Below, one piece after another: positions 1 to 62,925 of a stretch of 62,925 nucleotides of DNA. The stretch is from an uncultured Clostridia bacterium. GTDB lineage: Bacteria > Bacillota > Clostridia > Oscillospirales > JAAYOS01. The notes under the pieces are model-generated. The model ran no database searches. It saw only the letters and a list, made by a program, of their open reading frames with translations, and was not told the DNA's origin. Position 1 is the first letter of the stretch; each line of letters begins with the position of its first letter. Location of the stretch: contig CANRJS010000010.1 of NCBI GenBank assembly GCA_947631015.1, positions 1-62,925 of the forward strand. The letters are read 5' to 3'. The position numbers and the translations under genes were made by a program.

Positions 1-168
1 CTCGAGCGTCAGCTCGGGCGAGACGGGACGTCCCGCGAGGAACCGCGCGAACGCGCGCGCGTCGTGCAGATACTTCTCACGCGTGCAGACGCTGCGCCGT
101 TTCGCCTCCAGCTCGCGCGCGAAGTCGGAGAGGACTTCGTCTGTGAGAATCAAATTTGTCATTTTCAT
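1..168 (-). CDS. Tyrosine recombinase (integrase) N-terminal fragment, cut by window edge
   Basis: Reading leftward, a frame of 56 codons starts at the ATG at 168-166 and is still open at base 1. An AAGGAAG ribosome site lies 5 bases before this ATG; an ATG two codons later is the alternative start. The peptide resembles the SAM-like core-binding domain of tyrosine recombinases: a charged helix (DEVLSDFARELEAKRRSV) followed by TREKYLHDARAFARFLAGRP. The catalytic Arg/His/Arg/Tyr residues would lie outside the window, so neither activity nor subtype can be judged. It may be a mobile-element integrase, a DNA invertase or a Xer-like protein. The family call rests on pattern only. Confidence 0.6.
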   Translation of the reverse strand, partial: MKMTNLILTDEVLSDFARELEAKRRSVCTREKYLHDARAFARFLAGRPVSPELTLE

Positions 169-202
169 AGAGACTTCCTTGGAGTAAAAAGTTGATAATA
201 CG

Positions 203-214
203 ATGATACATCAT
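203..214. promoter_or_regulatory. Small palindrome upstream of the recombinase gene
   Basis: ATGAT-AC-ATCAT is a perfect 5-bp inverted repeat about 35 bases upstream of the recombinase start, in AT-rich sequence that should hold its promoter. It could be an operator. The rest of 169-250 shows nothing else recognisable. Confidence 0.25.
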
Positions 215-245
215 ATTTTTGCCCGAGAAGTCTCAATTTTACGCG

Positions 246-282
246 CAAAAAGCCCCCGCGAAACATACGTTTCGCGGGGGCT
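246..282 (-). terminator. Rho-independent terminator for the isomerase gene
   Basis: A perfect 14-bp stem (251-264 with 269-282) has a 4-base loop. Leftward it is followed by a run of T (246-250). It closes the 3' region of the leftward isomerase gene and is the last module of repeat copy A1. Confidence 0.8.
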
Positions 283-510
283 TTCAGCCTCGCAGAGTTT
301 CGCGGCGTAGCCGCGAAATAAAGTCCAATCCGTTTTTTGCCGCGGCGTGTACGTGGCAAAAAACTCTTTGCGCGGAGCGCGCTTCGAAGCGCCGCAGACG
401 CGAGGAGCGAAGCGTAGCGAAAGGCACCGGCAGGGCAAAGCTCTGTCCGGTGCCCTCGGCGCGAAAGGGTGCGCAGGGCGATTTATCGCCCGAGCACATT
501 TCGCGACGAC
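251..510 (-). repeat. Family A 3'-flanking modular repeat, copy A1
   Basis: Read leftward, this non-coding stretch begins with the 20-base box GTCGTCGCGAAATGTGCTCG, directly abutting the TAA stop of the isomerase gene (511-513). Then come a hairpin (GGGCGAT AA ATCGCCC), the box TGCGCACCCTTTCGC, a hairpin built on GGCACCGG/CCGGTGCC, the segment TTTTTTGCCACGTACACGCC, ACTCTGCGAGGCT and the terminator at 246-282. The same boxes in the same order recur after other genes at 48540-48832 and 58511-59010. No convincing reading frame is present. Confidence 0.75.
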
Positions 511-1398
511 TTATCTTATGTTTTCCGAAAGCCACTTGCAGTCGTCCGCGATGCACTGATCGTGGTCGCCGTAGAACTCCTCGCGCTCGACTATCCAGAA
601 CGCGTCCGGGCTGGTCTCGTCGAGAGCCTTCTTTATATCGACCCAGTCGATGTTCGACTCGGGCGCGCCTATCGGGCACTGAGTGTGCGCGCGCTGAGCG
701 TCCATCTCGGCCATGTGCTTCTCCATGTCGTCAAGCATCTTCTGGCGCTGTTCGACCGGCAGCTCCATGATGTTCTGGAACGGATTGCCGTGGTCCTCCT
801 GAACGGCGTGGCGCGAGCGCGGCTGCGGGCCGGGGCCCATGACCTTCGAGTTCTCCTTGATATGTATCGAGACGAAGCGGCCCGGATAGCGGCGGATGAA
901 GTTCGCGGGGGAGTGGCCGCCGTACATCGCCCAGCCGCAGTCGAGCTGGAAGTAGCACTTCGAGCTGTTCTCTATGACGTGCTCAAGCAGAGCCTTGCCT
1001 TCGTCGACATAGAACTCCTTGTTGTGGTTGTGATATGCGACCTTTATCCCGTAGGGCGCGGCCATCTCTGCCATCTCGTCGAGGATGTGCGCGACCTCTA
1101 TCGCCTCGGCCTTGTTGCAGAAGTCGGTGCTTGCCCAGATAACGGCCTTGCCGCCGAGGGCGGCCATCTTCTTCACTATCTCCTCGGTGGGCTCCGCATG
1201 GACGGACGTGACCTCGAGGCCGGTCTCCGCGAGCCACTTCTTGATGTCCTCGATGTCGTTGTCGAGGTCCGCGGGCAGCAGCTCGACCGTCTTAAAGCCG
1301 AGCGAGGCTATGGTCTTGAACTTCTCGAGCAGTGTCGGCCCGAGCCCGAGATAGCTCGCCATTCCGCCGAAGGAATAGGTTCCGATCCCGATTTTCAT
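511..1398 (-). CDS. Sugar phosphate isomerase/epimerase-like TIM-barrel protein
   Basis: A 295-residue protein of the xylose-isomerase-like / AP-endonuclease-2 superfamily, which includes IolE-type dehydratases and keto-sugar epimerases. Visible marks are YHNHNKEF (His-Asn-His at 123-125), QLDCGW (151-156), VSIHIKE (176-182) and a C-terminal IVEREE. These are the strands that carry divalent-metal ligands in this fold. The start is ATG 1398, with AAGGAGGAG six bases before. It is a single-gene unit with its own promoter (1452-1480) and terminator (246-282). Its stop codon touches repeat copy A1. The substrate is unknown; myo-inositol, tagatose/psicose or tagaturonate pathways are all possible. 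Confidence 0.75.
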   Translation of the reverse strand: MKIGIGTYSFGGMASYLGLGPTLLEKFKTIASLGFKTVELLPADLDNDIEDIKKWLAETGLEVTSVHAEPTEEIVKKMAALGGKAVIWASTDFCNKAEAIEVAHILDEMAEMAAPYGIKVAYHNHNKEFYVDEGKALLEHVIENSSKCYFQLDCGWAMYGGHSPANFIRRYPGRFVSIHIKENSKVMGPGPQPRSRHAVQEDHGNPFQNIMELPVEQRQKMLDDMEKHMAEMDAQRAHTQCPIGAPESNIDWVDIKKALDETSPDAFWIVEREEFYGDHDQCIADDCKWLSENIR

Positions 1399-1451
1399 AT
1401 TGAACTCCTCCTTTTATGCGCGCTTCGGCGCAGTTATTGCATGACAGAATC

Positions 1452-1480
1452 AATATAGCACAGCGGCGCGGATTTGTCAA
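1452..1480 (-). promoter_or_regulatory. Promoter of the isomerase gene, embedded in an inverted repeat
   Basis: Leftward TTGACA (1480-1475), a 17-base spacer and TATATT (1457-1452). The -35 box and most of the spacer lie inside the 17-bp inverted repeat at 1462-1504. Confidence 0.75.
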
Positions 1481-1504
1481 CTATGTCGACAAATCCGCGC
1501 CGCT
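1462..1504. terminator. 17-bp perfect inverted repeat between mrdA and the isomerase gene
   Basis: Arms 1462-1478 and 1488-1504 pair perfectly, with a 9-base loop. It sits 34 bases past the mrdA stop and could end that operon, but no good T run follows leftward. It also overlaps the next gene's promoter, so an operator role is equally possible. Confidence 0.5.
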
Positions 1505-1538
1505 CTTTTCATGATATTTTATCGGTTTTGCACAAGCG

Positions 1539-3623
1539 TCAGTTCAGAAGCCCGCCCTCCGCCTCCGCCGTGTGGAAGGCGCTGTCGGTGCGGAAGTATG
1601 CGTCCATGACGTCCCGGGCGACGACCGCGAGCCACGAGCCTTTGTTCGCGTGCTCGACGACGACCGCCACCGCTATCTGCGGGTCCTCGTACGGCGCGAA
1701 CGCGACGAATATTCCGGTCGCGGAGCCCTGTCCGGTCTGCGCCGAGCCGGTCTTTGCGCCGACGGCTATCGGGTAGTTGCCGAAGGTGCCGTTCGCGGAG
1801 CCGCCGAACTGCGTGACGGCGCGCATGCCCGCAAGCACGGTCGCGCGCGTCTCCTCCGAGATGTCCACCCGCGCGAGGACGGTGCTGCGGTGCTCACTCA
1901 CCGTGCCCTGATAGTCGTAGCTCCGAACGGACTTGAGGAGGTGCGCGTCGAGGCGCACGCCGTCCGGATTAGCGAGCGACGCGATGTACACCGCGAGCTG
2001 GAGGGGGGAGAAGTTGTTGTCCGACTGACCTATGGCCGCCTGTATGGTGTCGCCGCCGTACCACGTCCCGCCGGCGGCCTCGCGCTCCTCCGGACCCGCT
2101 AGCACGCCGGTGTACTCCGGCAGCTCGACGCCGGTGGGCTGTCCCAGTCCGAGCGCACGACCGAAGCGGTTCATGTTCTCAATGCCGGTGAGCCGACCCG
2201 CCTCGTAGAAGAAGTAGTTGCAGCTCACGCGGAGCGCGCCTATCACGTCGACGTTGCCGTGCGAGCCGGGATACACCTCGCACACGGGGGTGTAGCTCGG
2301 GGCGTAGTAAGTGTAGATGCCCTTGTCGTATATATGCGTGGAGGGCTGGATAGCGCCGGTCTCGAGCGCCGCCACGGCGGTGCTCATCTTGAAGGTGGAG
2401 CCCGGCGCGTAGTGACCGACAAACGCACGGTTGACCATCGGCGTCAGCGGGTCGCTCGTGAGCTTCTCCTGATCCTCGTAGTAGGTCGAGAGCGAGAAGG
2501 TCGGGTAGTTCGCGGCGGCGAGTATGTCGAAATTCTTCACGTCCACGACGACGACCGCGCCGCCGCCGACGTCCTTCGAGCCGTAGTAGCCGCCCGCCTC
2601 GCCGGTCTCCTTGAGGGACTGTATGCGGCTCGCGAGCGCCTTCTCCGCTGCCTCCTGGAGGCGGATGTCTATTGTGAGCATGACGTTGTCGCCCGGCTTC
2701 GGCTCGCGGGAGTACATGACGTTTGTGACGCTTCCCGACTCGCTCCGCTCCTCGACCCGCACGCCGTCCACGCCGCGCAGGATGTCCTCAAACGCGGCCT
2801 CGGCTCCGTCACGGCCTATCATGTCGTCGAGCGCGTAGCCCTTCTCCTTCAGGGCGTCGTAGTCGTCGGTGTCGTATATCGGCGTGACGCGGCCGAGGAG
2901 GTTAGCGGCATACTCGGTCTCATACTGCCGGACGGTGTCGGTGAGAATCTCCACGCCCGGCAGGTCGCGCTCCGCGACGGAGGCGATGAACTCCCCCGGC
3001 ACGTCGTTTGCAAACACATACGGCGCGATGTTGAGGCCTATCCTCGGCGTCCTCAGATCTAGCTCCCAGCGGAGCGCAAGCACCTCCTGTGCGCGCTCCG
3101 ACTCCGGCTCGACGCCGTACTCCTCACAGAGCTTTTCCGCGAGCCCGTCCGCCGTAAAAACACTCTCCCACTCGGCGTCCGGCTCGTCCCCCTCGGTCCA
3201 GCCCATCGCCGCGAGGAACCGCGCCATGCGGTTCTTGCCGGTGGTGCTCGACGTATAGCGCCACCGCCCGGCGGACGTGCGCTCGAGCGGGAAGAAGGTA
3301 TCGTGACCTACGGAAAATTCGTCCGCCGTCTCGAGCAGGCGGGCGATTATCTCGTTCTCGCGCCCGTCCGGCAGGAGCGTCATGTCAAAGCCGATGTTGT
3401 AGGCTATGCGGTTCGTGACGAGCTTCCGCCCGTAGCGGTCGACCAGCTCGCCGCGCGAGGCTTTTACCTCGACCGTGCGGGTTATCCGCTTCTCGCTCTC
3501 CTCCGAGTAGCTGAGGCCGTGGACTATCTGCATGTCGTACAGCCGCACGACCATCAAAAGCGCGAGCGCCGCCGTGAGCGCCGCTATCGCCGTGAGGCGG
3601 AAATACAGCTTTTTGCCTTCCAT
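1539..3623 (-). CDS. mrdA: Penicillin-binding protein 2 type transpeptidase of the elongasome
   Basis: This 694-residue class B penicillin-binding protein cross-links lateral-wall peptidoglycan with MreC/MreD. There is one N-terminal membrane segment (about 8-28), then the dimerisation region beginning SRGELVDRYGRKL. The transpeptidase domain carries STFK (409-412, nucleophile S409), SCN (467-469) and KTG (624-626), so the active site is complete. The start is ATG 3623, preceded by TTGGAGGTG. It is the last gene of the zapA-U32-dut-maf-mreC-mreD operon, and that position favours PBP2/MrdA over the sporulation or division paralogues. A hairpin at 1462-1504 follows. Confidence 0.9.
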   Translation of the reverse strand: MEGKKLYFRLTAIAALTAALALLMVVRLYDMQIVHGLSYSEESEKRITRTVEVKASRGELVDRYGRKLVTNRIAYNIGFDMTLLPDGRENEIIARLLETADEFSVGHDTFFPLERTSAGRWRYTSSTTGKNRMARFLAAMGWTEGDEPDAEWESVFTADGLAEKLCEEYGVEPESERAQEVLALRWELDLRTPRIGLNIAPYVFANDVPGEFIASVAERDLPGVEILTDTVRQYETEYAANLLGRVTPIYDTDDYDALKEKGYALDDMIGRDGAEAAFEDILRGVDGVRVEERSESGSVTNVMYSREPKPGDNVMLTIDIRLQEAAEKALASRIQSLKETGEAGGYYGSKDVGGGAVVVVDVKNFDILAAANYPTFSLSTYYEDQEKLTSDPLTPMVNRAFVGHYAPGSTFKMSTAVAALETGAIQPSTHIYDKGIYTYYAPSYTPVCEVYPGSHGNVDVIGALRVSCNYFFYEAGRLTGIENMNRFGRALGLGQPTGVELPEYTGVLAGPEEREAAGGTWYGGDTIQAAIGQSDNNFSPLQLAVYIASLANPDGVRLDAHLLKSVRSYDYQGTVSEHRSTVLARVDISEETRATVLAGMRAVTQFGGSANGTFGNYPIAVGAKTGSAQTGQGSATGIFVAFAPYEDPQIAVAVVVEHANKGSWLAVVARDVMDAYFRTDSAFHTAEAEGGLLN

Positions 3624-3737
3624 CTGACGCTCACACCTCCAACCCGGCGGCCGGATGTCCGCCGCCGAAAATCGCCCGCGCTCCGCGCGAAAATATATTG
3701 TAAAGCCCCGGCTTTATGCCGGTTCAAAAAACGGCCG

Positions 3738-4262
3738 CTACTCCTCCGCGCCGGGATTCGCAGCAAGCGATATTCCCCGCGCCGCCGGCCAGATAAAGAG
3801 CGCCCCCGCCGTGGAGTACGCCGCTTCGACCGCGCCGACCGTTATGAGCGCGGAGACGCCGGCGCGGCCCGGTATCCACATCACGAATATGAAAAAGAGG
3901 ACTGTCGCCGCGGCGTTTGCCGCAAGCGAGAGGAGCAGAGCGCCGGGGAGCCCGCGCGACAGGATGTTTTCGCACAGCACCCCCGCCGCCGCGCCGCCCG
4001 CGGCGTAGACGAGCATGTTTATAAGCTCGCTCGAGCCGGAGGAGGCGTACATCATCGCCCCGCACACCGCGCCGAACACCGCGCCCGCCGCCGCGCCCTC
4101 GCACATCCCGACGCAGACCGCGAGCGTCCCCATGAATATCGGCGCGACGCCGAATATCCTAAGCGCGGGGAAAAGGTACTCCTGCACAACGAACACCGCA
4201 AGCAGGAGCAGTACATAGACTACCCACTTCACTATAGCCCTTCGCGCGTCCGCCATTCTCAT
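3738..4262 (-). CDS. mreD: Rod-shape-determining membrane protein MreD
   Basis: A 174-residue, strongly hydrophobic protein with about five predicted membrane helices, the usual size and profile of MreD. MreD is the integral-membrane partner of MreC and of the PBP2/RodA wall-synthesis complex. Sequence conservation in this family is low, so the call leans on hydropathy, the start pattern (basic N-terminus, then KWVVYVLLLLAVFVVQEYLF) and the position between mreC and mrdA. Its ATG overlaps the mreC stop by four bases (ATGA), which suggests translational coupling. A gap of 114 bases to mrdA holds no obvious signal. Confidence 0.82.
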   Translation of the reverse strand: MRMADARRAIVKWVVYVLLLLAVFVVQEYLFPALRIFGVAPIFMGTLAVCVGMCEGAAAGAVFGAVCGAMMYASSGSSELINMLVYAAGGAAAGVLCENILSRGLPGALLLSLAANAAATVLFFIFVMWIPGRAGVSALITVGAVEAAYSTAGALFIWPAARGISLAANPGAEE

Positions 4263-5101
4263 TCGCTTATATCAAAGTCGGTGACGACGAACACCTGCAC
4301 GAGGTCGTCCAGCTCTGCCGACGGCTCCACCGAGGCGTAGCTTCCGACGTTGCCCTCGGAGGCGTACACGTCCACTATCTTGCCTATCACTATGCCGGAG
4401 GGGTACACGCCGCCGACGCCGCTAGTGAGCACCGTGTCGCCATTCAGCAGGACCGCGTCCTCGGGGAAGTACGCGAGGCGGAGCAGACCTTCGCGCATCA
4501 GCTCGAAGTCGCCCTCCGCCGCGGCGGTGTCGCCGGTGCGCTGTATGACGGCGCCGAGCTCGGTCGTCGTGTCGATAAGAGTTGAGACGACGGCCCAGTT
4601 TTCGCCCACCTCGCTCACCTGTCCCACGAGGAAGCCCTCCTCGTTTATCACGCAGTCGAACTTCTCTATGCCGCCGGAGCGCCCCTTCGATATCGTGAAC
4701 GCCGACTCCCAGTTGGAGCTGCTGCGGCTGACGACGTTTGCCATGCAGAGCGTGAGGTCGCGGCGGGACTCTGTGAGCCCCGAAAGCTCCCTCAGCCGCT
4801 CGTTCTCGGCGATAAGCTGTTCGCCGATACGAATGTCCTCCTCCATGTCGGCTATCGTCTTTTTCAGCCGTTCGTTCTCCTCGACGAGCTCGTCATACTC
4901 GTACATACGCGAATAGAACCGCCCTATCGCGCCGCTTATCGAGCTCGCAGCCGCGCGGAAGGGCTTCGTCACTATCCCGAAGAAGTTGCTCACGGGCGAC
5001 GACGCGCCCTGCACCGCAAACGATATTACTGCCATGACAAGTATCACCGCAAGCACCGCCGCGCACGCTATCACGGTCTTGCTCCGCAGGAAACGCTTCA
5101 C
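4259..5101 (-). CDS. mreC: Rod-shape-determining protein MreC
   Basis: A 280-residue bitopic protein with a short cytoplasmic start (KRFLRSK), one membrane helix, a coiled coil (EYDELVEENERLKKTIADME...) and a C-terminal beta-barrel region. The stretch VINEEGFLVGQVSEVGENWA is typical of MreC. MreC scaffolds the lateral-wall machinery outside the membrane. The frame stays open to 5245, but the GTG at 5101 is preferred: AAGGGAGGG lies nine bases before it and the protein then begins just ahead of the membrane helix. It overlaps mreD by four bases. Confidence 0.88.
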   Translation of the reverse strand: MKRFLRSKTVIACAAVLAVILVMAVISFAVQGASSPVSNFFGIVTKPFRAAASSISGAIGRFYSRMYEYDELVEENERLKKTIADMEEDIRIGEQLIAENERLRELSGLTESRRDLTLCMANVVSRSSSNWESAFTISKGRSGGIEKFDCVINEEGFLVGQVSEVGENWAVVSTLIDTTTELGAVIQRTGDTAAAEGDFELMREGLLRLAYFPEDAVLLNGDTVLTSGVGGVYPSGIVIGKIVDVYASEGNVGSYASVEPSAELDDLVQVFVVTDFDISE

Positions 5102-5160
5102 GCCGTCCGTCCCTCCCTTCGGAATTTTTCCGGCGGAGCCGCGCCCCGCCGCCATACTCT

Positions 5161-5736
5161 CTACAACAATGTCACGCCGAACTCCGCGAGCAGCCGCGCC
5201 GAAAGCACGAGCGGCAGACCCACGACGTTCGGGTAGTCGCCGCATATCCCCTCGACGAGCAGAGCGCCCCGGAGCTGTATCCCGTAGGCTCCCGCCTTAT
5301 CCATAGGCTCGCCGCTTGCGACGTAGCGCTCTATCTCACGCTCTTCAAGGCGGCGGAACCTCACCCGCGTCTCCTCGCGCGAATATGTCTCGCGCTCCCC
5401 GCGCCGCACCGCGACACCGGTGAAGACCGAGTGCTCCCTACCGCTGAGCCGCCGCAGCATCGCGGCGGCGGCCTCCGGGGAGGACGGCTTTCCCAAAGCC
5501 TCTCCGTCTATCGCGACTAGCGTATCCGCCGCGAGCACCACGCGCTCCGGCGCGAGCGCCGCCGCCGACGCGCACTTGCGCCGCGCGAGCAGGACGACCG
5601 CCTCCTCCGGCGGAGTACCCGCCGGGACGGTCTCGTCCGCATGGGAGACCGTAACCTCAAAATCGCATCCCACCGCCTCGAGCAGCTCGCGCCGCCTCGG
5701 CGACGAGGACGCAAGTATTATTCTCTCGTTTTCCAT
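5161..5736 (-). CDS. maf: Maf family nucleoside triphosphate pyrophosphatase
   Basis: A 191-residue protein that starts with the Maf signature ILASSSPRRRELL and carries AADTLVAIDGEALGKPSS, the conserved Asp/Lys active-site stretch. Maf proteins hydrolyse non-canonical or modified pyrimidine (dTTP/UTP-type) nucleotides to monophosphates and are linked to septum formation. The length is normal. The start is ATG 5736 after a GAGGG site. It sits between dut and mreC, the common maf-mreBCD arrangement, and adjoins another nucleotide-pool cleaner (dut). Confidence 0.92.
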   Translation of the reverse strand: MENERIILASSSPRRRELLEAVGCDFEVTVSHADETVPAGTPPEEAVVLLARRKCASAAALAPERVVLAADTLVAIDGEALGKPSSPEAAAAMLRRLSGREHSVFTGVAVRRGERETYSREETRVRFRRLEEREIERYVASGEPMDKAGAYGIQLRGALLVEGICGDYPNVVGLPLVLSARLLAEFGVTLL

Positions 5737-5804
5737 TTTACCCTCATTTTAAGCTGTTTACATCATCGGTTTTGCCGCCTGTGCGGCAAAGCTCCGGTAT
5801 CAGG

Positions 5805-6257
5805 TTACTTTCCGGTGGAGCCGTAGCCTCCCGTACCGCGCTCGGTATCCTCCAGCGTCTCGGCCTCCGTCAGCTCCGCAGCAGAGTAGGGGACGAGCAC
5901 GAGCTGACATATCCTGTCTCCCGGCTCTATCGTGTACGCCTCCGCGCCGTGGTTTATCACGGCGGCCTTCAGCTCGCCGCGATAGTCCTCGTCTATGACG
6001 CCGACGGCGTTCGCGAGCGTCACCCCGTATTTCATGCCGAGGCCGCTCCTGCCGAATATCAGCCCGACATACCCGCGCGGTATCTCGACCGCGAGGCCGC
6101 AGGGCACAAGCGCCCTCTCACCCGGCAGGAGCGTCACCGCGGCGTCGAGCGAGGCGTGGAGGTCGAGCCCCGCCGCGCCCTTCGAGCCGCGCTCCGGCGC
6201 GGGAGCGGTGTATCCTCCCTCGGTAGGTATTACCTTGTAACGGAGCTTCAACGTCAT
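5805..6257 (-). CDS. dut: Deoxyuridine 5'-triphosphate nucleotidohydrolase (dUTPase)
   Basis: This 150-residue trimeric dUTPase converts dUTP to dUMP and pyrophosphate, which keeps uracil out of DNA and feeds dTMP synthesis. All five motifs are visible: AAGLDLHA, GRSGLGMKYGV, NAVGVIDEDYRGE (catalytic Asp), GDRICQLVL and the mobile C-terminal arm RGTGGYGSTGK. The start is ATG 6257, one base after the U32 stop, with its ribosome site inside the end of that gene (GGAGTGGAGTAA), so the two are tightly coupled. It belongs to the zapA-to-mrdA operon. Confidence 0.93.
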   Translation of the reverse strand: MTLKLRYKVIPTEGGYTAPAPERGSKGAAGLDLHASLDAAVTLLPGERALVPCGLAVEIPRGYVGLIFGRSGLGMKYGVTLANAVGVIDEDYRGELKAAVINHGAEAYTIEPGDRICQLVLVPYSAAELTEAETLEDTERGTGGYGSTGK

Positions 6258-6258
6258 T

Positions 6259-8328
6259 TTACTCCACTCCCCTGAAATATAGTCCGCGTGTGAACTGCGC
6301 GGGCGCGGTGCCGCTTCCGCGATACGCCGAGAGCACGTTTTCCGCCTCGCGCGGGTTCTCGGTCGTGAACATCAGCCGTATCGTCTCGAGACCGAGCGGC
6401 GCAAGTTCCCCGAGCCTGTCCGCGAGCCACAGCTTCTGCGAGTTGAATATTTCGCTCCGCCCGCCCTCGACGCGCTCGAACGGGAACCGCGCGCCGGTCC
6501 TGTCCACGAGCGTCTTTGCGGAGGAGCCGTTGACGCCGAGCCGCCGTTCGGTTATCATCAGCGGCAGACGTCCGTAGGCAATCATCTCGAGCGGAAGCGG
6601 GCTCGAAAGTCCGCGTATCTGCGCCGCCGTCAGCTCGAAGCTCACCGCGGCGGACGAGAGACCGAGCGCCGCAAGCGTCTCGAGCGAGAGCGAGTTTGTT
6701 ATGTTCAGTCCGTAGTCCCCGCGCACCTCGAAGCCACGGCTCCGTGCAAAGTCGATATACCCGATGTTGCCCGCAAGCACCGTCCGCACCCCGAGCTCGG
6801 AGACGCGTCCGAGCATATCGGATATTTCGTCAGTCTCGCTCGGATGCGCCACCCTCGGGAGCTTCGCCGCGACCTTCGCGGCGGAGAGAAATTCCTTCGT
6901 GCGCTCCGGCTCGCGGACGAGCATCTCAAGCGGCATATATATCCACTCGGGCGGGTCTGCAAGCATCCTGTCGCTCACCTGGAGGATGCTGTGCGCGTCC
7001 ACCGAGACGGCGGGAAACGCCGTCTCCCGCCGCCGCATGGGGACGCGCGGCTGCTCGAACACGCGCCGCGCCGGTATCTCAAGCCGCTTTTCGGAGAGCT
7101 TTTCGAGCACCGTGCGGCGCATGGCGTTTATCTCGGAAAGCGGCATCGTGAGCCCCGGCGCGATCTTCGCGCGCGCGAAGTCGCAGCGGTAGGGCGTGCC
7201 GCCGGTCTTGTAGAGCTGTGTCGTTACCTCGGCGGGGGAGAGGGCGCGGCTGCGCGCACGCTCCGCCCGGGCGCCCTCGATGTAGAGACCGTGCCCGTCC
7301 TCGTCCTCGACCGCGAGCAGCGACGGCGAGTTCTCCCGCACGAGCATCGCGAATTTCACCCCGACCCTCTGCGGCTCGCGCGCGCCCTCGGCGTAGCTCC
7401 GCCGAGCCTCCGCGAATATCCGGTCGTTTGACTTTTTCTCCTCCGAACGCCTGCCGAGCATCGCGGGGGAGTTCTTCTTTCCTATGAAGTAACCGTCGGT
7501 GAAACCGTCCCGCGAGAACACGGCGGCTAGCGTCTCCAGCTCTTCGCGGGTGGGCTCTCTGCCATCCTTCAGAGCGTTTGCGTATATGCGGGTGGTGATG
7601 GCGGCGTATTCGGGACGCTTGAGCCGCCCTTCTATCTTGAGCGACTTCACGCCCATCTCCCGAAGCTCCGCGAGGTGCCCCGCGAGGCTCATGTCCTTCA
7701 GCGACAGCGGGTACTCGTCCGCGCGGTCGCCGAAGCCGTATGCGAGGCGGCAGGGTTGCGCGCAGCAGCCCCGGTTGCCGCTTCTGCCGCCTATCACGGC
7801 GGAGAAGTAGCACTGCCCCGAGTAGCAGAAGCAGTACGCGCCGTGTATAAAAACCTCGGTCTCTATGGGACTCTCCGCCGTGAGGCGGCGGAGCTCGTCC
7901 CGGCTGAGCTCACGCGCCGCGACTGCGCGCGTGCATCCGAGCGACGCGGCGAGCTTCGCGCCCTCCGCGTTCGTCACGCTCATCTGAGTGGAGGCATGCA
8001 GCTCCATATCGGGAAAGCACTCGTGCAGCATTTTCAGCGCGCCGAGGTCCTGCACGAGCACCGCGTCCACGCCGGCGGAGTTCAGCTCCCGCGCCTGGGC
8101 GTAGAAGTCGTCGAGCTCGCGGTCGAAGACGAGGGTGTTCATCGTCACATACGCCTTCACCCCGCGCAGATGGCAAAACTCCACCGCCTCGCGTGCCTCC
8201 GCTGCGGTGAAGTTTTTGGCGCTGCGGCGCGCCCCGAAGTCTTTAAGCGCGAAATATACGGCGTCCGCGCCGTTCATCACGGCGGCGCGGAGCCCCTCCG
8301 GCGAGCCCGCCGGTGCGAGAAGTTCCAT
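6259..8328 (-). CDS. U32 family peptidase-like protein (RlhA-type rRNA/tRNA hydroxylase family)
   Basis: A 689-residue protein that begins MELLAPAGSPEGLRAAV and carries the U32 signature with its cysteine cluster (FIHGAYCFCYSGQCYFSA ... SGNRGCCAQPCR). Members with this cluster are now known mostly as RNA hydroxylation factors: RlhA for 23S rRNA, TrhP for tRNA. The long C-terminal extension matches RlhA-like lengths rather than the shorter TrhP. The start is ATG 8328, with GGAGG before it. It lies between zapA and dut. The exact RNA target cannot be read from sequence; a protease role is less likely. Confidence 0.8.
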   Translation of the reverse strand: MELLAPAGSPEGLRAAVMNGADAVYFALKDFGARRSAKNFTAAEAREAVEFCHLRGVKAYVTMNTLVFDRELDDFYAQARELNSAGVDAVLVQDLGALKMLHECFPDMELHASTQMSVTNAEGAKLAASLGCTRAVAARELSRDELRRLTAESPIETEVFIHGAYCFCYSGQCYFSAVIGGRSGNRGCCAQPCRLAYGFGDRADEYPLSLKDMSLAGHLAELREMGVKSLKIEGRLKRPEYAAITTRIYANALKDGREPTREELETLAAVFSRDGFTDGYFIGKKNSPAMLGRRSEEKKSNDRIFAEARRSYAEGAREPQRVGVKFAMLVRENSPSLLAVEDEDGHGLYIEGARAERARSRALSPAEVTTQLYKTGGTPYRCDFARAKIAPGLTMPLSEINAMRRTVLEKLSEKRLEIPARRVFEQPRVPMRRRETAFPAVSVDAHSILQVSDRMLADPPEWIYMPLEMLVREPERTKEFLSAAKVAAKLPRVAHPSETDEISDMLGRVSELGVRTVLAGNIGYIDFARSRGFEVRGDYGLNITNSLSLETLAALGLSSAAVSFELTAAQIRGLSSPLPLEMIAYGRLPLMITERRLGVNGSSAKTLVDRTGARFPFERVEGGRSEIFNSQKLWLADRLGELAPLGLETIRLMFTTENPREAENVLSAYRGSGTAPAQFTRGLYFRGVE

Positions 8329-8346
8329 CAGTATCCTCCGAAACGG

Positions 8347-8718
8347 CTAGTCGTCCTCTCCGAGGTCGAGCTTGGACTGGCGCTCCTCCCAGGCGGGCGG
8401 AACGTCGCGCTCCGGCGCGAGGCGCGCGAGCTCGTGGCGGAGGTCGGCGCACTCGTCCTTGAGGGCGCTTATCTCGTCAAAGTATTCACGCATCTGCTCG
8501 CGCTGCTCGTCCATGGTCTTTTCGAGCTTTATCTTCTCGTCCGCGAGGTTCATCGCGGCGAGTACGGCGGCCGCGAGCGCGGAGAGACCGCTGCCGTCCT
8601 TGACGGCGCGTATCCTCCCGTCCACAAGCTCCGCGACATGCTGCATATACTCCTCGCTCTCATCGCTGAGAAGCGTGAAGTTCATATCACATATAGTGAT
8701 GTTCACCCGGTTCTTCAT
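8347..8718 (-). CDS. zapA: Cell division protein ZapA
   Basis: A 123-residue protein with the ZapA N-terminal fold (KNRVNITICDMNFTLLSDES, then the EYMQHVAELVDGRI helix) and a long coiled coil from about residue 60 to 105. ZapA bundles FtsZ filaments at the division ring. The start is ATG 8718 after GGAGGGAG. It is the first gene of the leftward operon driven from 8771-8799 and links division with the wall-elongation genes downstream. The acidic C-terminal tail has no assigned role. Confidence 0.88.
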   Translation of the reverse strand: MKNRVNITICDMNFTLLSDESEEYMQHVAELVDGRIRAVKDGSGLSALAAAVLAAMNLADEKIKLEKTMDEQREQMREYFDEISALKDECADLRHELARLAPERDVPPAWEERQSKLDLGEDD

Positions 8719-8770
8719 CGCGTACCGCTCCCTCCTCCGCGCGAATGCGCCGCGCCGTTTGTTTGAATTA

Positions 8771-8799
8771 AGTATATCACTTTATTTCGCGCTTGTCTA
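8771..8799 (-). promoter_or_regulatory. Promoter of the zapA-mrdA operon
   Basis: Leftward TAGACA (8799-8794), a 17-base spacer and TATACT (8776-8771), about 50 bases before the zapA start. The remaining bases up to 8989 hold the unidentified start region of the rightward permease gene. Confidence 0.65.
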
Positions 8800-8989
8800 T
8801 TCCAAGCGCGAAAAAATGAGAAAATGAGGCGGAGCAGGAGAGACCGCGCGGAGGAAATGCCGCATCAAACCACTTGAACGGCTTTCATGCGTCCGCCGGC
8901 GGGACCGCACGAAAATTTTTCGCGAAACCTGTCCGAAAACGCGCCGCTTATTGCATATTACAAATAGAAGGAAGAAAGGGGGAACCCCG

Positions 8990-10861
8990 ATGCGTCCGCG
9001 ACTCTCAATGATCACGCTCTTTCGCTCGCCGCTGAAGACGCTCGTGACGTTCATGCTGCTGCTCGCGACGTCGTTCGCGTTTGTTTCGCGCGGGGCGGAG
9101 TACGCCGCTACGGTGCGCGAAATAGACCGCGCCGAGGCGGAGTACACAGCCGTCGGCACCGTCCAGCGCACGACAAGCTCTTACTATGACTGCATGGAGG
9201 CCGCGGGCATGGGCAGCGCAGAATATATCGAACGCCAAAGCACGGCGGTACTCCCTATCGAGCGGGACGTGCTCGGCATCATCACGTCGTCGCCGTATGT
9301 TGCGCGTAGCGAGATAAGACAGGTGAGCGGAGGTTTTTCGGAGGAACTGACAAACGTCGTCGAGCAGCCGCTCAGCGCACTCCCCGACTATTCGGACTGG
9401 TCGTGGTTCTGGACAAAGAACACCTTCGAGATGGACTCTTGTTTTGTCATCGCCAGACCTAACTCGGAAAGTTATTATGCGGTTCCGTCTTTTACTGTTG
9501 ACGATGTGCTTATCGCCGCAGATGATTCGGTGATCCATGTCGGGCAGACAATAAGCGTGTGGGAAAAGGAAATAGGTTCTGATAAAGAATTGCAAAGCCG
9601 GTTATTCGGCGATCTTGCTGTCACAGACAGATACCTTTTGGCGCTGAATACGGAATTGGACAGCGAAAAGTCCGATTTCAAAGTGATTATCGACTATGTG
9701 AACTGTCCCGTCGTAAATCTCTCTCGTCTCGAACGCGACTACGGAGTGACCGACTATGTCTCGGCGTTGCGTGAGCCGGAGAAGTACGGCATCCCGACCG
9801 TGTCCTCAGACGAAGCGCCGGTTATCTCCACGCTCGACTGTATGCGGATACTTTATCATAATTTTCACACAAGCGAAGTCGTTTACACCTCGGACATGAG
9901 CCTCATACATAAGTTCAAATCCGGAGATATGTATATTGCGGACGGCAGGGCGCTCGAAGCGGGAGAGACCGCCGACGTTTGCATCGTCGGGGCAGACTTC
10001 GCCGCGCTCAACGGTCTCGCCGTCGGGGATACGGTGACGCTGAACCTCATCGCCGACACGCTGACGCACAGCGGCAAGGTGTTTGCCCGCGAGGCTCCGT
10101 ATCCCGCAAGTCCGGACGTCTTCGGTGAGTATCGCCTTACCGAGCGCGGACTTCCCGATGTACAAAAGACTTTTGAGATCGTGGGGATATGGACGGACGG
10201 GCGTTTCGACGTGGAGGATCCCTATACATACGCGCTGAACACCATATTCGTTCCCGCGTCCTGCTACCCGTGGGCGGGGCAGGTTGAGCCAGCTCCGCTT
10301 CCCTCGACCTTCTCGTTTGAGTTGAATCACCCCGGCGACATGGCGCTGATACAGGACGAGCTCGGAGACAAGCTCGCCGCGATGGGCTATGAGCTCGTCA
10401 TAAACGACGAGGGCTACGCTGCGGCGAAACCGTCCTTCGACTTCATGAAGCTCTCGTCGCTTATCGGGTTTGTCGGCATGGCGCTCGCGCTGCTGCTGTC
10501 GCTCATTCTTATAACATATCTGTTCATCATACGAAAGAAGCACGACTACGCGATAATGCGCGCGCTTGGGACTCCCGTCCCGCGCGCGAACGCTTCTCTG
10601 CTTGTGGGACTATTCACCCTCGCGCTCGCGGCGGTGCTGCTCGGAACGGCGCTCGCAGTCGCCGCGACGAGCGGCTTCGCGGCAGATCTCTCCGCGCAGA
10701 TAGGCGAGGTAACCGGCGGCGAAGTCGCGGCGACGCTGCCGGGCTGGACGTTCGGGGCGTTCGGCGCGGGCACGCTCGCGCTCCTGCTCGTGTTTGCGTG
10801 GGTCGGACTGGTGAGGATAGGAAGAATACCGCCGCTTGCGCTGCTGCAAAACAGGACATAG
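8990..10861 (+). CDS. FtsX/MacB-like ABC transporter permease
   Basis: A 623-residue membrane protein. One helix lies near the N-terminus (PLKTLVTFMLLLATSFAF), followed by a large extracellular domain. The C-terminal FtsX-type domain has three helices and the loop IMRALGTPVPRANASLLVG, the segment that contacts the ATPase in MacB/LolCE-type exporters. The start is ATG 8990, with AAAGGGGG about seven bases upstream; an upstream in-frame TTG lacks a site. No ATPase gene is next to it, so its partner must be elsewhere or lost. Part of the extracellular region (about 9400-9900) is visibly less GC-rich than its surroundings. The substrate is unknown. Confidence 0.78.
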   Translation: MRPRLSMITLFRSPLKTLVTFMLLLATSFAFVSRGAEYAATVREIDRAEAEYTAVGTVQRTTSSYYDCMEAAGMGSAEYIERQSTAVLPIERDVLGIITSSPYVARSEIRQVSGGFSEELTNVVEQPLSALPDYSDWSWFWTKNTFEMDSCFVIARPNSESYYAVPSFTVDDVLIAADDSVIHVGQTISVWEKEIGSDKELQSRLFGDLAVTDRYLLALNTELDSEKSDFKVIIDYVNCPVVNLSRLERDYGVTDYVSALREPEKYGIPTVSSDEAPVISTLDCMRILYHNFHTSEVVYTSDMSLIHKFKSGDMYIADGRALEAGETADVCIVGADFAALNGLAVGDTVTLNLIADTLTHSGKVFAREAPYPASPDVFGEYRLTERGLPDVQKTFEIVGIWTDGRFDVEDPYTYALNTIFVPASCYPWAGQVEPAPLPSTFSFELNHPGDMALIQDELGDKLAAMGYELVINDEGYAAAKPSFDFMKLSSLIGFVGMALALLLSLILITYLFIIRKKHDYAIMRALGTPVPRANASLLVGLFTLALAAVLLGTALAVAATSGFAADLSAQIGEVTGGEVAATLPGWTFGAFGAGTLALLLVFAWVGLVRIGRIPPLALLQNRT

Positions 10862-10914
10862 GTGCTCGGTGGGCCGAGCGTGCGTCCGGAAGCTTTCCGG
10901 CGGCAGTACCGGTC

Positions 10915-11082
10915 ATGGAACCCGCGCCGCTTGACCGCTGCGGCGACAGCGATTTCCTCCGCGCCGTGCAGGGGAAGGACACCGCGTCGGCGTGGGGCGT
11001 GATGGATAACCTGATGGACACGCTCAAGGTCGTAAATCAGCGCGTGTACGAGAGCGTGATGAGAAAAATACGGGCGCTGTGA
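10915..11082 (+). CDS. Small unidentified protein (55 aa), possible gene remnant
   Basis: A 55-residue frame from ATG 10915 to TGA 11082, just past the permease gene. The sequence is DSDFLRAVQGKDTASAWGVM, then helical text ending YESVMRKIRAL. It looks like a genuine compact helical protein rather than random text. The ribosome site is weak, and the frame stays open upstream into the end of the permease gene, so it may be the surviving 3' end of a larger gene. No function is proposed. Tandem GTTAGCAATAG repeats and tRNA-Pro follow, which fits mobile-element debris. Confidence 0.4.
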   Translation: MEPAPLDRCGDSDFLRAVQGKDTASAWGVMDNLMDTLKVVNQRVYESVMRKIRAL

Positions 11083-11118
11083 AGCCTTTACATACAGCCG
11101 ATTCAAAGCCAAAAGGCT

Positions 11119-11140
11119 GTTAGCAATAGGTTAGCAATAG
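11119..11140 (+). repeat. Two tandem copies of GTTAGCAATAG beside tRNA-Pro
   Basis: 11119-11129 and 11130-11140 are identical 11-mers. Related GTTAGCAAT/GTTAGCAGT strings occur on the other strand at about 12266-12298, on the far side of tRNA-Pro and the SGNH hydrolase gene. They could be attachment-site or regulator-binding remnants. Confidence 0.4.
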
Positions 11141-11172
11141 CAAAAATGTTTGCACGTCTCCTCAATTTTTGT

Positions 11173-11222
11173 GTCAAAAAAGTTCCGAAAACATCTCGAA
11201 CGAGTATGTTTTCGGAACTTTT
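11173..11222 (-). terminator. Terminator of tRNA-Pro
   Basis: A 17-bp stem (11178-11194 with 11206-11222) starts one base after the tRNA 3' end and is followed leftward by TTTTT. The stem is A/T-flanked on both sides, so it may work in both directions. Confidence 0.85.
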
Positions 11223-11298
11223 TGGTCCGAGTGACAGGACTTGAACCTGCGGCCTCTTGACCCCCAGTCAAGCGCGCTACCAGCTGCGCCACACCCGG
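11223..11298 (-). tRNA. tRNA-Pro (anticodon GGG), CCA encoded
   Basis: Leftward cloverleaf. The acceptor CCGGGTG pairs with CACTCGG (one G-T), with discriminator A and encoded CCA at 11225-11223. The D stem is GCGC/GCGC. The anticodon stem CTTGA/TCAAG encloses the loop CTGGGGG, anticodon GGG. The T arm is GCAGG-TTCAAGT-CCTGT. The length is 76 including CCA. It has its own promoter and terminator. Confidence 0.95.
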
Positions 11299-11321
11299 AT
11301 ACGCCTCTTTACAGCTCAACT

Positions 11322-11350
11322 ATTGTATCACAACGTCGGCGTGATGTCAA
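11322..11350 (-). promoter_or_regulatory. Promoter of tRNA-Pro
   Basis: Leftward TTGACA (11350-11345), a 17-base spacer and TACAAT (11327-11322), 24 bases ahead of the tRNA 5' end. Confidence 0.8.
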
Positions 11351-11394
11351 GCGTGAAGAGGCGGAGATATTGCAAATATATTTCGCCGCGAGCG

Positions 11395-12057
11395 TCAGAC
11401 GATGCCGCCGTTCCAGTCGAAGCCGACGGCCTCGAAGAACACCTTGCATATAAGCGCGCAGCCGATGTGGTTGGGGTGTACGCGATCCCAGGTTATCACG
11501 GAGGAGTACATGTGCTCCATGAACCGGTCAAAGCCTGCCTGGACGTCCGCGAGAGGGAGCGAGTACTTTGAGGCGAGCTTCGCCACGACCTCACAGCGCC
11601 GGTCAATCTCCGCGCGCATCGGGTCCGAACGGTTGGGCTCGAGGTAGTACGGCGTCATGAGCACCATGCCCTTCACGCGCGGCAGCGTCGTTTCGATGAG
11701 CCGCTCGAGCGTCTCGCGGTAGTATTCGACGGTGAGGTGCTGCTCGTGGAAATGCGGCGAGTCGAACCGCCGCCAAACGTCGTTGACGCCTATCATCACC
11801 GCGACCCAGTCCGGCGAATCGTCCAGAACGTCCTCCTGCCAGCGGGCGGCAAGCTCGCTTATGCGGTCGCCGCTCACGCCGCGATTGACGACTCGCAGGT
11901 CGAGCTGCGGATACATGGCGTCGAAAAACCCGGCGATATAGCTCACGTAGCCGTTGCCGTAAGCGCCGAAAAGGCCTTCGCCCGAGGGACGGGCACGCCC
12001 CGCGTCGGTGACCGAGTCGCCGGCAAAGATTATCTTGTCATGAGCGGAAAAAAGCAT
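11395..12057 (-). CDS. SGNH/GDSL-family hydrolase (esterase/lipase-like)
   Basis: A 220-residue serine hydrolase of the SGNH fold. Block I is FAGDSVTDAGR (nucleophile Ser), block II is VVNRGVSGD (Gly), block III is MIGVNDVW (Asn) and block V is DRVHPNHIG (Asp and His). No signal peptide is visible, so it is probably cytoplasmic. Relatives deacetylate or de-esterify sugars and lipids; the substrate cannot be read here. The start is ATG 12057 with GGGAGGA seven bases before, and the promoter is at 12091-12119. It is monocistronic, with tRNA-Pro downstream in the same direction. Confidence 0.85.
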   Translation of the reverse strand: MLFSAHDKIIFAGDSVTDAGRARPSGEGLFGAYGNGYVSYIAGFFDAMYPQLDLRVVNRGVSGDRISELAARWQEDVLDDSPDWVAVMIGVNDVWRRFDSPHFHEQHLTVEYYRETLERLIETTLPRVKGMVLMTPYYLEPNRSDPMRAEIDRRCEVVAKLASKYSLPLADVQAGFDRFMEHMYSSVITWDRVHPNHIGCALICKVFFEAVGFDWNGGIV

Positions 12058-12090
12058 ATGGCAGTCCTCCCGATATGTTTTTGTAAGTCA

Positions 12091-12119
12091 AGTATAGTCC
12101 TTTCGGGGACGGATTGCAA
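12091..12119 (-). promoter_or_regulatory. Promoter of the SGNH hydrolase gene
   Basis: Leftward TTGCAA (12119-12114), a 17-base spacer and TATACT (12096-12091), about 34 bases before the start codon. Confidence 0.65.
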
Positions 12120-12589
12120 GCCTGCGGAGGCACGATCTGCCGTAATTAGACCGATAGGGCGCCGTGAAAACGGCGCCCTATCGGTCGGATGAGAGTGAAA
12201 GTATGGAGGAGGTCAACGGTGAGGTTTAGTCGGAGGATGTTTCGGGGATGCGGTGAGGCGCATCCGTAGTTAGCGATTGCTAACTACATTCTAAGTTTAC
12301 CACTGCTAACAAGACTTGTCAAGAGTTCCGCTGAAATTTTCTTGCCGAGAACCGCTCGGGGTGGAAACGTCCTACCCGCTCGAAGTTCGGAGGGGACGCG
12401 GCGGCGCGGCACCGTCGGGCAGGAAAGATGGCCGTCCCGAGCCGCCGGGAACGCGGGGCGAGACACGGCGCCAAATCGGCGGGAACGTGAAGCGGGGCAC
12501 GCGCCGAACCGCCAAAAACAAAAAAGGGAGACCGCGACGGTCTCCCTTTTCGTATATGCTTTCGGCCGGAAGGTTTCCGGCGGCAGTCC
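12120..12589. other. 470-base intergenic stretch with several hairpins and no gene
   Basis: No supported reading frame is present. It holds a perfect 17-bp hairpin at 12149-12186 (GAAA loop, no T run) and a 9-bp inverted repeat GTAGTTAGC-GATT-GCTAACTAC at 12266-12287. The terminator at 12522-12550 also lies in it. The stretch 12300-12520 is GC-rich and unassigned. Confidence 0.5.
12517..12550 (-). terminator. Terminator after the ftsH operon
   Basis: The 13-bp stem AAAAGGGAGACCG/CGGTCTCCCTTTT (12522-12534 with 12538-12550) is followed leftward by a T-rich stretch. It lies 40 bases past the small gene downstream of ftsH. Confidence 0.8.
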
Positions 12590-12742
12590 TCAGATGACCT
12601 CGTAGGAGAAGTTTTCGTACTTCACCCGGTCGCCCTCGTCCGCTTCCGGAAGCAGAGCGCGGGCGAGCAGACTTTCCGAGCCGTCCGCATCCGAGCGGAG
12701 CACGAGGTAGTCACCTTCGACGCAAATTACCGTATAAATCAT
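12590..12742 (-). CDS. Small conserved-looking hypothetical protein (50 aa) downstream of ftsH
   Basis: A 50-residue frame from ATG 12742 to TGA 12590, with ACGGAGAG just upstream of the ATG. It begins MIYTVICVEGDYLVLRSD and ends GDRVKYENFSYEVI. The beta-rich, acidic text and the tidy fit between the ftsH stop (28 bases away) and a terminator argue for a real gene. It resembles small DUF3006-like beta-barrel proteins in style, but I do not recognise it firmly. It is probably co-transcribed with ftsH. Confidence 0.6.
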   Translation of the reverse strand: MIYTVICVEGDYLVLRSDADGSESLLARALLPEADEGDRVKYENFSYEVI

Positions 12743-12770
12743 GATCTCTCCGTGAAAAACGTCAAAAATA

Positions 12771-14660
12771 TTACTGAGCGTTGTCGCTTTCGGTCGACGT
12801 GGGCAGAGCGTGCGAGAACTCGTAGTCCGCTATCAGGACGCGGAACTCCTCGCCGGAAAGCGTCTCCTTTTCGAGGAGCGCCGAGGCGAGCGAGTCCATC
12901 AGCGGCAGATTGTCTGCAAGTATCTGCTTTGCGTCCGAGTGGCACTCGCGGATTATCTCAAGCACTTCCTCGTCGACCTTCGTGGCGGTCTCGAGGGAGC
13001 ACTGCATGCTCATGTCATCCCCGAGGTAGGGGTTCGGATTGGTGGCAAGCCCCATCATGTCGAAATGCTCGCTCATGCCGTAGCGCGTGACCATGTTCCG
13101 CGCGAGGTTCGTGGCCTTCTCGATGTCGTTCGAAGCGCCGCTCGAGACCGCGCCGAACTTTATCTCCTCGGCGGCGCGTCCGCCGCAGAGCTTCTTTATC
13201 TCGGTGAACGCCTCGTCCCGCATTAGGAGGTATCTGTCCTCCTCCGGCGCGTTCATCGTGAAGCCGAGCGCGCCCATCGTGCGCGGGACTATCGTTATCT
13301 TCTGGATGGGGTTTTCGGTGCCGCACTTGACGGCGACGAGCGCGTGGCCTATCTCGTGGTAGGCGACAAGGCGCTTCTCTTTATCGCTGAGGACGGCGCT
13401 CTTCTTCTCCGCACCGGCGAGTACGAGGTCGACCGCGCCGAGCAGGTCGCTCTGGCGGACGAACTTCCGCCCGTCGCGCACGGCGGCTATCGCCGCCTCG
13501 TTGACGATGTTCGCGAGCTCCGCGCCGCTGACGCCCGCGGTCTGCTTGGCTATCGAGCCGAAGTCTACATCCTCGCCGCAGCGAACGGTGCGCGCGTGGA
13601 CCTTGAGTATCGCCTCGCGTCCGGCGAGGTCGGGCATCTCGACGACTATGCGGCGGTCAAAGCGGCCGGGACGGAGCAGAGCCGGGTCGAGGACCTCGGG
13701 GCGGTTCGTCGCGGCGAGTATGATGACGCCCTTCGAGCTGTCGAAGCCGTCCATCTCGCTGAGAAGCTGGTTCAATGTCTGCTCGCGCTCGTCGTTGCCG
13801 CCGTACTGACCGGAGTTGCGGCTCTTGCCTATCGCGTCCACCTCGTCGATAAAGACGATGCAGGGCGCCTTCTCCATGGCCTGCTTGAAGAGGTCGCGCA
13901 CGCGCGCGGCGCCGACGCCGACGAACATCTCGACGAAATCCGAGCCGGTTATCGAGAAGAACGGGACGTGCGCCTCACCGGCTACCGCCTTCGCAAGCAG
14001 GGTCTTGCCGGTGCCGGGAGGGCCGACGAGCAGAGCGCCCTTCGGAAGCTTCGCGCCGATCTCGGCGTAGATCTGCGGGCTCTTGAGGAAGCCGACGAGC
14101 TCCTTGAGGCTCTCCTTCGCCTCGTCCTGACCGGCGACGTCCTCAAAGGTCACGCCGGTGGACTCCTCGCCGTAGATCTTGGCGGTGTTCTTGCCGAAGC
14201 TCATCGCGCTGCCGGCTCCGCCGCCGCCCTGACGGGAGATCATCCGCATGATGAAGAAGAACGGCAGAAGCATTATCACCATCGGCAACAGCCAGCTGAT
14301 AAGAATGGAAAGCCAGCTCTCCTGTTCAAAGACCGGCGTGAAGTGTACCCCGGCGGCGTAGAGCTTGTCGACAAGCCCCTCGTCCTCGCCGCTCATGCGC
14401 ATGACGCGGCAGACGCGTCCGCCGAGAGTGGAATCGCTCTTCAGCTGGTAGAGTATATAGGTGTCGTAGACCTCGGCGACGTCTATCTCCTTTGCTGCCA
14501 CCGAGTTGAGGAATACGTCGTAGCCGACGTCGGTTATCTGCGCCTCGCGCAGCATCGGCAGAATAAAGAGGTTCACGAACAGCACGAGAGCGATGACTAT
14601 CGCGAGATAGATTATCGTACTGCGCCTCTTTTTCTGCTGGTTAGGAAGCTTCATCTTCAT
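12771..14660 (-). CDS. ftsH: ATP-dependent zinc metalloprotease FtsH
   Basis: A 629-residue membrane AAA+ protease that degrades misfolded membrane and regulatory proteins. It has two membrane helices (about 15-35 and 118-139). The AAA domain has Walker A GPPGTGKT (213-220), Walker [13 protein letters not shown] and the second region of homology RPGRFDRR. The zinc site is HEIGH (435-439), where Ile replaces the more common Ala. The start is ATG 14660 after GAGGAC; a second ATG two codons on is possible. The promoter is at 14716-14744, and a 50-residue gene follows in the same unit. Confidence 0.95.
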
Positions 14661-14715
14661 TTAAGTCCTCACAAAATATAAATTCGGCTCGCAGACAGAG
14701 CCATGCGCCAAAATA

Positions 14716-14744
14716 ATAGTATCACACATATCCCGGTTTGTCCA
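14716..14744 (-). promoter_or_regulatory. Promoter of ftsH
   Basis: Leftward TGGACA (14744-14739), a 17-base spacer and TACTAT (14721-14716), about 56 bases before the ftsH start. Confidence 0.6.
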
Positions 14745-14800
14745 GAAAAAGCGAAGGGTTTTACGGAATATTCACGTTTTGTCCATAAATTGCGGTCGGG

Positions 14801-14834
14801 AAAAGGAAGCACAGAGCGACCGCTCTGTGCTTCC
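14801..14834 (-). terminator. Terminator of the amidohydrolase gene
   Basis: The 14-bp stem GGAAGCACAGAGCG/CGCTCTGTGCTTCC (14805-14818 with 14821-14834) is followed leftward by TTTT (14804-14801). It lies 22 bases past the stop. Confidence 0.85.
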
Positions 14835-14856
14835 GAGATGATTTTCCACCTGGAGG

Positions 14857-16005
14857 TTACTTCACGCTCTCACCGGCGATAAAGACTCTCTCGGGCTTTA
14901 CGCCGAGGGCGAGCGGATCGCCGGAGTAGAGGTTGATGTCCGCGTAGCAGCCCGGCTCGAGCTTGCCGACGGTATTGTCGATGCGGGCGGCCTTCGCTGC
15001 CCAGATAGTGATGGCGCGGAGCGCGTCGTCACGGCTCATGCCGGCGCAGTGCGCAAGTCCCGCGCACATCGGCAGATACTGCTCGGGTATGACGTCGTGG
15101 TCGGTGCAGATGGCGGGCTCGAGGCCGGCCTTCGCGAGCACGACGGGGTTGTCGAAGCTGAGGTGCGTTATCTCCGGCTTGGAGCGGCCGTGGAGCGACG
15201 GGCCGGTGATGACGCTCGCGTTCTCGCTCTTCAGCTCGTCGGCTATCAGCAGACCGTCGGTGCAGTGGACGATGGTGTAGTCGAGGTCAAATTCCTTGGC
15301 GATGCGTATCGCGGTAAAGATGTCGTCCGCGCGGTGGGCGTGGAAATGCGCGACGAGCTCGCGCTTCACGACCGGCACGAGCGCCTCGAGCTTGAAGTCG
15401 AGCGGCGGGAGCTTTGTCGGGTCGTCTCCGGCGGCGTCCTTCTTTGCGGCGTACTCCTTCGCCTTGTACAGCGCCTCGCGGATGGTGGCGGCGGTCGCCA
15501 TGCGGGTGGTCGGGGTGCGGCCTTTGCTGTTGTAGACGCGCTTCGGGTTCTCGCCGAGGGCAAACTTCATGCAGACCTCGGTCTTGACCGCCATGTTGTC
15601 TATCCGCTTGCCGTGGGTGTGGGTCGCGATAAAGCGTCCGCCTATAGGATTGGCGCTGCCGGGGCCGGTGACGACGGTGGTGACGCCGGCGTCCACCGCC
15701 TCGCCGAGGGTGCGGTCCATCGGGTTTATCGAGTCGACGGCGCGGAGGTGCGGGGTGACGGGGTCGACGGCCTCGTTGATGTCCATGCTCTCAAAGCCGA
15801 GCGAGTCGCCCATGAGGCCGATGTGGGTGTGGGCGTCTATCCAGCCGGGGTAGGCGGTGAGCCCCGCGCCGTCTATGACCTCGCCGTAGCCGCCCGCGGG
15901 CGGGTCGCCCGCGCCGACGGCGGCTATTTTGTCGCCGTCCGTGATTATGTAGCCGTGTTCGACGGTCTTTCCGTCGCTCCAGATCTTTACGTTCTTGATT
16001 ATCAT
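14857..16005 (-). CDS. Amidohydrolase-superfamily protein (imidazolonepropionase-like)
   Basis: A 382-residue metal-dependent hydrolase. There is a small N-terminal beta-sandwich (IIKNVKIWSDGKTVEHGYII), the metal motif YPGWIDAHTHIG, a central HFHAHRADDIFTA, TIVHCTDGL and a late TDHDVIPEQY, followed by KLEPGCYADINLYSGDPL, which closes the sandwich. Such proteins hydrolyse cyclic amides, imides or related C-N bonds. The substrate is unknown. The start is ATG 16005, with AAAGGAGCC before it; the open frame continues upstream without a ribosome site. It has its own promoter (16068-16096) and terminator, although the trxB operon lies directly upstream. Confidence 0.8.
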   Translation of the reverse strand: MIIKNVKIWSDGKTVEHGYIITDGDKIAAVGAGDPPAGGYGEVIDGAGLTAYPGWIDAHTHIGLMGDSLGFESMDINEAVDPVTPHLRAVDSINPMDRTLGEAVDAGVTTVVTGPGSANPIGGRFIATHTHGKRIDNMAVKTEVCMKFALGENPKRVYNSKGRTPTTRMATAATIREALYKAKEYAAKKDAAGDDPTKLPPLDFKLEALVPVVKRELVAHFHAHRADDIFTAIRIAKEFDLDYTIVHCTDGLLIADELKSENASVITGPSLHGRSKPEITHLSFDNPVVLAKAGLEPAICTDHDVIPEQYLPMCAGLAHCAGMSRDDALRAITIWAAKAARIDNTVGKLEPGCYADINLYSGDPLALGVKPERVFIAGESVK

Positions 16006-16067
16006 ATCTGTGGCTCCTTTCGGCTGTGAATGAATAAACTGCCGCACAGCCTGCAAATTACAGAAAT

Positions 16068-16096
16068 ATTATACTACGGATATTCGATTTTGTAAA
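16068..16096 (-). promoter_or_regulatory. Promoter of the amidohydrolase gene
   Basis: Leftward TTTACA (16096-16091), a 17-base spacer and TATAAT (16073-16068). It sits in the short gap after the cysteine-rich protein gene. Confidence 0.8.
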
Positions 16097-16105
16097 CAGG
16101 AACCG

Positions 16106-16735
16106 TCAGCGGCGAAAGTTGCCCATGACGAGCTCGAGGATATGAACGGCCTTCCCGCCGCCCGCCTCTATGCCGAGGGTGCAGCGGTTGCAGCAGGTGA
16201 CGATGTACTCGGTGTCAAACTTCTCGACCTCTTCGCGCATAAGCGCCTCCTCGACCTCGCGCGGCATCTCGAATATCCGCTTGCCGGGGTACTGCGTTAG
16301 CAGGGCGACGTTCTCCGGCTTCTTAGGCTCGAAGTGGAGGTTTCCGCAGAAGACAGAGCGCTCCCCGGAGTCCTCCGGATCCCGGACGGATATATTCATC
16401 TTCTTCAGCAGACTGCGGACGGCGCGATGAACCTCCGGGTGCTCGCGGTCGCGCCAGCAGTCCTGCACGCCGACGGTGAGACCGGAGTAGTCGGGGAGGG
16501 GAAAGTCATTGTCCGCGTCAAAGTGTTCGTACACGCTCATGAGCGGGAGACGCCCGTCAAGGGTCTCACGGCACGCCTGACAGTGGTAGAGACCGACCTC
16601 TCCCGAGGCGTACTCGTTTTTGTCGAGGCGGCAGCATCCCGCTGTCGGCATACGCTCCGAGAGAAGCGCGCGGAGCTTTTTCGCGGTCTCGGGGCGCATT
16701 TTCGTGAAGTTGCAGCTCGGGAAGTAGATGTACAT
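16106..16735 (-). CDS. Cysteine-rich (CCG-domain-like) putative Fe-S protein
   Basis: A 209-residue protein with Cys residues clustered as SCNFTK, GCCRLD, HCQACRE, VQDCWRDREH, VFCGN and TCCNRCTLGIE. Paired cysteines followed by a conserved basic stretch recall the CCG domain of heterodisulfide-reductase subunit B and of glycolate/lactate-oxidase Fe-S proteins. That is a resemblance, not a firm match. It is probably a soluble redox or metal-binding protein. The start is ATG 16735 after AAGGAGG. It is third in the unit trxB - nucleotidyltransferase - this gene, 18 bases after its neighbour, which hints at thiol chemistry. Confidence 0.65.
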   Translation of the reverse strand: MYIYFPSCNFTKMRPETAKKLRALLSERMPTAGCCRLDKNEYASGEVGLYHCQACRETLDGRLPLMSVYEHFDADNDFPLPDYSGLTVGVQDCWRDREHPEVHRAVRSLLKKMNISVRDPEDSGERSVFCGNLHFEPKKPENVALLTQYPGKRIFEMPREVEEALMREEVEKFDTEYIVTCCNRCTLGIEAGGGKAVHILELVMGNFRR

Positions 16736-16753
16736 ATCGAAGCCTCCTTGTAA

Positions 16754-17563
16754 TTATCGGGCGTCCGCGCGGCGAAGCTCCTCCTCGAGGACGTCCGCAA
16801 AGCGCTGTATGTCCGGGCCGAGCGTGTCCGCTCGTGCGGCGACGTCCTCGCGCGCGAAAAGCGCCGGGTTCCGGCGGACGTCGAGCGCGAGCGTGAGCGC
16901 CTCCGGCACGGGACAGAGCCTATCCTCAAGCGCGCGCTCCCCGGCGAGGGTCTTGGGCAGGACTTCGCCGGTGCGGAGGGTGTAGATGCCCCTCGCGATG
17001 TCGAGGAGCCACCCGAAGGTGTAGAGACTGCGCCCCGTCGCGGAGCCGTACATGCGGATGCTCTCGAAGTGCCGCCGCACGTCGCGGCGGAGGTCGGAGT
17101 ATGACGGCGGCATCAGCGCGGCGCGGACGTCCGCGCCGCAGAGCAGCCGACCGAAGCGCAGCAGCTCGTACATACAGAAGCTGTCGAAGCGGTACGCGTC
17201 GGTGACGCGCTCGCCGCTCGTTCCCCAGTAGACGACGCGGTCGGGCGAGCCGTCGAGAAAAGACCGGAGCGTCAACATCCCGCCCTCGAAGGAGCGGTAA
17301 TACGGGTCGTCCGGCTCGCGCGCGAGCATCGTCTGGCGGAGAGTGACGAGCCGCGCCGCCTGTTCCTCCGTTATCCGCTTTTCGGTGAGGACAAGTATGT
17401 CGATGTCGCTACAGCCGAGCCGGAAGTCGTCCATGACGCAGGAGCCGTAGAGGTAGACCGACGGCGACGCGCCGTCGAGAATGCCTGATATCGCCGAGGT
17501 CATCCTCCGGACGGACTCCTCCCGGCGGCGCTCCTCGGCGGAAGCGGTTGTGTTCACTGTCAC
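16754..17563 (-). CDS. aadA-like nucleotidyltransferase (Pol-beta fold with DUF4111-like C-terminus)
   Basis: A 269-residue protein. The nucleotidyltransferase core is VYLYGSCVMDDFRLGCSDID (G-S then D-x-D metal ligands), followed by a helical C-terminal domain with TGEVLPKTLAGERALEDRL. That segment corresponds to the aminoglycoside-adenylyltransferase (ANT(3'')/ANT(9)) C-terminal region. Many chromosomal members of this family have no proven antibiotic substrate, so resistance should not be assumed. The start is GTG 17563; a second GTG two codons on is possible and neither has a strong site. It lies 10 bases after trxB. Confidence 0.72.
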   Translation of the reverse strand: MTVNTTASAEERRREESVRRMTSAISGILDGASPSVYLYGSCVMDDFRLGCSDIDILVLTEKRITEEQAARLVTLRQTMLAREPDDPYYRSFEGGMLTLRSFLDGSPDRVVYWGTSGERVTDAYRFDSFCMYELLRFGRLLCGADVRAALMPPSYSDLRRDVRRHFESIRMYGSATGRSLYTFGWLLDIARGIYTLRTGEVLPKTLAGERALEDRLCPVPEALTLALDVRRNPALFAREDVAARADTLGPDIQRFADVLEEELRRADAR

Positions 17564-17573
17564 GGCTCGGCAA

Positions 17574-18494
17574 TCAGTGTCCGCCGAGCCACTCGCAGGC
17601 GCGGGTCGCGGCGACGGCGCCGTCCGCGCAGGCGGTGACTATCTGGAATATCGGCTTCCTGCGGAGGTCGCCCGCGACGAACAGCCCGTCCCCGACGGTG
17701 CAGTTCTCGTCGACGGCGGCGTATCCTCCGTCGTCAAGCGGGACGTTCCAGCCGAGCCACGCGCTCTCGGGCACGGTCCCGACCGCGACGAAGACGCCGG
17801 CGCAGTCTATCCTCTCGTCCGCGCCGCCCTTCAGGTCCTCGAGGGTGAGGCCGCTCACCATGCCGTCCGTGCCGTGTATCTCGCGGACGCGGCGAAACAG
17901 CTTCCACTCTATATTCGGCGTCGCCTTGGCGCGCTCGACGAGCGTGCCCTCGGCGCGGAAGCCGTCGCGGCGGTGTATGAGCGTGACCTTGCGGCAGATG
18001 CGGGAGAGGTAGAGCGCGTCCTCAAAGGCGACCGAGCCGCCGCCCACGACCGCGACGTCGCGCCCGCGGAAGAAGCCGCCGTCGCAGGTCGCGCAGTAGC
18101 TGACGCCCATGCCGGCGTACTCCTCCTCGCCGGGGCAGCCGAGCTTGCGGCGCACCGCGCCGGTCGCGGCTATGACCGCGCGGCTGAGCAGCTCGCCCTT
18201 GCTCGTCTCGAGAGTCCAGACGCCGTCCTCGCGGCGGGAGAGGCTCTTCACACCGGCGCGGCGTATCTCCGCGCCGAGGTGCTCCGCCTGCTCGCGCATC
18301 TTTCCGGCGAGCTCGCCGCCGTCTATCGAGAGAAAGCCGGGGTAGTTCTCTATATCGACGGTCTGCGAGACCTGCCCGCCGACGCCGAGCGTCTCGAGTA
18401 TAACGGGCTTCACGCCCGCCCGCGCCGCGTATATCCCGGCGGTGAGACCGGCGGGACCCGCGCCGACTATCACGAGTTCAAGAATATCACTCAT
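17574..18494 (-). CDS. trxB: Thioredoxin reductase-like flavoprotein
   Basis: A 306-residue FAD/NAD(P)H disulfide reductase. The FAD Rossmann motif is VGAGPAG (10-16), the redox pair is C134-A-T-C137 followed by DGG, the second Rossmann motif is VVGGGSVAFEDA, and the C-terminal FAD site is GDGLFVAGDLRRKPIFQIVT. It reduces thioredoxin or a similar thiol carrier with NADPH. The lysine in LRRKPIFQ, where most TrxBs have an R-x-Q/K pattern, is within family range. The start is ATG 18494 after AGGAGGT. It is first in a three-gene unit with an aadA-like enzyme and a Cys-rich protein. Confidence 0.9.
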   Translation of the reverse strand: MSDILELVIVGAGPAGLTAGIYAARAGVKPVILETLGVGGQVSQTVDIENYPGFLSIDGGELAGKMREQAEHLGAEIRRAGVKSLSRREDGVWTLETSKGELLSRAVIAATGAVRRKLGCPGEEEYAGMGVSYCATCDGGFFRGRDVAVVGGGSVAFEDALYLSRICRKVTLIHRRDGFRAEGTLVERAKATPNIEWKLFRRVREIHGTDGMVSGLTLEDLKGGADERIDCAGVFVAVGTVPESAWLGWNVPLDDGGYAAVDENCTVGDGLFVAGDLRRKPIFQIVTACADGAVAATRACEWLGGH

Positions 18495-18538
18495 AAGAAA
18501 ACCTCCTGTATTTCGACAAAAGTCGTCATTTTAAGCTC

Positions 18539-18567
18539 TTTACAAGGGTATAAAGTTATGATATTAT
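18539..18567 (+). promoter_or_regulatory. Promoter of the candidate small RNA
   Basis: Rightward TTTACA (18539-18544), a 17-base spacer and TATTAT (18562-18567). No coding frame follows; an RNA-like stretch ending in a strong terminator does. Confidence 0.75.
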
Positions 18568-18573
18568 AATGTC

Positions 18574-18679
18574 ACGGCTTATCCCCGTAGGCCGCCGAGG
18601 CGGCCGGCAAGTTCATATCTTTATCCCACAACCCAACTCACTGGGGCGCTTCCGAGAAATCGGCAAGCGCCCGCTTTTT
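18574..18679 (+). ncRNA. Candidate small RNA of about 105 nt
   Basis: This stretch has a sigma-A promoter directly upstream, no reading frame, a GC-rich internal hairpin (AGGCCGCC-GA-GGCGGCC around 18589-18604), a pyrimidine-rich single-stranded stretch (TTTATCCCACAACCCAACTC) and a terminal hairpin with TTTTT. It is transcribed against both flanking genes. It lacks the GGAAGGAAGC loop of SRP RNA and is too short for 6S RNA, so the identity is open. Confidence 0.6.
18644..18679 (+). terminator. Terminator of the candidate small RNA
   Basis: The stem is GGGCGCTT-CCGA, loop GAAA, then TCGG-C-AAGCGCCC with one bulged base (18644-18672). It is followed by GCTTTTT. Confidence 0.85.
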
Positions 18680-18695
18680 ATCCGATTTTTCCGGC

Positions 18696-18723
18696 AAAAG
18701 GGCACGGAGTTGCCTCCGTGCCC
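18696..18723 (-). terminator. Terminator of the spoVB-yabR block
   Basis: The 10-bp stem GGGCACGGAG/CTCCGTGCCC (18700-18709 with 18714-18723) is followed leftward by TTTT. It lies 23 bases past the yabR stop. Confidence 0.8.
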
Positions 18724-18746
18724 TATATGTTTTCCGAAGAAAGGCT

Positions 18747-19208
18747 TTACATACCGCCCCTGCCGCCTCTGCGGCGGTTCTTCTTTGCGGCGTAGAGGCC
18801 GGAGCCCGCGAGGTTCTTCTTGGACTCCTGCATGAAGTGGCTGAGACGTTCCTCAAATGCCTCCTGCCCGGAGAGCGGAGCCTGCGCCTGAGGCTGGGGC
18901 GCCGCAAATTCGGAGCGCTGCCGGGGCTGCCGTTCCTGAGAGGAGCGCGCGGGACGCTCGGGACGTTCCGGAGGCGGCAGAGCCTTCTTGATGGAAAGAC
19001 TTATCCTCCCGCCCTCGCCGGTGGAGACGACCTTGACCGTGACCCTGTCGCCGACCTTCAGGTGCTCGTTTATGTCCGTGACGTAGGTGTTCGCGACCTC
19101 GGAGATATGTACAAGCCCCGTCTCGCCCGAGTCAAGCTGCACAAACGCGCCGAACGCAGCTATTTTAACGACCTTGCCCTCTAACTTCTGCCCAACTTCA
19201 ACCGCCAT
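18747..19208 (-). CDS. yabR: S1-domain RNA-binding protein (YabR-like)
   Basis: A 153-residue protein. One S1 fold covers residues 1-74 (GQKLEGKVVKIAAFGAFVQL ... GLVHISEVA ... VGDRVTVKVV ... GRISLSIKKA). A Pro/Arg/Gln-rich low-complexity linker follows, then a short helical end and a basic tail KKNRRRGGRGG. It probably binds RNA or ribosomes. In Bacillus and many clostridia the same gene follows divIC in the yab cluster, as it does here. The start is ATG 19208. A terminator follows at 18696-18723. Confidence 0.88.
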   Translation of the reverse strand: MAVEVGQKLEGKVVKIAAFGAFVQLDSGETGLVHISEVANTYVTDINEHLKVGDRVTVKVVSTGEGGRISLSIKKALPPPERPERPARSSQERQPRQRSEFAAPQPQAQAPLSGQEAFEERLSHFMQESKKNLAGSGLYAAKKNRRRGGRGGM

Positions 19209-19229
19209 ATATGTCAGTTCGCCCTTTCC

Positions 19230-19508
19230 TTAATTGGATACATCGTAGAAGATGATCTCATTTGAGCTGACATACCCCAACTCGTCCCGCGCGGCATCCG
19301 CTATGGTATCCTCGCTCGCGGCGGAATCAAGAAGTTCCTGCACGATGGAGTTTTCGCGCTTCTGACGGTCTATTTCGAGCCGGACTGCCGCCTGACGCTC
19401 TTCCGCGTCGCGAATGTCGAGGCGGAGCTTCACTATTGTCACCGCGCCCCAGACGGCTATCACGAGGACCGCTATCCGCAGCAGCAGACTCACGCGCCTT
19501 TTCTTCAT
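19230..19508 (-). CDS. divIC: Septum formation initiator DivIC/FtsB-like
   Basis: A 92-residue bitopic protein with a basic cytoplasmic start (MKKRRVSLLLR), one membrane helix, a coiled coil (LRLDIRDAEERQAAVRLEID) and the typical end DAARDELGYVSSNEIIFYDV. It is part of the FtsL/FtsB-type subcomplex of the division machinery. The frame is open upstream to 19526, but ATG 19508 is chosen because AGGAGG lies eight bases before it. The yabQ reading frame runs 182 bases into this gene in another frame, which is probably an artefact of a 7-base A run in yabQ. Confidence 0.87.
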   Translation of the reverse strand: MKKRRVSLLLRIAVLVIAVWGAVTIVKLRLDIRDAEERQAAVRLEIDRQKRENSIVQELLDSAASEDTIADAARDELGYVSSNEIIFYDVSN

Positions 19509-19992
19509 CGCCGGAACCTCCTTCATTTACGGTATATGTCAAATTTATCATACACCTTTTTTTGTCGGAAGGAAAGAGTTTTTTTGAGTATTTCTCAAAA
19601 AGTTTTCGAGTTTTTCCGAGCAGCGACGCCGTCCGGCTTGCGAGAAGCCGGAACGGGAGCAGAATTTTGCCTATGAGGAATATGACGGCGGCGAGCAGTT
19701 TGTACCCCGCGCGGAGCAGCAGGGGGCCGAGCGTGAGACCGTACAGGACGAGGCCGCAGCCGAGCCCTATAAGCGCGTAGAGGCGCAGCTCGCCGCCGAG
19801 GGTACGCATCACGAGCGCGGCGGCGGTGACTGCGGCGACGACCCAGAAGAGGATGTCGCATATCACCGTGACGGCCGCGCTTCGGAACCTGCCGCGGAAT
19901 ATCCGCCCGACGTCGTACACCGCGCCGAGGAACGCGCCCGCGAGCGCGCAGACGGCAAACGCCCGCACCTGTTCGCTTATTACGAGCTCCAT
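19327..19992 (-). CDS. yabQ: Spore cortex biosynthesis protein YabQ, apparently run on by a homopolymer
   Basis: As written the frame gives 221 residues. Residues 1-145 are a YabQ-like membrane protein with four to five helices (SEQVRAFAVCALAGAFLGAV, VTVICDILFWVVAAVTAAAL and others) ending in a basic tail FEKYSKKLFPSDKK. YabQ is a sporulation membrane protein needed for cortex formation. The last 70 or so residues are polar junk-like text read out of frame through divIC. Removing one A from the seven-A run (complement of 19557-19563) would give a TGA at once and a normal length near 147 with a 40-base gap to divIC. The start overlaps the yabP stop (TAATG). Confidence 0.78.
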   Translation of the reverse strand: MELVISEQVRAFAVCALAGAFLGAVYDVGRIFRGRFRSAAVTVICDILFWVVAAVTAAALVMRTLGGELRLYALIGLGCGLVLYGLTLGPLLLRAGYKLLAAVIFLIGKILLPFRLLASRTASLLGKTRKLFEKYSKKLFPSDKKRCMINLTYTVNEGGSGDEEKARESAAADSGPRDSRLGRGDNSEAPPRHSRRGRASGGSPARNRPSEARKLHRAGTS

Positions 19993-20270
19993 TATCCGAA
20001 CAGACGCCGGAAGAACCCGCCGCCGGCGCTCCGCTCCTCCTCGTACTCGAGCGAGGACACCTCGCCCTCTATGACGAGCTCTCCCATATCGAGACTCAGC
20101 CGCTCGATGTGCAGCCCCGCTCCGTGTATGACGAGCAGTCCGCGCGACGTGTCCGCGACGATGCTCGCCTCGTCAAAGCTTGATACGTCCCGCACGCCGG
20201 TGACGCTCAGGTGCTCGCGCTCGTCGAGCACGAGGCTGTGCGGCATCTCCGCCATGTTTTCGTTTGGCAT
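19992..20270 (-). CDS. yabP: Sporulation protein YabP
   Basis: A 92-residue protein with the YabP/YqfC-like beta-strand pattern: SLVLDEREHLSVTGVRDVSS, FDEASIVADTSRGLLVIHG and GLHIERLSLDMGELVIEGEV, then a basic tail FFRRLFG. In Bacillus, YabP is made in the mother cell and is needed for spore cortex. The start is ATG 20270, just after GGAGGTGAG. A possible sigma-E -10 element (GCATAGACT, complement of 20290-20298) lies upstream. It is translationally coupled to yabQ. Confidence 0.88.
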   Translation of the reverse strand: MPNENMAEMPHSLVLDEREHLSVTGVRDVSSFDEASIVADTSRGLLVIHGAGLHIERLSLDMGELVIEGEVSSLEYEEERSAGGGFFRRLFG

Positions 20271-20289
20271 GGACTCACCTCCTCGGATG

Positions 20290-20298
20290 AGTCTATGC
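20290..20298 (-). promoter_or_regulatory. Possible sigma-E -10 element ahead of yabP
   Basis: Leftward GCATAGACT fits the mother-cell sigma-E -10 pattern GCATANNNT, but the -35 region is poor. Bacillus yabP is known to be sigma-E dependent, so the placement is sensible. Confidence 0.3.
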
Positions 20299-20325
20299 GC
20301 GCCGCCGCCGGGATAGAAGTACAGG

Positions 20326-20571
20326 CTAGTCGCGGAGCTCGCGGTACATCGCGGGCGCGTCCGCCTTGGTCGCGTTTTCGGTGACGGCTATGACCTCGAC
20401 CTTGACTCCGCGCGCGCCGAGGCGTATCTCGATGACGTCCCCGGGGGAGACGGAGTAGCTCGCGCGCGCCGGCTTGCCGTTGACAAGGACGCGCTCCGCG
20501 TCGCACGCCTCGTTTGCGACGGTGCGGCGCTTTATCAGCCGCGATACCTTCAGATATTTGTCAAGACGCAA
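20326..20571 (-). CDS. rqcP: S4-domain RNA-binding protein RqcP (YabO)
   Basis: An 81-residue S4 domain: RLDKYLKVSRLIKRRTVANE, then VLVNGKPARASYSVSPGDVI. RqcP binds the 50S subunit-tRNA complex and supports alanine-tail addition in ribosome quality control. The frame is open to 20610, but the TTG at 20571 fits best: GGAGGGGG is six bases before it and the protein then begins at the canonical RLDKYL. It lies between hup and yabP, as in Bacillus (yabO). Confidence 0.9.
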   Translation of the reverse strand: MRLDKYLKVSRLIKRRTVANEACDAERVLVNGKPARASYSVSPGDVIEIRLGARGVKVEVIAVTENATKADAPAMYRELRD

Positions 20572-20643
20572 GATGTTCCCCCTCCGTTGAGGATAAATAT
20601 GCCGCCGCAAAAAGCTTGCGGCGGCATTGAAAGGTAGGATAGA

Positions 20644-20919
20644 TTACTTTGCAATGGCGTCCTTGAGACCCTTGCCGGCCTTGAAGACCGGAGCCTTGGA
20701 GGCGGGAATCTCAATGCTCTCTTTGGTGCGCGGGTTGCGGCCGGTGCGGGCGGAGCGCTCCTTGACCTCGAAGGTGCCGAAGCCAACGAGAACTACCTTG
20801 TCGCCGCTCTTCAGCGAGTCGGCTATGACGTCGGTAAAAGCCGCGACGGCCTTGTCGGCGTCCTTCTTGGAAAGACCGGTACGCTCGGCGACAGCGTTGA
20901 CGATATCTGCCTTGTTCAT
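20644..20919 (-). CDS. hup: DNA-binding protein HU
   Basis: A 91-residue nucleoid protein of standard length and sequence: MNKADIVNAVAERTGLSKKD at the start, GFGTFEVKERSARTGRNPRT for the DNA-binding arm, and KAPVFKAGKGLKDAI at the end. HU binds and bends DNA as a dimer. The start is ATG 20919 after AGGAGGAATG. It lies between mazG and rqcP in the conserved block. The 120-base gap to mazG contains a small GGGACGG/CCGTCCC hairpin (20966-20984) without a T run. Confidence 0.96.
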   Translation of the reverse strand: MNKADIVNAVAERTGLSKKDADKAVAAFTDVIADSLKSGDKVVLVGFGTFEVKERSARTGRNPRTKESIEIPASKAPVFKAGKGLKDAIAK

Positions 20920-21040
20920 GTTACATTCCTCCTGCGTTTTTTGGGAAATCCTTGATTATTCTTCACGGGACGGAGACCGTCCCGATGAATACCTCCGAAA
21001 CCGACGGACATGGGAAGCAATCTCCACGCGGCGTCTCCTA

Positions 21041-21802
21041 TCACAGACCTTCGCGCTTCGCTTCATCCCAGAGCTCGCTCTGGCGCTCCTCGGTCATCTC
21101 CGAGAGATCGCCGCCGGTGCGCTCGACATAGGCGAAGCGCCGCGCGAACTTGTCACAGCTGAGCTCAAGCGCCCGCTCGGGGTCGACGCCCTTCGCCCGC
21201 GAGACGTTGACGGCGGCAAACAGCAGGTCGCCGACCTCGTCTTCGGCGGAGCGGCGCCCCGTCGAGGCGCGGCATTCCTCTATCTCCTCGGCAAGGTCGC
21301 TCCACGGCTCGCGCAGCCTGAAGCCGCTCTTTGCCGCGCGGGACTGCATCTTCTCCGCGCGGAGGAGCGACGGGAGCGAGCGCGCCACGGTGCTCACCGT
21401 CTTGCGGTATGTGCCGCCCTTGTCCTCGCGCTTGATGTTGTCCCAGGCGGTGAGGACTTCGCCGGCGGTCTCTGCCCGAACGTCTCCGAAGACGTGCGGA
21501 TGGCGGTGTATGAGCTTCTTACACTCCGCATCGCACACGGCGTTGATGTCAAACGACCCCTGCTCCTCCTCCATGAGGGCGTGGAACACGACCTGGAGCA
21601 GCACGTCCCCGAGTTCCTCGAGGAGCAGCGCCCGGTCGCCGGTGTCAATTGCCTCGCACGCTTCGTAGGCTTCTTCTATCATGCTCTGCCTGATAGACTC
21701 GTGTGTCTGCTCGCGGTCCCACGGACATTCCGCCCTCAGGACGACCATAAGACGCACCAAATCATCGAAACCGTACGAATCCTTGTAAACAAAATCTATC
21801 AC
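21041..21802 (-). CDS. mazG: Nucleoside triphosphate pyrophosphohydrolase MazG
   Basis: A 253-residue protein with two MazG domains. The first carries CPWDREQTHESIRQSMIEEA and the metal-binding EELGDVLLQVVFHA; the second has EDEVGDLLFAAVNVSR. MazG converts (d)NTPs to NMPs and helps clear damaged nucleotides. The short length compared with E. coli is usual for clostridial forms. The start is GTG 21802 after GAGGTG. It sits between spoVB and hup, the Bacillus yabM-yabN-yabO order. Confidence 0.92.
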   Translation of the reverse strand: MIDFVYKDSYGFDDLVRLMVVLRAECPWDREQTHESIRQSMIEEAYEACEAIDTGDRALLLEELGDVLLQVVFHALMEEEQGSFDINAVCDAECKKLIHRHPHVFGDVRAETAGEVLTAWDNIKREDKGGTYRKTVSTVARSLPSLLRAEKMQSRAAKSGFRLREPWSDLAEEIEECRASTGRRSAEDEVGDLLFAAVNVSRAKGVDPERALELSCDKFARRFAYVERTGGDLSEMTEERQSELWDEAKREGL

Positions 21803-21898
21803 ATCTTCACCTCATTTGCAAGCATTTTTCGATAGTTTTTTCTTTTCATTTATAAAATTCTCACCACGGAGGCGAGCATTTCATCTTATTTTATCATT

Positions 21899-23488
21899 CT
21901 ATCTGATGTGCAGAAGGTCGGCTATCTTCTCGCCCTTCGGCAGCATCGCTAGGTCCTCTCGCGTGACGGCGTGGAGGAGCAGTATGCACACAAAGTATAC
22001 TATGACCGCTATGACTATCGCCCCGAGCACCGCAAGCTTCTCGCCGGTGACCCTCGAGAGAAGGCCGTTAGACGCCCACGCGGCGGCGGCCATTATCACG
22101 GTAGCGGCAAGCGGACGGCCGAACATCCGCAGTACGTTCGGCGCGGGCTTGATGTGGCGCGAGATGATGACAAGGTTCAGCACCATTATCGTGCAGTAGC
22201 AGAGGCCGGTGCCGACCGGCGCGCCGTTGATGTTTATCTCCGGCCGGCCGATGAGGAACCAGTTGGAGACTATCTTTACCACCGAGCCGCAGAGCATCGT
22301 GTAGACGGGTATGCGGACCTTGCCGAGCGACTGGAGCGTGGCGTTCGAGAGCATGACGACGCAGTTGAAAAAGACCGATATCGCGAGTATCGAGAGCGGA
22401 AGCGCGGCGGCAGCCGCCTCGTCAAGCCGTGCGGGAAAGAGCAGGCGGAGAATGGGGCCGCTCAGCACCGAAAGTCCCGCAGCGGCAGGGAGGGCGAGAA
22501 GCCCGGTGATGCGCATGCCCGTCTCTATCGTGCGGCTCGCGCCCCGGCTGTCGCCCCGGGCGAGCGCCGCCGCGACTGCGGGGACTATCGCCGTCGAAAA
22601 CGGTACGATGAACGCGGAGGGGAAGTTGAAAAGCGTCTGCGCAAGCCCGTAGGATCCGTAGAGCCAGGTGGAGCGCTCCTCCGTAAAGCCCGCCGCCGAC
22701 TGGAGACGGTTGAGCACCAGCGCGGAGTCGATGAGATTCGTGACGGCGAGAACGCCGGAGCCTATCGTTATTGGTATCGCTATCGAGAGGAGGTTCTTCG
22801 TGATGTCGCCCTGCGTGCGGTCGGACACAGGCCCGTCCGGAGCGGAACGGCGGTCGAACGCCCGCCGCAGTATCAGAAATACCGAGCCGAGCACCGTGCC
22901 TATCGTCACGCCGCCTATCGCTCCGGCGGCGGCTATCTCCTGAGGATATCCCGCATTCAGGAGCCACATGGTGAACATTATTCCGAACACCAGCTTGCTG
23001 AGCGCCTCGATTATCTGGCTCAAAGCAGTCGGGACCATGTTCATGATGCCCTGATAGTACCCACGGAAGACGCTCATCACCGCGACAAAGAAGCTCGCGG
23101 GCGCTATCACGCGGATGGTGTACACCGCGCGCGGGCTCTTCATCAGCCCGGACGCTATGGGCTGTGCGAATATGAACATCAGCGCGGAGCCCGCAAAGCC
23201 TATGATGAGGAAGGTGCTCATCGCGGCGCGGAATATCCGCTTCACGTCGCCGCCCTGACCCTTCGTGGTGGACTCGGCGACCATCTTGCTCACCGCGACG
23301 GGGAGTCCTGCCGTGCTTATGACGAGCAGGACGTTGTAGACGCTGTACGCGATATTGAAGTAGCCGAAGCCGGTGCCGGTGAGGAGGTTGCCGAGCGGTA
23401 TCTTGAATACCGCGCCTATCACCTTGACGAGCGCGACGCCTATCGCGAGCACCAGCGCCCCCTGCAAGAAATTCTGCTTTTTAGCCAT
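21899..23488 (-). CDS. spoVB: Stage V sporulation protein B-like polysaccharide flippase
   Basis: A 529-residue membrane protein with about 14 helices, of the MATE/MOP flippase superfamily. The N-terminus FLQGALVLAIGVALVKVIGA and the region FNIAYSVYNVLLVISTAGLP are typical of SpoVB/YabM-like lipid-linked sugar flippases. SpoVB is needed for spore cortex, but family members also flip lipid II, so the exact cargo is inferred from context. It is directly upstream of mazG, as in Bacillus. The start is ATG 23488, 36 bases after the mtaD stop. Confidence 0.87.
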   Translation of the reverse strand: MAKKQNFLQGALVLAIGVALVKVIGAVFKIPLGNLLTGTGFGYFNIAYSVYNVLLVISTAGLPVAVSKMVAESTTKGQGGDVKRIFRAAMSTFLIIGFAGSALMFIFAQPIASGLMKSPRAVYTIRVIAPASFFVAVMSVFRGYYQGIMNMVPTALSQIIEALSKLVFGIMFTMWLLNAGYPQEIAAAGAIGGVTIGTVLGSVFLILRRAFDRRSAPDGPVSDRTQGDITKNLLSIAIPITIGSGVLAVTNLIDSALVLNRLQSAAGFTEERSTWLYGSYGLAQTLFNFPSAFIVPFSTAIVPAVAAALARGDSRGASRTIETGMRITGLLALPAAAGLSVLSGPILRLLFPARLDEAAAAALPLSILAISVFFNCVVMLSNATLQSLGKVRIPVYTMLCGSVVKIVSNWFLIGRPEININGAPVGTGLCYCTIMVLNLVIISRHIKPAPNVLRMFGRPLAATVIMAAAAWASNGLLSRVTGEKLAVLGAIVIAVIVYFVCILLLHAVTREDLAMLPKGEKIADLLHIR

Positions 23489-23524
23489 TGATAACTGCCG
23501 CCTTAAGGAATGGATTGTATGTTT

Positions 23525-24838
23525 TCAGCCCCAAATCTTCGGGAAGACGTAATGCTCCATGTTGTAGCGCGCGCGCTCGACGTCGAGGGTGCGCCATTCG
23601 CCCCTGCGGTAGAGCTCGTGTCCTCGGACGTAGGTACGCTCCACGTCCGAGCCGCGCGCGGCGAACACGAGGTTCGAGAGCAGGCTGTGGATGGGGTAGA
23701 GGTGAGGACTGTCGAGGTCGATGAGCGCCATGTCCGCGTCGAAGCCGACGGCGAGCCGCCCGCACTCGTTTTCGCGTCCCTGCGCCTTCGCGCCGTTCAG
23801 CGTCGCCATCGCAAACGCCGTCTCCACCGGCACGAGCGTCGGGTCGAGCGCCACGGCCTTGTGCATTATCGCCGCGAGCTTTATCTCCTCAAACATATCG
23901 TGGGAGTTGTTCGAGCTGACGCCGTCGGTGCCGAGGGCGACGTTCACGCCCGCCTTCTCCATCGCGGCTATCGGCGCAAAGCCGCTCGCAAGCTTGAGGT
24001 TCGAGACGGGGTTGTGGACCGCGGTCGCGCCGTGACGCGCGAGGATCTCGTGATCCTCCGGCGTCGTCCAGACGCAGTGGGCGCAGTTTGCCTTGTGGTC
24101 AAGCACCCCGTACTTCTCGAAGACTGCCGCGGGGGTCATGCCCCAGCGGGCGACGCATTCCTCGTGCTCGCTCTTCGTCTCGGAGAGGTGCAGGTGCATG
24201 CCGAGACCGTGCTCCGCCGCGAACTCCTCCACCTTCTGCCAGAGGTACGGACCGGAGGTGTACTCTCCGTGTATCGCGGCGTCGACTTTTATCCGCCCGT
24301 TGTCATAGCCGTGGAAGCGCTCATAGAGCTCGGCGGCCTCCTGCGCGGCGTCGTCCGCACGTTCGCCGCTCCACTCGAAGCCGTCCGGCGAGGCAAAGGA
24401 GGTGAGCGCGCGGCAGAGATTGCCCTTGATGCCGCTTTCGGCGACGCGCTCCGCCACGGCGGGCTCGATGTTGTACATATCCGTCACCGACGTCGTGCCG
24501 GAGGCGAGCACCTCCGCGAGCGCTATGTCGGTGCATATCCCGACGGTTTTACGGTCCATCTTCGCCTCGGCGGGGAATATGTACCGGTTCAGCCACTCGT
24601 GGAGCTCGCACCCCTCGCCGTAGCCCCGGAAGACCGTCATCGGCAGGTGGGTGTGTGCGTTTATGAGACCGGGTATCAGCGCCCTGCGGCGGCCGGAGAC
24701 GACCTCCGCGCCCTCACACTCCGGCTTCTCGGTGCCGAGGTAGGCTATCCTCCCGTCGTCGCCGACGAGGAGATACGCGTCCTCTACAGCCGGCTCATAT
24801 GCCGAGGGAAGTACCGTTATTTTCTCAAAAAGTATCAT
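23525..24838 (-). CDS. mtaD: 5-methylthioadenosine / S-adenosylhomocysteine deaminase-like amidohydrolase
   Basis: A 437-residue amidohydrolase. The metal motif is PGLINAHTHLPMTVFRG, then HLHLSETKSE, NCAHCVWTTPEDHEILARHG, GATAVHNPVSNLKLASG and GTDGVSSNNSHDMFEE (catalytic Asp). These are hallmarks of the MtaD/TrzA group, which deaminates methylthioadenosine, adenosylhomocysteine or adenosine to the inosine form. It overlaps no neighbour and lies 17 bases downstream of purine nucleoside phosphorylase, so the pair likely salvages purine from SAM by-products. The start is ATG 24838. Confidence 0.87.
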   Translation of the reverse strand: MILFEKITVLPSAYEPAVEDAYLLVGDDGRIAYLGTEKPECEGAEVVSGRRRALIPGLINAHTHLPMTVFRGYGEGCELHEWLNRYIFPAEAKMDRKTVGICTDIALAEVLASGTTSVTDMYNIEPAVAERVAESGIKGNLCRALTSFASPDGFEWSGERADDAAQEAAELYERFHGYDNGRIKVDAAIHGEYTSGPYLWQKVEEFAAEHGLGMHLHLSETKSEHEECVARWGMTPAAVFEKYGVLDHKANCAHCVWTTPEDHEILARHGATAVHNPVSNLKLASGFAPIAAMEKAGVNVALGTDGVSSNNSHDMFEEIKLAAIMHKAVALDPTLVPVETAFAMATLNGAKAQGRENECGRLAVGFDADMALIDLDSPHLYPIHSLLSNLVFAARGSDVERTYVRGHELYRRGEWRTLDVERARYNMEHYVFPKIWG

Positions 24839-24855
24839 TGCTGTTCTCCCGTAAG

Positions 24856-25701
24856 CTATATCAGCTCGACCGTTCTGCGGAGCAGCGCGCTGAACTGCGG
24901 CTTTGCATGCTCGGCGGCCTCGTTTACTTCCTCGCCGGAGAGGGGCCGGTCGAGGATGCCGGCGGCCATGTTCGTCATAAGCGACACGCCGAGGACGTCC
25001 ATGCCGCAGTGGTTGGCGGCGATGACCTCCGGGACGGTGCTCATGCCGTTGGCGTCCGCGCCGAGGAGCCGCGCGACGCGCACCTCCGCCGGCGTCTCGA
25101 ACTGCGGGCCCGAGAAGTACATGTACACGCCCTCGCGGAGGGTGATGCCGAGCTCGCGCGCGGCGGCCTTCGCCTTCTCGCGGAGAGCCGGGGAGTAGGC
25201 GTGGGTCATGTCGGGGAAGCGCGGGCCGAGTTCGTCGCAGTTCTCGCCGATAAGCGGGCTCTGCGGGACAAGCTTGATGTGGTCGGTTATCAGCATGAGG
25301 TCGCCGACGTTGAAGGAGGTGTTGACCGCGCCCGCAGCGTTAGTGACGATAAGCGTCTTCACTCCGAGCTTACGCAGAACGCGGACGGGATAGACCACGT
25401 CGCGCATGTTGTAGCCCTCGTAGCAGTGAAAGCGTCCCTGCATCATCGCGACGCTTTTGCCGCAGAAGTCGCCGAGCACGAGCCGTCCCGCATGACCCGG
25501 CGCGGTAGACGTGAGGAAGTGGGGGATGAGACCGTAGTCTATCACCGCGCCGCCCTCGACCTCGCCCGCGAGGTAGCCGAGACCGGAGCCGAGTATTATC
25601 GCAATCTCGGGCTTGAAGTCGCCGGCGGTCTCGCGTATGGCGCGCTCGCTTTCCTCAAGCTCGCGCCAGAGAGCGCTCCTTTTTTCGTCCTGCTCAAACA
25701 T
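24856..25701 (-). CDS. punA: Purine nucleoside phosphorylase (trimeric type)
   Basis: A 281-residue enzyme that cleaves inosine/guanosine with phosphate to base and ribose-1-phosphate. Visible motifs are AIILGSGLGYLAGEV (phosphate loop), PGHAGRLVLG, QGRFHCYEGY, LIVTNAAGAVN, YFSGPQFETPAEVR and MSTVPEVIAANHCGM. The start is ATG 25701, with AAGGAGG seven bases before; the frame continues upstream without a site. It lies between uridine kinase and mtaD in the same direction, a nucleoside-salvage group. Confidence 0.93.
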   Translation of the reverse strand: MFEQDEKRSALWRELEESERAIRETAGDFKPEIAIILGSGLGYLAGEVEGGAVIDYGLIPHFLTSTAPGHAGRLVLGDFCGKSVAMMQGRFHCYEGYNMRDVVYPVRVLRKLGVKTLIVTNAAGAVNTSFNVGDLMLITDHIKLVPQSPLIGENCDELGPRFPDMTHAYSPALREKAKAAARELGITLREGVYMYFSGPQFETPAEVRVARLLGADANGMSTVPEVIAANHCGMDVLGVSLMTNMAAGILDRPLSGEEVNEAAEHAKPQFSALLRRTVELI

Positions 25702-25838
25702 AGTCCTGCCTCCTTCTTGTGTGTCCGTCCGTCGTCGGCCGGCGGTACGAAATATATGTGTGACGGCCGCGTGCGCTGCGAAAACCGCTCCGCACCTGCG
25801 ACCCAAATTATGACTATTCTAGCACATCGGATATGCTC

Positions 25839-26771
25839 TTACAAGCCCAAACTTCCGATAAATTCACGTATCATGGCGTTTTCGGGTATATAACGTGCGT
25901 CGAGCGGCTCGAAGAGATCAAGCGCGTCGCGCAGGTGCAGTATCTCGCGGTAGCGGTCAAAGTCGGGCGTGACGCCGTCGAAGACGTGCTCCGAAAGCGC
26001 CCGCATGGCCGACACCTCGTAGGCAAAGCTCGAATCGAACATCACCCCCGCCGTGTTCTTGTAGGGGGAGATGTACTGCTTTTCGCCACGGCGGAGGTTT
26101 TCCCACATCGCGAAGGTGACGGCGGGGGAAGTGCCCCGGAACTGCTCGTCCCGCACGACGCGGCGGAGTATGCGTATCCACGTCCCCTTGAAGACGACCG
26201 CGCCGTCGAGCTCGAAGTTCGAGCGCGCGGAGATGTACACCTTGAACGCGTTCGCGCTCTGTCCCTCGCCGCATATCGCGCCGTTCAGGGCGTGTATCCC
26301 CTCGAATATCGCGAGTTCGTTTGCGGCAAGGCGGAGCGGACGTCCGCGCGATGGGTCGCGCTTCTGCGCCCTGAAGTCGAAGTGCGGGACGATTACCTCC
26401 TCGCCCCGGTCAAGCTGCTCGAAATGCCGCCGCAGCAGGTCGAGGTCGAGGCACTCCGGACTCTCGAAGTCATACTCGCCCTTCTCGTTTCTCGGGGTGC
26501 GCTCGCTCACATCGAGATAGTAGTCGTCCATCGAGATGGTGTGCGTCTCGAGATCCATCGACCGCAGGCGGCGCTCGATGTTCTGCGCGGTGGTGGTCTT
26601 GCCCGAGCCGGAGGGACCGCTCAGCAGTACGATGCGGCTCTTTTCAAGGTTCCCCGCTATGCGGTTTGCGGCGCGCCTGATGTTCTGCTCGTAGCGCTCG
26701 TTGCATTCCTCCACGAGTCCTTCCGGCTCGTGGAGCACGCGGTAGTTTACGTCAGCAAGAGAGTATGCCAT
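25839..26771 (-). CDS. Uridine kinase-like P-loop kinase with N-terminal extension
   Basis: A 310-residue protein. The P-loop SGPSGSGKTTTAQ (51-63) is followed by MDDYYLDVSERTPRNEKGEY and DFESPECLDLDLL, then FEGIHALN. This is the phosphoribulokinase/uridine kinase pattern, in which Asp and Tyr bind the nucleoside. It probably phosphorylates uridine or cytidine. About 45 extra residues precede the kinase core, as in many clostridial paralogues, and the natural substrate of these forms is uncertain. The start is ATG 26771 after AAAGGAGA. It is co-oriented with punA and hemZ. Confidence 0.8.
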   Translation of the reverse strand: MAYSLADVNYRVLHEPEGLVEECNERYEQNIRRAANRIAGNLEKSRIVLLSGPSGSGKTTTAQNIERRLRSMDLETHTISMDDYYLDVSERTPRNEKGEYDFESPECLDLDLLRRHFEQLDRGEEVIVPHFDFRAQKRDPSRGRPLRLAANELAIFEGIHALNGAICGEGQSANAFKVYISARSNFELDGAVVFKGTWIRILRRVVRDEQFRGTSPAVTFAMWENLRRGEKQYISPYKNTAGVMFDSSFAYEVSAMRALSEHVFDGVTPDFDRYREILHLRDALDLFEPLDARYIPENAMIREFIGSLGL

Positions 26772-26798
26772 GGTCGCGTCTCCTTTCTGTCGTGACGG

Positions 26799-28271
26799 TC
26801 ACGCTCCGAGCGCGCCTTCAAGCTCGGAGAGACCCTTCGTAAAGTCGTGTGCGATGTACTCTGCGGCAAACTTCGGGTTCGTTATCCGCCCTATTTTCCC
26901 GCCCTCGGTGAGCTTCGTGACCCCGCCCGCGCCGAGCGCGACGGTGAGGCCGATCTCCTCCATGACGAGAGTGTTGTACAGGCAGACCGTCCCCGGTTTT
27001 GCCCAGCCGGTATTTTCGAGCGGCGCCGCCATGTACTTCTGGCGGTAGAGGTAATAGGGGAAGTAGCCACGCTCTGCGAGCGCGGGATAGGCCGCGTCGA
27101 GCATCCGCGCAACTTCGTCCGGAGGCGGTATCCTCGCGGCGGCGCCCTCCGTGCCGAGGCGGTGGAGGTCGGAGCCGCGCTTCCGCGCGAGCGTGTGTAT
27201 CGTAATATTCTCCGGCTCGAGAGAAAGTATCCGCGAAAGCGACTCGCGGAAGCCCTCGGCGCTGTCCGCCTCGAGACCCGCTATGAGGTCGCAGTTTATC
27301 CCGAAGTCTCCGACCTCGCGCGCGAGGTTGTACGCCCGCTCGACGTCCTCGGGGGAGTGGGGACGCTTCGCCGCCGCCAATACCTCCGGGCGCATCGACT
27401 GGGGGTTGACGCTTATCCGCGTCACGCCGCCGTCCCGTAGCGCCTCGAGCTTTTCGCGCGTGACGGTGTCCGGGCGGCCGGCCTCGACGGTGAACTCCGC
27501 GCCGTCCGGGAGGCAGAAGGCGCTCCGCACGGCGTCTATGACGCGCGAGAGGTCGCGGGCGGAGAGCGTAGTCGGCGTTCCGCCGCCGAAGTACGCGGCC
27601 TTCGGGACGCGCCCAAGCCTCCGCATGAGTTCGCCCTTGAGACGTATCTCCTCGAGCAGCTTTTCGACGTAGGGAGCGATGAGCGCCCCGCTCCGCGCGA
27701 CCGACTCGCTCACAAACGAGCAGTAGGCGCAGCGGGAGGGACAGAACGGCACGCCGAGGTAGATCATGTACCCGTCGCCGAGTTCCTTTTCGGCGAGCAT
27801 ACCCTGCTCGGCCGCGCGCAGGACGAGCGCCGCGCGCTCCTCCGAAAGAAGGTAGCGCTTTCTAAGGACGCGCCTTGCGCCGGTCATGCCGTTCTCCGCG
27901 ATGAGACGGCGCGCGAGCTTCGTCGGGCGCATGCCGGTGAGCGCGCCCCACGCGGGCAGCGTCCCCAGCTCCTCGACGGCGCGCGCCATTGCGAGCTTCA
28001 GGGTGTGCTGACGGAGGCGGACGGTCTCGCGCTCGCTCTCCGCCCTCCGATAGACGGCGCGGCCGTGGACGGTTTTTCCGCCGGTGCGGAGCGTCGCCGT
28101 GGCGGTGCCGCCGTACTTGCTCGGCTCAATGCGCGTTATGAACGATTCATCCTCGGCGCGCAGCGGCGGACGATCCGACAGGACCGTCTCGCTCGGAGCG
28201 CTGCCGAGCAGGCTTATTACCGACTCCTCCGCCGCAAAGCGGTAGTCGTGCCCCACAAGATACAGCTTCAC
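26799..28271 (-). CDS. hemZ: Coproporphyrinogen dehydrogenase HemZ-like radical SAM protein
   Basis: A 490-residue protein with an N-terminal 160-residue domain of the HemZ kind and a radical SAM core with C177-x3-C181-x2-C184 (GVPFCPSRCAYCSF). FGGGTPTTLSA and the C-terminal HemN-like end PYYLYRQKYMAAPLENTGWA follow. HemZ is annotated as oxygen-independent coproporphyrinogen III oxidase, but many relatives act in heme handling or are of unknown role. The start is GTG 28271, which overlaps the stop of the MBL gene by four bases (GTGA). An alternative longer frame upstream is only the MBL gene out of frame. Confidence 0.88.
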   Translation of the reverse strand: MKLYLVGHDYRFAAEESVISLLGSAPSETVLSDRPPLRAEDESFITRIEPSKYGGTATATLRTGGKTVHGRAVYRRAESERETVRLRQHTLKLAMARAVEELGTLPAWGALTGMRPTKLARRLIAENGMTGARRVLRKRYLLSEERAALVLRAAEQGMLAEKELGDGYMIYLGVPFCPSRCAYCSFVSESVARSGALIAPYVEKLLEEIRLKGELMRRLGRVPKAAYFGGGTPTTLSARDLSRVIDAVRSAFCLPDGAEFTVEAGRPDTVTREKLEALRDGGVTRISVNPQSMRPEVLAAAKRPHSPEDVERAYNLAREVGDFGINCDLIAGLEADSAEGFRESLSRILSLEPENITIHTLARKRGSDLHRLGTEGAAARIPPPDEVARMLDAAYPALAERGYFPYYLYRQKYMAAPLENTGWAKPGTVCLYNTLVMEEIGLTVALGAGGVTKLTEGGKIGRITNPKFAAEYIAHDFTKGLSELEGALGA

Positions 28272-28999
28272 GGTATGAACTCCTCGTCCGGGTCGATGAG
28301 GTCGTAACCGTCGAGACTGTCGTAGTCCGGTTCGCCCTCCGGCTCCATGAACTCCTCCTCGCGTCCGCCCTCGACGCCGAACACCGCCTCCCGCATGTGG
28401 AGGTTGTTCTCCCGCTCGCGCGAGAGGGTCGTCGGGTTGTCGTGGCCGGGGAGGAGGCGGTAGTCGCCCGGAAGCTCGTAGAGGCGCTTCAGGCTTTCGA
28501 GTATCGTGCGGAAGCTGCCGCCCGGGAGGTCCGTCCTGCCGCAGCTGTCCATAAAGAGAGTGTCGCCCGAGAATATGACGTCTCCGCACACGATGACCGC
28601 CGAGCCGGGGGTGTGCCCCGGCGTGAGGAGATAGCGAAACTCCATGCCGCCCGCGACGTATACCGAGCCGTCGTCCGCGAGGAAGTCCGCCTCGCAGGGC
28701 TCCTGCTCTATGCGAACCTTGGCGGAGAGGCTCCGCAACGGGGATATCAGGCAGTCCGCATCCGCACGGCCGATGACTATCTTCGCGCCGGTGAGGCGCT
28801 TCAGCTCGGGCACGGCGATGATGTGGTCGAAGTGCCCGTGCGTGAGCAGGATATAGTGCGTATTGAGTTTTTTGTGTTTGAGGAAGGCCGCTATGGTCCC
28901 GGCCTCGAAGCCGGGGTCTATCACCACGGCGTCCTGTCCGTCCCAGACGACGTAGCAGTTGGTCGCCGCGGGGCCGACGGTGAATGTCTTTATCTTCAA
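28268..28999 (-). CDS. Metallo-beta-lactamase-fold hydrolase (glyoxalase II-like)
   Basis: A 243-residue protein whose first 200 residues form the fold: HGHFDH (54-59), GHTPGSAVIV, SGDTLFMDSCGR and LLPGHDNPTTL supply all metal ligands. The C-terminal 45 residues are acidic and disordered. Small members hydrolyse thioesters such as S-lactoylglutathione; this substrate is not known. The frame is open to ATG 29014, but TTG 28999 is preferred: GGAGG lies eight bases before it and the protein then starts MKIKTFTVGPAATNCYVV, the usual family start. It is translationally coupled to hemZ. Confidence 0.85.
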   Translation of the reverse strand: MKIKTFTVGPAATNCYVVWDGQDAVVIDPGFEAGTIAAFLKHKKLNTHYILLTHGHFDHIIAVPELKRLTGAKIVIGRADADCLISPLRSLSAKVRIEQEPCEADFLADDGSVYVAGGMEFRYLLTPGHTPGSAVIVCGDVIFSGDTLFMDSCGRTDLPGGSFRTILESLKRLYELPGDYRLLPGHDNPTTLSRERENNLHMREAVFGVEGGREEEFMEPEGEPDYDSLDGYDLIDPDEEFIP

Positions 29000-29052
29000 G
29001 TTCTTCGCCTCCATTGAGGAAGTTATCCATAATACTCCATCTTATATTTTGT

Positions 29053-29081
29053 ATTATACCCTCAATATCGTAAAAATGCAA
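29053..29081 (-). promoter_or_regulatory. Promoter of the MBL-hemZ block
   Basis: Leftward TTGCAT (29081-29076), a 17-base spacer and TATAAT (29058-29053). It diverges from the MATE gene promoter. Confidence 0.75.
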
Positions 29082-29125
29082 GACAGAGCAGGCGGATACG
29101 CGTCCTACATTGTGCAAACGCTTTC

Positions 29126-29154
29126 TTGACAAGCCTTCCTCTCGGTGCTAGAAT
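29126..29154 (+). promoter_or_regulatory. Promoter of the MATE transporter gene
   Basis: Rightward TTGACA (29126-29131), a 17-base spacer and TAGAAT (29149-29154). The leader is only about 30 bases, too short for a riboswitch. Confidence 0.8.
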
Positions 29155-29192
29155 AGTTGTAAATCATAACGAACGAGAGGGAGAGGGATAAT

Positions 29193-30809
29193 TTGGCAGC
29201 ACAGCAGACGGCCGCCGGAAAGAAGATGGTGAAGACCTATCTCGACGATATAGAGATGGGAACTGCCGAGCTTCAGGAGGCGGAGGCAAGAAAGACAAAG
29301 AAGGAGCGCAGACAGCTTCCTCCCGGAGCGTCGTCGATGACGCTCTACAAGGACGTCATACGGATAGCGTGGCCGTCGCTCATAGAGCTTACGCTTACGA
29401 GCCTCGTGTCGATGGTCGACATGATGATGGTGGGAAGCATCCCCGGCACCGGCACGGCGGCGGTAAGCGCCGTCAGCCTCGCGACGCAGCCGCGCTTCCT
29501 TTTCCAGATGCTCATCATGGCGCTCAACACCGGCCTCACCGCCGTAATAGCGCGTGCGCGCGGCGCCGGCGACCATGACGAGGTGAACGAGATACTCCGC
29601 CAGGGTATGCTCCTCGCGCTGATAATATCCCTGCCGATAACGATAGCGGGCTACTTCACCTCCGAGCCGCTGATAAGGTTTATGGCGGCGGGCGGCATCA
29701 GGGAGACGACGATTGCGGACAGCACCGTCTACCTCCAGATACAGATGCTCGGCTTCATCACGATGTCGATACCGTCTACGGTGACGGCGGCTCTGCGCGG
29801 CACCGGAAACTCACGGATACCGATGGTGTACAACATCGTCGCGAACCTCGTCAACGTGTTCCTCAACTGGGTGTTCATCTACGGCAACCTCGGAGCGCCG
29901 GCGATGGGCGTCGCGGGCGCGAGCCTCGCGACGGTCATAGGACAGGGCGTCGCCACGGTGATGGCGCTCTACTCGGTCACGAACCGCCGTGCCTACATGC
30001 ACCTCTCCTTCCGGCGCTTCAAGATAAACGCGCGCATACTCGGCCAGATAGCGGGCGTCGGCGGCCCGGCGCTCGTGGAACAGGTCATAATGCGTATCGG
30101 CATGATAATCTTCACGCGCATAGTCACCGGCCTCGGCGAGGTCAACCTCACCACCCATCAGGTGTGCATGAACATACAGTCGCTGTCGTTTATGACCGGT
30201 CAGGCGTTCGCCGTCAGTTCGACGACGCTGGTGGGTCAGAGCCTCGGCAAGGTCCGCCCGGACATGGCGGAGCACTACTCGCGGAGGTGCCGCCGTCTCG
30301 GTCTGTACGTCGCCATCTTCCTGATGCTCGTGTTCGCGGTGTTCGGCGGGCAGGTCGTCAAGCTCTACAACGGCAACCTGTACGTTAACGGCGTCGTGGA
30401 TATGGAGAAGGCGCAGGTCGTCGTGCTCGGCAGCTTCATCATGCTGTTTGTCGCGGTGCTCCAGCCGATACAGTCCTCGCAGTTCATACTCGCGGGCGCG
30501 CTGCGCGGCGCGGGAGACACACGCTCCACCGCCCTGATAACGCTAATCACGATGCTCATCGTCCGCCCGATAATCGGCTACCTCTTTGTTCAGTGGATAG
30601 GCTGGGGCGAGATAAACTTCGCGCTTCCCGAGTGGGCCGCGCGGGCGGCGAGCTTCCTTGCGGGAATAGACCGCGAGGTCGTCGGAAGCGTGCAGGTGAA
30701 CATGGGTCTCATCGGTGCGTGGATAGCCGTCGCCGCCGACCAATGCCTGCGTTCGCTGCTCGTCCTGCTCCGCTACAACTCCGGCAAGTGGAAGCAGATA
30801 AAGATATAA
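29193..30809 (+). CDS. MATE family efflux transporter with hydrophilic N-terminal extension
   Basis: A 538-residue protein with 12 or so membrane helices. MATE marks are IRIAWPSLIELTLTSLVSMVDMMMVG near the start of the core, LRGTGNSRIPM in the middle and its internal repeat LRGAGDTRSTALI. Such transporters export drugs or metabolites against Na+ or H+. About 50 polar residues precede the core. The start is TTG 29193 with GAGAGGGAGAGGGAT before it; ATGs at 29226 and 29259 would trim the extension. The promoter is at 29126-29154 and a long bidirectional terminator follows. The substrate is unknown. Confidence 0.9.
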   Translation: MAAQQTAAGKKMVKTYLDDIEMGTAELQEAEARKTKKERRQLPPGASSMTLYKDVIRIAWPSLIELTLTSLVSMVDMMMVGSIPGTGTAAVSAVSLATQPRFLFQMLIMALNTGLTAVIARARGAGDHDEVNEILRQGMLLALIISLPITIAGYFTSEPLIRFMAAGGIRETTIADSTVYLQIQMLGFITMSIPSTVTAALRGTGNSRIPMVYNIVANLVNVFLNWVFIYGNLGAPAMGVAGASLATVIGQGVATVMALYSVTNRRAYMHLSFRRFKINARILGQIAGVGGPALVEQVIMRIGMIIFTRIVTGLGEVNLTTHQVCMNIQSLSFMTGQAFAVSSTTLVGQSLGKVRPDMAEHYSRRCRRLGLYVAIFLMLVFAVFGGQVVKLYNGNLYVNGVVDMEKAQVVVLGSFIMLFVAVLQPIQSSQFILAGALRGAGDTRSTALITLITMLIVRPIIGYLFVQWIGWGEINFALPEWAARAASFLAGIDREVVGSVQVNMGLIGAWIAVAADQCLRSLLVLLRYNSGKWKQIKI

Positions 30810-30841
30810 AATGATGCAATGATGCAAAAAGCGAAAGTTCC

Positions 30842-30887
30842 AAAAAAGCGAAAGTTCCCTGCCGAAGCAGGGAACTTTCGCTTTTTT
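30842..30887. terminator. Bidirectional terminator between convergent genes
   Basis: The 21-bp perfect stem (30842-30862 with 30867-30887) has the loop CGAA, with A6 and T6 at its foot, so it works for the MATE gene and for the leftward spoIIQ-like gene. The string AAAAAGCGAAAGTTCC just before it (30825-30840) duplicates the left arm. Confidence 0.9.
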
Positions 30888-30918
30888 GAGGAGGAGAAAT
30901 GAAGAAAGAGTAGTCGGA

Positions 30919-31731
30919 CTAGGGAAGAATGTCGAGCGGGTCGATCTGCGCGCCGGCGCGGATGACCTCGAGGTGGAGGTGCGGCGTATCGGCTATTTCG
31001 GCCTCTGCGGAATATCCTATCGCGCCTATCACGTCCCCGGCGGCGACGACGTCGCCAATAGAGACGTTCAGCTTCTCCGCGAGGTTTTTGTAGACCGAGT
31101 AGGTCTCGCCGCCGTGGTTTATGAGAACGGTGTTGCCCATCATCTCGTCGAAGTAGACGTCCTCCACCACGCCCGCGCCTATCGCACTTACGAGCGTGCC
31201 GAGGCTGCCAGAGATGTCCGCGCCGGTGTGGACGCGCCAGTCCTCCATGGTGTTCGAGAAGACGAGCTCGTCGACGCTGAACGGGTTCCGCACCTCGCCG
31301 TTTATCGGCCAGACGTAGAACGCGGCTCGCGGCGCGTCTGTGCCGCCTTCCTTGCTCTCGTCAAGGTTTGCCTCTCCCGCGACCTCGACCGCGCCCGAGG
31401 GCTCATCCGCCGAGGACGGCGCCGCCTGCGGCGAGGGATCGGACGAGGGCGCGGCGCTCGGAACGCTCATCACGACCTCCGGCTCACGCACCGCGCCGCC
31501 GGGTATGGCGGTCGTGAGCGGCTCGGAGGACGCGCGGACAGTCGGAGCCGTCGGCGACGCCGAGGGAAGGGTGCTCGGAACCGACATCAGCGTGCCGTCA
31601 TCCTGACTGTTTCCGGAAAAGAAGAGAACATAACCCGAGATCCCGACTGCCGCCACGCAGAGGATAAGGATTATGTAGAATCCTTTCCCGTTGAGAAATT
31701 CCACAAGCCTGTTTGGTTTTTTCCTGTTCAT
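30919..31731 (-). CDS. spoIIQ: SpoIIQ-like M23 peptidase-domain protein
   Basis: A 270-residue bitopic protein. A basic start leads into one membrane helix (FYIILILCVAAVGISGYVLF), then a Ser/Pro/Ala-rich linker, then an M23 domain with WRVHTGADI (His and Asp metal ligands) and HLHLEVIRAG (H-x-H). The stretch YVWPINGEVRNPFSVDELVF resembles clostridial SpoIIQ. SpoIIQ in the forespore membrane joins SpoIIIAH of the mother cell during engulfment. Unlike the Bacillus protein, the metal ligands are intact here. ATG 31731 is chosen, with GGGGGT six bases before. A sigma-F/G type promoter lies upstream, which supports the call. Confidence 0.82.
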   Translation of the reverse strand: MNRKKPNRLVEFLNGKGFYIILILCVAAVGISGYVLFFSGNSQDDGTLMSVPSTLPSASPTAPTVRASSEPLTTAIPGGAVREPEVVMSVPSAAPSSDPSPQAAPSSADEPSGAVEVAGEANLDESKEGGTDAPRAAFYVWPINGEVRNPFSVDELVFSNTMEDWRVHTGADISGSLGTLVSAIGAGVVEDVYFDEMMGNTVLINHGGETYSVYKNLAEKLNVSIGDVVAAGDVIGAIGYSAEAEIADTPHLHLEVIRAGAQIDPLDILP

Positions 31732-31760
31732 CAAAATACCCCCGAAAAGGATTTCGAGGG

Positions 31761-31791
31761 TATTGTTGCCGCCTGTACGCGGAATTATTCA
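31761..31791 (-). promoter_or_regulatory. Forespore (sigma-F/sigma-G type) promoter of the spoIIQ-like gene
   Basis: Leftward TGAATA (31791-31786), a 15-base spacer and GGCAACAATA (31770-31761). The -10 matches the sigma-F pattern GGNNANANTR exactly and the -35 matches the sigma-F/G pattern. It lies 30 bases from the start codon. Confidence 0.65.
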
Positions 31792-31804
31792 GCTTTTGGA
31801 AAAT

Positions 31805-32536
31805 TTACAGCGCGTTCCGTATCGCCATGGCTATTGCGGGCTTGTTTGTGATTATTCCGTCCACTCCGAGGCCGAGCAGCCACCGCATATCGGCGGGGTC
31901 GTCTATCGTCCAGACGTTGACGATGAGCCCGAGGTCGTGGCTGCTCTTGACGTAGTCCGGGATCATGAGGTTTGCCTTGTAGGGATGCAGCGCCGCCGCG
32001 CCAGCTATCTCCTTTGCGTAGCGCCACGGGTAGGCAAGCCCCGCCGTGTATAGCAGCGCGGTTTTCGCGTGCGGCAGGCGCTCCTTCAGCATGAGGAGGG
32101 AGTAGTGGTTGAAGCTGGAGTAGAGCAGCCGGTCCTTCATGTGAAACTCCTCCTCGAGGGCGGCAAGCTGCGCCACGAGCTCGGGCTCGGGAAGTCCGCT
32201 CTCTTTGAGCTCGACGTTTATGAACATCTTCGTCGGCGCGACGAGCTCGTAGACCTCCCGCAGAGTTGGTATGTGTATGTTCTTAAATCCCTTCATGCCG
32301 TTCGAGTAGTCGAACCGGCGGAGCTCTTCGAGCGTCATGTCGCTCACCCGGCCGGAGCCGTTGGAGGTGCGGTCTATCGTTTCGTCGTGGATGACGACGA
32401 CCTCGCCGTCCTTTGTGAGATGTACGTCGAGCTCGATGCCGTCCGCCGCGATGTCCGTCGCGAGGCGGAACGCCTCCATGGTGTTCTCCGGCGCGTCCGC
32501 CGACGCTCCCCTGTGAGCCTGTATCATTGTTGTCAT
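31805..32536 (-). CDS. Glycerophosphodiester phosphodiesterase
   Basis: A 243-residue cytoplasmic-type GDPD: IQAHRGASADAPENTMEAFR (catalytic His and Arg), then GIELDVHLTKDGEVVVIHDE (Glu, Asp and second His) and the terminal VNVWTIDDPADMRWLLGLGV followed by DGIITNKP. It splits glycerophosphodiesters to glycerol-3-phosphate and an alcohol. No signal peptide is seen. The start is ATG 32536 after GGGGAGGAAA; longer in-frame starts lack a site. The promoter is at 32627-32655, with GC-rich hairpins in the leader around 32559-32615. It diverges from the femX-like gene. Confidence 0.92.
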   Translation of the reverse strand: MTTMIQAHRGASADAPENTMEAFRLATDIAADGIELDVHLTKDGEVVVIHDETIDRTSNGSGRVSDMTLEELRRFDYSNGMKGFKNIHIPTLREVYELVAPTKMFINVELKESGLPEPELVAQLAALEEEFHMKDRLLYSSFNHYSLLMLKERLPHAKTALLYTAGLAYPWRYAKEIAGAAALHPYKANLMIPDYVKSSHDLGLIVNVWTIDDPADMRWLLGLGVDGIITNKPAIAMAIRNAL

Positions 32537-32626
32537 ATCGTTTCCTCCCCAAGCAGTCCGCAGAGCCCTGCTCTGCAGACGCGTATTTTTCTCTTCGCGC
32601 CGAACGGCGCGGTCGTATCCGTCAAT

Positions 32627-32655
32627 ATTATACTGTCGCGGCAAAAGAAAATCAA
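32627..32655 (-). promoter_or_regulatory. Promoter of the GDPD gene
   Basis: Leftward TTGATT (32655-32650), a 17-base spacer and TATAAT (32632-32627). Confidence 0.7.
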
Positions 32656-32670
32656 GTGACGAGCTTTCTC

Positions 32671-32700
32671 TTGACGCGGGCAAGATATTTGTAGTAATAT
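32671..32700 (+). promoter_or_regulatory. Promoter of the femX-like / alr-like unit
   Basis: Rightward TTGACG (32671-32676), an 18-base spacer and TAATAT (32695-32700). It diverges from the GDPD promoter. Confidence 0.65.
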
Positions 32701-32767
32701 TACTGTGTATAGTTGTCATGCAGCGGCAGCGCTTTGGAAATAAGGAACGGTAAAGGAGACAGGTAAG

Positions 32768-33835
32768 ATGTCCGATAATATGGTTGAGGTCATCCGCGAG
32801 GAAGGCATAGCGGAGGTAGACGAATTTATAGCGGGACACCCCAAGGGACACTTTATGCAGACGTCGTACTGGGCAAAGCAGAAGCCGGAGTGGCAGCACC
32901 TCGCTATCGCCCGCAGAGACGCGGACGGGAAGATAGTAGGCGCGATGAGCATGCTTATTCGCAAGGTGCCGAAGCTGCCGTACACGCTGATGTACTGCTG
33001 CCGCGGCCCGGTCTGCGACCCGTCCGACGAGGAGACGATACTTGACCTCCTCGCCGCCTCGAAGCAGCTCGCGCGGACGATGCGGAGCTACGCCGTAAAG
33101 ATCGACCCCGACCTGCCGAAGCCCTCCCCGGTGATGGAAAAATGCCTGGAGCGGTGCGGCTTCAAGCAGGTGGACGGCGGGAAGAACTTCGAGTCAGCAC
33201 AGCCGCGCTTCGTGTTCCGCCTCGATATATCGGGCAAGAGCGAGGAGGAGATAATGGCGGCCTTCGACCAGAAGACCCGCTACAACGTCCGCCTTGCCGT
33301 GCGCAAGGGCGTCGTCTGCAAGAACGCGGGCGAGGCCGGCCTTGACGACTTCGCGGCGCTCATGGACGAGACCGGCCGCCGCGACGGGTTCGTGCCGCGC
33401 AGCCGCTCGTACTTTGAGAACATGCTTAAAAACCTCGGCGAGTACGCCCGCCTCTATATGTGCTACCTGCCGGACGGAACGCCGGTCTCCGGCGCGATGG
33501 CGATACACTATGGCGACAAAGTGTGGTACCTTTACGGCGCTTCGAGCTCGGAGCACCGCGAGTATATGCCGAACTATCTCATGCAGTGGGAGATGATACG
33601 CTGGGCGGTCTCGCTCGGCTGCCGCATATACGACTTCCGGGGAGTCTCGGGCGACCTCTCGCCGGAAAACCCGCTCTACGGTCTCTACCGCTTCAAGAAG
33701 GGCTTCGGCGGCGACTTTATCGAGTTCATCGGCGAGTACGACTACGTCATGAGCCGTATGCTCCGCAAGACGGTCGACCTCGGCAAGAAGATGATGGTGC
33801 GCCGCGCCATGAAGAAGCGCGGCATAGGGGACTGA
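32768..33835 (+). CDS. FemX-like peptidoglycan interpeptide-bridge aminoacyltransferase
   Basis: A 355-residue Fem-family protein with two GNAT-like folds. Family marks are GHFMQTSYWAKQK near the start, DLPKPSP, KTRYNVRLAVRKGV, the pair VSGAMAIHYGDKVWYLYGAS and MQWEMIRWAVSLGCRIYDFR, and YRFKKGFGGDFIEFIGEYD at the end. Such enzymes add the first or later amino acids of the peptidoglycan cross-bridge from aminoacyl-tRNA. No FemA-type coiled-coil insertion is seen, which fits FemX. The start is ATG 32768 after AAAGGAGA. It is followed after 43 bases by an alanine-racemase-like gene, so a cell-wall role is likely. Confidence 0.85.
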   Translation: MSDNMVEVIREEGIAEVDEFIAGHPKGHFMQTSYWAKQKPEWQHLAIARRDADGKIVGAMSMLIRKVPKLPYTLMYCCRGPVCDPSDEETILDLLAASKQLARTMRSYAVKIDPDLPKPSPVMEKCLERCGFKQVDGGKNFESAQPRFVFRLDISGKSEEEIMAAFDQKTRYNVRLAVRKGVVCKNAGEAGLDDFAALMDETGRRDGFVPRSRSYFENMLKNLGEYARLYMCYLPDGTPVSGAMAIHYGDKVWYLYGASSSEHREYMPNYLMQWEMIRWAVSLGCRIYDFRGVSGDLSPENPLYGLYRFKKGFGGDFIEFIGEYDYVMSRMLRKTVDLGKKMMVRRAMKKRGIGD

Positions 33836-33878
33836 GCGCCTGTACGGAACGGGCGGAAGATGAAGTGGGAGTGAGGAT

Positions 33879-34979
33879 ATGAAGGCTCTGCTCGTGCAGA
33901 AGGGAAGGCTTGAGGAGAACGTCCGCGCCGTGCTGCGGGCGGCGGGAGATTCCTCGGTGTACGCGGTGCTGAAGGGCAACGCCTACGGCCTCGGGCTCGT
34001 CGAGACGGCGCGGATAGTCCGCGAGGCGGGGATACACCGCTTCGCGCTCACCGACGTTGAGGACGCGGTGACGCTCCGCAAGAACGGCTTTGTCGAGGAT
34101 GAGATACTGATGCTCCGCTCGACGAGCGAGCCGGAGTTCATCGAGGCGCTGATAGATTACAACCTCGTCGGCACCGTCGGCTCGACCGAGGCGGCGGTGG
34201 CGATGAGCGGCATAGCCTCCGCGAGAAAGACGGTCGTGGAGGCGCACGTCGAGATAGACACCGGCATGGGGCGCTACGGCTTCCCGCCGGAGGATACCGA
34301 CAAGATAATCCAGGTCTACAAATACATGGACGGCCTCGCGCTCACCGGCATCTACACCCACTTTTGCGAGAGCTGGAGAAGCGAGAAGCGCACCCGCGAA
34401 CAGCTCGACGCGCTTATGGGCGTCGTGGATAGGCTTCATGCCGCGGGCATCGAGCCGGGACTTATACACGCCGCGAACAGCTCCGCCGCGCTGCTTTACG
34501 ACTGGTCGCGGCTCGGCGCGGTGCGGATAGGCTCGGCGCTCACCGGGCGCGTCGCGGCAAAGAACACCGGCGTAAAGCTCGGCCGGGTCGGGACGATGCT
34601 GAGCGAGGTCTGCGAGGTGCGGCGGCTCCCGAAGGGCGCGACCGTCGGTTACGGCTCTGCGTACAGGGCAAAGAAGGAGCGCCGCATCGCGATAATCCCG
34701 GTGGGATATGCGGACGGGTTTTGCGTCGAGAAGGCGCACGACAGCTACCGTATGCGCGACGCGCTGCTGTACGCGCTCTCGAGCCTCTGGCGCGGGATAA
34801 AGGGCAGGAAGATGTATGTCACGATAAACGGCGAGCGCGCACGTGTGCTCGGTCACGTCGGCATGGCGCACACCGTCGCGGACGTGACGCGGCTGAAGCA
34901 GTGCGCCGTGGGCGACCGCGTCCTGCTCGAAGTGAACCCGATACTCGTCCCCGCGAACATAGAGAGGATATATCAGTAA
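33879..34979 (+). CDS. Alanine racemase-like PLP enzyme, divergent
   Basis: A 366-residue fold-type III PLP enzyme. The cofactor lysine is K32 in YAVLKGNAYGLG and the second catalytic residue is Y258 in VGYGSAYRA. The lines EIDTGMGRYGF, GIYTHF, ANSSA and IPVGYADG fit alanine/amino-acid racemases. It departs from typical Alr: YAVLKG instead of VVKANAYG, and no clear MDQ block near the end. It may supply D-alanine or another D-amino acid to the wall. The start is ATG 33879 after AGTGGGAGTGAGG. It pairs with the FemX-like gene upstream. Confidence 0.8.
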   Translation: MKALLVQKGRLEENVRAVLRAAGDSSVYAVLKGNAYGLGLVETARIVREAGIHRFALTDVEDAVTLRKNGFVEDEILMLRSTSEPEFIEALIDYNLVGTVGSTEAAVAMSGIASARKTVVEAHVEIDTGMGRYGFPPEDTDKIIQVYKYMDGLALTGIYTHFCESWRSEKRTREQLDALMGVVDRLHAAGIEPGLIHAANSSAALLYDWSRLGAVRIGSALTGRVAAKNTGVKLGRVGTMLSEVCEVRRLPKGATVGYGSAYRAKKERRIAIIPVGYADGFCVEKAHDSYRMRDALLYALSSLWRGIKGRKMYVTINGERARVLGHVGMAHTVADVTRLKQCAVGDRVLLEVNPILVPANIERIYQ

Positions 34980-35031
34980 GAATCCCGGAAAAACACATAA
35001 ACGGGATAAACACGGAAAAGGAGAGAACAAA

Positions 35032-35529
35032 ATGGACAAAAGAAGTGTAGACATGAACAGGACGGAGGCGCCTCAGCACAACAAGACGCGCCGTCCGGCG
35101 CTCGCCGCGTTCTTTGCCATGGCCGTCGCGATAGTATTTGAGGCGATACCGGGAGGCGCGGTACTGCGTTTCGTGAGCGACCCGGCTGTGTCGCAGACAA
35201 GCATGGAGGTCTTCTCTTGCTTTGACCTCACGCCGTTCGGATACGCGAACTTCGGGCCGTTCCTCACGGCTCTGCTCACCGTCGTGACGGCGGCGCTGTA
35301 CCTCGCGGGGTCGCTTGCAAAGAAGAAGGGACTTGTCACGGCGGCACTCGTGACAAATATCATAGCCGTACTTACGTCGCTCATGCCGCTCGTGATGTTC
35401 GGCGGCGAGTTCTATCCGACGATGCTTCTCGGCATAACGCTGATACTCGCGGGCGGCGCGGTGCTCGGTGCGGCGGCGCTCGTCGCGGCGAAGCCGCCGA
35501 AGCTCGGTGGGGAGAAGATAGAGCAATAA
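35032..35529 (+). CDS. Small four-helix membrane protein, unknown
   Basis: A 165-residue protein with four predicted membrane helices (about 24-45, 70-92, 99-118 and 124-147) and a charged N-terminus. No family is recognised. The start is ATG 35032 with AAAAGGAGAG nine bases before. It lies 52 bases after the alanine-racemase-like gene and is probably the last gene of that unit. A partial copy of the family A 3'-flanking repeat begins 28 bases past its stop. Confidence 0.75.
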   Translation: MDKRSVDMNRTEAPQHNKTRRPALAAFFAMAVAIVFEAIPGGAVLRFVSDPAVSQTSMEVFSCFDLTPFGYANFGPFLTALLTVVTAALYLAGSLAKKKGLVTAALVTNIIAVLTSLMPLVMFGGEFYPTMLLGITLILAGGAVLGAAALVAAKPPKLGGEKIEQ

Positions 35530-35557
35530 AAAATCTCGCGTGAAATCGCGCCGTGAG

Positions 35558-35622
35558 CCGGCGCGAAATATGCTCACTTGACCCGAAACTCCCAAACGGT
35601 CGACAGACCGTTTGGGAGTTTC
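35558..35622 (+). repeat. Family A 3'-flanking repeat, partial copy A4
   Basis: CCGGCGCGAAATATGCTCAC (35558-35577) matches the first box of the other copies (TCGGCGCGAAATGTGCTCG in A2) with few changes. The hairpin CCCAAACGGTC-GACA-GACCGTTTGGG (in the 17-bp stem 35585-35601/35606-35622) corresponds to the CCCAAACGCTC hairpin of A2 and the CCCACGCGGTC hairpin of A3. It follows a stop codon in the gene's orientation. Confidence 0.5.
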
Positions 35623-35653
35623 GACACGATAAAGAGAAAGTTTGGTGATAATA

Positions 35654-36208
35654 ATGGTTATTGAAACCGAAAGACTGATATTGAGAGAATATACTCTCAA
35701 AGATTTCGATGCTCTGTATGAGATTTTGTCCGACAAAGAAACTATGGTACACTACCCCAAACCCTTTGACGAAGAAAAGGTCAGAAGTTGGATACAATGG
35801 AATCTTGAGAATTATGCAAAATACGGATTTGGGCTTTGGGCGGTAGTTCTGAAGAAAACAGGCGAGATGATAGGCGACTGCGGAGTTACAATTCAAAATA
35901 TTGACGGAGAACTGCTGCCGGAAATAGGCTATCATATCCATAAAAAGTATTGGAGAAACGGGTTCGGAAGCGAAGCCGCAAGAGCTGTCAGAGACTGGGC
36001 GTTTGAAAATACGGAATATGACTGTCTGTATTCATACATGAAGTATACGAATGTGGCATCGTATTCTACCGCGATCGCGAACGGGATGAAAAAGGTCAAA
36101 GAATATCCGGACGAAAAGAATACGGTTTCGTATGCTTACGCCATAACGCGAGAGGAATGGGAAAGGCTGAAAGATCAGGTTCAGGGGGAAGCTTCGGCCG
36201 TACATTGA
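35654..36208 (+). CDS. GNAT family N-acetyltransferase (RimJ/RimL-like)
   Basis: A 184-residue acetyltransferase: ETERLILREYTLKDFDALYE at the start, MIGDCGVTIQ, and the acetyl-CoA loop KYWRNGFGSEAARAVRDWAF, then NVASYSTAIANGMKKV. Relatives acetylate ribosomal-protein N-termini, small molecules or antibiotics; the substrate is not known. ATG 35654 is chosen; upstream TTG/GTG codons in frame lack a strong site. Its AT-rich codon use differs from the neighbours, which suggests transfer. The last ten or so residues do not look family-like and may reflect the junction with the remnant that follows. Confidence 0.82.
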   Translation: MVIETERLILREYTLKDFDALYEILSDKETMVHYPKPFDEEKVRSWIQWNLENYAKYGFGLWAVVLKKTGEMIGDCGVTIQNIDGELLPEIGYHIHKKYWRNGFGSEAARAVRDWAFENTEYDCLYSYMKYTNVASYSTAIANGMKKVKEYPDEKNTVSYAYAITREEWERLKDQVQGEASAVH

Positions 36209-36275
36209 CAACACCGGCATGACCGCTGTGAAGACGGCAAAGAAAATCGCGGATTTTGTCGGAACGCGTATATAA
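36189..36275 (+). pseudogene. Gene remnant: C-terminal end of an unidentified protein
   Basis: Overlapping the end of the GNAT gene in another frame is a text of about 28 residues (KLRPYIDNTGMTAVKTAKKI, then ADFVGTRI and TAA). It reads like the true C-terminus of a protein, with a flavodoxin- or reductase-like feel, but no start is present. The junction with the GNAT end suggests a deletion that joined two genes. Confidence 0.35.
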
Positions 36276-36283
36276 TTCATTCC

Positions 36284-36324
36284 ATACGCAAAAAGCAGAC
36301 GGCTTCCGTCTGCTTTTTGCGTAT
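36284..36324. terminator. Bidirectional terminator
   Basis: The 19-bp perfect stem ATACGCAAAAAGCAGACGG/CCGTCTGCTTTTTGCGTAT has a 3-base loop and lies between the convergent GNAT and phosphatase genes. The stem itself carries the A and T runs. Confidence 0.85.
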
Positions 36325-36367
36325 ATGGAGCGTGCATATTGAACCCGTCCGAGGGACAAATCCGAAT

Positions 36368-36943
36368 TTATCGGCACGATTCAAACAGGTTATACGATTG
36401 GATACCCACACAAACATCGTTATCAAAGGTCATTTTCACGACCCACGGCATCAATCCCCGAATTTCTTCAAAGTCGGCATAACCGAATTGCTTATCGTAA
36501 TAATTGATGATGGTGCCGAGCGCCGTTCCGTGAGTGCCGACGACGATAGTCCTGTCTCTATACTCGTCCAACAGGCGATTTAAGGCTGAGATATTTCTTG
36601 CCTGTACTTCCCGCAATGTCTCGCCGTCGGAGAGCTTGTAATCGAAATCCTGCCACTGCGCCTTGCAGAACGACGTAAAATCATCGATCCAGCCGCTGTC
36701 CACCTTTCGTTCCCTGAAATCGTCTTCTGTATGTATCTCGAGCTCCTCCGAATCCGCGAAGCTGCGAATAGTATCAACGGCTCTCTTATACGGACTTGAG
36801 AATACAACATCAACCTTTTTGTCGGACAGGAACCGTGTAACAAGCTTGCTGTCCTCCAGTCCCTTTTCACTCAGTTCCCTTGACAAATCGTCGTGATTTG
36901 CATGATTGGGTTCTGCGTGTCTGACAAAATATACGGTGGTCAT
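36368..36943 (-). CDS. Histidine phosphatase (phosphoglycerate mutase-like) protein
   Basis: A 191-residue protein of the RHG superfamily: VYFVRHAEPNHANHDD (catalytic Arg and His), FSSPYKRAVDTI, REREV-like DFRERKVDSGW and the second His in VVGTHGTALGT. These enzymes move or remove phosphate via phosphohistidine. The substrate is unknown. The start is ATG 36943 after AGAGAGG. Codon use is AT-rich, like the GNAT gene it faces, so both probably arrived together. The 190 bases between its start and the cca stop hold no feature I can support. Confidence 0.85.
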   Translation of the reverse strand: MTTVYFVRHAEPNHANHDDLSRELSEKGLEDSKLVTRFLSDKKVDVVFSSPYKRAVDTIRSFADSEELEIHTEDDFRERKVDSGWIDDFTSFCKAQWQDFDYKLSDGETLREVQARNISALNRLLDEYRDRTIVVGTHGTALGTIINYYDKQFGYADFEEIRGLMPWVVKMTFDNDVCVGIQSYNLFESCR

Positions 36944-37135
36944 CCGAAACCTCTCTTTCTTTATAAATCCCGATATATTGAGTCTTATCGGCGTTTCTCT
37001 TTCCGGCTGTTTTTGCCGTCCTGTGCGGGGTACGGGGCTTCGCTTGCATATTGCTCCGAAGTGCCTGCGGGCTGCGTCTCTGCCCGAATAAAGCGGTCCC
37101 CTGCGGAAGTCCGCCGCTTTCTCCGGAAGCCGGTT

Positions 37136-38512
37136 TTACTCCGACGGTTCCGGAACCTGCATTTCTTTTGCCGCGTCCAGCAGCGCCGCGCGCTCGTTTG
37201 CGGTATTGCCCTCGCAGACAAGGTCGCAGAGCGCGTCGAGCGTGCGCGCTATCTCCTCGCCCTCAAAGCCGAGCGCGGCAACGTCCGCGCCGCTCACGGC
37301 GAGGCGCGAGTGGAGGTAGGGCGCGTCGGAGAGTATCATGCTCCGCATGAGCGTTTGCGCCGCCGCGACGAGGCGCACGCGCTCGAGCGCCGGAGGATAT
37401 GCGAGATCGTGCGCGCGGGCGTCCGCAAGCTGCGTCTCCGCGAGAAGGAGCGCGCCGTCGTCGCCGAGCTCGCGGAGAAAGCGACCGGCGTTCGCAGGCT
37501 CGGGCAGCATATCCTCATCGTGCAGGCGCACGAGGCTTGTCACGAGCGCCGTGAGCTTCCTCGGCGCGTTCAGGGCGCGGAGGCGCGCCTCCGCGAGCTC
37601 CGCGCCGCGCGCGGGGTGACCGTGGAAGCGCCGCCCGCCGTCCGGCTTGTCCGCGGCGCAGAGCGGCTTTGCGAGGTCGTGCAGCAGCAGGGCGAGGCGG
37701 ACGTTCCCGTCCCTCGGCGCGAGGCCAACGGCGTGGCAGGTGTGCGCCCAGACGTCGAGATGGTGCCAGCGGTTGCGGTGCTCAAAATTGATGCACGGCG
37801 CGATTTCGGGTATCGGGACCGAGAGGATGTCCCCGCAGGAGAGGAGTACGCGCTCAACCTGTTCGCCCACGAGAAGCTTCATAAGCTCCTCAAGCACCCT
37901 CTCGCCGCTCACAAGCGCGAGCCGGGCGCGCTCCTCGTGCATCGCCGCCTCGGTCTCCGGGTCGAGCGAGAAGCCGAGCGTCGCCGAAAACCGCATCGCG
38001 CGGAGTATTCGGAGCGCGTCCTCGCGGAAGCGCTCGCGCGGCTCGCCGACACAGCGTATCGCGCCCGCCGCGAGGTCGCGCCGTCCGCCGAAAAGGTCGA
38101 CGACCGCGCCGTCCGAGTCCGCCGCCATCGCGTTTACCGTGAAGTCGCGGCGGCGCAGATCCTCCTCGAGGCTCCGCGTGAAGCGGACGCTCGAGGGGTG
38201 GCGTCCGTCGAGGTAGTCGCCGTCGGTGCGAAAGGTTGTTATCTCGTAGGCTCTGCCGCTCGAGAGGACGGTGACGGTTCCGTGTTTGAGGCCGGTGTCG
38301 ACGAGCTTCCTTCCCGCGAACACCTCGTGTATCTCGTCCGGAGTGGCAGAGGTGCAGATGTCCCAGTCGTGCGGCGGAACGCCGCGCAGACTGTCCCGCA
38401 CGCAGCCGCCGACGGCGTACGCCGAAAACCCGCGCGCCGCGAGCTCCGATATGAGCTCCCGCGCACGGGGGTCTATTGTTATCCTTACGGGACCGGTTCC
38501 GCCGTAGATCAT
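37136..38512 (-). CDS. cca: CCA tRNA nucleotidyltransferase with HD domain
   Basis: This 458-residue class II enzyme adds or repairs CCA ends of tRNA. The head is SAYAVGGCVRDSLRG, then HDWDICTSATP (metal Asp-x-Asp), KHGTVTV, RRRDFTVNAMA and EDALRILRAMRF. A C-terminal HD domain has HHLDVWAHTCH and LLHDLAKPLC. The start is ATG 38512, with GGAGG four bases before; ATG 38539 lies inside the upstream terminator. It follows glycyl-tRNA synthetase in the same direction but is separated by a terminator. It is relevant to any tRNA lacking an encoded CCA. Confidence 0.93.
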   Translation of the reverse strand: MIYGGTGPVRITIDPRARELISELAARGFSAYAVGGCVRDSLRGVPPHDWDICTSATPDEIHEVFAGRKLVDTGLKHGTVTVLSSGRAYEITTFRTDGDYLDGRHPSSVRFTRSLEEDLRRRDFTVNAMAADSDGAVVDLFGGRRDLAAGAIRCVGEPRERFREDALRILRAMRFSATLGFSLDPETEAAMHEERARLALVSGERVLEELMKLLVGEQVERVLLSCGDILSVPIPEIAPCINFEHRNRWHHLDVWAHTCHAVGLAPRDGNVRLALLLHDLAKPLCAADKPDGGRRFHGHPARGAELAEARLRALNAPRKLTALVTSLVRLHDEDMLPEPANAGRFLRELGDDGALLLAETQLADARAHDLAYPPALERVRLVAAAQTLMRSMILSDAPYLHSRLAVSGADVAALGFEGEEIARTLDALCDLVCEGNTANERAALLDAAKEMQVPEPSE

Positions 38513-38522
38513 ACTGCCTCCG

Positions 38523-38551
38523 AAAAACGGGGCGGGCAAACTGCCCGCCCC
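38523..38551 (-). terminator. Terminator of the glycyl-tRNA synthetase gene
   Basis: The 10-bp GC stem GGGGCGGGCA/TGCCCGCCCC (38529-38538 with 38542-38551) is followed leftward by GTTTTT. Confidence 0.85.
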
Positions 38552-38565
38552 GAAGTCTGTACTTA

Positions 38566-39966
38566 TCAGAATTTTATGCGCGAGGCGACGTAGTCCGCGA
38601 CCTCAGCCATCGGCAGACGTATCTGCTCCATCGAGTCGCGCTCGCGTATCGTGACGCATCCGTCGCCGGGCTTCTCCGCGTCGCCCACGGTGTCAAAGTC
38701 GACCGTGATGCAGAACGGGGTGCCTATCTCGTCCTCGCGGCGGTAGCGCTTGCCGATGGAGCCGGTCTCGTCGTAGTCGGTCATGAAGACCTTCGAGAGC
38801 TCGTCGCGGAGCTCGAGCGCGGGACCCGCGAGCTTCTTCGAGAGCGGCAGAACCGCCGCTTTGAACGGCGCGACGGCGGGGGAGAGGTGCAGCACGACGC
38901 GGGTGTCGTTCTTCTCGGCGTCGATAACTTCCTCGTCATACGCCTCGCAGAGCAGCGCGAGGACGGTGCGGTCAAGACCGTAGGTGCTTTCGATGATGAA
39001 CGGGATGAAGCGCTCGTTCGTGTCCGGGTCGAGGTAGTCCATGCGCTGGCCGCTGTATTCCTGGTGGCGCGTGAGGTCGAAGTTCGTGCGGTTGTGGGTG
39101 CCGTTTATCTCGCCCCAGCCGAACGGGAACAGGAACTCGATGTCGCACGCGGCCTTGGCGTAGTGCGCGAGCTTCTCGTGGTCGTGGAAGCGGAGATGGT
39201 CGGCGGGGATGCCGAGGTCCTCGAAGTACCGCTTGCCGTACTCCTTGAAGTACTCGTACAGCTCGCCGTCCTCGCCCTCCTTGCAGAAGGTCTGGAACTC
39301 CATCTGCTCAAACTCTATCGTGCGGAAGATGAAGTTGCCGGGGGTTATCTCGTTGCGGAAAGCCTTGCCTATCTGGCCGATGCTGAACGGCAGCTTCGCG
39401 CGCATCGAGCGCTGGACGTTGAGAAAGTTGACGTACTCGCCCTGAGCGTTCTCCGGGCGGAGGTAGATGGTGTTCTTCGTGTCGGAGGTGACGCCGCGCT
39501 GAGTCTCAAACATCAGGTTGAACTCGCGGATATCGGTGAAGTTGTGCTTGCCGCAGTGCGGGCAGGGGATGGAGTGCTCCTTGATGTAGGCAAACATCTC
39601 CTCCTTCGTCATCGCGTCCGCATGGGCGTTCGGGTCGTAGGAGTCGATGAGGTTGTCCGCGCGGATGCGCATTTTGCATTCCTTGCAGTCAAGCAGCGGG
39701 TCGGAGAAGCTCGCGACGTGGCCGCTCGCCTCCCAGACGCGCGGGTGCATGAGTATGTCCGCGTCGACCTCGAAGCTGTTCTTGCGCTCCTGGATGAAGC
39801 GCTTGCGCCACGTGTCCTTGATATTGTTCTTCAGGCGCGAGCCGAGCGGGCCGTAGTCCCACGTGTTTGCGAGGCCGCCGTAGATGTCGCTGCCCTGAAA
39901 TATGAAGCCGCGCCCCTTGCAGAGGGCGACTATCCTGTCCATGGACTTTTCGGTGTTCTGCATCAT
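38566..39966 (-). CDS. glyQS: Glycyl-tRNA synthetase, dimeric single-chain type
   Basis: This 466-residue class II synthetase charges tRNA-Gly. It begins with MDRIVALCKGRGFIFQGSDI and continues LANTWDYGPLG. It has the zinc-type cysteines CKECKMR and CPHCGKHNF, motif 2 FRNEITPGNFIFRTIEFEQM, and motif 3 ESTYGLDRTVLALL, then an anticodon-binding domain. ATG 39966 (or the next codon, also ATG) is chosen, with GGGAGGAAG upstream; the longer frame has no site. The leader from the promoter at 40117-40145 is about 145 bases and hairpin-rich, but lacks a T-box core. Confidence 0.94.
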   Translation of the reverse strand: MMQNTEKSMDRIVALCKGRGFIFQGSDIYGGLANTWDYGPLGSRLKNNIKDTWRKRFIQERKNSFEVDADILMHPRVWEASGHVASFSDPLLDCKECKMRIRADNLIDSYDPNAHADAMTKEEMFAYIKEHSIPCPHCGKHNFTDIREFNLMFETQRGVTSDTKNTIYLRPENAQGEYVNFLNVQRSMRAKLPFSIGQIGKAFRNEITPGNFIFRTIEFEQMEFQTFCKEGEDGELYEYFKEYGKRYFEDLGIPADHLRFHDHEKLAHYAKAACDIEFLFPFGWGEINGTHNRTNFDLTRHQEYSGQRMDYLDPDTNERFIPFIIESTYGLDRTVLALLCEAYDEEVIDAEKNDTRVVLHLSPAVAPFKAAVLPLSKKLAGPALELRDELSKVFMTDYDETGSIGKRYRREDEIGTPFCITVDFDTVGDAEKPGDGCVTIRERDSMEQIRLPMAEVADYVASRIKF

Positions 39967-40116
39967 AAAAGGAACTTCCTCCCAAAACTTGATTCGCGGC
40001 AGGAGCCGCTCTCTCCGCGCGACGGAGCCGAAGCCCCGCGCATGGCGGCGGACGGAATCCTCCCGTCCGGGCGGCTTTCGCGATGCCGGATCTTTCTCCA
40101 AAATGAGCCACAACAT

Positions 40117-40145
40117 ATTATATACGTTATTTCGGCGCGGGTCAA
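40117..40145 (-). promoter_or_regulatory. Promoter of glyQS
   Basis: Leftward TTGACC (40145-40140), a 17-base spacer and TATAAT (40122-40117). The leader 40110-39967 contains hairpins (for example CGGACGG/CCGTCCG and GCGGC/GCCGC). No TGGNACC-type T-box antiterminator bulge is present. Confidence 0.8.
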
Positions 40146-40231
40146 GCGGAAAGGCGTAATAATGTTTCGCGGAGTTTACACGTTTCGCCCAGGAATTTCC
40201 TGCAATTCCTTAATATATGAAAAAAGTTTAA

Positions 40232-40247
40232 GAATATCGCGATATTC
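40232..40247. promoter_or_regulatory. Perfect 16-bp palindrome upstream of the S-layer gene promoter
   Basis: GAATATCGCGATATTC is self-complementary and lies 33 bases upstream of the -35 box at 40280, in AT-rich sequence between two divergent promoters. It is a candidate binding site for a dimeric regulator. Confidence 0.4.
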
Positions 40248-40279
40248 ATTACAAAACGGCTACAAATGCCCCAAAATAA

Positions 40280-40308
40280 TTGACTTTTCGCCGCGAAGGC
40301 GGTATAGT
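40280..40308 (+). promoter_or_regulatory. Promoter of the S-layer-homology protein gene
   Basis: Rightward TTGACT (40280-40285), a 17-base spacer and TATAGT (40303-40308). The transcript would start about 43 bases before the coding region. Confidence 0.8.
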
Positions 40309-40357
40309 TACACCGTGGCCGGGAAACCGGCGAAAAACTTTCAGGGAGGACTTGAAG

Positions 40358-42715
40358 ATGCGAAATCTTAAGAAGGTACTGGCAATGGCGCTGGTGTTCG
40401 TATTTGCGCTTACGCTGGTTCCGGCAGCGTCCGCGCTGGACTTCAAGGACAGCGGGGACATACGCAACGGAGAAGCCGTTGAGCTTCTTGTAAGCCTTGG
40501 GATACTCAAGGGTTACACAACGGGCAGGTTTGAGCCGCTGGACGATCTGAGCCGCGCCGAGGCGGCGAAGATGATCTACGTCGCCATGCGCGGCGAGGAC
40601 GACGGCGCGAAGCTGTTCGCGGGCGAGAGCCTGTTCCGCGACGTTGACCGAGGCCACTGGGCCGAGGGATACATCAACTACGCGTCGGCGATGGGTCTTG
40701 TCGCCGGCACGGGCAACGGATGCTTCCACCCGAACGACACGGTCACCGGCTACGAGCTGTCGAAGATGCTGCTCACGGCTCTCGGCTACGACCAGAACGC
40801 GGAGAAGTTCGTGGGCACGAACTGGCAGTTCAACGTGCTCGCGCTGGCTATCCGCCACGGCATCACCGCCGGATTTGACAGCAGCCTCGCGGCTCCGATA
40901 ACCCGTGACGATGCGGCGTGCCTCTTTGCAAACGCCATCTATGCAAGCACCGTCAGCTATGACGCCAACATGCGTCCCTCCACGACCGGAGTGAGCTTCG
41001 GCGAGGAGCACCTCGGCCTCACGGCCATAAGCGGCATACTCGTCGCGAATACCGAGGCCGCCATCGAGAGCGCCTCGATAACCGAGAAGGGCTCGATAAT
41101 CAGCGTGGACGGCAAGACCGTGCTCGTTCCCGCCGCTTCGACTGTCGACCAGCTCGGCTGCGCCGTGACGTCGCTCGTTCAGGTTAAGAGCGGCATGAGC
41201 CTCCGCGACGCACAGGGCGGCTTCAACTCCGCGGCCATAGCGAAGGCATACGGCAGCGTCGCGACGGACGACGCGAACACCCGCGAGCTCGAGCTTGCAA
41301 AGGACGACGTCGCGGCGGACGCGAAGTACTACGTCAACTTCGGCGCGTCGGACAAGAACACTGTCGACGAGCTCGGCCTCGGCCATGACATACGCGCCAT
41401 CTCCAACGACGGCGACAACGAGATAGACATCGTGCTCGCGATAAAGTACAGCTATGCCGACGTCAGCCGCGTCACCTCGACCGGCACCGTGACGGTCTCC
41501 GGCAGCCGTTACACCGACGAGAACGCCGTGGGCCTCAAGGGCCTTGAGGCTGGAGACAAGGTAGTGTTCTACAAGATAGAGAACGGTAAGACCATATTCG
41601 GCGAGCCGGACGTCTTTAAGGGCACGGCCGAGGGCTACACCGCCGACTACGTCATAATCGACGGCGAGCGTATGGCCACCGCCACCGGTATCAGCGGCTT
41701 CAAGCCGGAGGACGCGCCTCTCGGCAAGGAAGCCACCTACTACCGCTGGGGCAGCATGATCCTCGACTGCGCCGAGGAGAGCACGGGCGAGACCGCAAAC
41801 TACGCCCTCGTTCTCCGCGCTACGAAGATAGGCTGGAACTGGCAGGCGGAGATACTCACCTCTGACGGCAGCAAGGCGACCTTCACCGTCGCCAATCCCG
41901 ACGACGTCGTAAAGACGAACGACATCCCGTTCGGCCTCTACGACCTCACCGTCGAGGAGGACGGCAAGGCTACGCTCAAGGCCGTCGATGCAGAGGGAGA
42001 CACCTACTCGCAGAAGTTCAGCTACGAGTCCGGCTACCCGAAGTTCGGAGAGAAGTTCGTTGACCGCAACACCCTCATGTTCCTCGAAATAGAGGGCGAG
42101 TGGAGAGTAGTCCGCGGCATGACGAACATCCCGTCCTTCGAGGGCGCGGCAGAGGAGCGGAAGATCTACACCGTCATCGGCGACCTCTACGGCACCGAGG
42201 ACTACCTCAAGGTCGCGGTGCTCCGCAACGTTAAGCTGAGCGACCGCGAGGACGCAGCCCACTATATCATCATGAGCGACATCGTCAACATCGCCGACGG
42301 CAAGGTCCGCTTCTCCGCGTGGAACGGCAGCTCGATAGAGCAGTACACCGCGAGCGCCAAGTCCATAGAGAAGGGCGGCATCTACACCTTCACGATGAAC
42401 GCCTCCGGCGTAGTCACCGAGGCCGAGGAGGTCACCGGCACCGAGGGCATACTGACCCACGCCTCCGACCTCATCCTCGTCGTCGGCACCGCAGGCAGCG
42501 GCGACAGCACGGTCGTCACCTACGGCGCAGACACCAAGGCGACGATAGTTGACTTCACGGCCGGCACCGTTGAGAACGTCGACATGGCCGAGCTGCCGCT
42601 CACCCCGGCGGATGCGGTCGAGGAGATGGAAGGCGGCGAGGTCGATACCCTCATCGTCCTCGACGACAGCGGTTCCGCAACGCACGTCTACCGCTTCATA
42701 AACGAGGAAAAGTAA
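40358..42715 (+). CDS. S-layer-homology domain surface protein
   Basis: A 785-residue exported protein. The signal peptide (RNLKKVLAMALVFVFALTLV, cleavage after PAASA) is followed by three SLH repeats in the first 200 residues. These include GILKGYTTGRFEPLDDLSRA, MGLVAGTGNGCFHPNDTVTG and a weaker third. The remaining 580 residues are beta-rich and of no known family. SLH domains bind pyruvylated wall polymers, so this is a cell-surface, perhaps S-layer, protein. ATG 40358 is chosen, with AGGGAGGA seven bases before. It has a strong promoter, a regular codon choice and a terminator of its own, which together suggest high expression. Confidence 0.88.
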   Translation: MRNLKKVLAMALVFVFALTLVPAASALDFKDSGDIRNGEAVELLVSLGILKGYTTGRFEPLDDLSRAEAAKMIYVAMRGEDDGAKLFAGESLFRDVDRGHWAEGYINYASAMGLVAGTGNGCFHPNDTVTGYELSKMLLTALGYDQNAEKFVGTNWQFNVLALAIRHGITAGFDSSLAAPITRDDAACLFANAIYASTVSYDANMRPSTTGVSFGEEHLGLTAISGILVANTEAAIESASITEKGSIISVDGKTVLVPAASTVDQLGCAVTSLVQVKSGMSLRDAQGGFNSAAIAKAYGSVATDDANTRELELAKDDVAADAKYYVNFGASDKNTVDELGLGHDIRAISNDGDNEIDIVLAIKYSYADVSRVTSTGTVTVSGSRYTDENAVGLKGLEAGDKVVFYKIENGKTIFGEPDVFKGTAEGYTADYVIIDGERMATATGISGFKPEDAPLGKEATYYRWGSMILDCAEESTGETANYALVLRATKIGWNWQAEILTSDGSKATFTVANPDDVVKTNDIPFGLYDLTVEEDGKATLKAVDAEGDTYSQKFSYESGYPKFGEKFVDRNTLMFLEIEGEWRVVRGMTNIPSFEGAAEERKIYTVIGDLYGTEDYLKVAVLRNVKLSDREDAAHYIIMSDIVNIADGKVRFSAWNGSSIEQYTASAKSIEKGGIYTFTMNASGVVTEAEEVTGTEGILTHASDLILVVGTAGSGDSTVVTYGADTKATIVDFTAGTVENVDMAELPLTPADAVEEMEGGEVDTLIVLDDSGSATHVYRFINEEK

Positions 42716-42739
42716 ACAGAGCGGGAACGCGCGAATATG

Positions 42740-42778
42740 CCCGCGGCGGAAGCTTCGGCTCCGCCGCGGGTTCTTTTT
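42740..42778 (+). terminator. Terminator of the S-layer-homology protein gene
   Basis: CCCGCGGCGGA...TCCGCCGCGGG, with AGC-TTCG-GCT continuing the stem (42740-42770), is followed by TTCTTTTT. Confidence 0.9.
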
Positions 42779-42825
42779 GTCCGCAAGCCGTGCGGTTCGG
42801 AACTTTTTCGAAGAAAACTCCTAGA

Positions 42826-42852
42826 ATATATATATATATATATATATATATA
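42826..42852. repeat. 27-base AT dinucleotide tract, 13.5 units
   Basis: An uninterrupted (AT)13-A run lies 34 bases upstream of the -35 box of the giant surface-protein gene, in a GC-rich genome. Such tracts change length easily by slippage. Confidence 0.95.
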
Positions 42853-42886
42853 GGTAACTTTTTGGCGAAATTGAGCGGTTTTTCAA

Positions 42887-42915
42887 TTGACAAGGCGAAT
42901 AAAGTGTGGTAGGCT
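42887..42915 (+). promoter_or_regulatory. Promoter of the giant surface-protein gene
   Basis: Rightward TTGACA (42887-42892), a 17-base spacer and TAGGCT (42910-42915). The leader is about 105 bases. Together with the terminator and AT tract it accounts for the 313-base gap after 42715. Confidence 0.65.
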
Positions 42916-43028
42916 GATATATCATTACGCCCGCCGGAAGCGGCGCGCGAAAACAAGGCGGCAAAGAGCGCCGTAAGCGCCGTTCGGTGCGGGCTTGAGG
43001 CCGGGACAAATTCAGGAGGAGAATGTAT

Positions 43029-46000
43029 ATGAGCAAGAAGCTTCTGTCGGCAATGCTGGCTCTCGTCATGGTGCTGTCGATGCTGCCGCTGCACGCGTTT
43101 GCGGCGGAGGGGCAGACGGAGGACATCATCAAATCCGTCGGCTTTGCGTACCGCCGTCCGACCATTACCCCGCAGGACGACGAGAACAAAAACGAAACCG
43201 TCCGTTGGGAGAAATTTTACGCCCTGCGGAATGTCTTTGTAGTGTGGTTCAAAACACCCGTTACGGACAAGGAAAAGTATTCATTTGCAGTAAAAGCGAA
43301 GGACGCCGAAGAATATACACCGGTCGATACATACTATTATACCGGTATGCAGCCGACGATAACCGGCTCCACTGCCGCCTACTTTGAGGCGCCGGCAGGC
43401 GTTCTGAACGCGGATAAAACGACCTATACGATAAAAGTCACCGAAACAGGTTCAAATGACTATCAGGAGCAGGATATTACACTCCTGAAGGCGACGCTGA
43501 AAAAGAGCGGAACCGAAAACCTCGAGAGGTCGAATTTTGCCGCTGACGATGCGCAGCATGTGCAGGAGGATAACGGCGTCTGCTCTATCTTTGTCGAAAG
43601 GGGCGACACCTATATCTACCTTCCCAATCTGAAGGACGGCATTGAGGGCGGCGGCAGCAGCGCCGACCGGCAGTTTGTCGGCTGGGCGAGCGAACAGGGC
43701 GCGGATAAGGCGGACGCATTTTCCCAGACTCCGCTGAATAGCGAAACGACATTCTATGCCGTGTTCGGCGTTAAGCCGGTGTCCGGATTTGTGCTCACCG
43801 GCACCGAACCCGAAACTTTGCAGGCGTTCCCCGAAAGCAATCAAACCGGTTTTACGACCGATGTTGATTACGGTGCGGCCGCCGGTAAGCCTATTACCAT
43901 CTACATAGTCAACAAGGGAAATCAGAACCTCGGAAACGTAAACAGCGAGAAGGGCTTCTATGTTGTTTCCAAGGTCACCGACCACTTCACGCTTGAGTTC
44001 CGGGACAATAGTGACGATGGCGGAAGCAGGGGCGTTACGAAATTCGAAGCGGGCGGTACGGATAAGTATGTTATAACTGCGGGAGGCAACGCGAACAAGA
44101 CGCCGACGGTGTCCGGCGCTTCCTATCTCGTACTCAATTGCACGCCCAAGGGGAACCTCAATGCCGGCACCTACACCGACAAGCTGGTTATAAGCACCCC
44201 AGATCGCTTTATCACGCAGGTCACGCTGACGGTCGAGGTCAAGCCCACGGAAGTCACCGTGGAAATGGGCACGATAGAGAAGGAATACGGTCAGGTCGTC
44301 AGACTTGACGAGAACGGAAAGTGGAACGATGAGAATGCCCCCGCCGTTACGCTTTCCGGTTCTTCCTCGGAAACCGCGGCTCCCACGTTTAAGGATCTGG
44401 AGCTCAGCCTGTCCAACTATGGCTTCAACGCCAAGGCGGATGTTAAAGCAGAGGAATACGCCTATACGGTCGACTCGTGCAACAGGAATTATCAAGTGAC
44501 AGTCAACGGCGGCATCACGGTGAAGCAGGCTGCGCCGGAGGGCAAGGCCGGCGTCACCGCCACCGCTATCAAGGTCGGTCAGAAGCTGGCAGACTCCGTT
44601 CTCAGCGGCGCTTTCGTCAACCCCTACAACAAGGAAGCTGTTGAAGGCACGTTGGAGTGGACCGATGCAAACAAGGACGAGGCAGTGAGCTTGCCGCAAG
44701 GCGGGAACATTACAGGCAATTGGATATTCAAGCCGGCGAATTCAACTAATTACAAAACGGTTGAAGACACGGTTAGCGTTGTGGTATCGGACAGGACGCC
44801 GACAACGATCCATCTGAACACCAACACCCATCGGGAGACCGTCACATTTGACGGCGAGCAGCACCAACTCGAAGCCTATGTGACCTATAAGGGCGATAAC
44901 ACCGAAAACACTCTCGCAGACGCCGAGATAACCTATCAGTATCGTAAGCATGAGGGCACAAATGACGACGACCATTCCGCCTCGACCGGCGAATGGAGTG
45001 ATGGGTGGCCGATAGAAGCCGGCGTATGGGACATAAAGGTCGACTACGCGGGCGAGACCGGGACATACGCACCCGCCGAAGCTATCTTCCACCTGACAAT
45101 AGAGCCCAGAACGCTTACAGTGAGCCCCACCGTTGAATCGAAAACCTATGACGGCACGACGAATGCCACGGTGAGGTTCGCGCTCAGCGGTCGGGTCTCC
45201 GGCTATGACGTGGGTGTGTCGAGCTATGACGCACACTTCAATGACGCAAATGCGGGCGATGATAAGACCGTAGAGATAACGAACATAACCCTCAGCAGCG
45301 CCAACTACAAGCTGACAAGCGAGACTTTCCACGCCAGAAGTTCCATCAAGCCCGTGTTTATCACACTGACGGTCAAGGACGGCGCCACTCTGACCAAGAA
45401 CTACGGTGAGGTGTATGAATTTGTAAAAGACAGCTTCGACGCGGCAGGACTTGCCGGCGGCGAGACCATTTCCGACCTTAACGTCGAGTTCGCAAGCGAC
45501 GGCGCCGCCTTCGACGCCGTGGTGGATGACTATCCCGTAACCGCGACCGTCAGCGGAGGCAACTATAAGCTGACAAGCAGCGAGGTAGGGACCTTGAGCG
45601 TCGAGAGGGCCGATTTGCTGCTGAGTCAGGCTCCGACCGTTACAAACGGTTACCAGGGCGGAAATAAGGACTTTGTCCAGATCATTGACGGAGTTGTTGT
45701 GAACAAATATAACCCGGATATGGTCGTTACCGGTACCTGGAGGCTTGTCGATGCGACCGGCACCTTTGACGCAGAAGAAACGGCGACTCTCCACTGGGAG
45801 TTCAAGCCCGAAGACATTGACAACTACGAAGATTCTACTCTCGACGGCGAGGTCACCGTCACCGTGCTTAAGAAGCAGCCTGTTAAGCTCGAAGTAAAAG
45901 CCGACACCGCTCTTACCGTGACATATGACGGCCAGATACACGAGCTGAAGGCTTCTGACTTTGAGACCGAAGAATCGGCAGTGATTTCTGTCACCCATAA

Positions 46001-47495
46001 CGAGGTTCCGAAGGACGTTGGCGCCTATCAGATAATAGTTACCGCCACTCCTACGGGAGATAACACGATTGACCGCGATACCGCCAAGATAGAAGTGACC
46101 CTGAACATCACGCAGGCCACGGTGCAGGATCCGAACTGGTCGTTCCACGGCCGCGAGGGCACAGCGCTGTCCGCTCTGGAGCAGCTGCCTGCGACTGTCA
46201 AAGGTGTGGGCGAAGATGAAATAAACGGCAATTTCCAGTGGGAGGTGCCCGACGCGACGATCACGGACGAGAACGGGTCGACTCACAACTGGATATTCAC
46301 GCACGAAAACCCCAACTATGTCAACCCCGTGACGGGCTCCGCCCGCGTTGACATGGATGCGGACACCCGCACCGTCTCGGCTACGGTTTACAATCTGCCC
46401 ACCGGCGACTACGCGGTCGTGGACACCGGCGCCGGCGAAAACAAGCTCGACCCGGGCGAGAAGGTCGTCTTCTACAGGGACGCGGCCTGCACGGATCCCG
46501 TGAGCGGCGAGACGGAGGTTCCGGCTGAGAACAATGGTAAGTTCACCGTCCTGCTGGACAATGACGCGCTCACGGCGGAGGGCGGCGCCATTTACGCCAA
46601 GATCGTCGGCAAAACGACCGAGGCGAAAGAGGTCGCTTATCTCCCCGAGCTCGGCTTCACCCTGCCCTTTGACATGGTACTGCTCCACGTCAACGGGGAG
46701 TCCGAGACCGTGAAGGTTGCGCCCACCGATACGTCGTACAAGATAGAGAGTGACGCATGGACCGTCGCCGGCGACGGCGTAAACTTTGTCGAGGTCACGG
46801 ACAACAACGACGGTTCCGCTACCTTCGACGCTCTCGCTGCCGGTACCACCACCGTCACCGTCTCCATCAACTTCTATCATCCCGATCCGGCTAAGACCGG
46901 CGAGACCGTCACAGTCATCAAGGAACTGCCGCTGAACATCACCCGTCACTATGTGGTGTTCATCGAGCAGGTCGAGAACGGCACCGCCACGGCCACACCC
47001 ACCGAGGCGGACGCGAACCAGACCGTCACCGTCACGCTCACGGCAGACTCCGATTATCAGGCGAGCGGCCTGAAGGTCTATCAGACCGGCACGGACGGCA
47101 AGGCGGATGAGGATCAGCCAGTAAAAACGAGCGGCAGTGGAAGCAGCTACACCTTCACGATGCCCGCAAGCGACGTCATCCTCGTGCCGGAGTTCACAGA
47201 GGCTTCCGCCGGAGGTGGCGGCGACGGCGGCGACAGCGGTGATAGTGGCGACAGCGGTGACAGTGGTGACAGTGGCGACGGCGGCGGCGGTCTCGGCGGA
47301 GGCGGCTCCTTCGGCGGCGGCAGCCTCGGAGGAGGCGGCTTCGGCGGCGGAACGTTCGTACCATCCGCGCCCAAAGCTCCCACACTGAAGCCGGAAGCCA
47401 CCGCAGACGCCTCCGGCGAGGCGAAGGCGTCCGTCGCCCCGCTGAGGTCGAGAGCGCCGTCGAGGAAGCGAGAAAGAACGGCGCAGGCGAGATAG
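43029..47495 (+). CDS. Giant repeat-rich surface protein, first part (frame breaks near 47440)
   Basis: 1488 residues as read. The signal peptide is KKLLSAMLALVMVLSMLPLH. Many beta domains follow, among them bacterial Ig-like/MBG and YDG-type repeats (SKTYDGTTNATVRFALSG). Near the end comes GTATATPTEADANQTVTVTL, then a GDS repeat (about 47219-47275) and a Gly-rich linker. Homologous proteins in this group end with SLH domains; here those lie in the next frame (47495-48469). The last 20 or so residues (PLRSRAPSRKRERTAQAR) are basic, out-of-frame text after a CCCC run at 47437-47440. ATG 43029 is chosen because AGGAGGA is eight bases before it; ATG 43023 is too close. It is probably a wall-bound adhesin or coat protein. 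Confidence 0.82.
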   Translation: MSKKLLSAMLALVMVLSMLPLHAFAAEGQTEDIIKSVGFAYRRPTITPQDDENKNETVRWEKFYALRNVFVVWFKTPVTDKEKYSFAVKAKDAEEYTPVDTYYYTGMQPTITGSTAAYFEAPAGVLNADKTTYTIKVTETGSNDYQEQDITLLKATLKKSGTENLERSNFAADDAQHVQEDNGVCSIFVERGDTYIYLPNLKDGIEGGGSSADRQFVGWASEQGADKADAFSQTPLNSETTFYAVFGVKPVSGFVLTGTEPETLQAFPESNQTGFTTDVDYGAAAGKPITIYIVNKGNQNLGNVNSEKGFYVVSKVTDHFTLEFRDNSDDGGSRGVTKFEAGGTDKYVITAGGNANKTPTVSGASYLVLNCTPKGNLNAGTYTDKLVISTPDRFITQVTLTVEVKPTEVTVEMGTIEKEYGQVVRLDENGKWNDENAPAVTLSGSSSETAAPTFKDLELSLSNYGFNAKADVKAEEYAYTVDSCNRNYQVTVNGGITVKQAAPEGKAGVTATAIKVGQKLADSVLSGAFVNPYNKEAVEGTLEWTDANKDEAVSLPQGGNITGNWIFKPANSTNYKTVEDTVSVVVSDRTPTTIHLNTNTHRETVTFDGEQHQLEAYVTYKGDNTENTLADAEITYQYRKHEGTNDDDHSASTGEWSDGWPIEAGVWDIKVDYAGETGTYAPAEAIFHLTIEPRTLTVSPTVESKTYDGTTNATVRFALSGRVSGYDVGVSSYDAHFNDANAGDDKTVEITNITLSSANYKLTSETFHARSSIKPVFITLTVKDGATLTKNYGEVYEFVKDSFDAAGLAGGETISDLNVEFASDGAAFDAVVDDYPVTATVSGGNYKLTSSEVGTLSVERADLLLSQAPTVTNGYQGGNKDFVQIIDGVVVNKYNPDMVVTGTWRLVDATGTFDAEETATLHWEFKPEDIDNYEDSTLDGEVTVTVLKKQPVKLEVKADTALTVTYDGQIHELKASDFETEESAVISVTHNEVPKDVGAYQIIVTATPTGDNTIDRDTAKIEVTLNITQATVQDPNWSFHGREGTALSALEQLPATVKGVGEDEINGNFQWEVPDATITDENGSTHNWIFTHENPNYVNPVTGSARVDMDADTRTVSATVYNLPTGDYAVVDTGAGENKLDPGEKVVFYRDAACTDPVSGETEVPAENNGKFTVLLDNDALTAEGGAIYAKIVGKTTEAKEVAYLPELGFTLPFDMVLLHVNGESETVKVAPTDTSYKIESDAWTVAGDGVNFVEVTDNNDGSATFDALAAGTTTVTVSINFYHPDPAKTGETVTVIKELPLNITRHYVVFIEQVENGTATATPTEADANQTVTVTLTADSDYQASGLKVYQTGTDGKADEDQPVKTSGSGSSYTFTMPASDVILVPEFTEASAGGGGDGGDSGDSGDSGDSGDSGDGGGGLGGGGSFGGGSLGGGGFGGGTFVPSAPKAPTLKPEATADASGEAKASVAPLRSRAPSRKRERTAQAR
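47219..47275 (+). repeat. GDS low-complexity repeat coding region
   Basis: Tandem near-identical 9-base units (GGCGACAGC and GGTGACAGT variants) encode Gly-Asp-Ser repeats. They lead into a Gly-rich linker just before the point where the frame breaks. Confidence 0.8.
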
Positions 47496-48469
47496 TGATA
47501 GAGCCGCAGGTCACAGGCAATGCAAGCAAGGTCTCGGTAGAGCTCGAGAAGAAGAGCGTCGACGCGATGGCGGACAGCTCCGACGTCGACCTTACAGTGA
47601 AGACCGACACGGCGAGCGTCACCCTGCCGGATGACAGCCTTGCGGCTCTCGCCGCGGGGACCGGCAGCAGCGTGGCTGTCTCGGTCAAGGCAAGGGCCGA
47701 CGGCGCGGTGGATATCGAGGTCGCCATAGACGGCAAGGCGGTCGACAGCCTCCCCGGCGGCATAAAGGTCGAGTTGCCGAAGGCTTCGGGCGGGAACGTC
47801 CTAGTGATCGTCGGTGCCGACGGCTTCGAGACGATAGTGAAGAAGTCCATCGTCGAGAACGGACATGCCTATGCCCTGCTCGACGGCTCCTGCACGGTGA
47901 AGGCCGTGGACAACATCATAACCTTTGCGGATGTTACCTCGACCGACTGGTACAGTGACGCGGTCGACTTTGCGGGCTCGCACGAGCTCTTCAAGGGCGT
48001 CGGTGAAAACAACTTCGCGCCCAACACTGCGATGACGCGCGGAATGTTCGCGACGGTGCTCTGGCGCTTCGAGAGCGGCGAGCCCGTCGACACCAAGAGC
48101 GCCTTTGCCGATGTGGCGGAGGGCGACTGGTACGCCGAAGGCGTAGCATGGGCAAGCGAGCACAAGATAATCAACGGCTATAACCAGAACACATTCGCTC
48201 CGGCGGACAACGTCACCCGCGAGCAGCTCGCGACCATGCTGTACCGCTACGCCGTGGACATCGGACTGGACGTCTCCGCGGGCGGCAGCCTGAAGAAGTT
48301 CAGTGACTCCGGCAGCGTCTCCTCTTATGCTAAGGAAGCGCTCGAGTGGGCGGTCGGCGCCGGCCTCATCAAGGGCAACACTGACAACACGATAAATCCC
48401 GCGGGCGGAGCTAAGCGCGCGGAGGTCGCGACGATATTCATGCGCTTCTGCGAGATGATAACGAAGTAA
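47441..48469 (+). pseudogene. Displaced SLH-anchor part of the giant surface protein
   Basis: Relative to the upstream gene this lies in the -1 frame. Reading from 47441 gives AEVESAVEEARKNGAGEIVI and then a beta domain (SVELEKKSVDAMADSSDVDL). Three SLH repeats follow: ADVTSTDWYSDAVDFA, ADVAEGDWYAEGVAWA and KFSDSGSVSSYAKEALEWA. Because the family-like text begins upstream of any start codon, this is the C-terminal end of the same protein, cut off by a one-base change. A GTG at 47495 overlaps the upstream stop (TAGTG) and could restart translation, but has no ribosome site. Without this part the giant protein has no wall anchor. Confidence 0.8.
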
Positions 48470-48500
48470 AAAGCGCGCACACGCTTCAAAACACACGCAA

Positions 48501-48530
48501 AAGAGGGCGGGACAGAAGTCCCGCCCTCTT
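48501..48530 (+). terminator. Terminator of the giant surface-protein locus
   Basis: The 13-bp stem AAGAGGGCGGGAC/GTCCCGCCCTCTT (48501-48513 with 48518-48530) has the loop AGAA, 31 bases past the stop. Confidence 0.75.
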
Positions 48531-48539
48531 GCTGTTGTC

Positions 48540-48832
48540 TAGTCGATATCTCGACTAAAGCCTCGCATACGATTCCGCGCCGGTTCGCGCGGTTGAAGCC
48601 CACGGCAAAGCCGCCAACTTCGCGCAGGCCAATTCTGTATGGTGTTTGGCTTTGCTCGCGAAGCGAGTAAAGCTCACGAGGGCCGAACAGGTTCCGATGA
48701 AGAATTGGTTGGCGCCCTCGTGTTCCGCACGAGCATTTTGGTCGGAAGGGTTCCCAAACGCTCCAAAGGAGCGTTTGGGAATTGCGAAAGGGTGCGCAGG
48801 GCAATTCATTGCCCGAGCACATTTCGCGCCGA
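48540..48832 (-). repeat. Family A 3'-flanking modular repeat, copy A2
   Basis: Read leftward, it starts directly after the TAG (48835-48833) of the ferritin-like gene with TCGGCGCGAAATGTGCTCG. The hairpin GGGCAAT-GA-ATTGCCC, the box TGCGCACCCTTTCGC and the hairpin CCCAAACGCTC-CTTT-GGAGCGTTTGGG follow. A module GAACACGAGGGCGCC ... CCCTCGTGAGCTTT ... CGCTTCGCGAGCAAAGCC comes next, then CGCGCGAAC-like arms and TGCGAGGCTTTAGTCGAGAT. It ends in the hairpin TAGTCGA-GATA-TCGACTA (48557-48540). Confidence 0.8.
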
Positions 48833-49273
48833 CTATCGGAGATACTTTTTTAAGTCCTCTCCGCACTGTTTCTCGAAGTCTATCAGCGCCGTGGCGAGGT
48901 GCTTTGCCTCGTCCGAAGCGTCCGGGCAGGAGTTCTGCGCGCCCTCCACCTCGGTTATACCCATGTCCGCGCCGCGTATCGCCATCTCCGCGAGGTGCGA
49001 GGAGCTCGCGTCGAGAGCGGTGTTGAGCTTTATGCCGGCCTTGCTCATCAGCTTTGTCATCGAGCCGTAGTCGTCCGGGCGCTCGTGCAGACGGTGCAGC
49101 CGTCCGAGCGCCGCCGCTTCGAGCGCGCGGTAGTGGCTGAGCTGATTTGTGAACTCGTCCCGCAGGGACGGGTCCTTAGTCACCGAGAGCAGGTGCTCGG
49201 TTGCGCCCGCACCCATCGTAACCGTGCCGTATACGGCGCCGAGAAGCTCGATGTCGTCCTTGTCCTTTTTCAT
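48833..49273 (-). CDS. Conserved hypothetical helical protein, ferritin-like in pattern
   Basis: A 146-residue, almost all-helical protein (DKDDIELLGAVYGTVTMGAG, LRDEFTNQLSHYRALEAAAL, SSSHLAEMAIRGADMGITEV, then HLATALIDFEKQCGEDLKKY). Four long helices with acidic positions recall ferritin-like or DUF2383-like bundles, but the metal ligands are not clear. Similar proteins appear in clostridia as hypothetical proteins. The start is ATG 49273. It stands alone, leftward, with repeat copy A2 fused to its stop codon. Confidence 0.72.
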   Translation of the reverse strand: MKKDKDDIELLGAVYGTVTMGAGATEHLLSVTKDPSLRDEFTNQLSHYRALEAAALGRLHRLHERPDDYGSMTKLMSKAGIKLNTALDASSSHLAEMAIRGADMGITEVEGAQNSCPDASDEAKHLATALIDFEKQCGEDLKKYLR

Positions 49274-49331
49274 CTTCCCATCCTCCTCAGATTCTTCGCT
49301 GTTATTCTGTCCACGACGGGGCAGAATAGTC

Positions 49332-49360
49332 TTGACAATTTGTGCCGCGCGGCGTAAGAT
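49332..49360 (+). promoter_or_regulatory. Promoter of the DUF6440-mrp unit
   Basis: Rightward TTGACA (49332-49337), a 17-base spacer and TAAGAT (49355-49360). Confidence 0.8.
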
Positions 49361-49405
49361 AGAGGTTGCTACACAGTCGTTTTTTCAAACGGGACGGTGA
49401 TATTT

Positions 49406-49603
49406 TTGGCCGAAAAGCGCTTTCAGAAGACATTTTCTCAGGGCATGGTGGACGGGTTCGAGATTTGGGTCGACACCACCACCGGCGTCAACTACCTCTT
49501 CCGGACAAACGGGAACAGCGGCGGGCTCACGCCGCTGCTCGGGCCGACCGGCGAGGTCGTCATAACGAAGCCAAGCCCGAAGGGACCCGAGGATTTCAAG
49601 TGA
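49406..49603 (+). CDS. DUF6440 family small protein
   Basis: A 65-residue protein with the DUF6440-like line GFEIWVDTTTGVNYLFRTNG and SGGLTPLLGPTGEVV. These small proteins are common in Firmicutes and have no known function. TTG 49406 is chosen, with GGTGA five bases before, giving the start LAEKRFQ; GTG 49397 in the same frame is the alternative. It lies 28 bases upstream of mrp under a shared promoter. Confidence 0.75.
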   Translation: MAEKRFQKTFSQGMVDGFEIWVDTTTGVNYLFRTNGNSGGLTPLLGPTGEVVITKPSPKGPEDFK

Positions 49604-49631
49604 AAAACTTCCGAAAAAGGAGAGAAAAATA

Positions 49632-50510
49632 ATGAGCGATGAAGTAAAGCAGACCCCCGAGGCCGAGACCCCGGAGAACTGCACTCACGACTGCTCCACC
49701 TGCGGCGAGGCGTGCGCCTCCCGCGAGGAGGTGGACGAGAACGGACACCGCCTGCCGCACCGCATGAGCTCGATAAAGAAGGTCATCGGCGTTGTGAGCG
49801 GCAAGGGCGGCGTTGGCAAGAGCCTTGTCACGAGCCTGCTCGCCGTCGGCATGAGCCGCCGCGAGCACCGCGCCGCCATACTCGACGCGGACGTGACCGG
49901 CCCCTCGATACCGAAGGCGTTCGGTCTGAAGCAGCGCGCCCTCACAACCGAGTGGGGAATACTCCCGGTGCGCTCGAAGACCGGCATCGACGTCATGTCC
50001 GTAAACCTCCTACTCGAAAACGAGACCGACCCCGTCGTGTGGCGCGGTCCGGTAATAAGCGGAGTCGTGCAGCAGTTCTGGACCGACGTTGTGTGGGTCG
50101 ACGTGGACTATATGTTCGTCGACATGCCGCCCGGAACGGGAGACGTTCCGCTCACTGTGTTCCAGTCGGTGCCGGTGGACGGGATAATCGTCGTCACGAG
50201 CCCGCAGGAGCTCGTCTCGATGATAGTCACAAAGGCCGTCAAGATGGCGGGGCTCATGAACATCCCGATACTCGGCATCGTCGAGAACATGAGCTACATG
50301 GAGTGCCCCGACTGCGGAAAGAAGCTCTATCCTTTCGGTGAGGGCAAGACCGAGAAGGTCGCCGAGGAGTTTGGTATCCCGATGCTCGGAAGGCTCCCGA
50401 TAGACCCCGCGCTCGCGAGCCAGAGCGACAACGGACTTATAGAGCTGTTCGAAGGCGGATACCTCGAGGACACCTGCGAGAAGCTCGAAAAGCTTCTGCC
50501 GGTGGACTGA
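49632..50510 (+). CDS. mrp: Mrp/NBP35-family Fe-S carrier ATPase
   Basis: A 292-residue P-loop ATPase that carries and delivers Fe-S clusters. An N-terminal cysteine set C17-x3-C21-x2-C24-x3-C28 precedes the deviant Walker A GKGGVGKS (57-64). DADVTGPSIPKAFGL, VDMPPGTGDVPLTVFQ and the bridging pair MECPDCGKKLYPFG (C-x2-C) follow. The N-terminal cysteines suggest an extra cluster. The start is ATG 49632, after AAAAGGAGAG. It is co-transcribed with the DUF6440 gene, and the rpsO promoter follows. Confidence 0.92.
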   Translation: MSDEVKQTPEAETPENCTHDCSTCGEACASREEVDENGHRLPHRMSSIKKVIGVVSGKGGVGKSLVTSLLAVGMSRREHRAAILDADVTGPSIPKAFGLKQRALTTEWGILPVRSKTGIDVMSVNLLLENETDPVVWRGPVISGVVQQFWTDVVWVDVDYMFVDMPPGTGDVPLTVFQSVPVDGIIVVTSPQELVSMIVTKAVKMAGLMNIPILGIVENMSYMECPDCGKKLYPFGEGKTEKVAEEFGIPMLGRLPIDPALASQSDNGLIELFEGGYLEDTCEKLEKLLPVD

Positions 50511-50540
50511 AAAAATTCGGAAAAAATCGGCGCGGAGATG

Positions 50541-50569
50541 TTTACAAACCGAAATCTCCGTGCTATAAT
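50541..50569 (+). promoter_or_regulatory. Promoter of rpsO
   Basis: Rightward TTTACA (50541-50546), a 17-base spacer and TATAAT (50564-50569). An inverted repeat CGGAGAT/ATCTCCG (about 50533-50560) overlaps it and may also end the mrp transcript. Confidence 0.8.
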
Positions 50570-50575
50570 ATCTGT

Positions 50576-50680
50576 TGCATCTGTGTCGGCGGCGCAGTTC
50601 CGTGGAGACAGCTCAGGTTGAGTAGGTCACCCGCCCGGTACTTCGCCGCACGAAAATAATCAAAGAAAGGTGATAGTTCG
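50576..50680 (+). promoter_or_regulatory. rpsO leader RNA, candidate S15 autoregulatory site
   Basis: A 105-base GC-rich leader with pairing arms GGCGGCG...CGCCGC (around 50589-50652) precedes rpsO. S15 represses its own mRNA through leader structures in several bacteria. The match here is by position and structure only. Confidence 0.45.
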
Positions 50681-50682
50681 TT

Positions 50683-50949
50683 ATGATCCTCAAGGAAAAG
50701 AAGACCGAGATAATCGAGGCCAACCGCACCCATCCGACCGACACCGGCTCGCCGGAGGTCCAGGTCGCGATACTCACCGAGCGCATCAACCAGCTCACCG
50801 AGCATCTGAAGGTCCACAAGCACGACAATCACTCGCGCCGCGGCCTGCTCATGATGGTCGGCAAGCGCCGCCGTCTGCTCGACTACCTTGCTTCCAAGGA
50901 CATCGAGCGCTACCGCGCGCTTATCGCAAAGCTCGGCATCCGTAAGTAA
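50683..50949 (+). CDS. rpsO: 30S ribosomal protein S15
   Basis: An 88-residue protein of exact family length. It starts [20 protein letters not shown] and continues [20 protein letters not shown], then [20 protein letters not shown] and the end [13 protein letters not shown]. It binds 16S rRNA early in 30S assembly. The start is ATG 50683 after AAAGGTGAT. It is followed by a terminator and then pnp, the widespread rpsO-pnp order. Confidence 0.98.
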
Positions 50950-50961
50950 GTCACCCGCAGG

Positions 50962-50990
50962 GCGGGGCGGTTCCGCCGCCCCGCTCTTTC
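50962..50990 (+). terminator. Terminator or attenuator between rpsO and pnp
   Basis: The 9-bp stem GCGGGGCGG/CCGCCCCGC (50962-50970 with 50976-50984) is followed by TCTTTC. The T run is weak, so partial read-through to pnp is likely. Confidence 0.65.
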
Positions 50991-51022
50991 ACGCAAACAG
51001 GCAAATAAGCGGTTCGGGGCGA

Positions 51023-51075
51023 CCTTTTAGCGTTTGAAAATGCTCTCTGAGAGCGCGTTTTCAAGTGCTAAAGGG
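51023..51075 (+). promoter_or_regulatory. Long imperfect hairpin in the pnp leader
   Basis: CCTTTTAGCGTTTGAAAATG... pairs with ...GCGTTTTCAAGTGCTAAAGG over about 23 positions with a few mismatches, and the tip is CTCTC-TGA-GAG. It stands 44 bases ahead of pnp. In E. coli a leader duplex cut by RNase III is the target of PNPase autoregulation; this may be an analogue. Confidence 0.5.
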
Positions 51076-51118
51076 AGTCCCTCCGTTTGATTTATAAAAC
51101 AGGAGGTATAAGAAGTAT

Positions 51119-53254
51119 ATGGTCACAAGGAGAGAGTTCAAGGACTACCGCGTTTTCAAGACGGAAATAGCGGGCAAGGAGTTCAGCTTCGAATACGGCA
51201 AGGTGGCCGAGCTCGCGAACGCGGCGCTCATGTGCCGCTGCGGAGAGACCGCCGTGCTCGTCACCGTCACCGCGTCCGCGCGTCCGCGCGAGGGCATCGA
51301 CTGGTTCCCGCTTTCGGTCGACTTCGAGGAGAAGCTCTACGCCGCAGGTAAGATCCCCGGCTCGTTCAACCGCCGCGAGGGCCGCGCCGGTGAGAAGGCC
51401 ACGCTGAACGGACGCCTCATCGACCGTCCGATGCGCCCGCTCTTCCCCTCGAATATGCGTAACGACGTTGCGATAATCTGCACCGTTATGTCGCAGGACC
51501 CGGACGTCCAGCCCGAGATAGTCGGCATGATAGGCGCTTCCGCCGCCGTCGCTATAAGCGACGTGCCGTGGAACGGGCCGATAGCCGGCACCGCCGTCGG
51601 ACTTGTGGACGGCAAGCTGATACTCAACCCGAACGCCGCCGAGCGTGAGGCGTCGAGCCTTGCCCTCACCGTCGCGTCCACCGCAAAGAAGGTCGTCATG
51701 ATAGAGGCCGGCGCCGATCAGGTGCCGGAGGACGTCATGTTTGACGCCATTATGCTCGCCGACGCCGAGAACCGCAAGATAGTCGAGTTCATCAACGGCA
51801 TGGTCGCCGAGGTCGGCAAGGAGAAGTTCGTCCCCGCCGCGAGCTCGTTTGACGAGGAGCTCTGCGCGAAGGTCAAGGAGTGGGCGCACGACAAGCTCCA
51901 GTACGCGCTTGACACCGACGACAAGAACGTCCGCGAGGAGCGGCTCGAGGTCGTCCGCGGCGAGATAATCGAGCATTTCGGCGAGGAGTACCCGCACGTC
52001 ACCGAGCAGATGGAAGAGATAATGTACAAGGCTCAGAAGGTCGTCGTCCGTGAGTGGCTGATGCAGGGCAAGCGCGTCGACGGCCGCGCCATGGACGAGA
52101 TACGTCCGCTCGCGGCGGAGGTCGGCGTCCTGCCGCGCACCCACGGCTCGGGACTCTTCACGCGCGGACAGACCCAGGTCCTCACGAGCTGCACGCTCGG
52201 CGTTATAAGCGACCAGCAGAAGCTCGACAACATCTATAACGACGAGTTCAAGCGCTATATGCACCACTACAACTTCCCGTCCTACTCCGTCGGTGAGGCG
52301 CGAGGACTGCGCGGCCCCGGCAGGCGCGAGATAGGCCACGGCGCGCTCGCGGAGCGCGCGCTGTTGCCGGTCATACCGAGCGAGGCGGAGTTCCCCTATG
52401 CGATACGCCTCGTAAGCGAGGTCCTGAGCTCGAACGGCTCCACCTCGCAGGGCTCGATATGCGCCTCGACCCTCGCCCTCATGGACGCGGGCGTGCCGAT
52501 AAAGGAGCCGGTCGCCGGTATCTCCTGCGGCCTCATAGACAACGCCGAGGACGGAACGTGGACGACCTTTACCGACATCCAGGGCGTCGAGGACTTCTAC
52601 GGCGACATGGACTTCAAGGTCGGCGGCACGAAGAACGGCATCACCGCGATACAGATGGACCTCAAGAACGACGGTCTCACGCCCGAGATAATCAAGTCCG
52701 CATTCGAGCGCTGCCGCAAGGCCCGCCTCGAGATACTTGACGAGATAATGCTGCCGGTCATCCCCGCGCCGCGTAAGGAACTCTCCAAGTACGCGCCGAA
52801 GATGATCCGCACGAAGATAGACCCGGACAAGATCCGCGAGGTCATCGGCTCCGGCGGAAAGGTCATCCAGAAGATAACCGCCGACACGAACACCAAGATA
52901 GACATCGAGGACGACGGCTCGATATTCATCGCATCCCAGAGCATAGACGACTGCCGCCGCGCTCTCCGGATAATCGACGCTATTGTCAACGACCCGGAGA
53001 TAGGTTCGGTCTTCTACGGCAAGGTCACGCGCATCCTGCCCATCGGCGCGATGGTGGAGATCGCCCCCGGCAAGGAGGGCCTCATTCACATCTCCAAGCT
53101 TGAGAACCACCGCGTGGACAAGGTCGAGGACGTGCTGAACGTCGGCGACATGACGTGGGCCAAGGTCATAAAGATCGACGACCGCGGCCGTATCGACCTC
53201 AGCCGCAAGGACGCCATGGCGGAGGTCGAGAACAAGGAGTTCCCGCAGATATAA
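51119..53254 (+). CDS. pnp: Polyribonucleotide nucleotidyltransferase (PNPase)
   Basis: This 711-residue phosphorolytic 3'-to-5' exoribonuclease works in mRNA decay. There are two RNase PH domains (the first with FNRREGRAGEKATLNGRLID, the second with PRTHGSGLFTRGQTQVLTSC and GPGRREIGHGALAERAL). A KH domain (DKIREVIGSGGKVIQKI) and an S1 domain (YGKVTRILPIGAMVEIAPGK) follow. The length is normal. The start is ATG 51119 with AGGAGGT ten bases before. It follows rpsO, with a structured leader. Confidence 0.97.
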   Translation: MVTRREFKDYRVFKTEIAGKEFSFEYGKVAELANAALMCRCGETAVLVTVTASARPREGIDWFPLSVDFEEKLYAAGKIPGSFNRREGRAGEKATLNGRLIDRPMRPLFPSNMRNDVAIICTVMSQDPDVQPEIVGMIGASAAVAISDVPWNGPIAGTAVGLVDGKLILNPNAAEREASSLALTVASTAKKVVMIEAGADQVPEDVMFDAIMLADAENRKIVEFINGMVAEVGKEKFVPAASSFDEELCAKVKEWAHDKLQYALDTDDKNVREERLEVVRGEIIEHFGEEYPHVTEQMEEIMYKAQKVVVREWLMQGKRVDGRAMDEIRPLAAEVGVLPRTHGSGLFTRGQTQVLTSCTLGVISDQQKLDNIYNDEFKRYMHHYNFPSYSVGEARGLRGPGRREIGHGALAERALLPVIPSEAEFPYAIRLVSEVLSSNGSTSQGSICASTLALMDAGVPIKEPVAGISCGLIDNAEDGTWTTFTDIQGVEDFYGDMDFKVGGTKNGITAIQMDLKNDGLTPEIIKSAFERCRKARLEILDEIMLPVIPAPRKELSKYAPKMIRTKIDPDKIREVIGSGGKVIQKITADTNTKIDIEDDGSIFIASQSIDDCRRALRIIDAIVNDPEIGSVFYGKVTRILPIGAMVEIAPGKEGLIHISKLENHRVDKVEDVLNVGDMTWAKVIKIDDRGRIDLSRKDAMAEVENKEFPQI

Positions 53255-53276
53255 CGGGCAAACATTCCGAAGGTCA

Positions 53277-53308
53277 ACGGGGCGGCGGGAAGCATCCCGC
53301 CGCCCCGT
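53277..53308 (+). terminator. Terminator of pnp
   Basis: The 14-bp stem ACGGGGCGGCGGGA/TCCCGCCGCCCCGT has the loop AGCA and is followed by ATTCTGT. Confidence 0.75.
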
Positions 53309-53455
53309 ATTCTGTCCGTTCGGAGCCGCAGCAGGCGGGCAAAACAAAAAACCGGGCATTAACAAAAAATTCACAACGACTTAACTTTTTTCTCAAAAGT
53401 ATTGAGTATACTCTTTCTTGTAAACGGAAGAAACGTTTCGAAAGGAGCTTCAGAT

Positions 53456-55276
53456 ATGTTTGACGAAAGGGATTTTGACGAAAAGTTCACAGGCGGCGAG
53501 GAGAGAACGGAGAATCCCGAGACCTCCGAGAACGCGCGCACGGACGAGCCGGCTTCCCCGGCGGAGAACGTGACGAGCGAGGCGGCGAACGCCATGCCCG
53601 CTCAGGATGTGGACCGTCCGGCGGCCGGTGAGCCGCAGGAGCAGGCGCCGCACGTCGAGCCGTATCCGTTCGCGGCTGAGACCGCGATAAACAGCGAGGG
53701 AGTCGCGAGCAAGCCCGGATACCCGACCGGCAGGGACTACGAGCCGGTGCGTCCGGCCGTCCCGCAGCAGCCGACGCAGGAGAGCCCGAGACCGATGTTT
53801 AACGACCCCGCGCCGTCCTTCAACGCACAGCAGAGCTTCAATGCGGCGGCGGAGCAGGCTCCCGCGGGCAGCGGACGTCAGTACGCGCCCTACGGCGAAC
53901 AGCCCTATTCCGACGGCCGCTATGCCCCGCAGAACGTGAACAACGGCTATGAGCAGCCGTACTACTACGCCGCTCCGCCCGCTCAGAAGCCTCCGAAGAA
54001 GAAGCATAAGGCGCTCCGCCGCCTGATAGCGGCGCTGCTCGTGCTGACGGTGATAGGCGGCGCTGTCGGGACGTTTGCGATACTCTACGACGTGCACCCG
54101 AACGACGACGGCGGCATAACCATCTCCCGCAGGGGAAGCGGGAACGCGGAAAAGAACGACGGCGACTCCGATGTGTCCGTGTTCGCCTCGCCCGTGCCGG
54201 GCGGCTCGCAGGCTGTGGTATCGCCCAACCCCGCCGGCAACGGCGGCCCAGAGATGCAGATAAACGACAGCCCGGTCTCGCAGGTCGACTACGGCGACAC
54301 CGGCAAGGCGCTCACCAATCAGGAGATAGCCGCGAAGTGTACCCAGTGGACCGTCGGCGTCATAGCCACGAGCTACTACGAGAACAACTACTTCGGCTAC
54401 GGCGGAGCCGCAACCTCCACCGGCACCGGCATCATCATGAGCTCGGACGGATATATCATCACCAACTGCCACGTCGTTGACGGCGCGACCGACCTCTCGG
54501 TGCGTATGCTCAACGGTACGGAGTATGCGGCCACCCTCATAGGCATGGACGACCGCAGCGACCTCGCGGTGCTCAAGATAGACGCGACGGGTCTTCCGGC
54601 GGCCGAGTTCGGCGACTCGGACGCGCTGCTCGTCGGCGACCCGGTCATAGCGATAGGCAACCCGCTCGGCCTCGAACTGATGGGCACCGTCACCGACGGT
54701 ATCGTCTCGGCTATAAACCGTGACGTCGCGGTGGACGAGCGCACCATGACCCTCATCCAGACCAACGCCGCGATAAACGCCGGCAACTCCGGCGGCCCGC
54801 TGATAAACCAGTACGGTCAGGTCATAGGTATCAACACCCTCAAGATGCAGGACTATTCGACGACGGTCGAGGGACTGGGCTTTGCCATCCCGACGAACAC
54901 CGCCAAGGCGATAGTTGACGAGCTTATCGAGCACGGATACGTCTCCGGATATCCGGCAATCGGCCTCCGCTGCGACAACGTCAGCCAGTCGATGAGCGCT
55001 CGCTACTCGATACCGATAGGCGTGCTCGTGCGCTACGTCCACCCCGACTCGAACGCGTACCGCGCGGGGCTTCAGGTCAACGACGTCATAGTCGAGGCGC
55101 AGGGTGAGAAGGTCGAGAATTACAGCGACCTCTCCACTATCATGGACAGGTATCACGCCGGAGACTCCTTTGAGCTTAAGGTGTTCCATTACGACTCAAG
55201 GGCTTATGAGACGCTGCATTTCGTGCTCAACGACGAGAACGACCTGTCCGACGGGTCGGTAATAGCGGGGGACTAA
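53456..55276 (+). CDS. htrA: HtrA/DegP-type membrane-anchored serine protease with PDZ domain
   Basis: A 606-residue protein. A long disordered, Pro/Ala/Gln-rich cytoplasmic region (1-185) leads into KKKHK and one membrane helix (about 188-211), then a trypsin-like domain with H339 (TNCHVVDG), D369 (RSDLAVLKI) and S445 (GNSGGPL). A C-terminal PDZ domain has YRAGLQVNDVIVEAQGEKVE. It handles misfolded proteins at the cell surface. ATG 53456 is chosen, with AAAGGAGC before it; the frame is open to 53402 without a site. A palindrome GAGTATACTC (53404-53413) contains a likely -10 box TATACT. The stop adjoins repeat family B. Confidence 0.93.
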   Translation: MFDERDFDEKFTGGEERTENPETSENARTDEPASPAENVTSEAANAMPAQDVDRPAAGEPQEQAPHVEPYPFAAETAINSEGVASKPGYPTGRDYEPVRPAVPQQPTQESPRPMFNDPAPSFNAQQSFNAAAEQAPAGSGRQYAPYGEQPYSDGRYAPQNVNNGYEQPYYYAAPPAQKPPKKKHKALRRLIAALLVLTVIGGAVGTFAILYDVHPNDDGGITISRRGSGNAEKNDGDSDVSVFASPVPGGSQAVVSPNPAGNGGPEMQINDSPVSQVDYGDTGKALTNQEIAAKCTQWTVGVIATSYYENNYFGYGGAATSTGTGIIMSSDGYIITNCHVVDGATDLSVRMLNGTEYAATLIGMDDRSDLAVLKIDATGLPAAEFGDSDALLVGDPVIAIGNPLGLELMGTVTDGIVSAINRDVAVDERTMTLIQTNAAINAGNSGGPLINQYGQVIGINTLKMQDYSTTVEGLGFAIPTNTAKAIVDELIEHGYVSGYPAIGLRCDNVSQSMSARYSIPIGVLVRYVHPDSNAYRAGLQVNDVIVEAQGEKVENYSDLSTIMDRYHAGDSFELKVFHYDSRAYETLHFVLNDENDLSDGSVIAGD

Positions 55277-55308
55277 TGAGGGGCGAGCCCACGCCCGAGT
55301 GGGCAAAG

Positions 55309-56005
55309 CCCGCACCCGTATAGCGGGGAAGCCCCGCGAGCATTCGCGGGGCGAGACCCCGCGTCCCTAAGTGAGGCAGAGCCTCACCGGCACTTTGCGG
55401 GGATTGCATCCCCGCACCCCGCGTTACTTTTTGCTTGTGCAAAAAGTAACCAAAAAGCACACAAAGGGGAGAAAACCACGGTTTTCTCCCCTTTGTACCC
55501 CTCTTTCCTTTGACCGGAAAGTCTCTGCTACGCCATACATGAGTCCGTAGCTTAGTACAAGCGTCCACGCTCAAACTTTCCACTAGAACCGAAAGTTCAG
55601 ATTTCTCGGGAAAGCCTCTGCATTACGCTTATAGTGTGAGCGTAGGACCGGACTTTTTGTATCTACTACGCAGGAACTGTTCGATGTCGTCGAATAAAGT
55701 GGGAAAGTCGGATATTCTTTCCCCAGAAACTCACCCGGTCGGATGATGGATTTGTTTGATACAGAGTATCGTCCTGTTATGCGAGTTGCGGTTGTGTGTC
55801 GTATTCAGGAGAGAAATTTTTAAGGGAGAGGGCGAAGCCCTCTCCCTTAAGCGCGCTTTTTGGTTACTTTTTGCGCGAGCAAAAAGTAACGCAGGGGTGC
55901 GGGGGCAGCGCCCCTGCAAAGTGCCGGTGAGGCTCTGCCTCACTTAGGGACGCGGGGTTCCGCCCCGCGAATGCCTGCGGGGCTTCCCCGCTAGATGGGT
56001 GCGGG
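55309..56005. mobile_element. Family B inverted-repeat element with about 150-bp arms and a 396-bp core
   Basis: Left arm 55309-55458 and right arm 55855-56005 are inverted copies of one another with scattered differences. Each arm is itself a string of hairpins: GCGGGGAAGCCCCGC, a GCGGGG...CCCCGC pair, GTGAGGC-AGA-GCCTCAC, a C/G-rich pair, and GTTACTTTTTGC-(4)-GCAAAAAGTAAC (55423-55450 and 55863-55890). The core 55459-55854 carries a hairpin at each end (CAAAGGGGAGAAAACC and CTTAAGGGAGAGGGC types) and no convincing frame. It begins 32 bases past the htrA stop. It looks like a non-autonomous, MITE-like element, but no target duplication was identified. Confidence 0.6.
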
Positions 56006-56228
56006 GGCAGCGCCCCCACAAAGTGCCGGTGAGGCTCTGCCTCACTTAGGGACGCGGGGTCTCGCCCCGCGAATACTCGCGGGGCTTCCCCGCCATATGG
56101 GAGTGGGGCGCATGCCCCACATCTGCCTGTGAGGCTCAGCCTCACTTCGGGACGCGGGGTTCCGCCCCGCGAATGCCTGCGGGGCTTCCCCGCTAGATAG
56201 GTGCGGGGCTTGCCCCGGAAAGCGGTTG
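55927..56228 (-). repeat. Three tandem units of about 101 bp, family B
   Basis: Units start with GTGAGGCTCTGCCTCACTTA or near variants at 55927, 56029 and 56129 (spacing 102 and 100). Each holds four hairpins, among them GTGAGGC/GCCTCAC, GGACGCGGGG..CCCCGCG and GCGGGGCTTCCCCGC. The first unit is the right arm of the element at 55309-56005. The array ends 27 bases from the 3' end of tRNA-Ser. Confidence 0.8.
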
Positions 56229-56254
56229 CGGGCTTCGCCCGCAGACTGAAAAAC

Positions 56255-56342
56255 TGGCGGAGAAGGTAGGATTCGAACCCACGGATGCTCTCACATCGAC
56301 GGTTTTCAAGACCGCTCCCTTCGACCACTCGGGCACTTCTCC
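56255..56342 (-). tRNA. tRNA-Ser (anticodon TGA), CCA encoded
   Basis: Leftward cloverleaf with acceptor GGAGAAG/CTTCTCC, discriminator G and encoded CCA (56257-56255). The anticodon loop is CTTGAAA, the long variable arm runs GATGTGAGAGCATC, and the T loop is TTCGAAT. The 88-base length is normal for a class II tRNA. Confidence 0.95.
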
Positions 56343-56352
56343 GTGCGAAATG

Positions 56353-56381
56353 ATGATACCACAAAAGTTTCGATTTGTCAA
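56353..56381 (-). promoter_or_regulatory. Promoter of tRNA-Ser
   Basis: Leftward TTGACA (56381-56376), a 17-base spacer and TATCAT (56358-56353). Its -35 lies 10 bases from the -35 of the divergent purine promoter. Confidence 0.8.
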
Positions 56382-56391
56382 ATATGTCGGC

Positions 56392-56420
56392 TTGACGGCT
56401 CTGCGGAAATATGTTACCAT
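56392..56420 (+). promoter_or_regulatory. Promoter of the ZTP-riboswitch purine unit
   Basis: Rightward TTGACG (56392-56397), a 17-base spacer and TACCAT (56415-56420). Confidence 0.65.
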
Positions 56421-56488
56421 AAATGCGTAAAAAGTCGATTGCGGAGCGGAAAACCTCGGATCGTTTCCGTCCGCCCGCAGCCGATACA

Positions 56489-56561
56489 AACGGAGCGCGT
56501 GACTGACGGAAGTGGAGCACCACATGGAGCGCGTGTCCTCGGCAGCCGACCGTCTGGGTGG
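56489..56561 (+). promoter_or_regulatory. ZTP/ZMP riboswitch (pfl motif)
   Basis: The leader shows the pfl consensus in order: GCGTGACTGACGGAAGTGGA, then GCACCACATGGAGCGCG, a variable linker, then GCCGACCGTCTGGGT, the strand that forms the pseudoknot. These riboswitches bind ZTP or ZMP (AICAR nucleotides), signs of folate shortage. They turn on one-carbon and purine genes. The next two genes use exactly that metabolite (ZMP). The 3' strand doubles as part of the terminator at 56550-56589. Confidence 0.88.
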
Positions 56562-56589
56562 AATCCTTCCGATACCCGGGCGGATTTTT
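56550..56589 (+). terminator. Riboswitch-controlled terminator
   Basis: CCGTCTGGGT (56550-56559) pairs with ACCCGGGCGG (56574-56583), allowing G-U pairs, and ATTTTT follows. The left strand is the conserved pseudoknot strand of the aptamer, so ligand binding should prevent this hairpin. Confidence 0.82.
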
Positions 56590-56614
56590 GCGTTTTATGG
56601 AAAAGGAGCGCTTT

Positions 56615-57328
56615 ATGCAGAAAAATGAGCAGTATCTTCGCGAAAACGCGTATCCCGGCCGGGGGATAGTCCTCGGCGCGACGCCCTCCGGCGCGGCGCT
56701 CGTTCAGGTCTACTGGATAATGGGCCGCAGCGAGAACAGCCGCAACCGCGTGTTTGTCGAGACGGAGGAGGGCGTCAAAACCGAAGCGTTCGACCCCTCC
56801 AAGATGATCGACCCGTCGCTTGTGATATACTACGTCACACGCACCGTTGGCGACAAGCACATCGTCACGAACGGCGACCAGACCGACACCGTCGCGGACT
56901 TTCTCAAAAAGGGAAGCACCTTCGAGGCGGCGCTTCTCACGCGCTGCTATGAGCCGGATGCGCCCAACTGCACCCCGCGCATCTCCGGCATGACCGACGC
57001 CGCGACCGGCGCGTACTCGCTCTCGATACTCAAAACCGTCGGAAATGACGAGAGCTGCGAGGAGAAGGCGTTTTTCACCTACAAGACGCCGATAAACGGC
57101 ACGGGTCACTGCATCCACACCTACGACGGGGACGGCAGCCCGCTTCCCAGCTTCTCCGGCGAGCCGTATGAGGTCTCGCTCTGCGAGACCGCGCGCGAAA
57201 ATGCCGAGAAGTTCTGGGACATGCTCGACCGCTCGAACCGCGTGAGCCTGCTCGTGAAGCATATCGACTGCGCCTCGGGCAAGGTCGAGACCGTCATAGT
57301 AAACCGCAACGGAGGAGAAGAAAAATGA
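56615..57328 (+). CDS. purO: IMP cyclohydrolase, PurO-like
   Basis: A 237-residue protein of the PurO/IMP-cyclohydrolase-like family known from archaea: YPGRGIVLGATPSGAALVQV, NRVFVETEEG, VTNGDQTDTVADFLKKGSTF and NCTPRISGMTD match the PurO pattern (NGSHTD, NTPRI). It closes the ring of FAICAR to give IMP, the last step of purine synthesis, which most bacteria do with the PurH N-terminal domain. ATG 56615 is chosen, with AAAAGGAGC before it. It overlaps the next gene by four bases (ATGA) and is controlled by the ZTP riboswitch. Confidence 0.85.
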   Translation: MQKNEQYLRENAYPGRGIVLGATPSGAALVQVYWIMGRSENSRNRVFVETEEGVKTEAFDPSKMIDPSLVIYYVTRTVGDKHIVTNGDQTDTVADFLKKGSTFEAALLTRCYEPDAPNCTPRISGMTDAATGAYSLSILKTVGNDESCEEKAFFTYKTPINGTGHCIHTYDGDGSPLPSFSGEPYEVSLCETARENAEKFWDMLDRSNRVSLLVKHIDCASGKVETVIVNRNGGEEK

Positions 57329-58506
57329 ACTCGATAGAGCTGAAGTACGGCTGCAATCCCAACCAGAAGCCCTCCCGCATATTTATGCGCGACGGCGGCA
57401 ACCTGCCGGTGAAGGTCCTCTCCGGCAAGCCCGGCTACATCAACTTCCTCGACGCGCTCAACGGCTACCAGCTCGTAAGCGAGCTGAAGGAGGCGACGGG
57501 ACTTCCCGCCGCGACCTCCTTCAAGCACGTCAGCCCCGCCGGCGCGGCGATAGGTCTCGAGCTCACGCCGAAGGAGCGGAAGGTCTGCCGCATAAAGAAG
57601 AGCGCGGAGCTTTCGCCCCTCGCCTGCGCCTACGCCCGAGCGCGCGGCGCCGACCGCATGAGCTCCTACGGCGACTTCGTGAGCCTCTCCGACGTCTGCG
57701 ACGTCGAGACCGCCCATCTGATAGCCGCCGAAGTGAGCGACGGCGTCATAGCCCCCGGCTACACCCCCGAGGCGCTCGAAATACTCAAGCAGAAGCGTCA
57801 GGGCGGCTACAACGTGATAGAAATAGACCCCGATTACCGCCCCGCCGAGCAGGAGTACAAGGACGTCTACGGCGTCACCTTCGAGCAGGGCCACAATAAC
57901 TACCGGCTCACAAATGAGGTTTTTGGCAACATCGTTTCTGACCGCAAGGACATACCCGAGAGCGCGAAGCGCGACCTCCTCATCGCGATGATAACCCTCA
58001 AGTACACGCAGTCGAACTCGGTCTGCTACGCCTACAACGGCATGGCGATAGGCATCGGCGCGGGTCAGCAGTCCCGCATACACTGCGTCCGTCTCGCAGG
58101 CGGGAAGGCGGACACCTTCTTCCTCCGCGGCTCGGACAAGGTGCTGAACCTGCCGTTCAAGAAGGGCCTCGCCCGTGCCGAGCGCGACAACGCGATAGAC
58201 GTCTACCTCACCGACGGCGACTGGGAGGCGATGCTTGAGAGCGACCTCTGGCAGGACTACTTCTCCGAGAAGCCGGAGCCCTTCACCGTCCCCGAGAAGC
58301 GCGAGTACCTTTCGCACATAGACGGCGTGAGCCTCGGTTCGGACGCGTTCTTCCCGTTCAGCGACAACATTGAGCGCGCGAAGCGCTCCGGCGTGCGCTA
58401 CGTCCTCGAGCCCGGCGGGTCGATACGCGACGACGCGGTCATCGACTGCTGCAACAAGTACGACATGGTGCTCGGGTTTACAGGGATGAGGCTGTTCCAC
58501 CACTAA
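57325..58506 (+). CDS. purH: Stand-alone AICAR formyltransferase (PurH C-terminal type)
   Basis: A 393-residue protein matching only the transformylase part of PurH: ELKYGCNPNQKP at the start, SFKHVSPAGAAIGLEL with catalytic K67 and H68, NSVCYAYNGMAIGIGAGQQS, and the closing VLEPGGSIRDDAVIDCCNKY. It formylates AICAR (ZMP) with 10-formyl-THF. The MGS-like cyclohydrolase domain of normal PurH is absent; PurO upstream replaces it. It is translationally coupled to purO. Four bases after its stop begins repeat copy A3. Confidence 0.93.
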   Translation: MNSIELKYGCNPNQKPSRIFMRDGGNLPVKVLSGKPGYINFLDALNGYQLVSELKEATGLPAATSFKHVSPAGAAIGLELTPKERKVCRIKKSAELSPLACAYARARGADRMSSYGDFVSLSDVCDVETAHLIAAEVSDGVIAPGYTPEALEILKQKRQGGYNVIEIDPDYRPAEQEYKDVYGVTFEQGHNNYRLTNEVFGNIVSDRKDIPESAKRDLLIAMITLKYTQSNSVCYAYNGMAIGIGAGQQSRIHCVRLAGGKADTFFLRGSDKVLNLPFKKGLARAERDNAIDVYLTDGDWEAMLESDLWQDYFSEKPEPFTVPEKREYLSHIDGVSLGSDAFFPFSDNIERAKRSGVRYVLEPGGSIRDDAVIDCCNKYDMVLGFTGMRLFHH

Positions 58507-58510
58507 GAAA

Positions 58511-59010
58511 GTCGTCGCGAAATGTGCTCGTGGCGAACACGAGGGCGCCGAGATATTCCACATCGGAACACATTCAGCCCTCGTGAGCTTTGCCCGCTTC
58601 GCGAGCAAAGCCAAACATTGATATAATCCTCTGCGCACCCTTTCGCGCCGAGACTTTCACTTGAAATTGCGCAGGCGCAATTTCAAGTGAAGCTGTCGGA
58701 TAGGGCGAAGCCCTACCGACAGCATGCGCCCGGCTTCGCAATTCCCACGCGGTCGGTGACCGCGTGGGAGCCCTTCCGATTGAAATGCTCGGCGGAAATG
58801 AATTCCGCCTGCGCGAAGTTAGCGGCTTTGCCGCTAACTTCAACCGCGCGAACAAGCGCGGAACCGCATTTGGCGGAAAATCGACGCGCGCTCCGCGAGA
58901 TGAGTTTTTTCCGACGTACACGCCGTCGGAAAAACGATTAGAACTTATTCGCCGCTTGCGCGGCGAACTCTGCGAGGCTTTAAGGACAGGCACGGAAGTG
59001 CCTGTCCTTT
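58511..59010 (+). repeat. Family A 3'-flanking modular repeat, copy A3 (longest)
   Basis: It starts four bases past the TAA with GTCGTCGCGAAATGTGCTCG. Then come the module GAACACGAGGGCGCC ... CCCTCGTGAGCTTT ... CGCTTCGCGAGCAAAGCC, TGCGCACCCTTTCGCGCCGAG and a run of hairpins. The hairpins include CACTTGAAATTGCG/CGCAATTTCAAGTG, GTCGG...CCGAC, CCCACGCGGTC/GACCGCGTGGG and GAAGTTAGCGG/CCGCTAACTTC. The element continues with GTTTTTTCCGACGTACACGCC and ACTCTGCGAGGCTT and ends with the terminator stem AAGGACAGGCAC/GTGCCTGTCCTT (58982-59009). There is no coding frame. Confidence 0.85.
58982..59010 (+). terminator. Terminal hairpin of repeat A3, probable terminator of the purine unit
   Basis: The 12-bp perfect stem (58982-58993 with 58998-59009) has the loop GGAA, and TTT closes it. 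Further hairpins (AATCGCAGG/CCTGCGATT and GCCTGTCA/TGACAGGC) follow to 59096. Confidence 0.75.
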
Positions 59011-59191
59011 GTGTTGAGGGCAATCGCAGGCTTCGCCTGCGATTGAGGTTTGCCGCGAAAGCCTGTCAATAAAGTTTGTCAGAACTTTTTGACAGGCCGA
59101 ACCGTCCGGGCGATTTGCGTTGACAGTCTGCGAGTCTCGGACGGCGCGCTTTTGGGTTGCGCGGCGGGGAAAAATTGCGCGCGGAGGGCGG

Positions 59192-59220
59192 TTGAGCTTC
59201 GGAGAAAAACAAGATATACT
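59192..59220 (+). promoter_or_regulatory. Promoter of the XRE regulator gene
   Basis: Rightward TTGAGC (59192-59197), a 17-base spacer and TATACT (59215-59220), about 45 bases before the start. Confidence 0.65.
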
Positions 59221-59263
59221 TTTCGTAGGGTGCACCACGAATATCCGGTCAGGAGGAAAGACT

Positions 59264-59932
59264 ATGAGTTTCGGAAAGAATTTGCAGTATCTGCGCGGCC
59301 TCAGCCGGGGCATGACGCAGGAGACGCTTGCGGAGCGGCTGGATGTGAGCCGCCAGACCGTCTCGAAGTGGGAACTTGACGCGGCGCAGCCAGATATAAA
59401 CAAGGCGATAGAGATTTGCGGGCTCTTCAACTGTTCGCTCGACGCGCTCTTCCGCGAGGACATGGCGGCGTATGCCGACGCGTACACCGACCTTCGCGTC
59501 GAAGTCGTTCCGGCGTTCCGCTATGTGAAGTATGCGGTGATAAGCGCCGACCCGGAGAGCGACGCCATCGGCCGAGTGACCGAGTATGCGCGGCAGAACG
59601 GCGTCGAGCGGCCGTGTGTGATAGGGTGGGACTTCCCGTTCGCGTCACAGGAGCAGGTAAACGTCTTCGGTATGCACGGCTATGAGGCCGCGTGGGTGCT
59701 GCCGGAGGGGCTAACGCCGCCCGGTCTCGAGGTGTTCTCACAGCCGGAACACCGCTACGCCGCGATACACATCCCCGAGCCGTTCGCAAACCCTTTCGTG
59801 TCGATACCGAACGCATACAAGGCGCTCGACAGCTATATGCGCCTCAGCGGTCTCGAGCACACCGAGAGGGGAGTGATCCCCTGCTTCGAGACCGACGGCG
59901 AGAGCATGGACGTGTATATCGCGTGCGAATAG
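59264..59932 (+). CDS. XRE-family regulator with effector-binding (GyrI/AraC-like) C-terminal domain
   Basis: A 222-residue protein. Residues 5-60 are a Cro/C1 helix-turn-helix (LRGLSRGMTQETLAERLDVS, then RQTVSKWELDAAQPDINKAI). The rest has the two-repeat pattern of GyrI-like effector domains (FRYVKYAVISADPESDAIGR, YEAAWVLPEGLTPPGLEVFS, YAAIHIPEPFANPFVSIPNA). It probably senses a small molecule. ATG 59264 is chosen, with AGGAGGAAA before it; the frame continues upstream into non-coding sequence. It stands alone; the target is unknown. Confidence 0.85.
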   Translation: MSFGKNLQYLRGLSRGMTQETLAERLDVSRQTVSKWELDAAQPDINKAIEICGLFNCSLDALFREDMAAYADAYTDLRVEVVPAFRYVKYAVISADPESDAIGRVTEYARQNGVERPCVIGWDFPFASQEQVNVFGMHGYEAAWVLPEGLTPPGLEVFSQPEHRYAAIHIPEPFANPFVSIPNAYKALDSYMRLSGLEHTERGVIPCFETDGESMDVYIACE

Positions 59933-59990
59933 GCGTCCTCCGTTTTCCCCGGCGTCCTACGCCTCGGAAAGCAAAACCGAGGGTAAAATA

Positions 59991-60019
59991 TTGACGTGCC
60001 ATCCGCGCGGTGATATACT
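59991..60019 (+). promoter_or_regulatory. Promoter of the LRR-SLH protein gene
   Basis: Rightward TTGACG (59991-59996), a 17-base spacer and TATACT (60014-60019). The leader of about 130 bases has no recognised structure. Confidence 0.75.
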
Positions 60020-60154
60020 GAAACAAACGGTTTGCAGCCGGTGCGCCGGATGCCCGGCCTTTCCGCATACGCTTTTGCGCAGGCGCGGCCGGGACATATC
60101 GTCCGAAAATGTATGGGAAACAGGCGTAAGTCGCATTATTTGAGGAGAATTTGC

Positions 60155-61234
60155 ATGAAGAAGCGTGTTCTTTCGTTTGTTGTAATGACGGCTCTGATAC
60201 TGGCGCTCCTGCCGGGAACGGCTCTCGCGGCGTCCGCCGGAGCCGGAGACTGCGGAGCCGAGGGTGACAACATAAAATGGCTGCTTATCGGCGGCCGCCT
60301 TACACTTTCCGGCTCGGGCGCCATGGAGGATTACAGCGCAGAGGACCCCGCGCCGTGGAGCGGGTATGAAGTCGACTCGATAGCTATCTGGGACGGGATA
60401 ACCGAGATAGGCGAGCGCGCGTTCCGGGGATGCTCCGGCGTCACCGAAGTGACCGTGCCGGACAGCGTGACGCGGATAGGGGACGGTGCGTTTGAAAATT
60501 GCAGGTCGCTAGTCTCCGTGTCGCTCCCCGCGACGCTGGAACGGCTGGGACACGCGTTTGCGGGCTGCAAGAGGCTCGCCGACGTCCGCTTCGCGGGCAG
60601 TGAGGAACAGTGGAACGCGCTTACAACAGCGGAAGACGCGGGATTTCCCGCGTGGACCGAGGTGCGGTTCGGGAGCGGGAGATTCAGCGACGTTGCCGCC
60701 GGAGCATGGTATGCGGACGCCGTCCGTGCCGCCTCCGAGGCCGGTATCGTCCTCGGGAACGGCGACGGGACGTTTGACCCGTCCGGCGAGCTCACATGGG
60801 CGCACACCGCCGCCTTCGCCGCGCGCCTCATGCAGTACCGGAACGGCGAACACGTCTACGGCGCAGCGGACCAGAAGGGCGAATGGTACAGTGTGTACGC
60901 GGACTATCTCACGGAGAAGGGCGTCATAGACGGCGTACCGTCCGACCCGGAAGCGAAGATCACCCGCGCGGACGCGGCGGCGATCTTTGCCGCTGTCCTC
61001 GGCGAGGACACGGAAAAGGTGAACGACGTCCCGGAGGGATACTTCGCGGACGTGCCGTCCGGCGCCAAGGGCGACGCCGTGTACGCTCTCGCGGAGGCGG
61101 GAATAGTGAACGGCAAGCCCGCAAATGGAACGGACGACGCAGTTTTCGGCTATTCGGACGTCCTCCTGCGCAGCGAGGCGGCGGCCATCGTCGCGCGGAT
61201 GGCGGGTCTCGCGCCGCTGGTGAATGCGGACTGA
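60155..61234 (+). CDS. Leucine-rich-repeat surface protein with SLH domains
   Basis: A 359-residue exported protein. The signal peptide KKRVLSFVVMTALILALLPG is cut near ALAASA. BspA-type leucine-rich repeats follow (ITEIGERAFRGCSGVTEVTV, VTRIGDGAFENCRSLVSVSL). Three SLH repeats complete it (FSDVAAGAWYADAVRAASEA, a middle one around WYSVYADYLTEKGVIDG, and YFADVPSGAKGDAVYALAEA). It probably binds the wall through SLH and partners through the LRR. ATG 60155 is chosen, with GAGGAGA before it. It is the third SLH-type gene in the window and the only intact one with a C-terminal anchor. Confidence 0.88.
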   Translation: MKKRVLSFVVMTALILALLPGTALAASAGAGDCGAEGDNIKWLLIGGRLTLSGSGAMEDYSAEDPAPWSGYEVDSIAIWDGITEIGERAFRGCSGVTEVTVPDSVTRIGDGAFENCRSLVSVSLPATLERLGHAFAGCKRLADVRFAGSEEQWNALTTAEDAGFPAWTEVRFGSGRFSDVAAGAWYADAVRAASEAGIVLGNGDGTFDPSGELTWAHTAAFAARLMQYRNGEHVYGAADQKGEWYSVYADYLTEKGVIDGVPSDPEAKITRADAAAIFAAVLGEDTEKVNDVPEGYFADVPSGAKGDAVYALAEAGIVNGKPANGTDDAVFGYSDVLLRSEAAAIVARMAGLAPLVNAD

Positions 61235-61277
61235 ACGGCGGCGGGTCACGGAGGAACATCATAGTACGGTGTATAAG

Positions 61278-61308
61278 GGGAGGCGGGACTGTCCCGCCTC
61301 CCTTGTTT
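61278..61308 (+). terminator. Terminator of the LRR-SLH gene
   Basis: GGGAGGCGGGAC/GTCCCGCCTCCC (61278-61289 with 61291-61302) is followed by TTGTTTT. Confidence 0.8.
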
Positions 61309-61313
61309 TCCGC

Positions 61314-61342
61314 TTGCGCGCCCCCGCCCTTTGTGCTATGAT
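61314..61342 (+). promoter_or_regulatory. Promoter of the HAD-acetyltransferase unit
   Basis: Rightward TTGCGC (61314-61319), a 17-base spacer and TATGAT (61337-61342). Confidence 0.55.
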
Positions 61343-61370
61343 TAGGAAAAACGGGTACTGAGGTAAAATA

Positions 61371-62180
61371 ATGACCGATTTCTCCGACATACTCTTTCTC
61401 AGCGACTACGACCTTACGCTGAGCGACGGACAGCAGATCCCGCAGCGCAACCTCGACGCGATAGAGCGCTTCAAGGCGGGTGGCGGGATGTTCTCGATAG
61501 CGACGGGGCGCTCGAAGCCGACATTTACGCCGCAGCTCGAGAAGATAAGCGTCAACGCGCCGGTGGTGCTATCAAACGGTTCGCTCGTCTACGACTTTGC
61601 GGACGGCACGACCTGGCTCCAAATACCGATGAAGGACTGGGAGAAAGCAGCCGTCCGGCGCATACGCGACCGCCACAGCGACCGCGCGGTCTTCGACCTC
61701 GAGGTCGGTTTGGAGGTCTACCTGCCGAACGACACCCTCGCCGTCCAGGCAAACGACTACACCCGCGCCCACTTCGAGTGGGTCGGGATGGTGAGCCGTA
61801 TGTGCCCGATGGAGGAGATTCCGGACGACTGGATGAAGGCGGTGTTCACCGCCCACCCGGACGACATCCCCACCCTCGCGAAGGAGGCCGAGGAGGAGGG
61901 GCTGAACGGCGTCCGCTCGCTGCCGTTCATGCTCGAGATACAGACCGGCGGTGTGGACAAAGGGACCTCCGCGCGCTGGCTTGCGGACAGGCTCGGGCGG
62001 AAGCTCGTCTGCGCGGGCGACGCGCCGAACGACACGGCGCTCCTCCGCGCCGCCGACCGCGCGTTCGTGCCCTCGAGCGCCTACCCGGAGATACTCGCGA
62101 TGGGCTATGAGGTCGTCGCGGACTGCAAAACCGGCGCGATAGCGGACGCGATAGAGCGGATGGAGGCGGAGCGGAGATGA
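61371..62180 (+). CDS. HAD-superfamily (Cof-type) phosphatase
   Basis: A 269-residue protein with the Cof/class IIB layout: motif I is DYDLTLSDG (D12, D14, T16), motif II is IATGRS then LSNGS, motif III is the Lys of GGVDKGTSARWL and motif IV is CAGDAPNDTALLRAADRAF. It removes phosphate from sugar phosphates or similar metabolites; the substrate is unknown. The start is ATG 61371 after CTGAGGTAAA. Its stop overlaps the ATG of the next gene (ATGA), so the two are coupled. Confidence 0.9.
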   Translation: MTDFSDILFLSDYDLTLSDGQQIPQRNLDAIERFKAGGGMFSIATGRSKPTFTPQLEKISVNAPVVLSNGSLVYDFADGTTWLQIPMKDWEKAAVRRIRDRHSDRAVFDLEVGLEVYLPNDTLAVQANDYTRAHFEWVGMVSRMCPMEEIPDDWMKAVFTAHPDDIPTLAKEAEEEGLNGVRSLPFMLEIQTGGVDKGTSARWLADRLGRKLVCAGDAPNDTALLRAADRAFVPSSAYPEILAMGYEVVADCKTGAIADAIERMEAERR

Positions 62181-62761
62181 GCATATTCCAAAAGCTGATA
62201 ACTCCTGCGGCTCTCGCCTTCTACATGCTGAGGTACAAGACGATATGGCGCGTCCGCGAGAAGATGCGCGAAAAGTGCCTCACTGACGGGAAAGTGAACA
62301 CAAAAAAGCTGATATGGGACGCATACGGCCACTACTTTGACAAGCGGTGCGGGTTTGTCGGAGGACTTGCGGAGTTTGCGGGCGAGCCGTGCTTCCCGCA
62401 CGGGCCGTTCGACGTGTTTATCTCAAACGATGCAAAGATCGGCCGCGACGCGGTCATATTCCAGAACGTCACGATCGGCTCGAACACCCTCGAGGGTACG
62501 TCGAAGCCCGGCGCGCCCACGATAGGCGACCGTGTATACATCGGCGCGAACGCCGTTATCATCGGCGGCGTGACGATAGGGGACGGGTGCCGGATAGGCG
62601 CGGGCGCCGCCGTGTACGGCGACATGCCGCCAAACTCTGTGGCGGTATCCGCTCCGACGCGGATAATCGAGCGCGCGGAGCCGATGGATAACCACTACGT
62701 CCAGCGACTTCCGAGCGGCGCGGTGCGCCGCTTCGAAAACGGAAAGTATCACAGAGTATAG
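62177..62761 (+). CDS. Hexapeptide-repeat acyltransferase (serine acetyltransferase-like)
   Basis: A 194-residue protein. An N-terminal helical part is followed by left-handed beta-helix repeats: DVFISNDAKIGRDAVIFQNV, TIGSNTLEGTSKPGAPTIGD, VYIGANAVIIGGVTIGDGCR and IGAGAAVYGDMPPNSVAVSA. The pattern is that of serine acetyltransferase and of polysaccharide O-acetyltransferases. The N-terminal SAT domain is short, so cysteine synthesis is not assured. It is coupled to the HAD gene and followed directly by a family B repeat. Confidence 0.8.
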   Translation: MSIFQKLITPAALAFYMLRYKTIWRVREKMREKCLTDGKVNTKKLIWDAYGHYFDKRCGFVGGLAEFAGEPCFPHGPFDVFISNDAKIGRDAVIFQNVTIGSNTLEGTSKPGAPTIGDRVYIGANAVIIGGVTIGDGCRIGAGAAVYGDMPPNSVAVSAPTRIIERAEPMDNHYVQRLPSGAVRRFENGKYHRV

Positions 62762-62765
62762 TTTT

Positions 62766-62925
62766 GCAAATCTGCGGGCGAAGCCCGCCACCTTTTCACG
62801 GGGCAGGCCCCGCACCCGTGCAGCGAGGAAGCCCCGCGAGCATTCGCGGGGTAACCCCGCGTCCCTAAGTGAGGCAGAGCCTCACCGACACTTCGCGGGG
62901 GCGCTGCCCCCGCACCCCCGGCGGG
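62766..62925 (+). repeat. Family B palindromic repeat, copy running off the right edge
   Basis: Beginning just past the acetyltransferase stop, it contains GCGGGCGAAGCCCGC, a GGGGCAGGCCCC hairpin, GAAGCCCCGCGAGCATTCGC, GCGTCCCTAAGTGAGGCAGA and GCCTCACCGACACTTCGCGG. These come in the same order as at 55309-55420. It continues beyond the window. Confidence 0.8.

Follow-up and report, generated by a model that had tools for sequence, protein, structure and literature searches.

An htrA-like gene and a tRNA-Ser gene in the genome of an uncultured Clostridia bacterium point their 3' ends at a gap that holds inverted, hairpin-rich arms, and the question raised by this locus is what the gap contains. 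In the window, that is, the whole stretch of 62,925 nucleotides analysed here, an earlier note had picked out positions 55309-56005 as inverted arms around a gene-free core, offering a non-autonomous mobile element or a structured RNA locus as possible readings. The observation is confirmed but proved too narrow, and the interpretation is partly supported. Our best explanation, advanced with moderate confidence, is a genus-specific family of non-autonomous, terminator-replacing cassettes, within which cores pass from locus to locus, the same way round or flipped, by way of the homologous inverted arms.

Layout of the element in the window

One composite element fills the gap from the htrA-like stop codon (55276) to the tRNA-Ser gene (from 56255). 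Its parts and neighbours are as follows.

55279-56240, no strand: whole element, outer limits approximate
55321-55419, minus strand: left arm, one hairpin-string unit (U) of about 102 bp, 89% to U, inverted relative to the right arm
55423-55450, no strand: left palindrome H, GTTACTTTTTGC-TTGT-GCAAAAAGTAAC
55459-55498, minus strand: left terminator-like hairpin, facing outward, tail GCTTTTTGGT; A-T/T-A and A-T/G-C exchanges keep the stem
55499-55818, plus strand: non-coding core interior of about 320 bp, best conserved at about 55621-55690
55819-55851, plus strand: right terminator-like hairpin, facing outward, tail CGCGCTTTTT
55863-55890, no strand: right palindrome H
55895-55996, plus strand: right arm, unit U1
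55997-56098, plus strand: right arm, unit U2, 91%
56097-56198, plus strand: right arm, unit U3, 81% over 102 nt and 96% over 56124-56198
53402-55276, plus strand: left neighbour, an HtrA-type protease (Pfam Trypsin_2 and PDZ), 3' end at the element
56255-56342, minus strand: right neighbour, tRNA-Ser (tga), 3' end at the element
62822-62917, minus strand: further U unit at the contig end, probably of another element that is cut off

The plan is that of one to several 102-bp hairpin units, H, an outward terminator, about 320 bp of non-coding DNA, a second outward terminator, H and again one to several units, with the left set of units inverted. A terminator scan identified two strong outward hairpins with T tracts that enclose the core (55819-55851 on the plus strand and 55498-55459 on the minus strand), and the same scan found no promoter-like site in the element. 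The inverted arms are real: 55309-55402 is 93% complementary to 55912-56005 over 94 nt, a second inverted pair (55417-55472 and 55841-55896) is 86% complementary over 56 nt, and the paired GTTACTTTTTGC/GCAAAAAGTAAC hairpins are present in both copies of H. What did not hold is the right end placed at 56005, as the arm consists of three direct 102-bp units that start at 55895, 55997 and 56097. A module break lies within the core interior, near 55695-55712.

The absence of a gene from the core is borne out. In the window copy every one of the six frames is interrupted by stops, codon positions vary alike, with no codon-phase signal across 60 copies, and indels break the frame, so that a protein in the core was rejected. 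Some core copies read through in one frame, for up to 136 codons; the longest open stretches of the core copies have a median of 98 codons, which falls within the range of simulated sequence (median 71, 95th percentile 110).

A family of structured non-coding RNA genes, whose transcripts would come from the core and finish at one or other terminator, is in our judgement distinctly unlikely. The interior does fold moderately better than shuffled sequence, more so on the minus strand (mean z of -1.8 on the plus and -2.7 on the minus strand in 20 of the 60 copies; minus-strand consensus fold of -17.3 against -6.7, sd 3.1, for shuffled columns, again from 20 of the 60), and the central block at about 55621-55690 is strongly conserved. 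Against an RNA gene, kept two-sided changes occur in only 2 of 42 predicted interior pairs on the minus strand and 2 of 45 on the plus strand (24 of the 60 copies), the top covarying columns are mostly local allele blocks and not helices, no promoter-like site was found, and one and the same locus holds cores in both orientations. By eye in the alignment, and uncounted, a strong GCGGGGAAG/CTTCCCCGC stem with two-sided changes is seen in one haplotype of module A. In the terminal hairpins, all 60 copies preserve the pairs of the right terminator stem, the sole variation being one G-T, and across the 60 copies the left hairpin still pairs where A-T has given way to T-A or to G-C. It is for the terminal hairpins alone that the alignments lend support to RNA structure, and the proposal of a structured RNA fared weakly, clear compensatory changes being confined to the left of these hairpins.

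An Rfam search at a permissive threshold returned no gathering-score match on the element, and the same analysis of eight loci from other species gave no match on their elements. The Rfam matches that exceed the gathering score, tRNA and a ZTP riboswitch, are outside the element. In the stretch 56489-58506, this ZMP/ZTP riboswitch (RF01750) lies just upstream of an IMP cyclohydrolase-like gene and an AICARFT-like gene, so that the final steps of purine synthesis are split between two genes.

Copies in the genus and the sites they occupy

The core is not unique to this locus. Searched against the 1.89-Mb genome from which it comes (G000), the 697-bp stretch gives 226 matches, which cannot be put down to chance, and the cassette occurs there as about thirty near-copies between genes. 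A profile search located 36 core pieces in the fetched loci of this genome, 22 of them full length, some of the pieces at contig ends possibly being two halves of one copy. Matches are found in four of the 59 genomes searched (the window's own and relatives), all of the window's genus: G000, G001, G002 and G004, with 21 of the 25 core places counted in G004 falling within the fetched regions. G003, of the same genus, has no match to the core family, which is therefore present in three of the four other genomes of the genus. Where arms are detected they point outward on both sides whatever the direction of the core, and H lies between arm and core in most copies; in one copy of G002 (L109) the right half is inverted. 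Incomplete forms recur, broken near positions 242-262 of the model, and a short form without about model positions 245-315 stands at six fetched loci of G002, two of which hold full-length copies in another species.

Copies favour the 3' ends of genes, above all those of convergent pairs. By codon-usage gene calling, 39 of 69 elements lie between convergent genes, whereas of 451 adjacent gene pairs that have no element between them 36 are convergent. Orthologous sites are counted once per genome, so that P values for this preference overstate independence. Among background pairs more than 100 bp apart, 18 of 156 are convergent. The 69 are the elements flanked by a called gene on both sides, with coreless clusters of units set aside, and 30 of them are not between convergent genes; tRNAs are invisible to the caller, and the window element was scored as tandem though it is convergent with tRNA-Ser. 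This caller was chosen after the result of a cruder longest-ORF caller, used first, had been seen; the latter counted antisense frames as genes and gave a weak preference (22 of 68, against 135 of 561). Given the two outward hairpins, transcripts from either flanking gene may run through the core and end at the hairpin on its other side, and if they did so from both sides the cassette would act as a two-way terminator.

At some sites the cassette occupies the place that an ordinary terminator hairpin takes in the relatives. Such a hairpin was seen at three of four empty sites, all of which lie inside contigs. G001 has one at the site filled in G000 and G002 (L013:7046-7789), and G004 has one at a site filled in G002 that adjoins the same htrA end as in the window (L101). 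At a third site, filled in G000 (L024), G001, G002 and G004 share a short terminator hairpin, with about 125 bp between the flanks compared with about 770. At the fourth (L068:15039-15911 of G001; L068/L091), G004 has a few bases compared with about 900, and no hairpin. No target duplication was seen at any of the four. The proposal of a non-autonomous mobile element therefore stands as to the dispersed repeat family and the empty sites in related species, and falls short as to the classical signature, since a target duplication, a coding core and a transposase of the Y1 or IS110 type were all missing.

The existence of empty sites speaks for a miniature transposable element mobilised in trans, with a transposase that recognises the ends (H and the terminator hairpin), and with clustering and flips produced by repeated re-insertion at preferred terminator sites. 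We hold this to be unlikely, given the missing target duplications, and given that by-eye reading of the frames of L197, L270 and L202, pairs with longer spacing, revealed no transposase and that PF01797 and PF02371, the two families searched, are absent from all five genomes of the genus. An autonomous element sharing the cassette ends was not found among the fetched loci. As movers, transposases of the RAYT/IS200 type (Y1) and of the IS110 type were considered, and none is present in the five genomes. Terminators or palindromes are also the insertion sites of group IIC introns and IS110 elements, which are not known to leave a clear target duplication; unlike these, the cassette has no Rfam intron match, no IS110-type gene and no reading frame. 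For the terminator-replacing cassette that we favour, a new site would be gained when the cassette takes the place of a short sequence, in many cases a terminator hairpin, with no duplication left.

At a further site (L019), G001 carries a 4.4-kb insert (L123:2243-6670) instead of the element, which is present in three other species; the insert, of restriction-modification type, encodes a C5 DNA methylase together with a BsaWI-type endonuclease. Separately, L019:9888-9991 of G000 is a lone U unit without a core, with a full element nearby in G004, and is possibly a remnant after core loss. A second hairpin-string family, with GCGCCGGTTCGCGCGGTTGAAGT, was noticed at L117:1-330 and at about 6300-6650 of L123, where G000 carries the present element.

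Cores at shared sites

Cores at orthologous sites are 84.8% identical (16 full-length pairs at 12 loci). Non-orthologous copies from the two species of a pair reach 84.7%, and paralogs in one genome 88.9%; in only two of the 16 orthologous pairs is the identity above the paralog mean. Five of these pairs, at five of the 12 loci, have cores that face opposite ways when the flanks are aligned. In a tree of 60 cores the grouping is for the most part by species, though not without exceptions: the core in the window clusters with copies of G004. Incomplete copies that share a site mostly resemble full copies at least as much as they resemble one another.

These observations are most simply accounted for by core exchange through gene conversion via the inverted arms. 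The homologous inverted arms would permit ectopic homologous recombination or gene conversion, by which a core may be copied from locus to locus in either orientation; such copying would produce both the homogenised cores within a genome and the flips. Crossing-over between copies could in addition lead to synteny breaks, and the site of the element in the window is one, as other sequence adjoins tRNA-Ser in G001 and G004. The main rival to exchange is repeated re-insertion, and it counts against the exchange reading that independent re-insertion at preferred sites would give clustering by species and flips too.

All five genomes of the genus are draft assemblies, and some flips or mosaic cores could therefore be assembly errors. 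That the flips and the missing locus-specific similarity are as a whole artefacts of short-read assembly through repeats is, in our estimate, very improbable. By-eye counting places element sequence at 21 of the 86 contig ends of the window's genome, in keeping with such artefacts, and the window contig itself ends inside the arm of another copy (62822-62917). However, copies within one genome differ by about 10%, far above assembly error, incomplete forms and copy positions are common to separately assembled genomes, and the empty sites, as noted, sit inside contigs.

Ends with other cores, and known repeats

G003 possesses a multicopy core family of its own; in its 690-bp element, similarity to G000, G001 and G004 (86-98%) is limited to roughly the first 44 bp. 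Of 197 genomes sampled from the order, five contain the exact end pattern, and these five belong to the window's genus. A scan of genome contigs for the end pattern gave at least 115 stretches, many in MAGs named Oscillospiraceae and others in Bacteroidota and Pseudomonas. In the Oscillospiraceae MAGs the similarity extends beyond the searched pattern into the terminator hairpin, as judged from an alignment of ten hand-chosen end sequences from other loci and the two window ends, and one locus (L164) shows a complete element that follows the cassette plan around a different core. Among the matches listed, one core family of these MAGs unites 33 sequences, and 36 of 117 ends have an inverted partner match at 120-3000 bp, most ends not being seen paired.

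Similar ends joined to unrelated cores, in G003 and in the MAGs named Oscillospiraceae, suggest that a trans-acting factor may read the ends, and the constancy of the end motif while cores differ favours the miniature element mobilised in trans. It is also conceivable, if doubtful, that the cassettes represent previously undescribed mobile DNA, defined by the ends alone (H, CCAAAAA and an outward terminator hairpin), which would carry interchangeable non-coding cores, replace terminators and have its cores copied either way. As a separate observation, three loci (L212, L229 and L250, the first two being Pseudomonas contigs) have pairs of the H end motif in opposite orientation, about 190 bp apart, beside chains of other palindromes.

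The genus-specific, terminator-replacing family that we favour can be compared with several known repeats. Passages of PMC3049150 describe the pneumococcal repeats SPRITE (Rho-independent-terminator-like), BOX and RUP as over-represented between convergent genes and typically shorter than 200 bp, with 15 SPRITEs between convergent genes and 15 upstream of a gene, and BOX as modular. By the description given there, the cassette resembles SPRITE in being dispersed and non-coding, in its terminator-like hairpin with a T tract and in its preference for convergent genes. It differs from all three in having two opposed terminators around an interior of about 320 bp, in its inverted multi-hairpin arms and in belonging to another lineage, and is further set apart by the measured lack of locus-specific similarity and by the flips. 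With the bacterial MITEs, as characterised in part of PMC3049150, it shares the absence of genes, terminal inverted repeats, many copies and empty sites; unlike them, it has no target duplication, a variable number of units in its arms, and arms that are GC-rich.

That the cassettes are REP/REPIN elements spread by a RAYT transposase is hardly credible. The likeness is one of position and form, in that REP, BIME and REPIN sequences, as portrayed in PMC3733652 and PMC3116915, are likewise dispersed intergenic palindromes in many copies, arranged as inverted pairs and located near gene 3' ends. In contrast, the cassette is much longer and has a long conserved core, and no RAYT was found: Y1_Tnp (PF01797) is present in none of the five genomes of the genus, in a search whose control was positive in 5 of 14 known genomes. 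A REP/REPIN is a palindrome of 20-40 bp tagged by GTAG or CGTC, and by their length the 102-bp units of the cassette, each with several hairpins, do not fit.

We place the cassette family among the dispersed intergenic repeats, as a new variant which, by analogy, would work most like the terminator-like SPRITE and is in position like the REPs. Full-text literature, mostly outside subscription journals, was searched for repeats, the motif and REPIN/RAYT, and no description of this cassette family was found there. Copies of the element explain many of the contig breaks in the assembly of the window's genome. The usual view of a terminator is as a fixed component of one gene. In this case, a terminator-like pair seems to have turned into a dispersed repeat, which replaces ordinary terminators elsewhere, evolves in concert and marks at least one point of rearrangement. 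If confirmed, the family would provide a natural system for the spread of gene-less non-coding DNA and for the insulation of convergent genes.

Follow-up and report, generated by a model that had tools for sequence, protein, structure and literature searches.

The DNA analysed here, a stretch of 62,925 nt from a gut bacterium (the window), carries three copies of a repeat built of palindromes, each of which begins just behind a stop codon. On balance, this element is probably a mobile, MITE-like repeat, non-coding and composed of DNA palindromes; it would target intrinsic terminator hairpins, and it is now a mosaic. We put forward more tentatively a fuller version, in which a mobile element reads terminator hairpins by shape alone and duplicates the entire hairpin (a target-site duplication of about 22-42 bp that is defined by structure), while its palindromic modules insert into and replace each other; in one lineage, dozens of genes would in this way have acquired exchangeable hairpin mosaics as their 3' ends. 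The observation made in the first-pass annotation of the window is real, and it is stronger than was stated there.

The three window copies and placement across the genome

Copy 1 (287..510, -) lies behind the stop of a gene for a xylose-isomerase-like TIM barrel (511..1398, -). It runs from the head A hairpin, which begins at 510, through modules B2, C, D1 and D2 to the tail box CTCTGCGAGGC (287-297). Copy 2 (48559..48833, -) follows a gene (48833..49273, -) with a weak match, below cut-off, to the ferritin-like DUF2383; it has head A, module E with an F-type insert and a shortened tail, TGCGAGGCT, and has no D1. Copy 3 (58511..58978, +) follows the AICARFT/IMPCHase gene (57325..58506, +). 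Its head A hairpin (58511..58650, with boxes at 58511-58530 and 58632-58646) holds module F in the loop and is followed by two palindromic modules, TTCACTTGAAATTGCGC..GCGCAATTTCAAGTGAA and GCTGTCGGATAGGGC..GCCCTACCGACAGC (58656..58723). Module E comes next (58739..58875), built as ATTCCCACGCGG..CCGCGTGGGAG..ATGCTCG, a hairpin and CTGCGCGAAGTT..AACTTCAACCGCGCGAAC, and the copy closes with module D1 (GAGTTTTTTCCGACGTACACGCCGTCGGAAAAAC, 58903..58936) and module D2 with the tail box CTCTGCGAGGC (58948..58978), all on the + strand. The three upstream genes were delimited with the gene caller and named with Pfam. A ZMP/ZTP riboswitch lies at 56489-56566 (+), upstream of the gene series whose last member is the AICARFT gene.

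The head box GTCGTCGCGAAATGTGCTCG was found at 491-510 (-), 48814-48833 (-, one mismatch) and 58511-58530 (+), against a chance expectation of 0.03 matches, and TGCGCACCCTTTCGC was exact in all three copies, at 461-475 (-), 48784-48798 (-) and 58632-58646 (+). The adjoining genes end at 511 (-), 48833 (-) and 58506 (+). A repeat-coverage scan, which is independent of the boxes, placed the element edges at 512, 48836 and 58512, no more than 6 nt from these gene ends. Box positions, gene ends and repeat coverage together confirmed that the three copies begin 0-4 nt past stop codons and are co-oriented with their genes, as the first-pass annotation had noticed. Pfam also agreed with its naming of the upstream genes as an isomerase, a ferritin-like protein (by the weak match given above) and AICAR formyltransferase. 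The hairpin at the far end had been counted as part of the element and is not: it differs in sequence from copy to copy, and in each case it is the intrinsic terminator of its own locus. These terminators are AAAGCCCCCGCG..CGCGGGGGCTTTTT beyond the tail of copy 1 (247..284, -; outside the element and also found before recombinase cassettes), AAGAGGGCGGGACTTCTGTCCCGCCCTCTT after copy 2 (48499..48530, -; read by eye) and AAGGACAGGCACGGAAGTGCCTGTCCTT immediately beyond the tail of copy 3 (58982..59009, +). The fixed order of boxes described at first was only partly true: the head is one of several that can stand in for one another, and between the boxes entire modules may occur or be missing.

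For the genome-wide survey, places with the tail box were fetched with their flanks, the stretches around the elements were read, and chance tail-box matches inside genes were removed by repeat coverage. The tail box CTCTGCGAGGC occurred 108 times in the window's own genome, compared with 7 times for a reversed control, and 79 unique, repeat-confirmed elements were left after the filter. The head box occurred 24 times in this 1.89-Mb genome (one occurrence is probably spurious), and most of the 73 head-box copies tabulated from four species have a co-oriented stop no more than about 13 nt from their start. Both neighbours were known for 62 elements, and in 48 of these the start coincides with a co-oriented stop or lies no more than 16 nt from it; the gene calls came from a home-made codon-usage caller, and single distances may be wrong. 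Under a null model that placed the elements uniformly within their intergenic spaces and oriented them at random, 17.5 (sd 2.6) stop-adjacent starts were expected, and 48 was reached in none of 100,000 simulations. Between co-directional genes, 24 elements run with the genes and 4 against them; between convergent genes, the end nearer to the gene is the head in 28 cases and the tail in 3. An intrinsic terminator then follows in 34 of 56 stop-adjacent elements, and most of the remaining elements begin directly behind a terminator (some of them of tRNA genes) or behind the tail of another element. Genome-wide, most copies thus lie within about 30 bases of a stop and co-oriented with it, the outcome that the first-pass annotation had named as support. 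Its statement that the element begins at a stop in one orientation every time holds for these 48 of 62 elements and not for the remainder, and four elements oppose both neighbours.

Some elements start 2-16 nt past TATAAT-like -10 boxes, sense to the box (L085/L126 with C23:6245, L040, C3:5976, L089/L099, L101, L110 and L190); that these arose by insertion into R-loops or transcription bubbles is speculation. At L201, L215, L209 and L221, the stop codon of the upstream gene lies in the left arm of the head, and the element seems to supply the stop. Two elements stand tail-to-tail between genes at L033, L087 and L010. The pairs at L010 and L087 lie between convergent genes, and each element starts near the end of its own gene.

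Module exchange and inherited sites

The elements are short, non-coding, multicopy repeats in which no conserved ORF was seen, as is usual for MITEs. Their length is mostly 200-800 bp and their foot sequence is variable (AGTCGGC, TTTCGGC, CTTTCGC). Many heads occur across the 79 elements, including TTCGCGGGAAATCGC..GATTTCCCGCGAA, CTCACAAGAAAC..GTTTCTTGTGAG and CACTTGAAATTGCGC.., and the same 76-nt module was found in three settings: the loop or arm of D1, a head loop, and beside the tail. Palindromes entering palindromes is the simplest description of this nesting and of module F in the loop of head A. To our knowledge, no module swapping has been described in ERIC and similar repeats. A second palindromic repeat family (GGGGAAGCCCCGCGAGCATTCGCGGGG, CCCTAAGTGAGGCAGAGCCTCACCG, TTACTTTTTGCTTGTGCAAAAAGTAACC), with tandem and inverted copies, occupies window positions 55299-56215 and 62807-62921; it also stands behind the stop codon at the L036 site in G001 and G002.

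We surveyed head A in the window's genome and 58 relatives. It was confined to one genus, where four species (G000, G001, G002 and G004) had it and the fifth, G003, did not. At 14 sites followed in the three other head-A species, a repeat comes immediately after the stop in all 39 resolvable orthologous cases: head A in 19, another head or a remnant in 18, and another repeat family in 2 (all tallied by eye). Stop-to-head spacers are alike across species despite the different heads, e.g. TAAAGACTTTCG. No exact empty site was found within the four-species group, and the corresponding gene ends of G003 show plain hairpin terminators or lack the element. Because all 39 orthologous sites are occupied but about half carry a different head, the position of a site is inherited while modules are exchanged among the four species. 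The earlier suggestion of a tail that arrives with genes is not supported, since orthologous genes carry the element in the four species and are without it in G003. Gene 3' ends with inherited position but species-swapped content make palindrome exchange directly comparable in close relatives.

A homologous element and paired hairpins in a second family

Among 394 genomes of the order, the tail was found in 19, namely four of the genus and 15 others, mostly of family f13. The f13 element is about 200 bp long and ends in AGACTGTC..GACACGCTG; its ends TAGACTGTCAAAAAAG and CTTTTTTGACACGCTG (CAGCGTGTCAAAAAAG) are imperfect inverted repeats, whereas the window's genus shows no clear repeats of this kind. 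Of 40 f13 loci, 21 have a hairpin of about 22-42 bp, specific to the locus, on both sides of the element; their similarity exceeds the 99th percentile of controls made across loci. The first hairpin copy is preceded by 8 nt rich in A (78 A, 22 T) and the second is followed by 8 nt rich in T (78 T, 25 A), which gives the layout A-tract, hairpin, element, hairpin, T-tract. The terminator hairpins are unrelated in sequence between loci, as is expected of insertion into hairpins of any sequence. Related loci also show the hairpin alone: L326, L328 and L329, the relatives of the L289 locus, have one similar hairpin (e.g. AAGCACAGGC..GCCTGTGCTT) and no element, and many relatives of the L302 locus have a hairpin terminator without the element. 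Compared in this way, the f13 pattern looks like insertion with duplication of the terminator hairpin. The earlier idea of a recombination end is supported in spirit, by a homologue in another family whose flanking duplicated terminator hairpins are what insertion would give. At L302 and L280, the loop of the second flanking hairpin reads like that of the first inverted (TTTTT/AAAAA, AAT/ATT), an arrangement not predicted by a simple staggered cut.

Flanking hairpin duplication was found around none of the 79 elements of the window's genome. The tail side faces the stop of an opposite-strand gene in 19 of the 21 f13 duplication loci, whereas the head side faces the stop in the window's genus; among the 19 f13 loci without duplication, 7 seem to lie against a co-oriented stop, as the window's copies do. 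Judged from these comparisons, the elements of the two groups are homologous, not identical in behaviour.

In the mechanism that we favour, the element would insert at intrinsic terminator hairpins. Terminators here are polar and begin a few bases past the stop, so that an element inserted at one would start at the stop in a fixed orientation. Palindromic modules would enter or replace one another's loops, from which the mosaic and the head swapping would follow. We infer that the window's genus used the same hairpin targeting as f13, and that a structure-specific transposase was involved; joining at the two 5' feet of a hairpin would duplicate the whole hairpin, and one hairpin copy would have been lost, or never made, in the window's genus. 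The elements in that genus look immobile at present, varying by module exchange, and whatever they do to mRNA ends would be secondary. This mobile-element reading is supported by the bias in position and orientation, the terminators past the tail or before the head, head A in four species with inherited sites and swapped heads, the stems without RNA wobble bias, the 76-nt module in its several settings, and the f13 hairpin pairs with their empty sites. Against it stand the 79 own-genome elements without duplication, the polarity that differs from f13, the lack of a Y1, RVT_1, DDE_Tnp_1 or DDE_Tnp_1_6 gene in the genus, the starts at -10-like boxes, and the four-species group in which no exact empty site was found.

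RNA fold, neutral insertion, candidate enzymes and known systems

It is unlikely, though it deserves serious weight, that the repeats are a selected 3'-UTR RNA element whose post-stop hairpins shield the mRNA at its 3' end or delay the release of ribosomes. Orientation would then be explained because the functional form would be the RNA fold, and the sense-strand location just past stop codons, the retention of all 39 orthologous sites and the very strong predicted fold of the sense RNA (z -13.4) are in its favour. It also has a precedent in E. coli, where about half of the REPs are reported to be close enough to the stop (about 15 nt) to stall ribosomes (PMC12306157). By the same report, the first-pass remark that ordinary REP or MITE sequences are not expected at stops was too strong. 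The stems themselves point the other way. In the distinct stems of 193 elements, mismatches were G.T in 48 cases, A.C in 79 and others in 180; selection for a sense RNA fold through G-U intermediates should favour G.T, and since G.T was not enriched over A.C, such selection was not shown. The early suggestion of a 3'-UTR RNA element therefore stands as to position behind stops and not as to the stems, which, from this comparison, point to pairing kept perfect as DNA palindromes and not as a selected sense RNA fold. Compensatory pairs occur often, and module B2 has a constant AC/G bulge; the search pattern for B2 demanded the bulge, yet antisense copies gave no match. Searches against Rfam gave nothing above the gathering score over the window elements or in 20 loci. 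Heads and modules turn over at one and the same site, some elements stand downstream of terminators, in DNA from which little transcript should arise, and G003 manages without elements, all of which count further against an RNA function.

Neutral filling of intergenic space is rather improbable. Random intergenic insertion, followed by strong pressure to delete all unconstrained DNA, would leave repeats abutting the last constrained base, and the elements do also abut terminators and -10 boxes in a genome that is compact (1.9 Mb). However, such a process accounts neither for the orientation bias (24 vs 4; 28 vs 3) nor for the f13 hairpin duplications, and the similar stop-to-head spacers in species with different heads, such as TAAAGACTTTCG, also argue against it.

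We give very little credence to the idea that the element is the recombination site of an integron-like or tyrosine-recombinase system. Directly after copy 1, window positions 1-168 (-) encode the N-terminus of a tyrosine recombinase whose gene is truncated by the end of the contig; the recombinase is multicopy, and its paralogues (L242-L251) likewise stand behind gene ends. However, most of them have the leader terminator that also stands beyond the tail of copy 1, followed by the cassettes' own inverted repeats, TCGACATTATTGGTATAATGTCGA, and most copies are without a complete element. The unit is likely a multicopy promoter-inversion (phase-variation) cassette, followed at L249 by a pilin-like gene, and as part of such a cassette the recombinase beside copy 1 was rejected as a mobiliser. 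Least credible of all is that the elements form a REP/BIME system and owe their movement to a RAYT (Y1 HUH) transposase: the elements are palindromic and multicopy and lie near stop codons, as REPs do, but REP units are short (a 20-40 bp palindrome) and RAYT-associated, whereas the units here run to hundreds of bases and have no constant GTAG/CGTC foot, and Y1_Tnp (PF01797) was matched in none of five genomes of the genus (MAGs with missing parts), with the control positive in 5 of 14 known genomes.

Group IIC introns target terminator hairpins, in which they are like the mobile element proposed here, but no reverse transcriptase (RVT_1) was found in the five genomes of the genus. Pneumococcal BOX repeats share the modular, palindromic, multicopy and non-coding build, and they can lengthen transcript 3' ends; the likeness is one of description, and the parts of PMC3049150 drawn on here describe neither a stop-codon rule nor hairpin duplication for them. 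ERIC and other small repeats, as cited in the same parts of PMC3049150, are non-coding like the element here, again a likeness by description, and their effect depends on orientation.

The closest comparison is with IS1272 and TnSha1, which target hairpins of any sequence, often transcription terminators; IS1272 deletes or replaces its target hairpin, and TnSha1 inserts in both orientations (PMC4923244, PMC5678879). One of these papers (PMC5678879) includes a sketch, with no data attached, of a route by which the entire stem-loop is duplicated when joining takes place at its 5' feet. Hairpin targeting regardless of sequence is common to the IS1272/IS1182 family and the f13 elements, but the former remove or replace the hairpin, whereas the f13 elements are flanked by two copies of it. 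Both groups of elements here also differ from IS1272 and TnSha1 in being oriented and having no conserved ORF. No DDE_Tnp_1 or DDE_Tnp_1_6 (IS1182-type) transposase gene was found in the window's genus. Elsewhere, DDE_Tnp_1_6 had a match in G193 and a partial match in G267, and CTGTCG, from the left end of the f13 element, also occurs on the IS1182-type element of G193, a weak resemblance.
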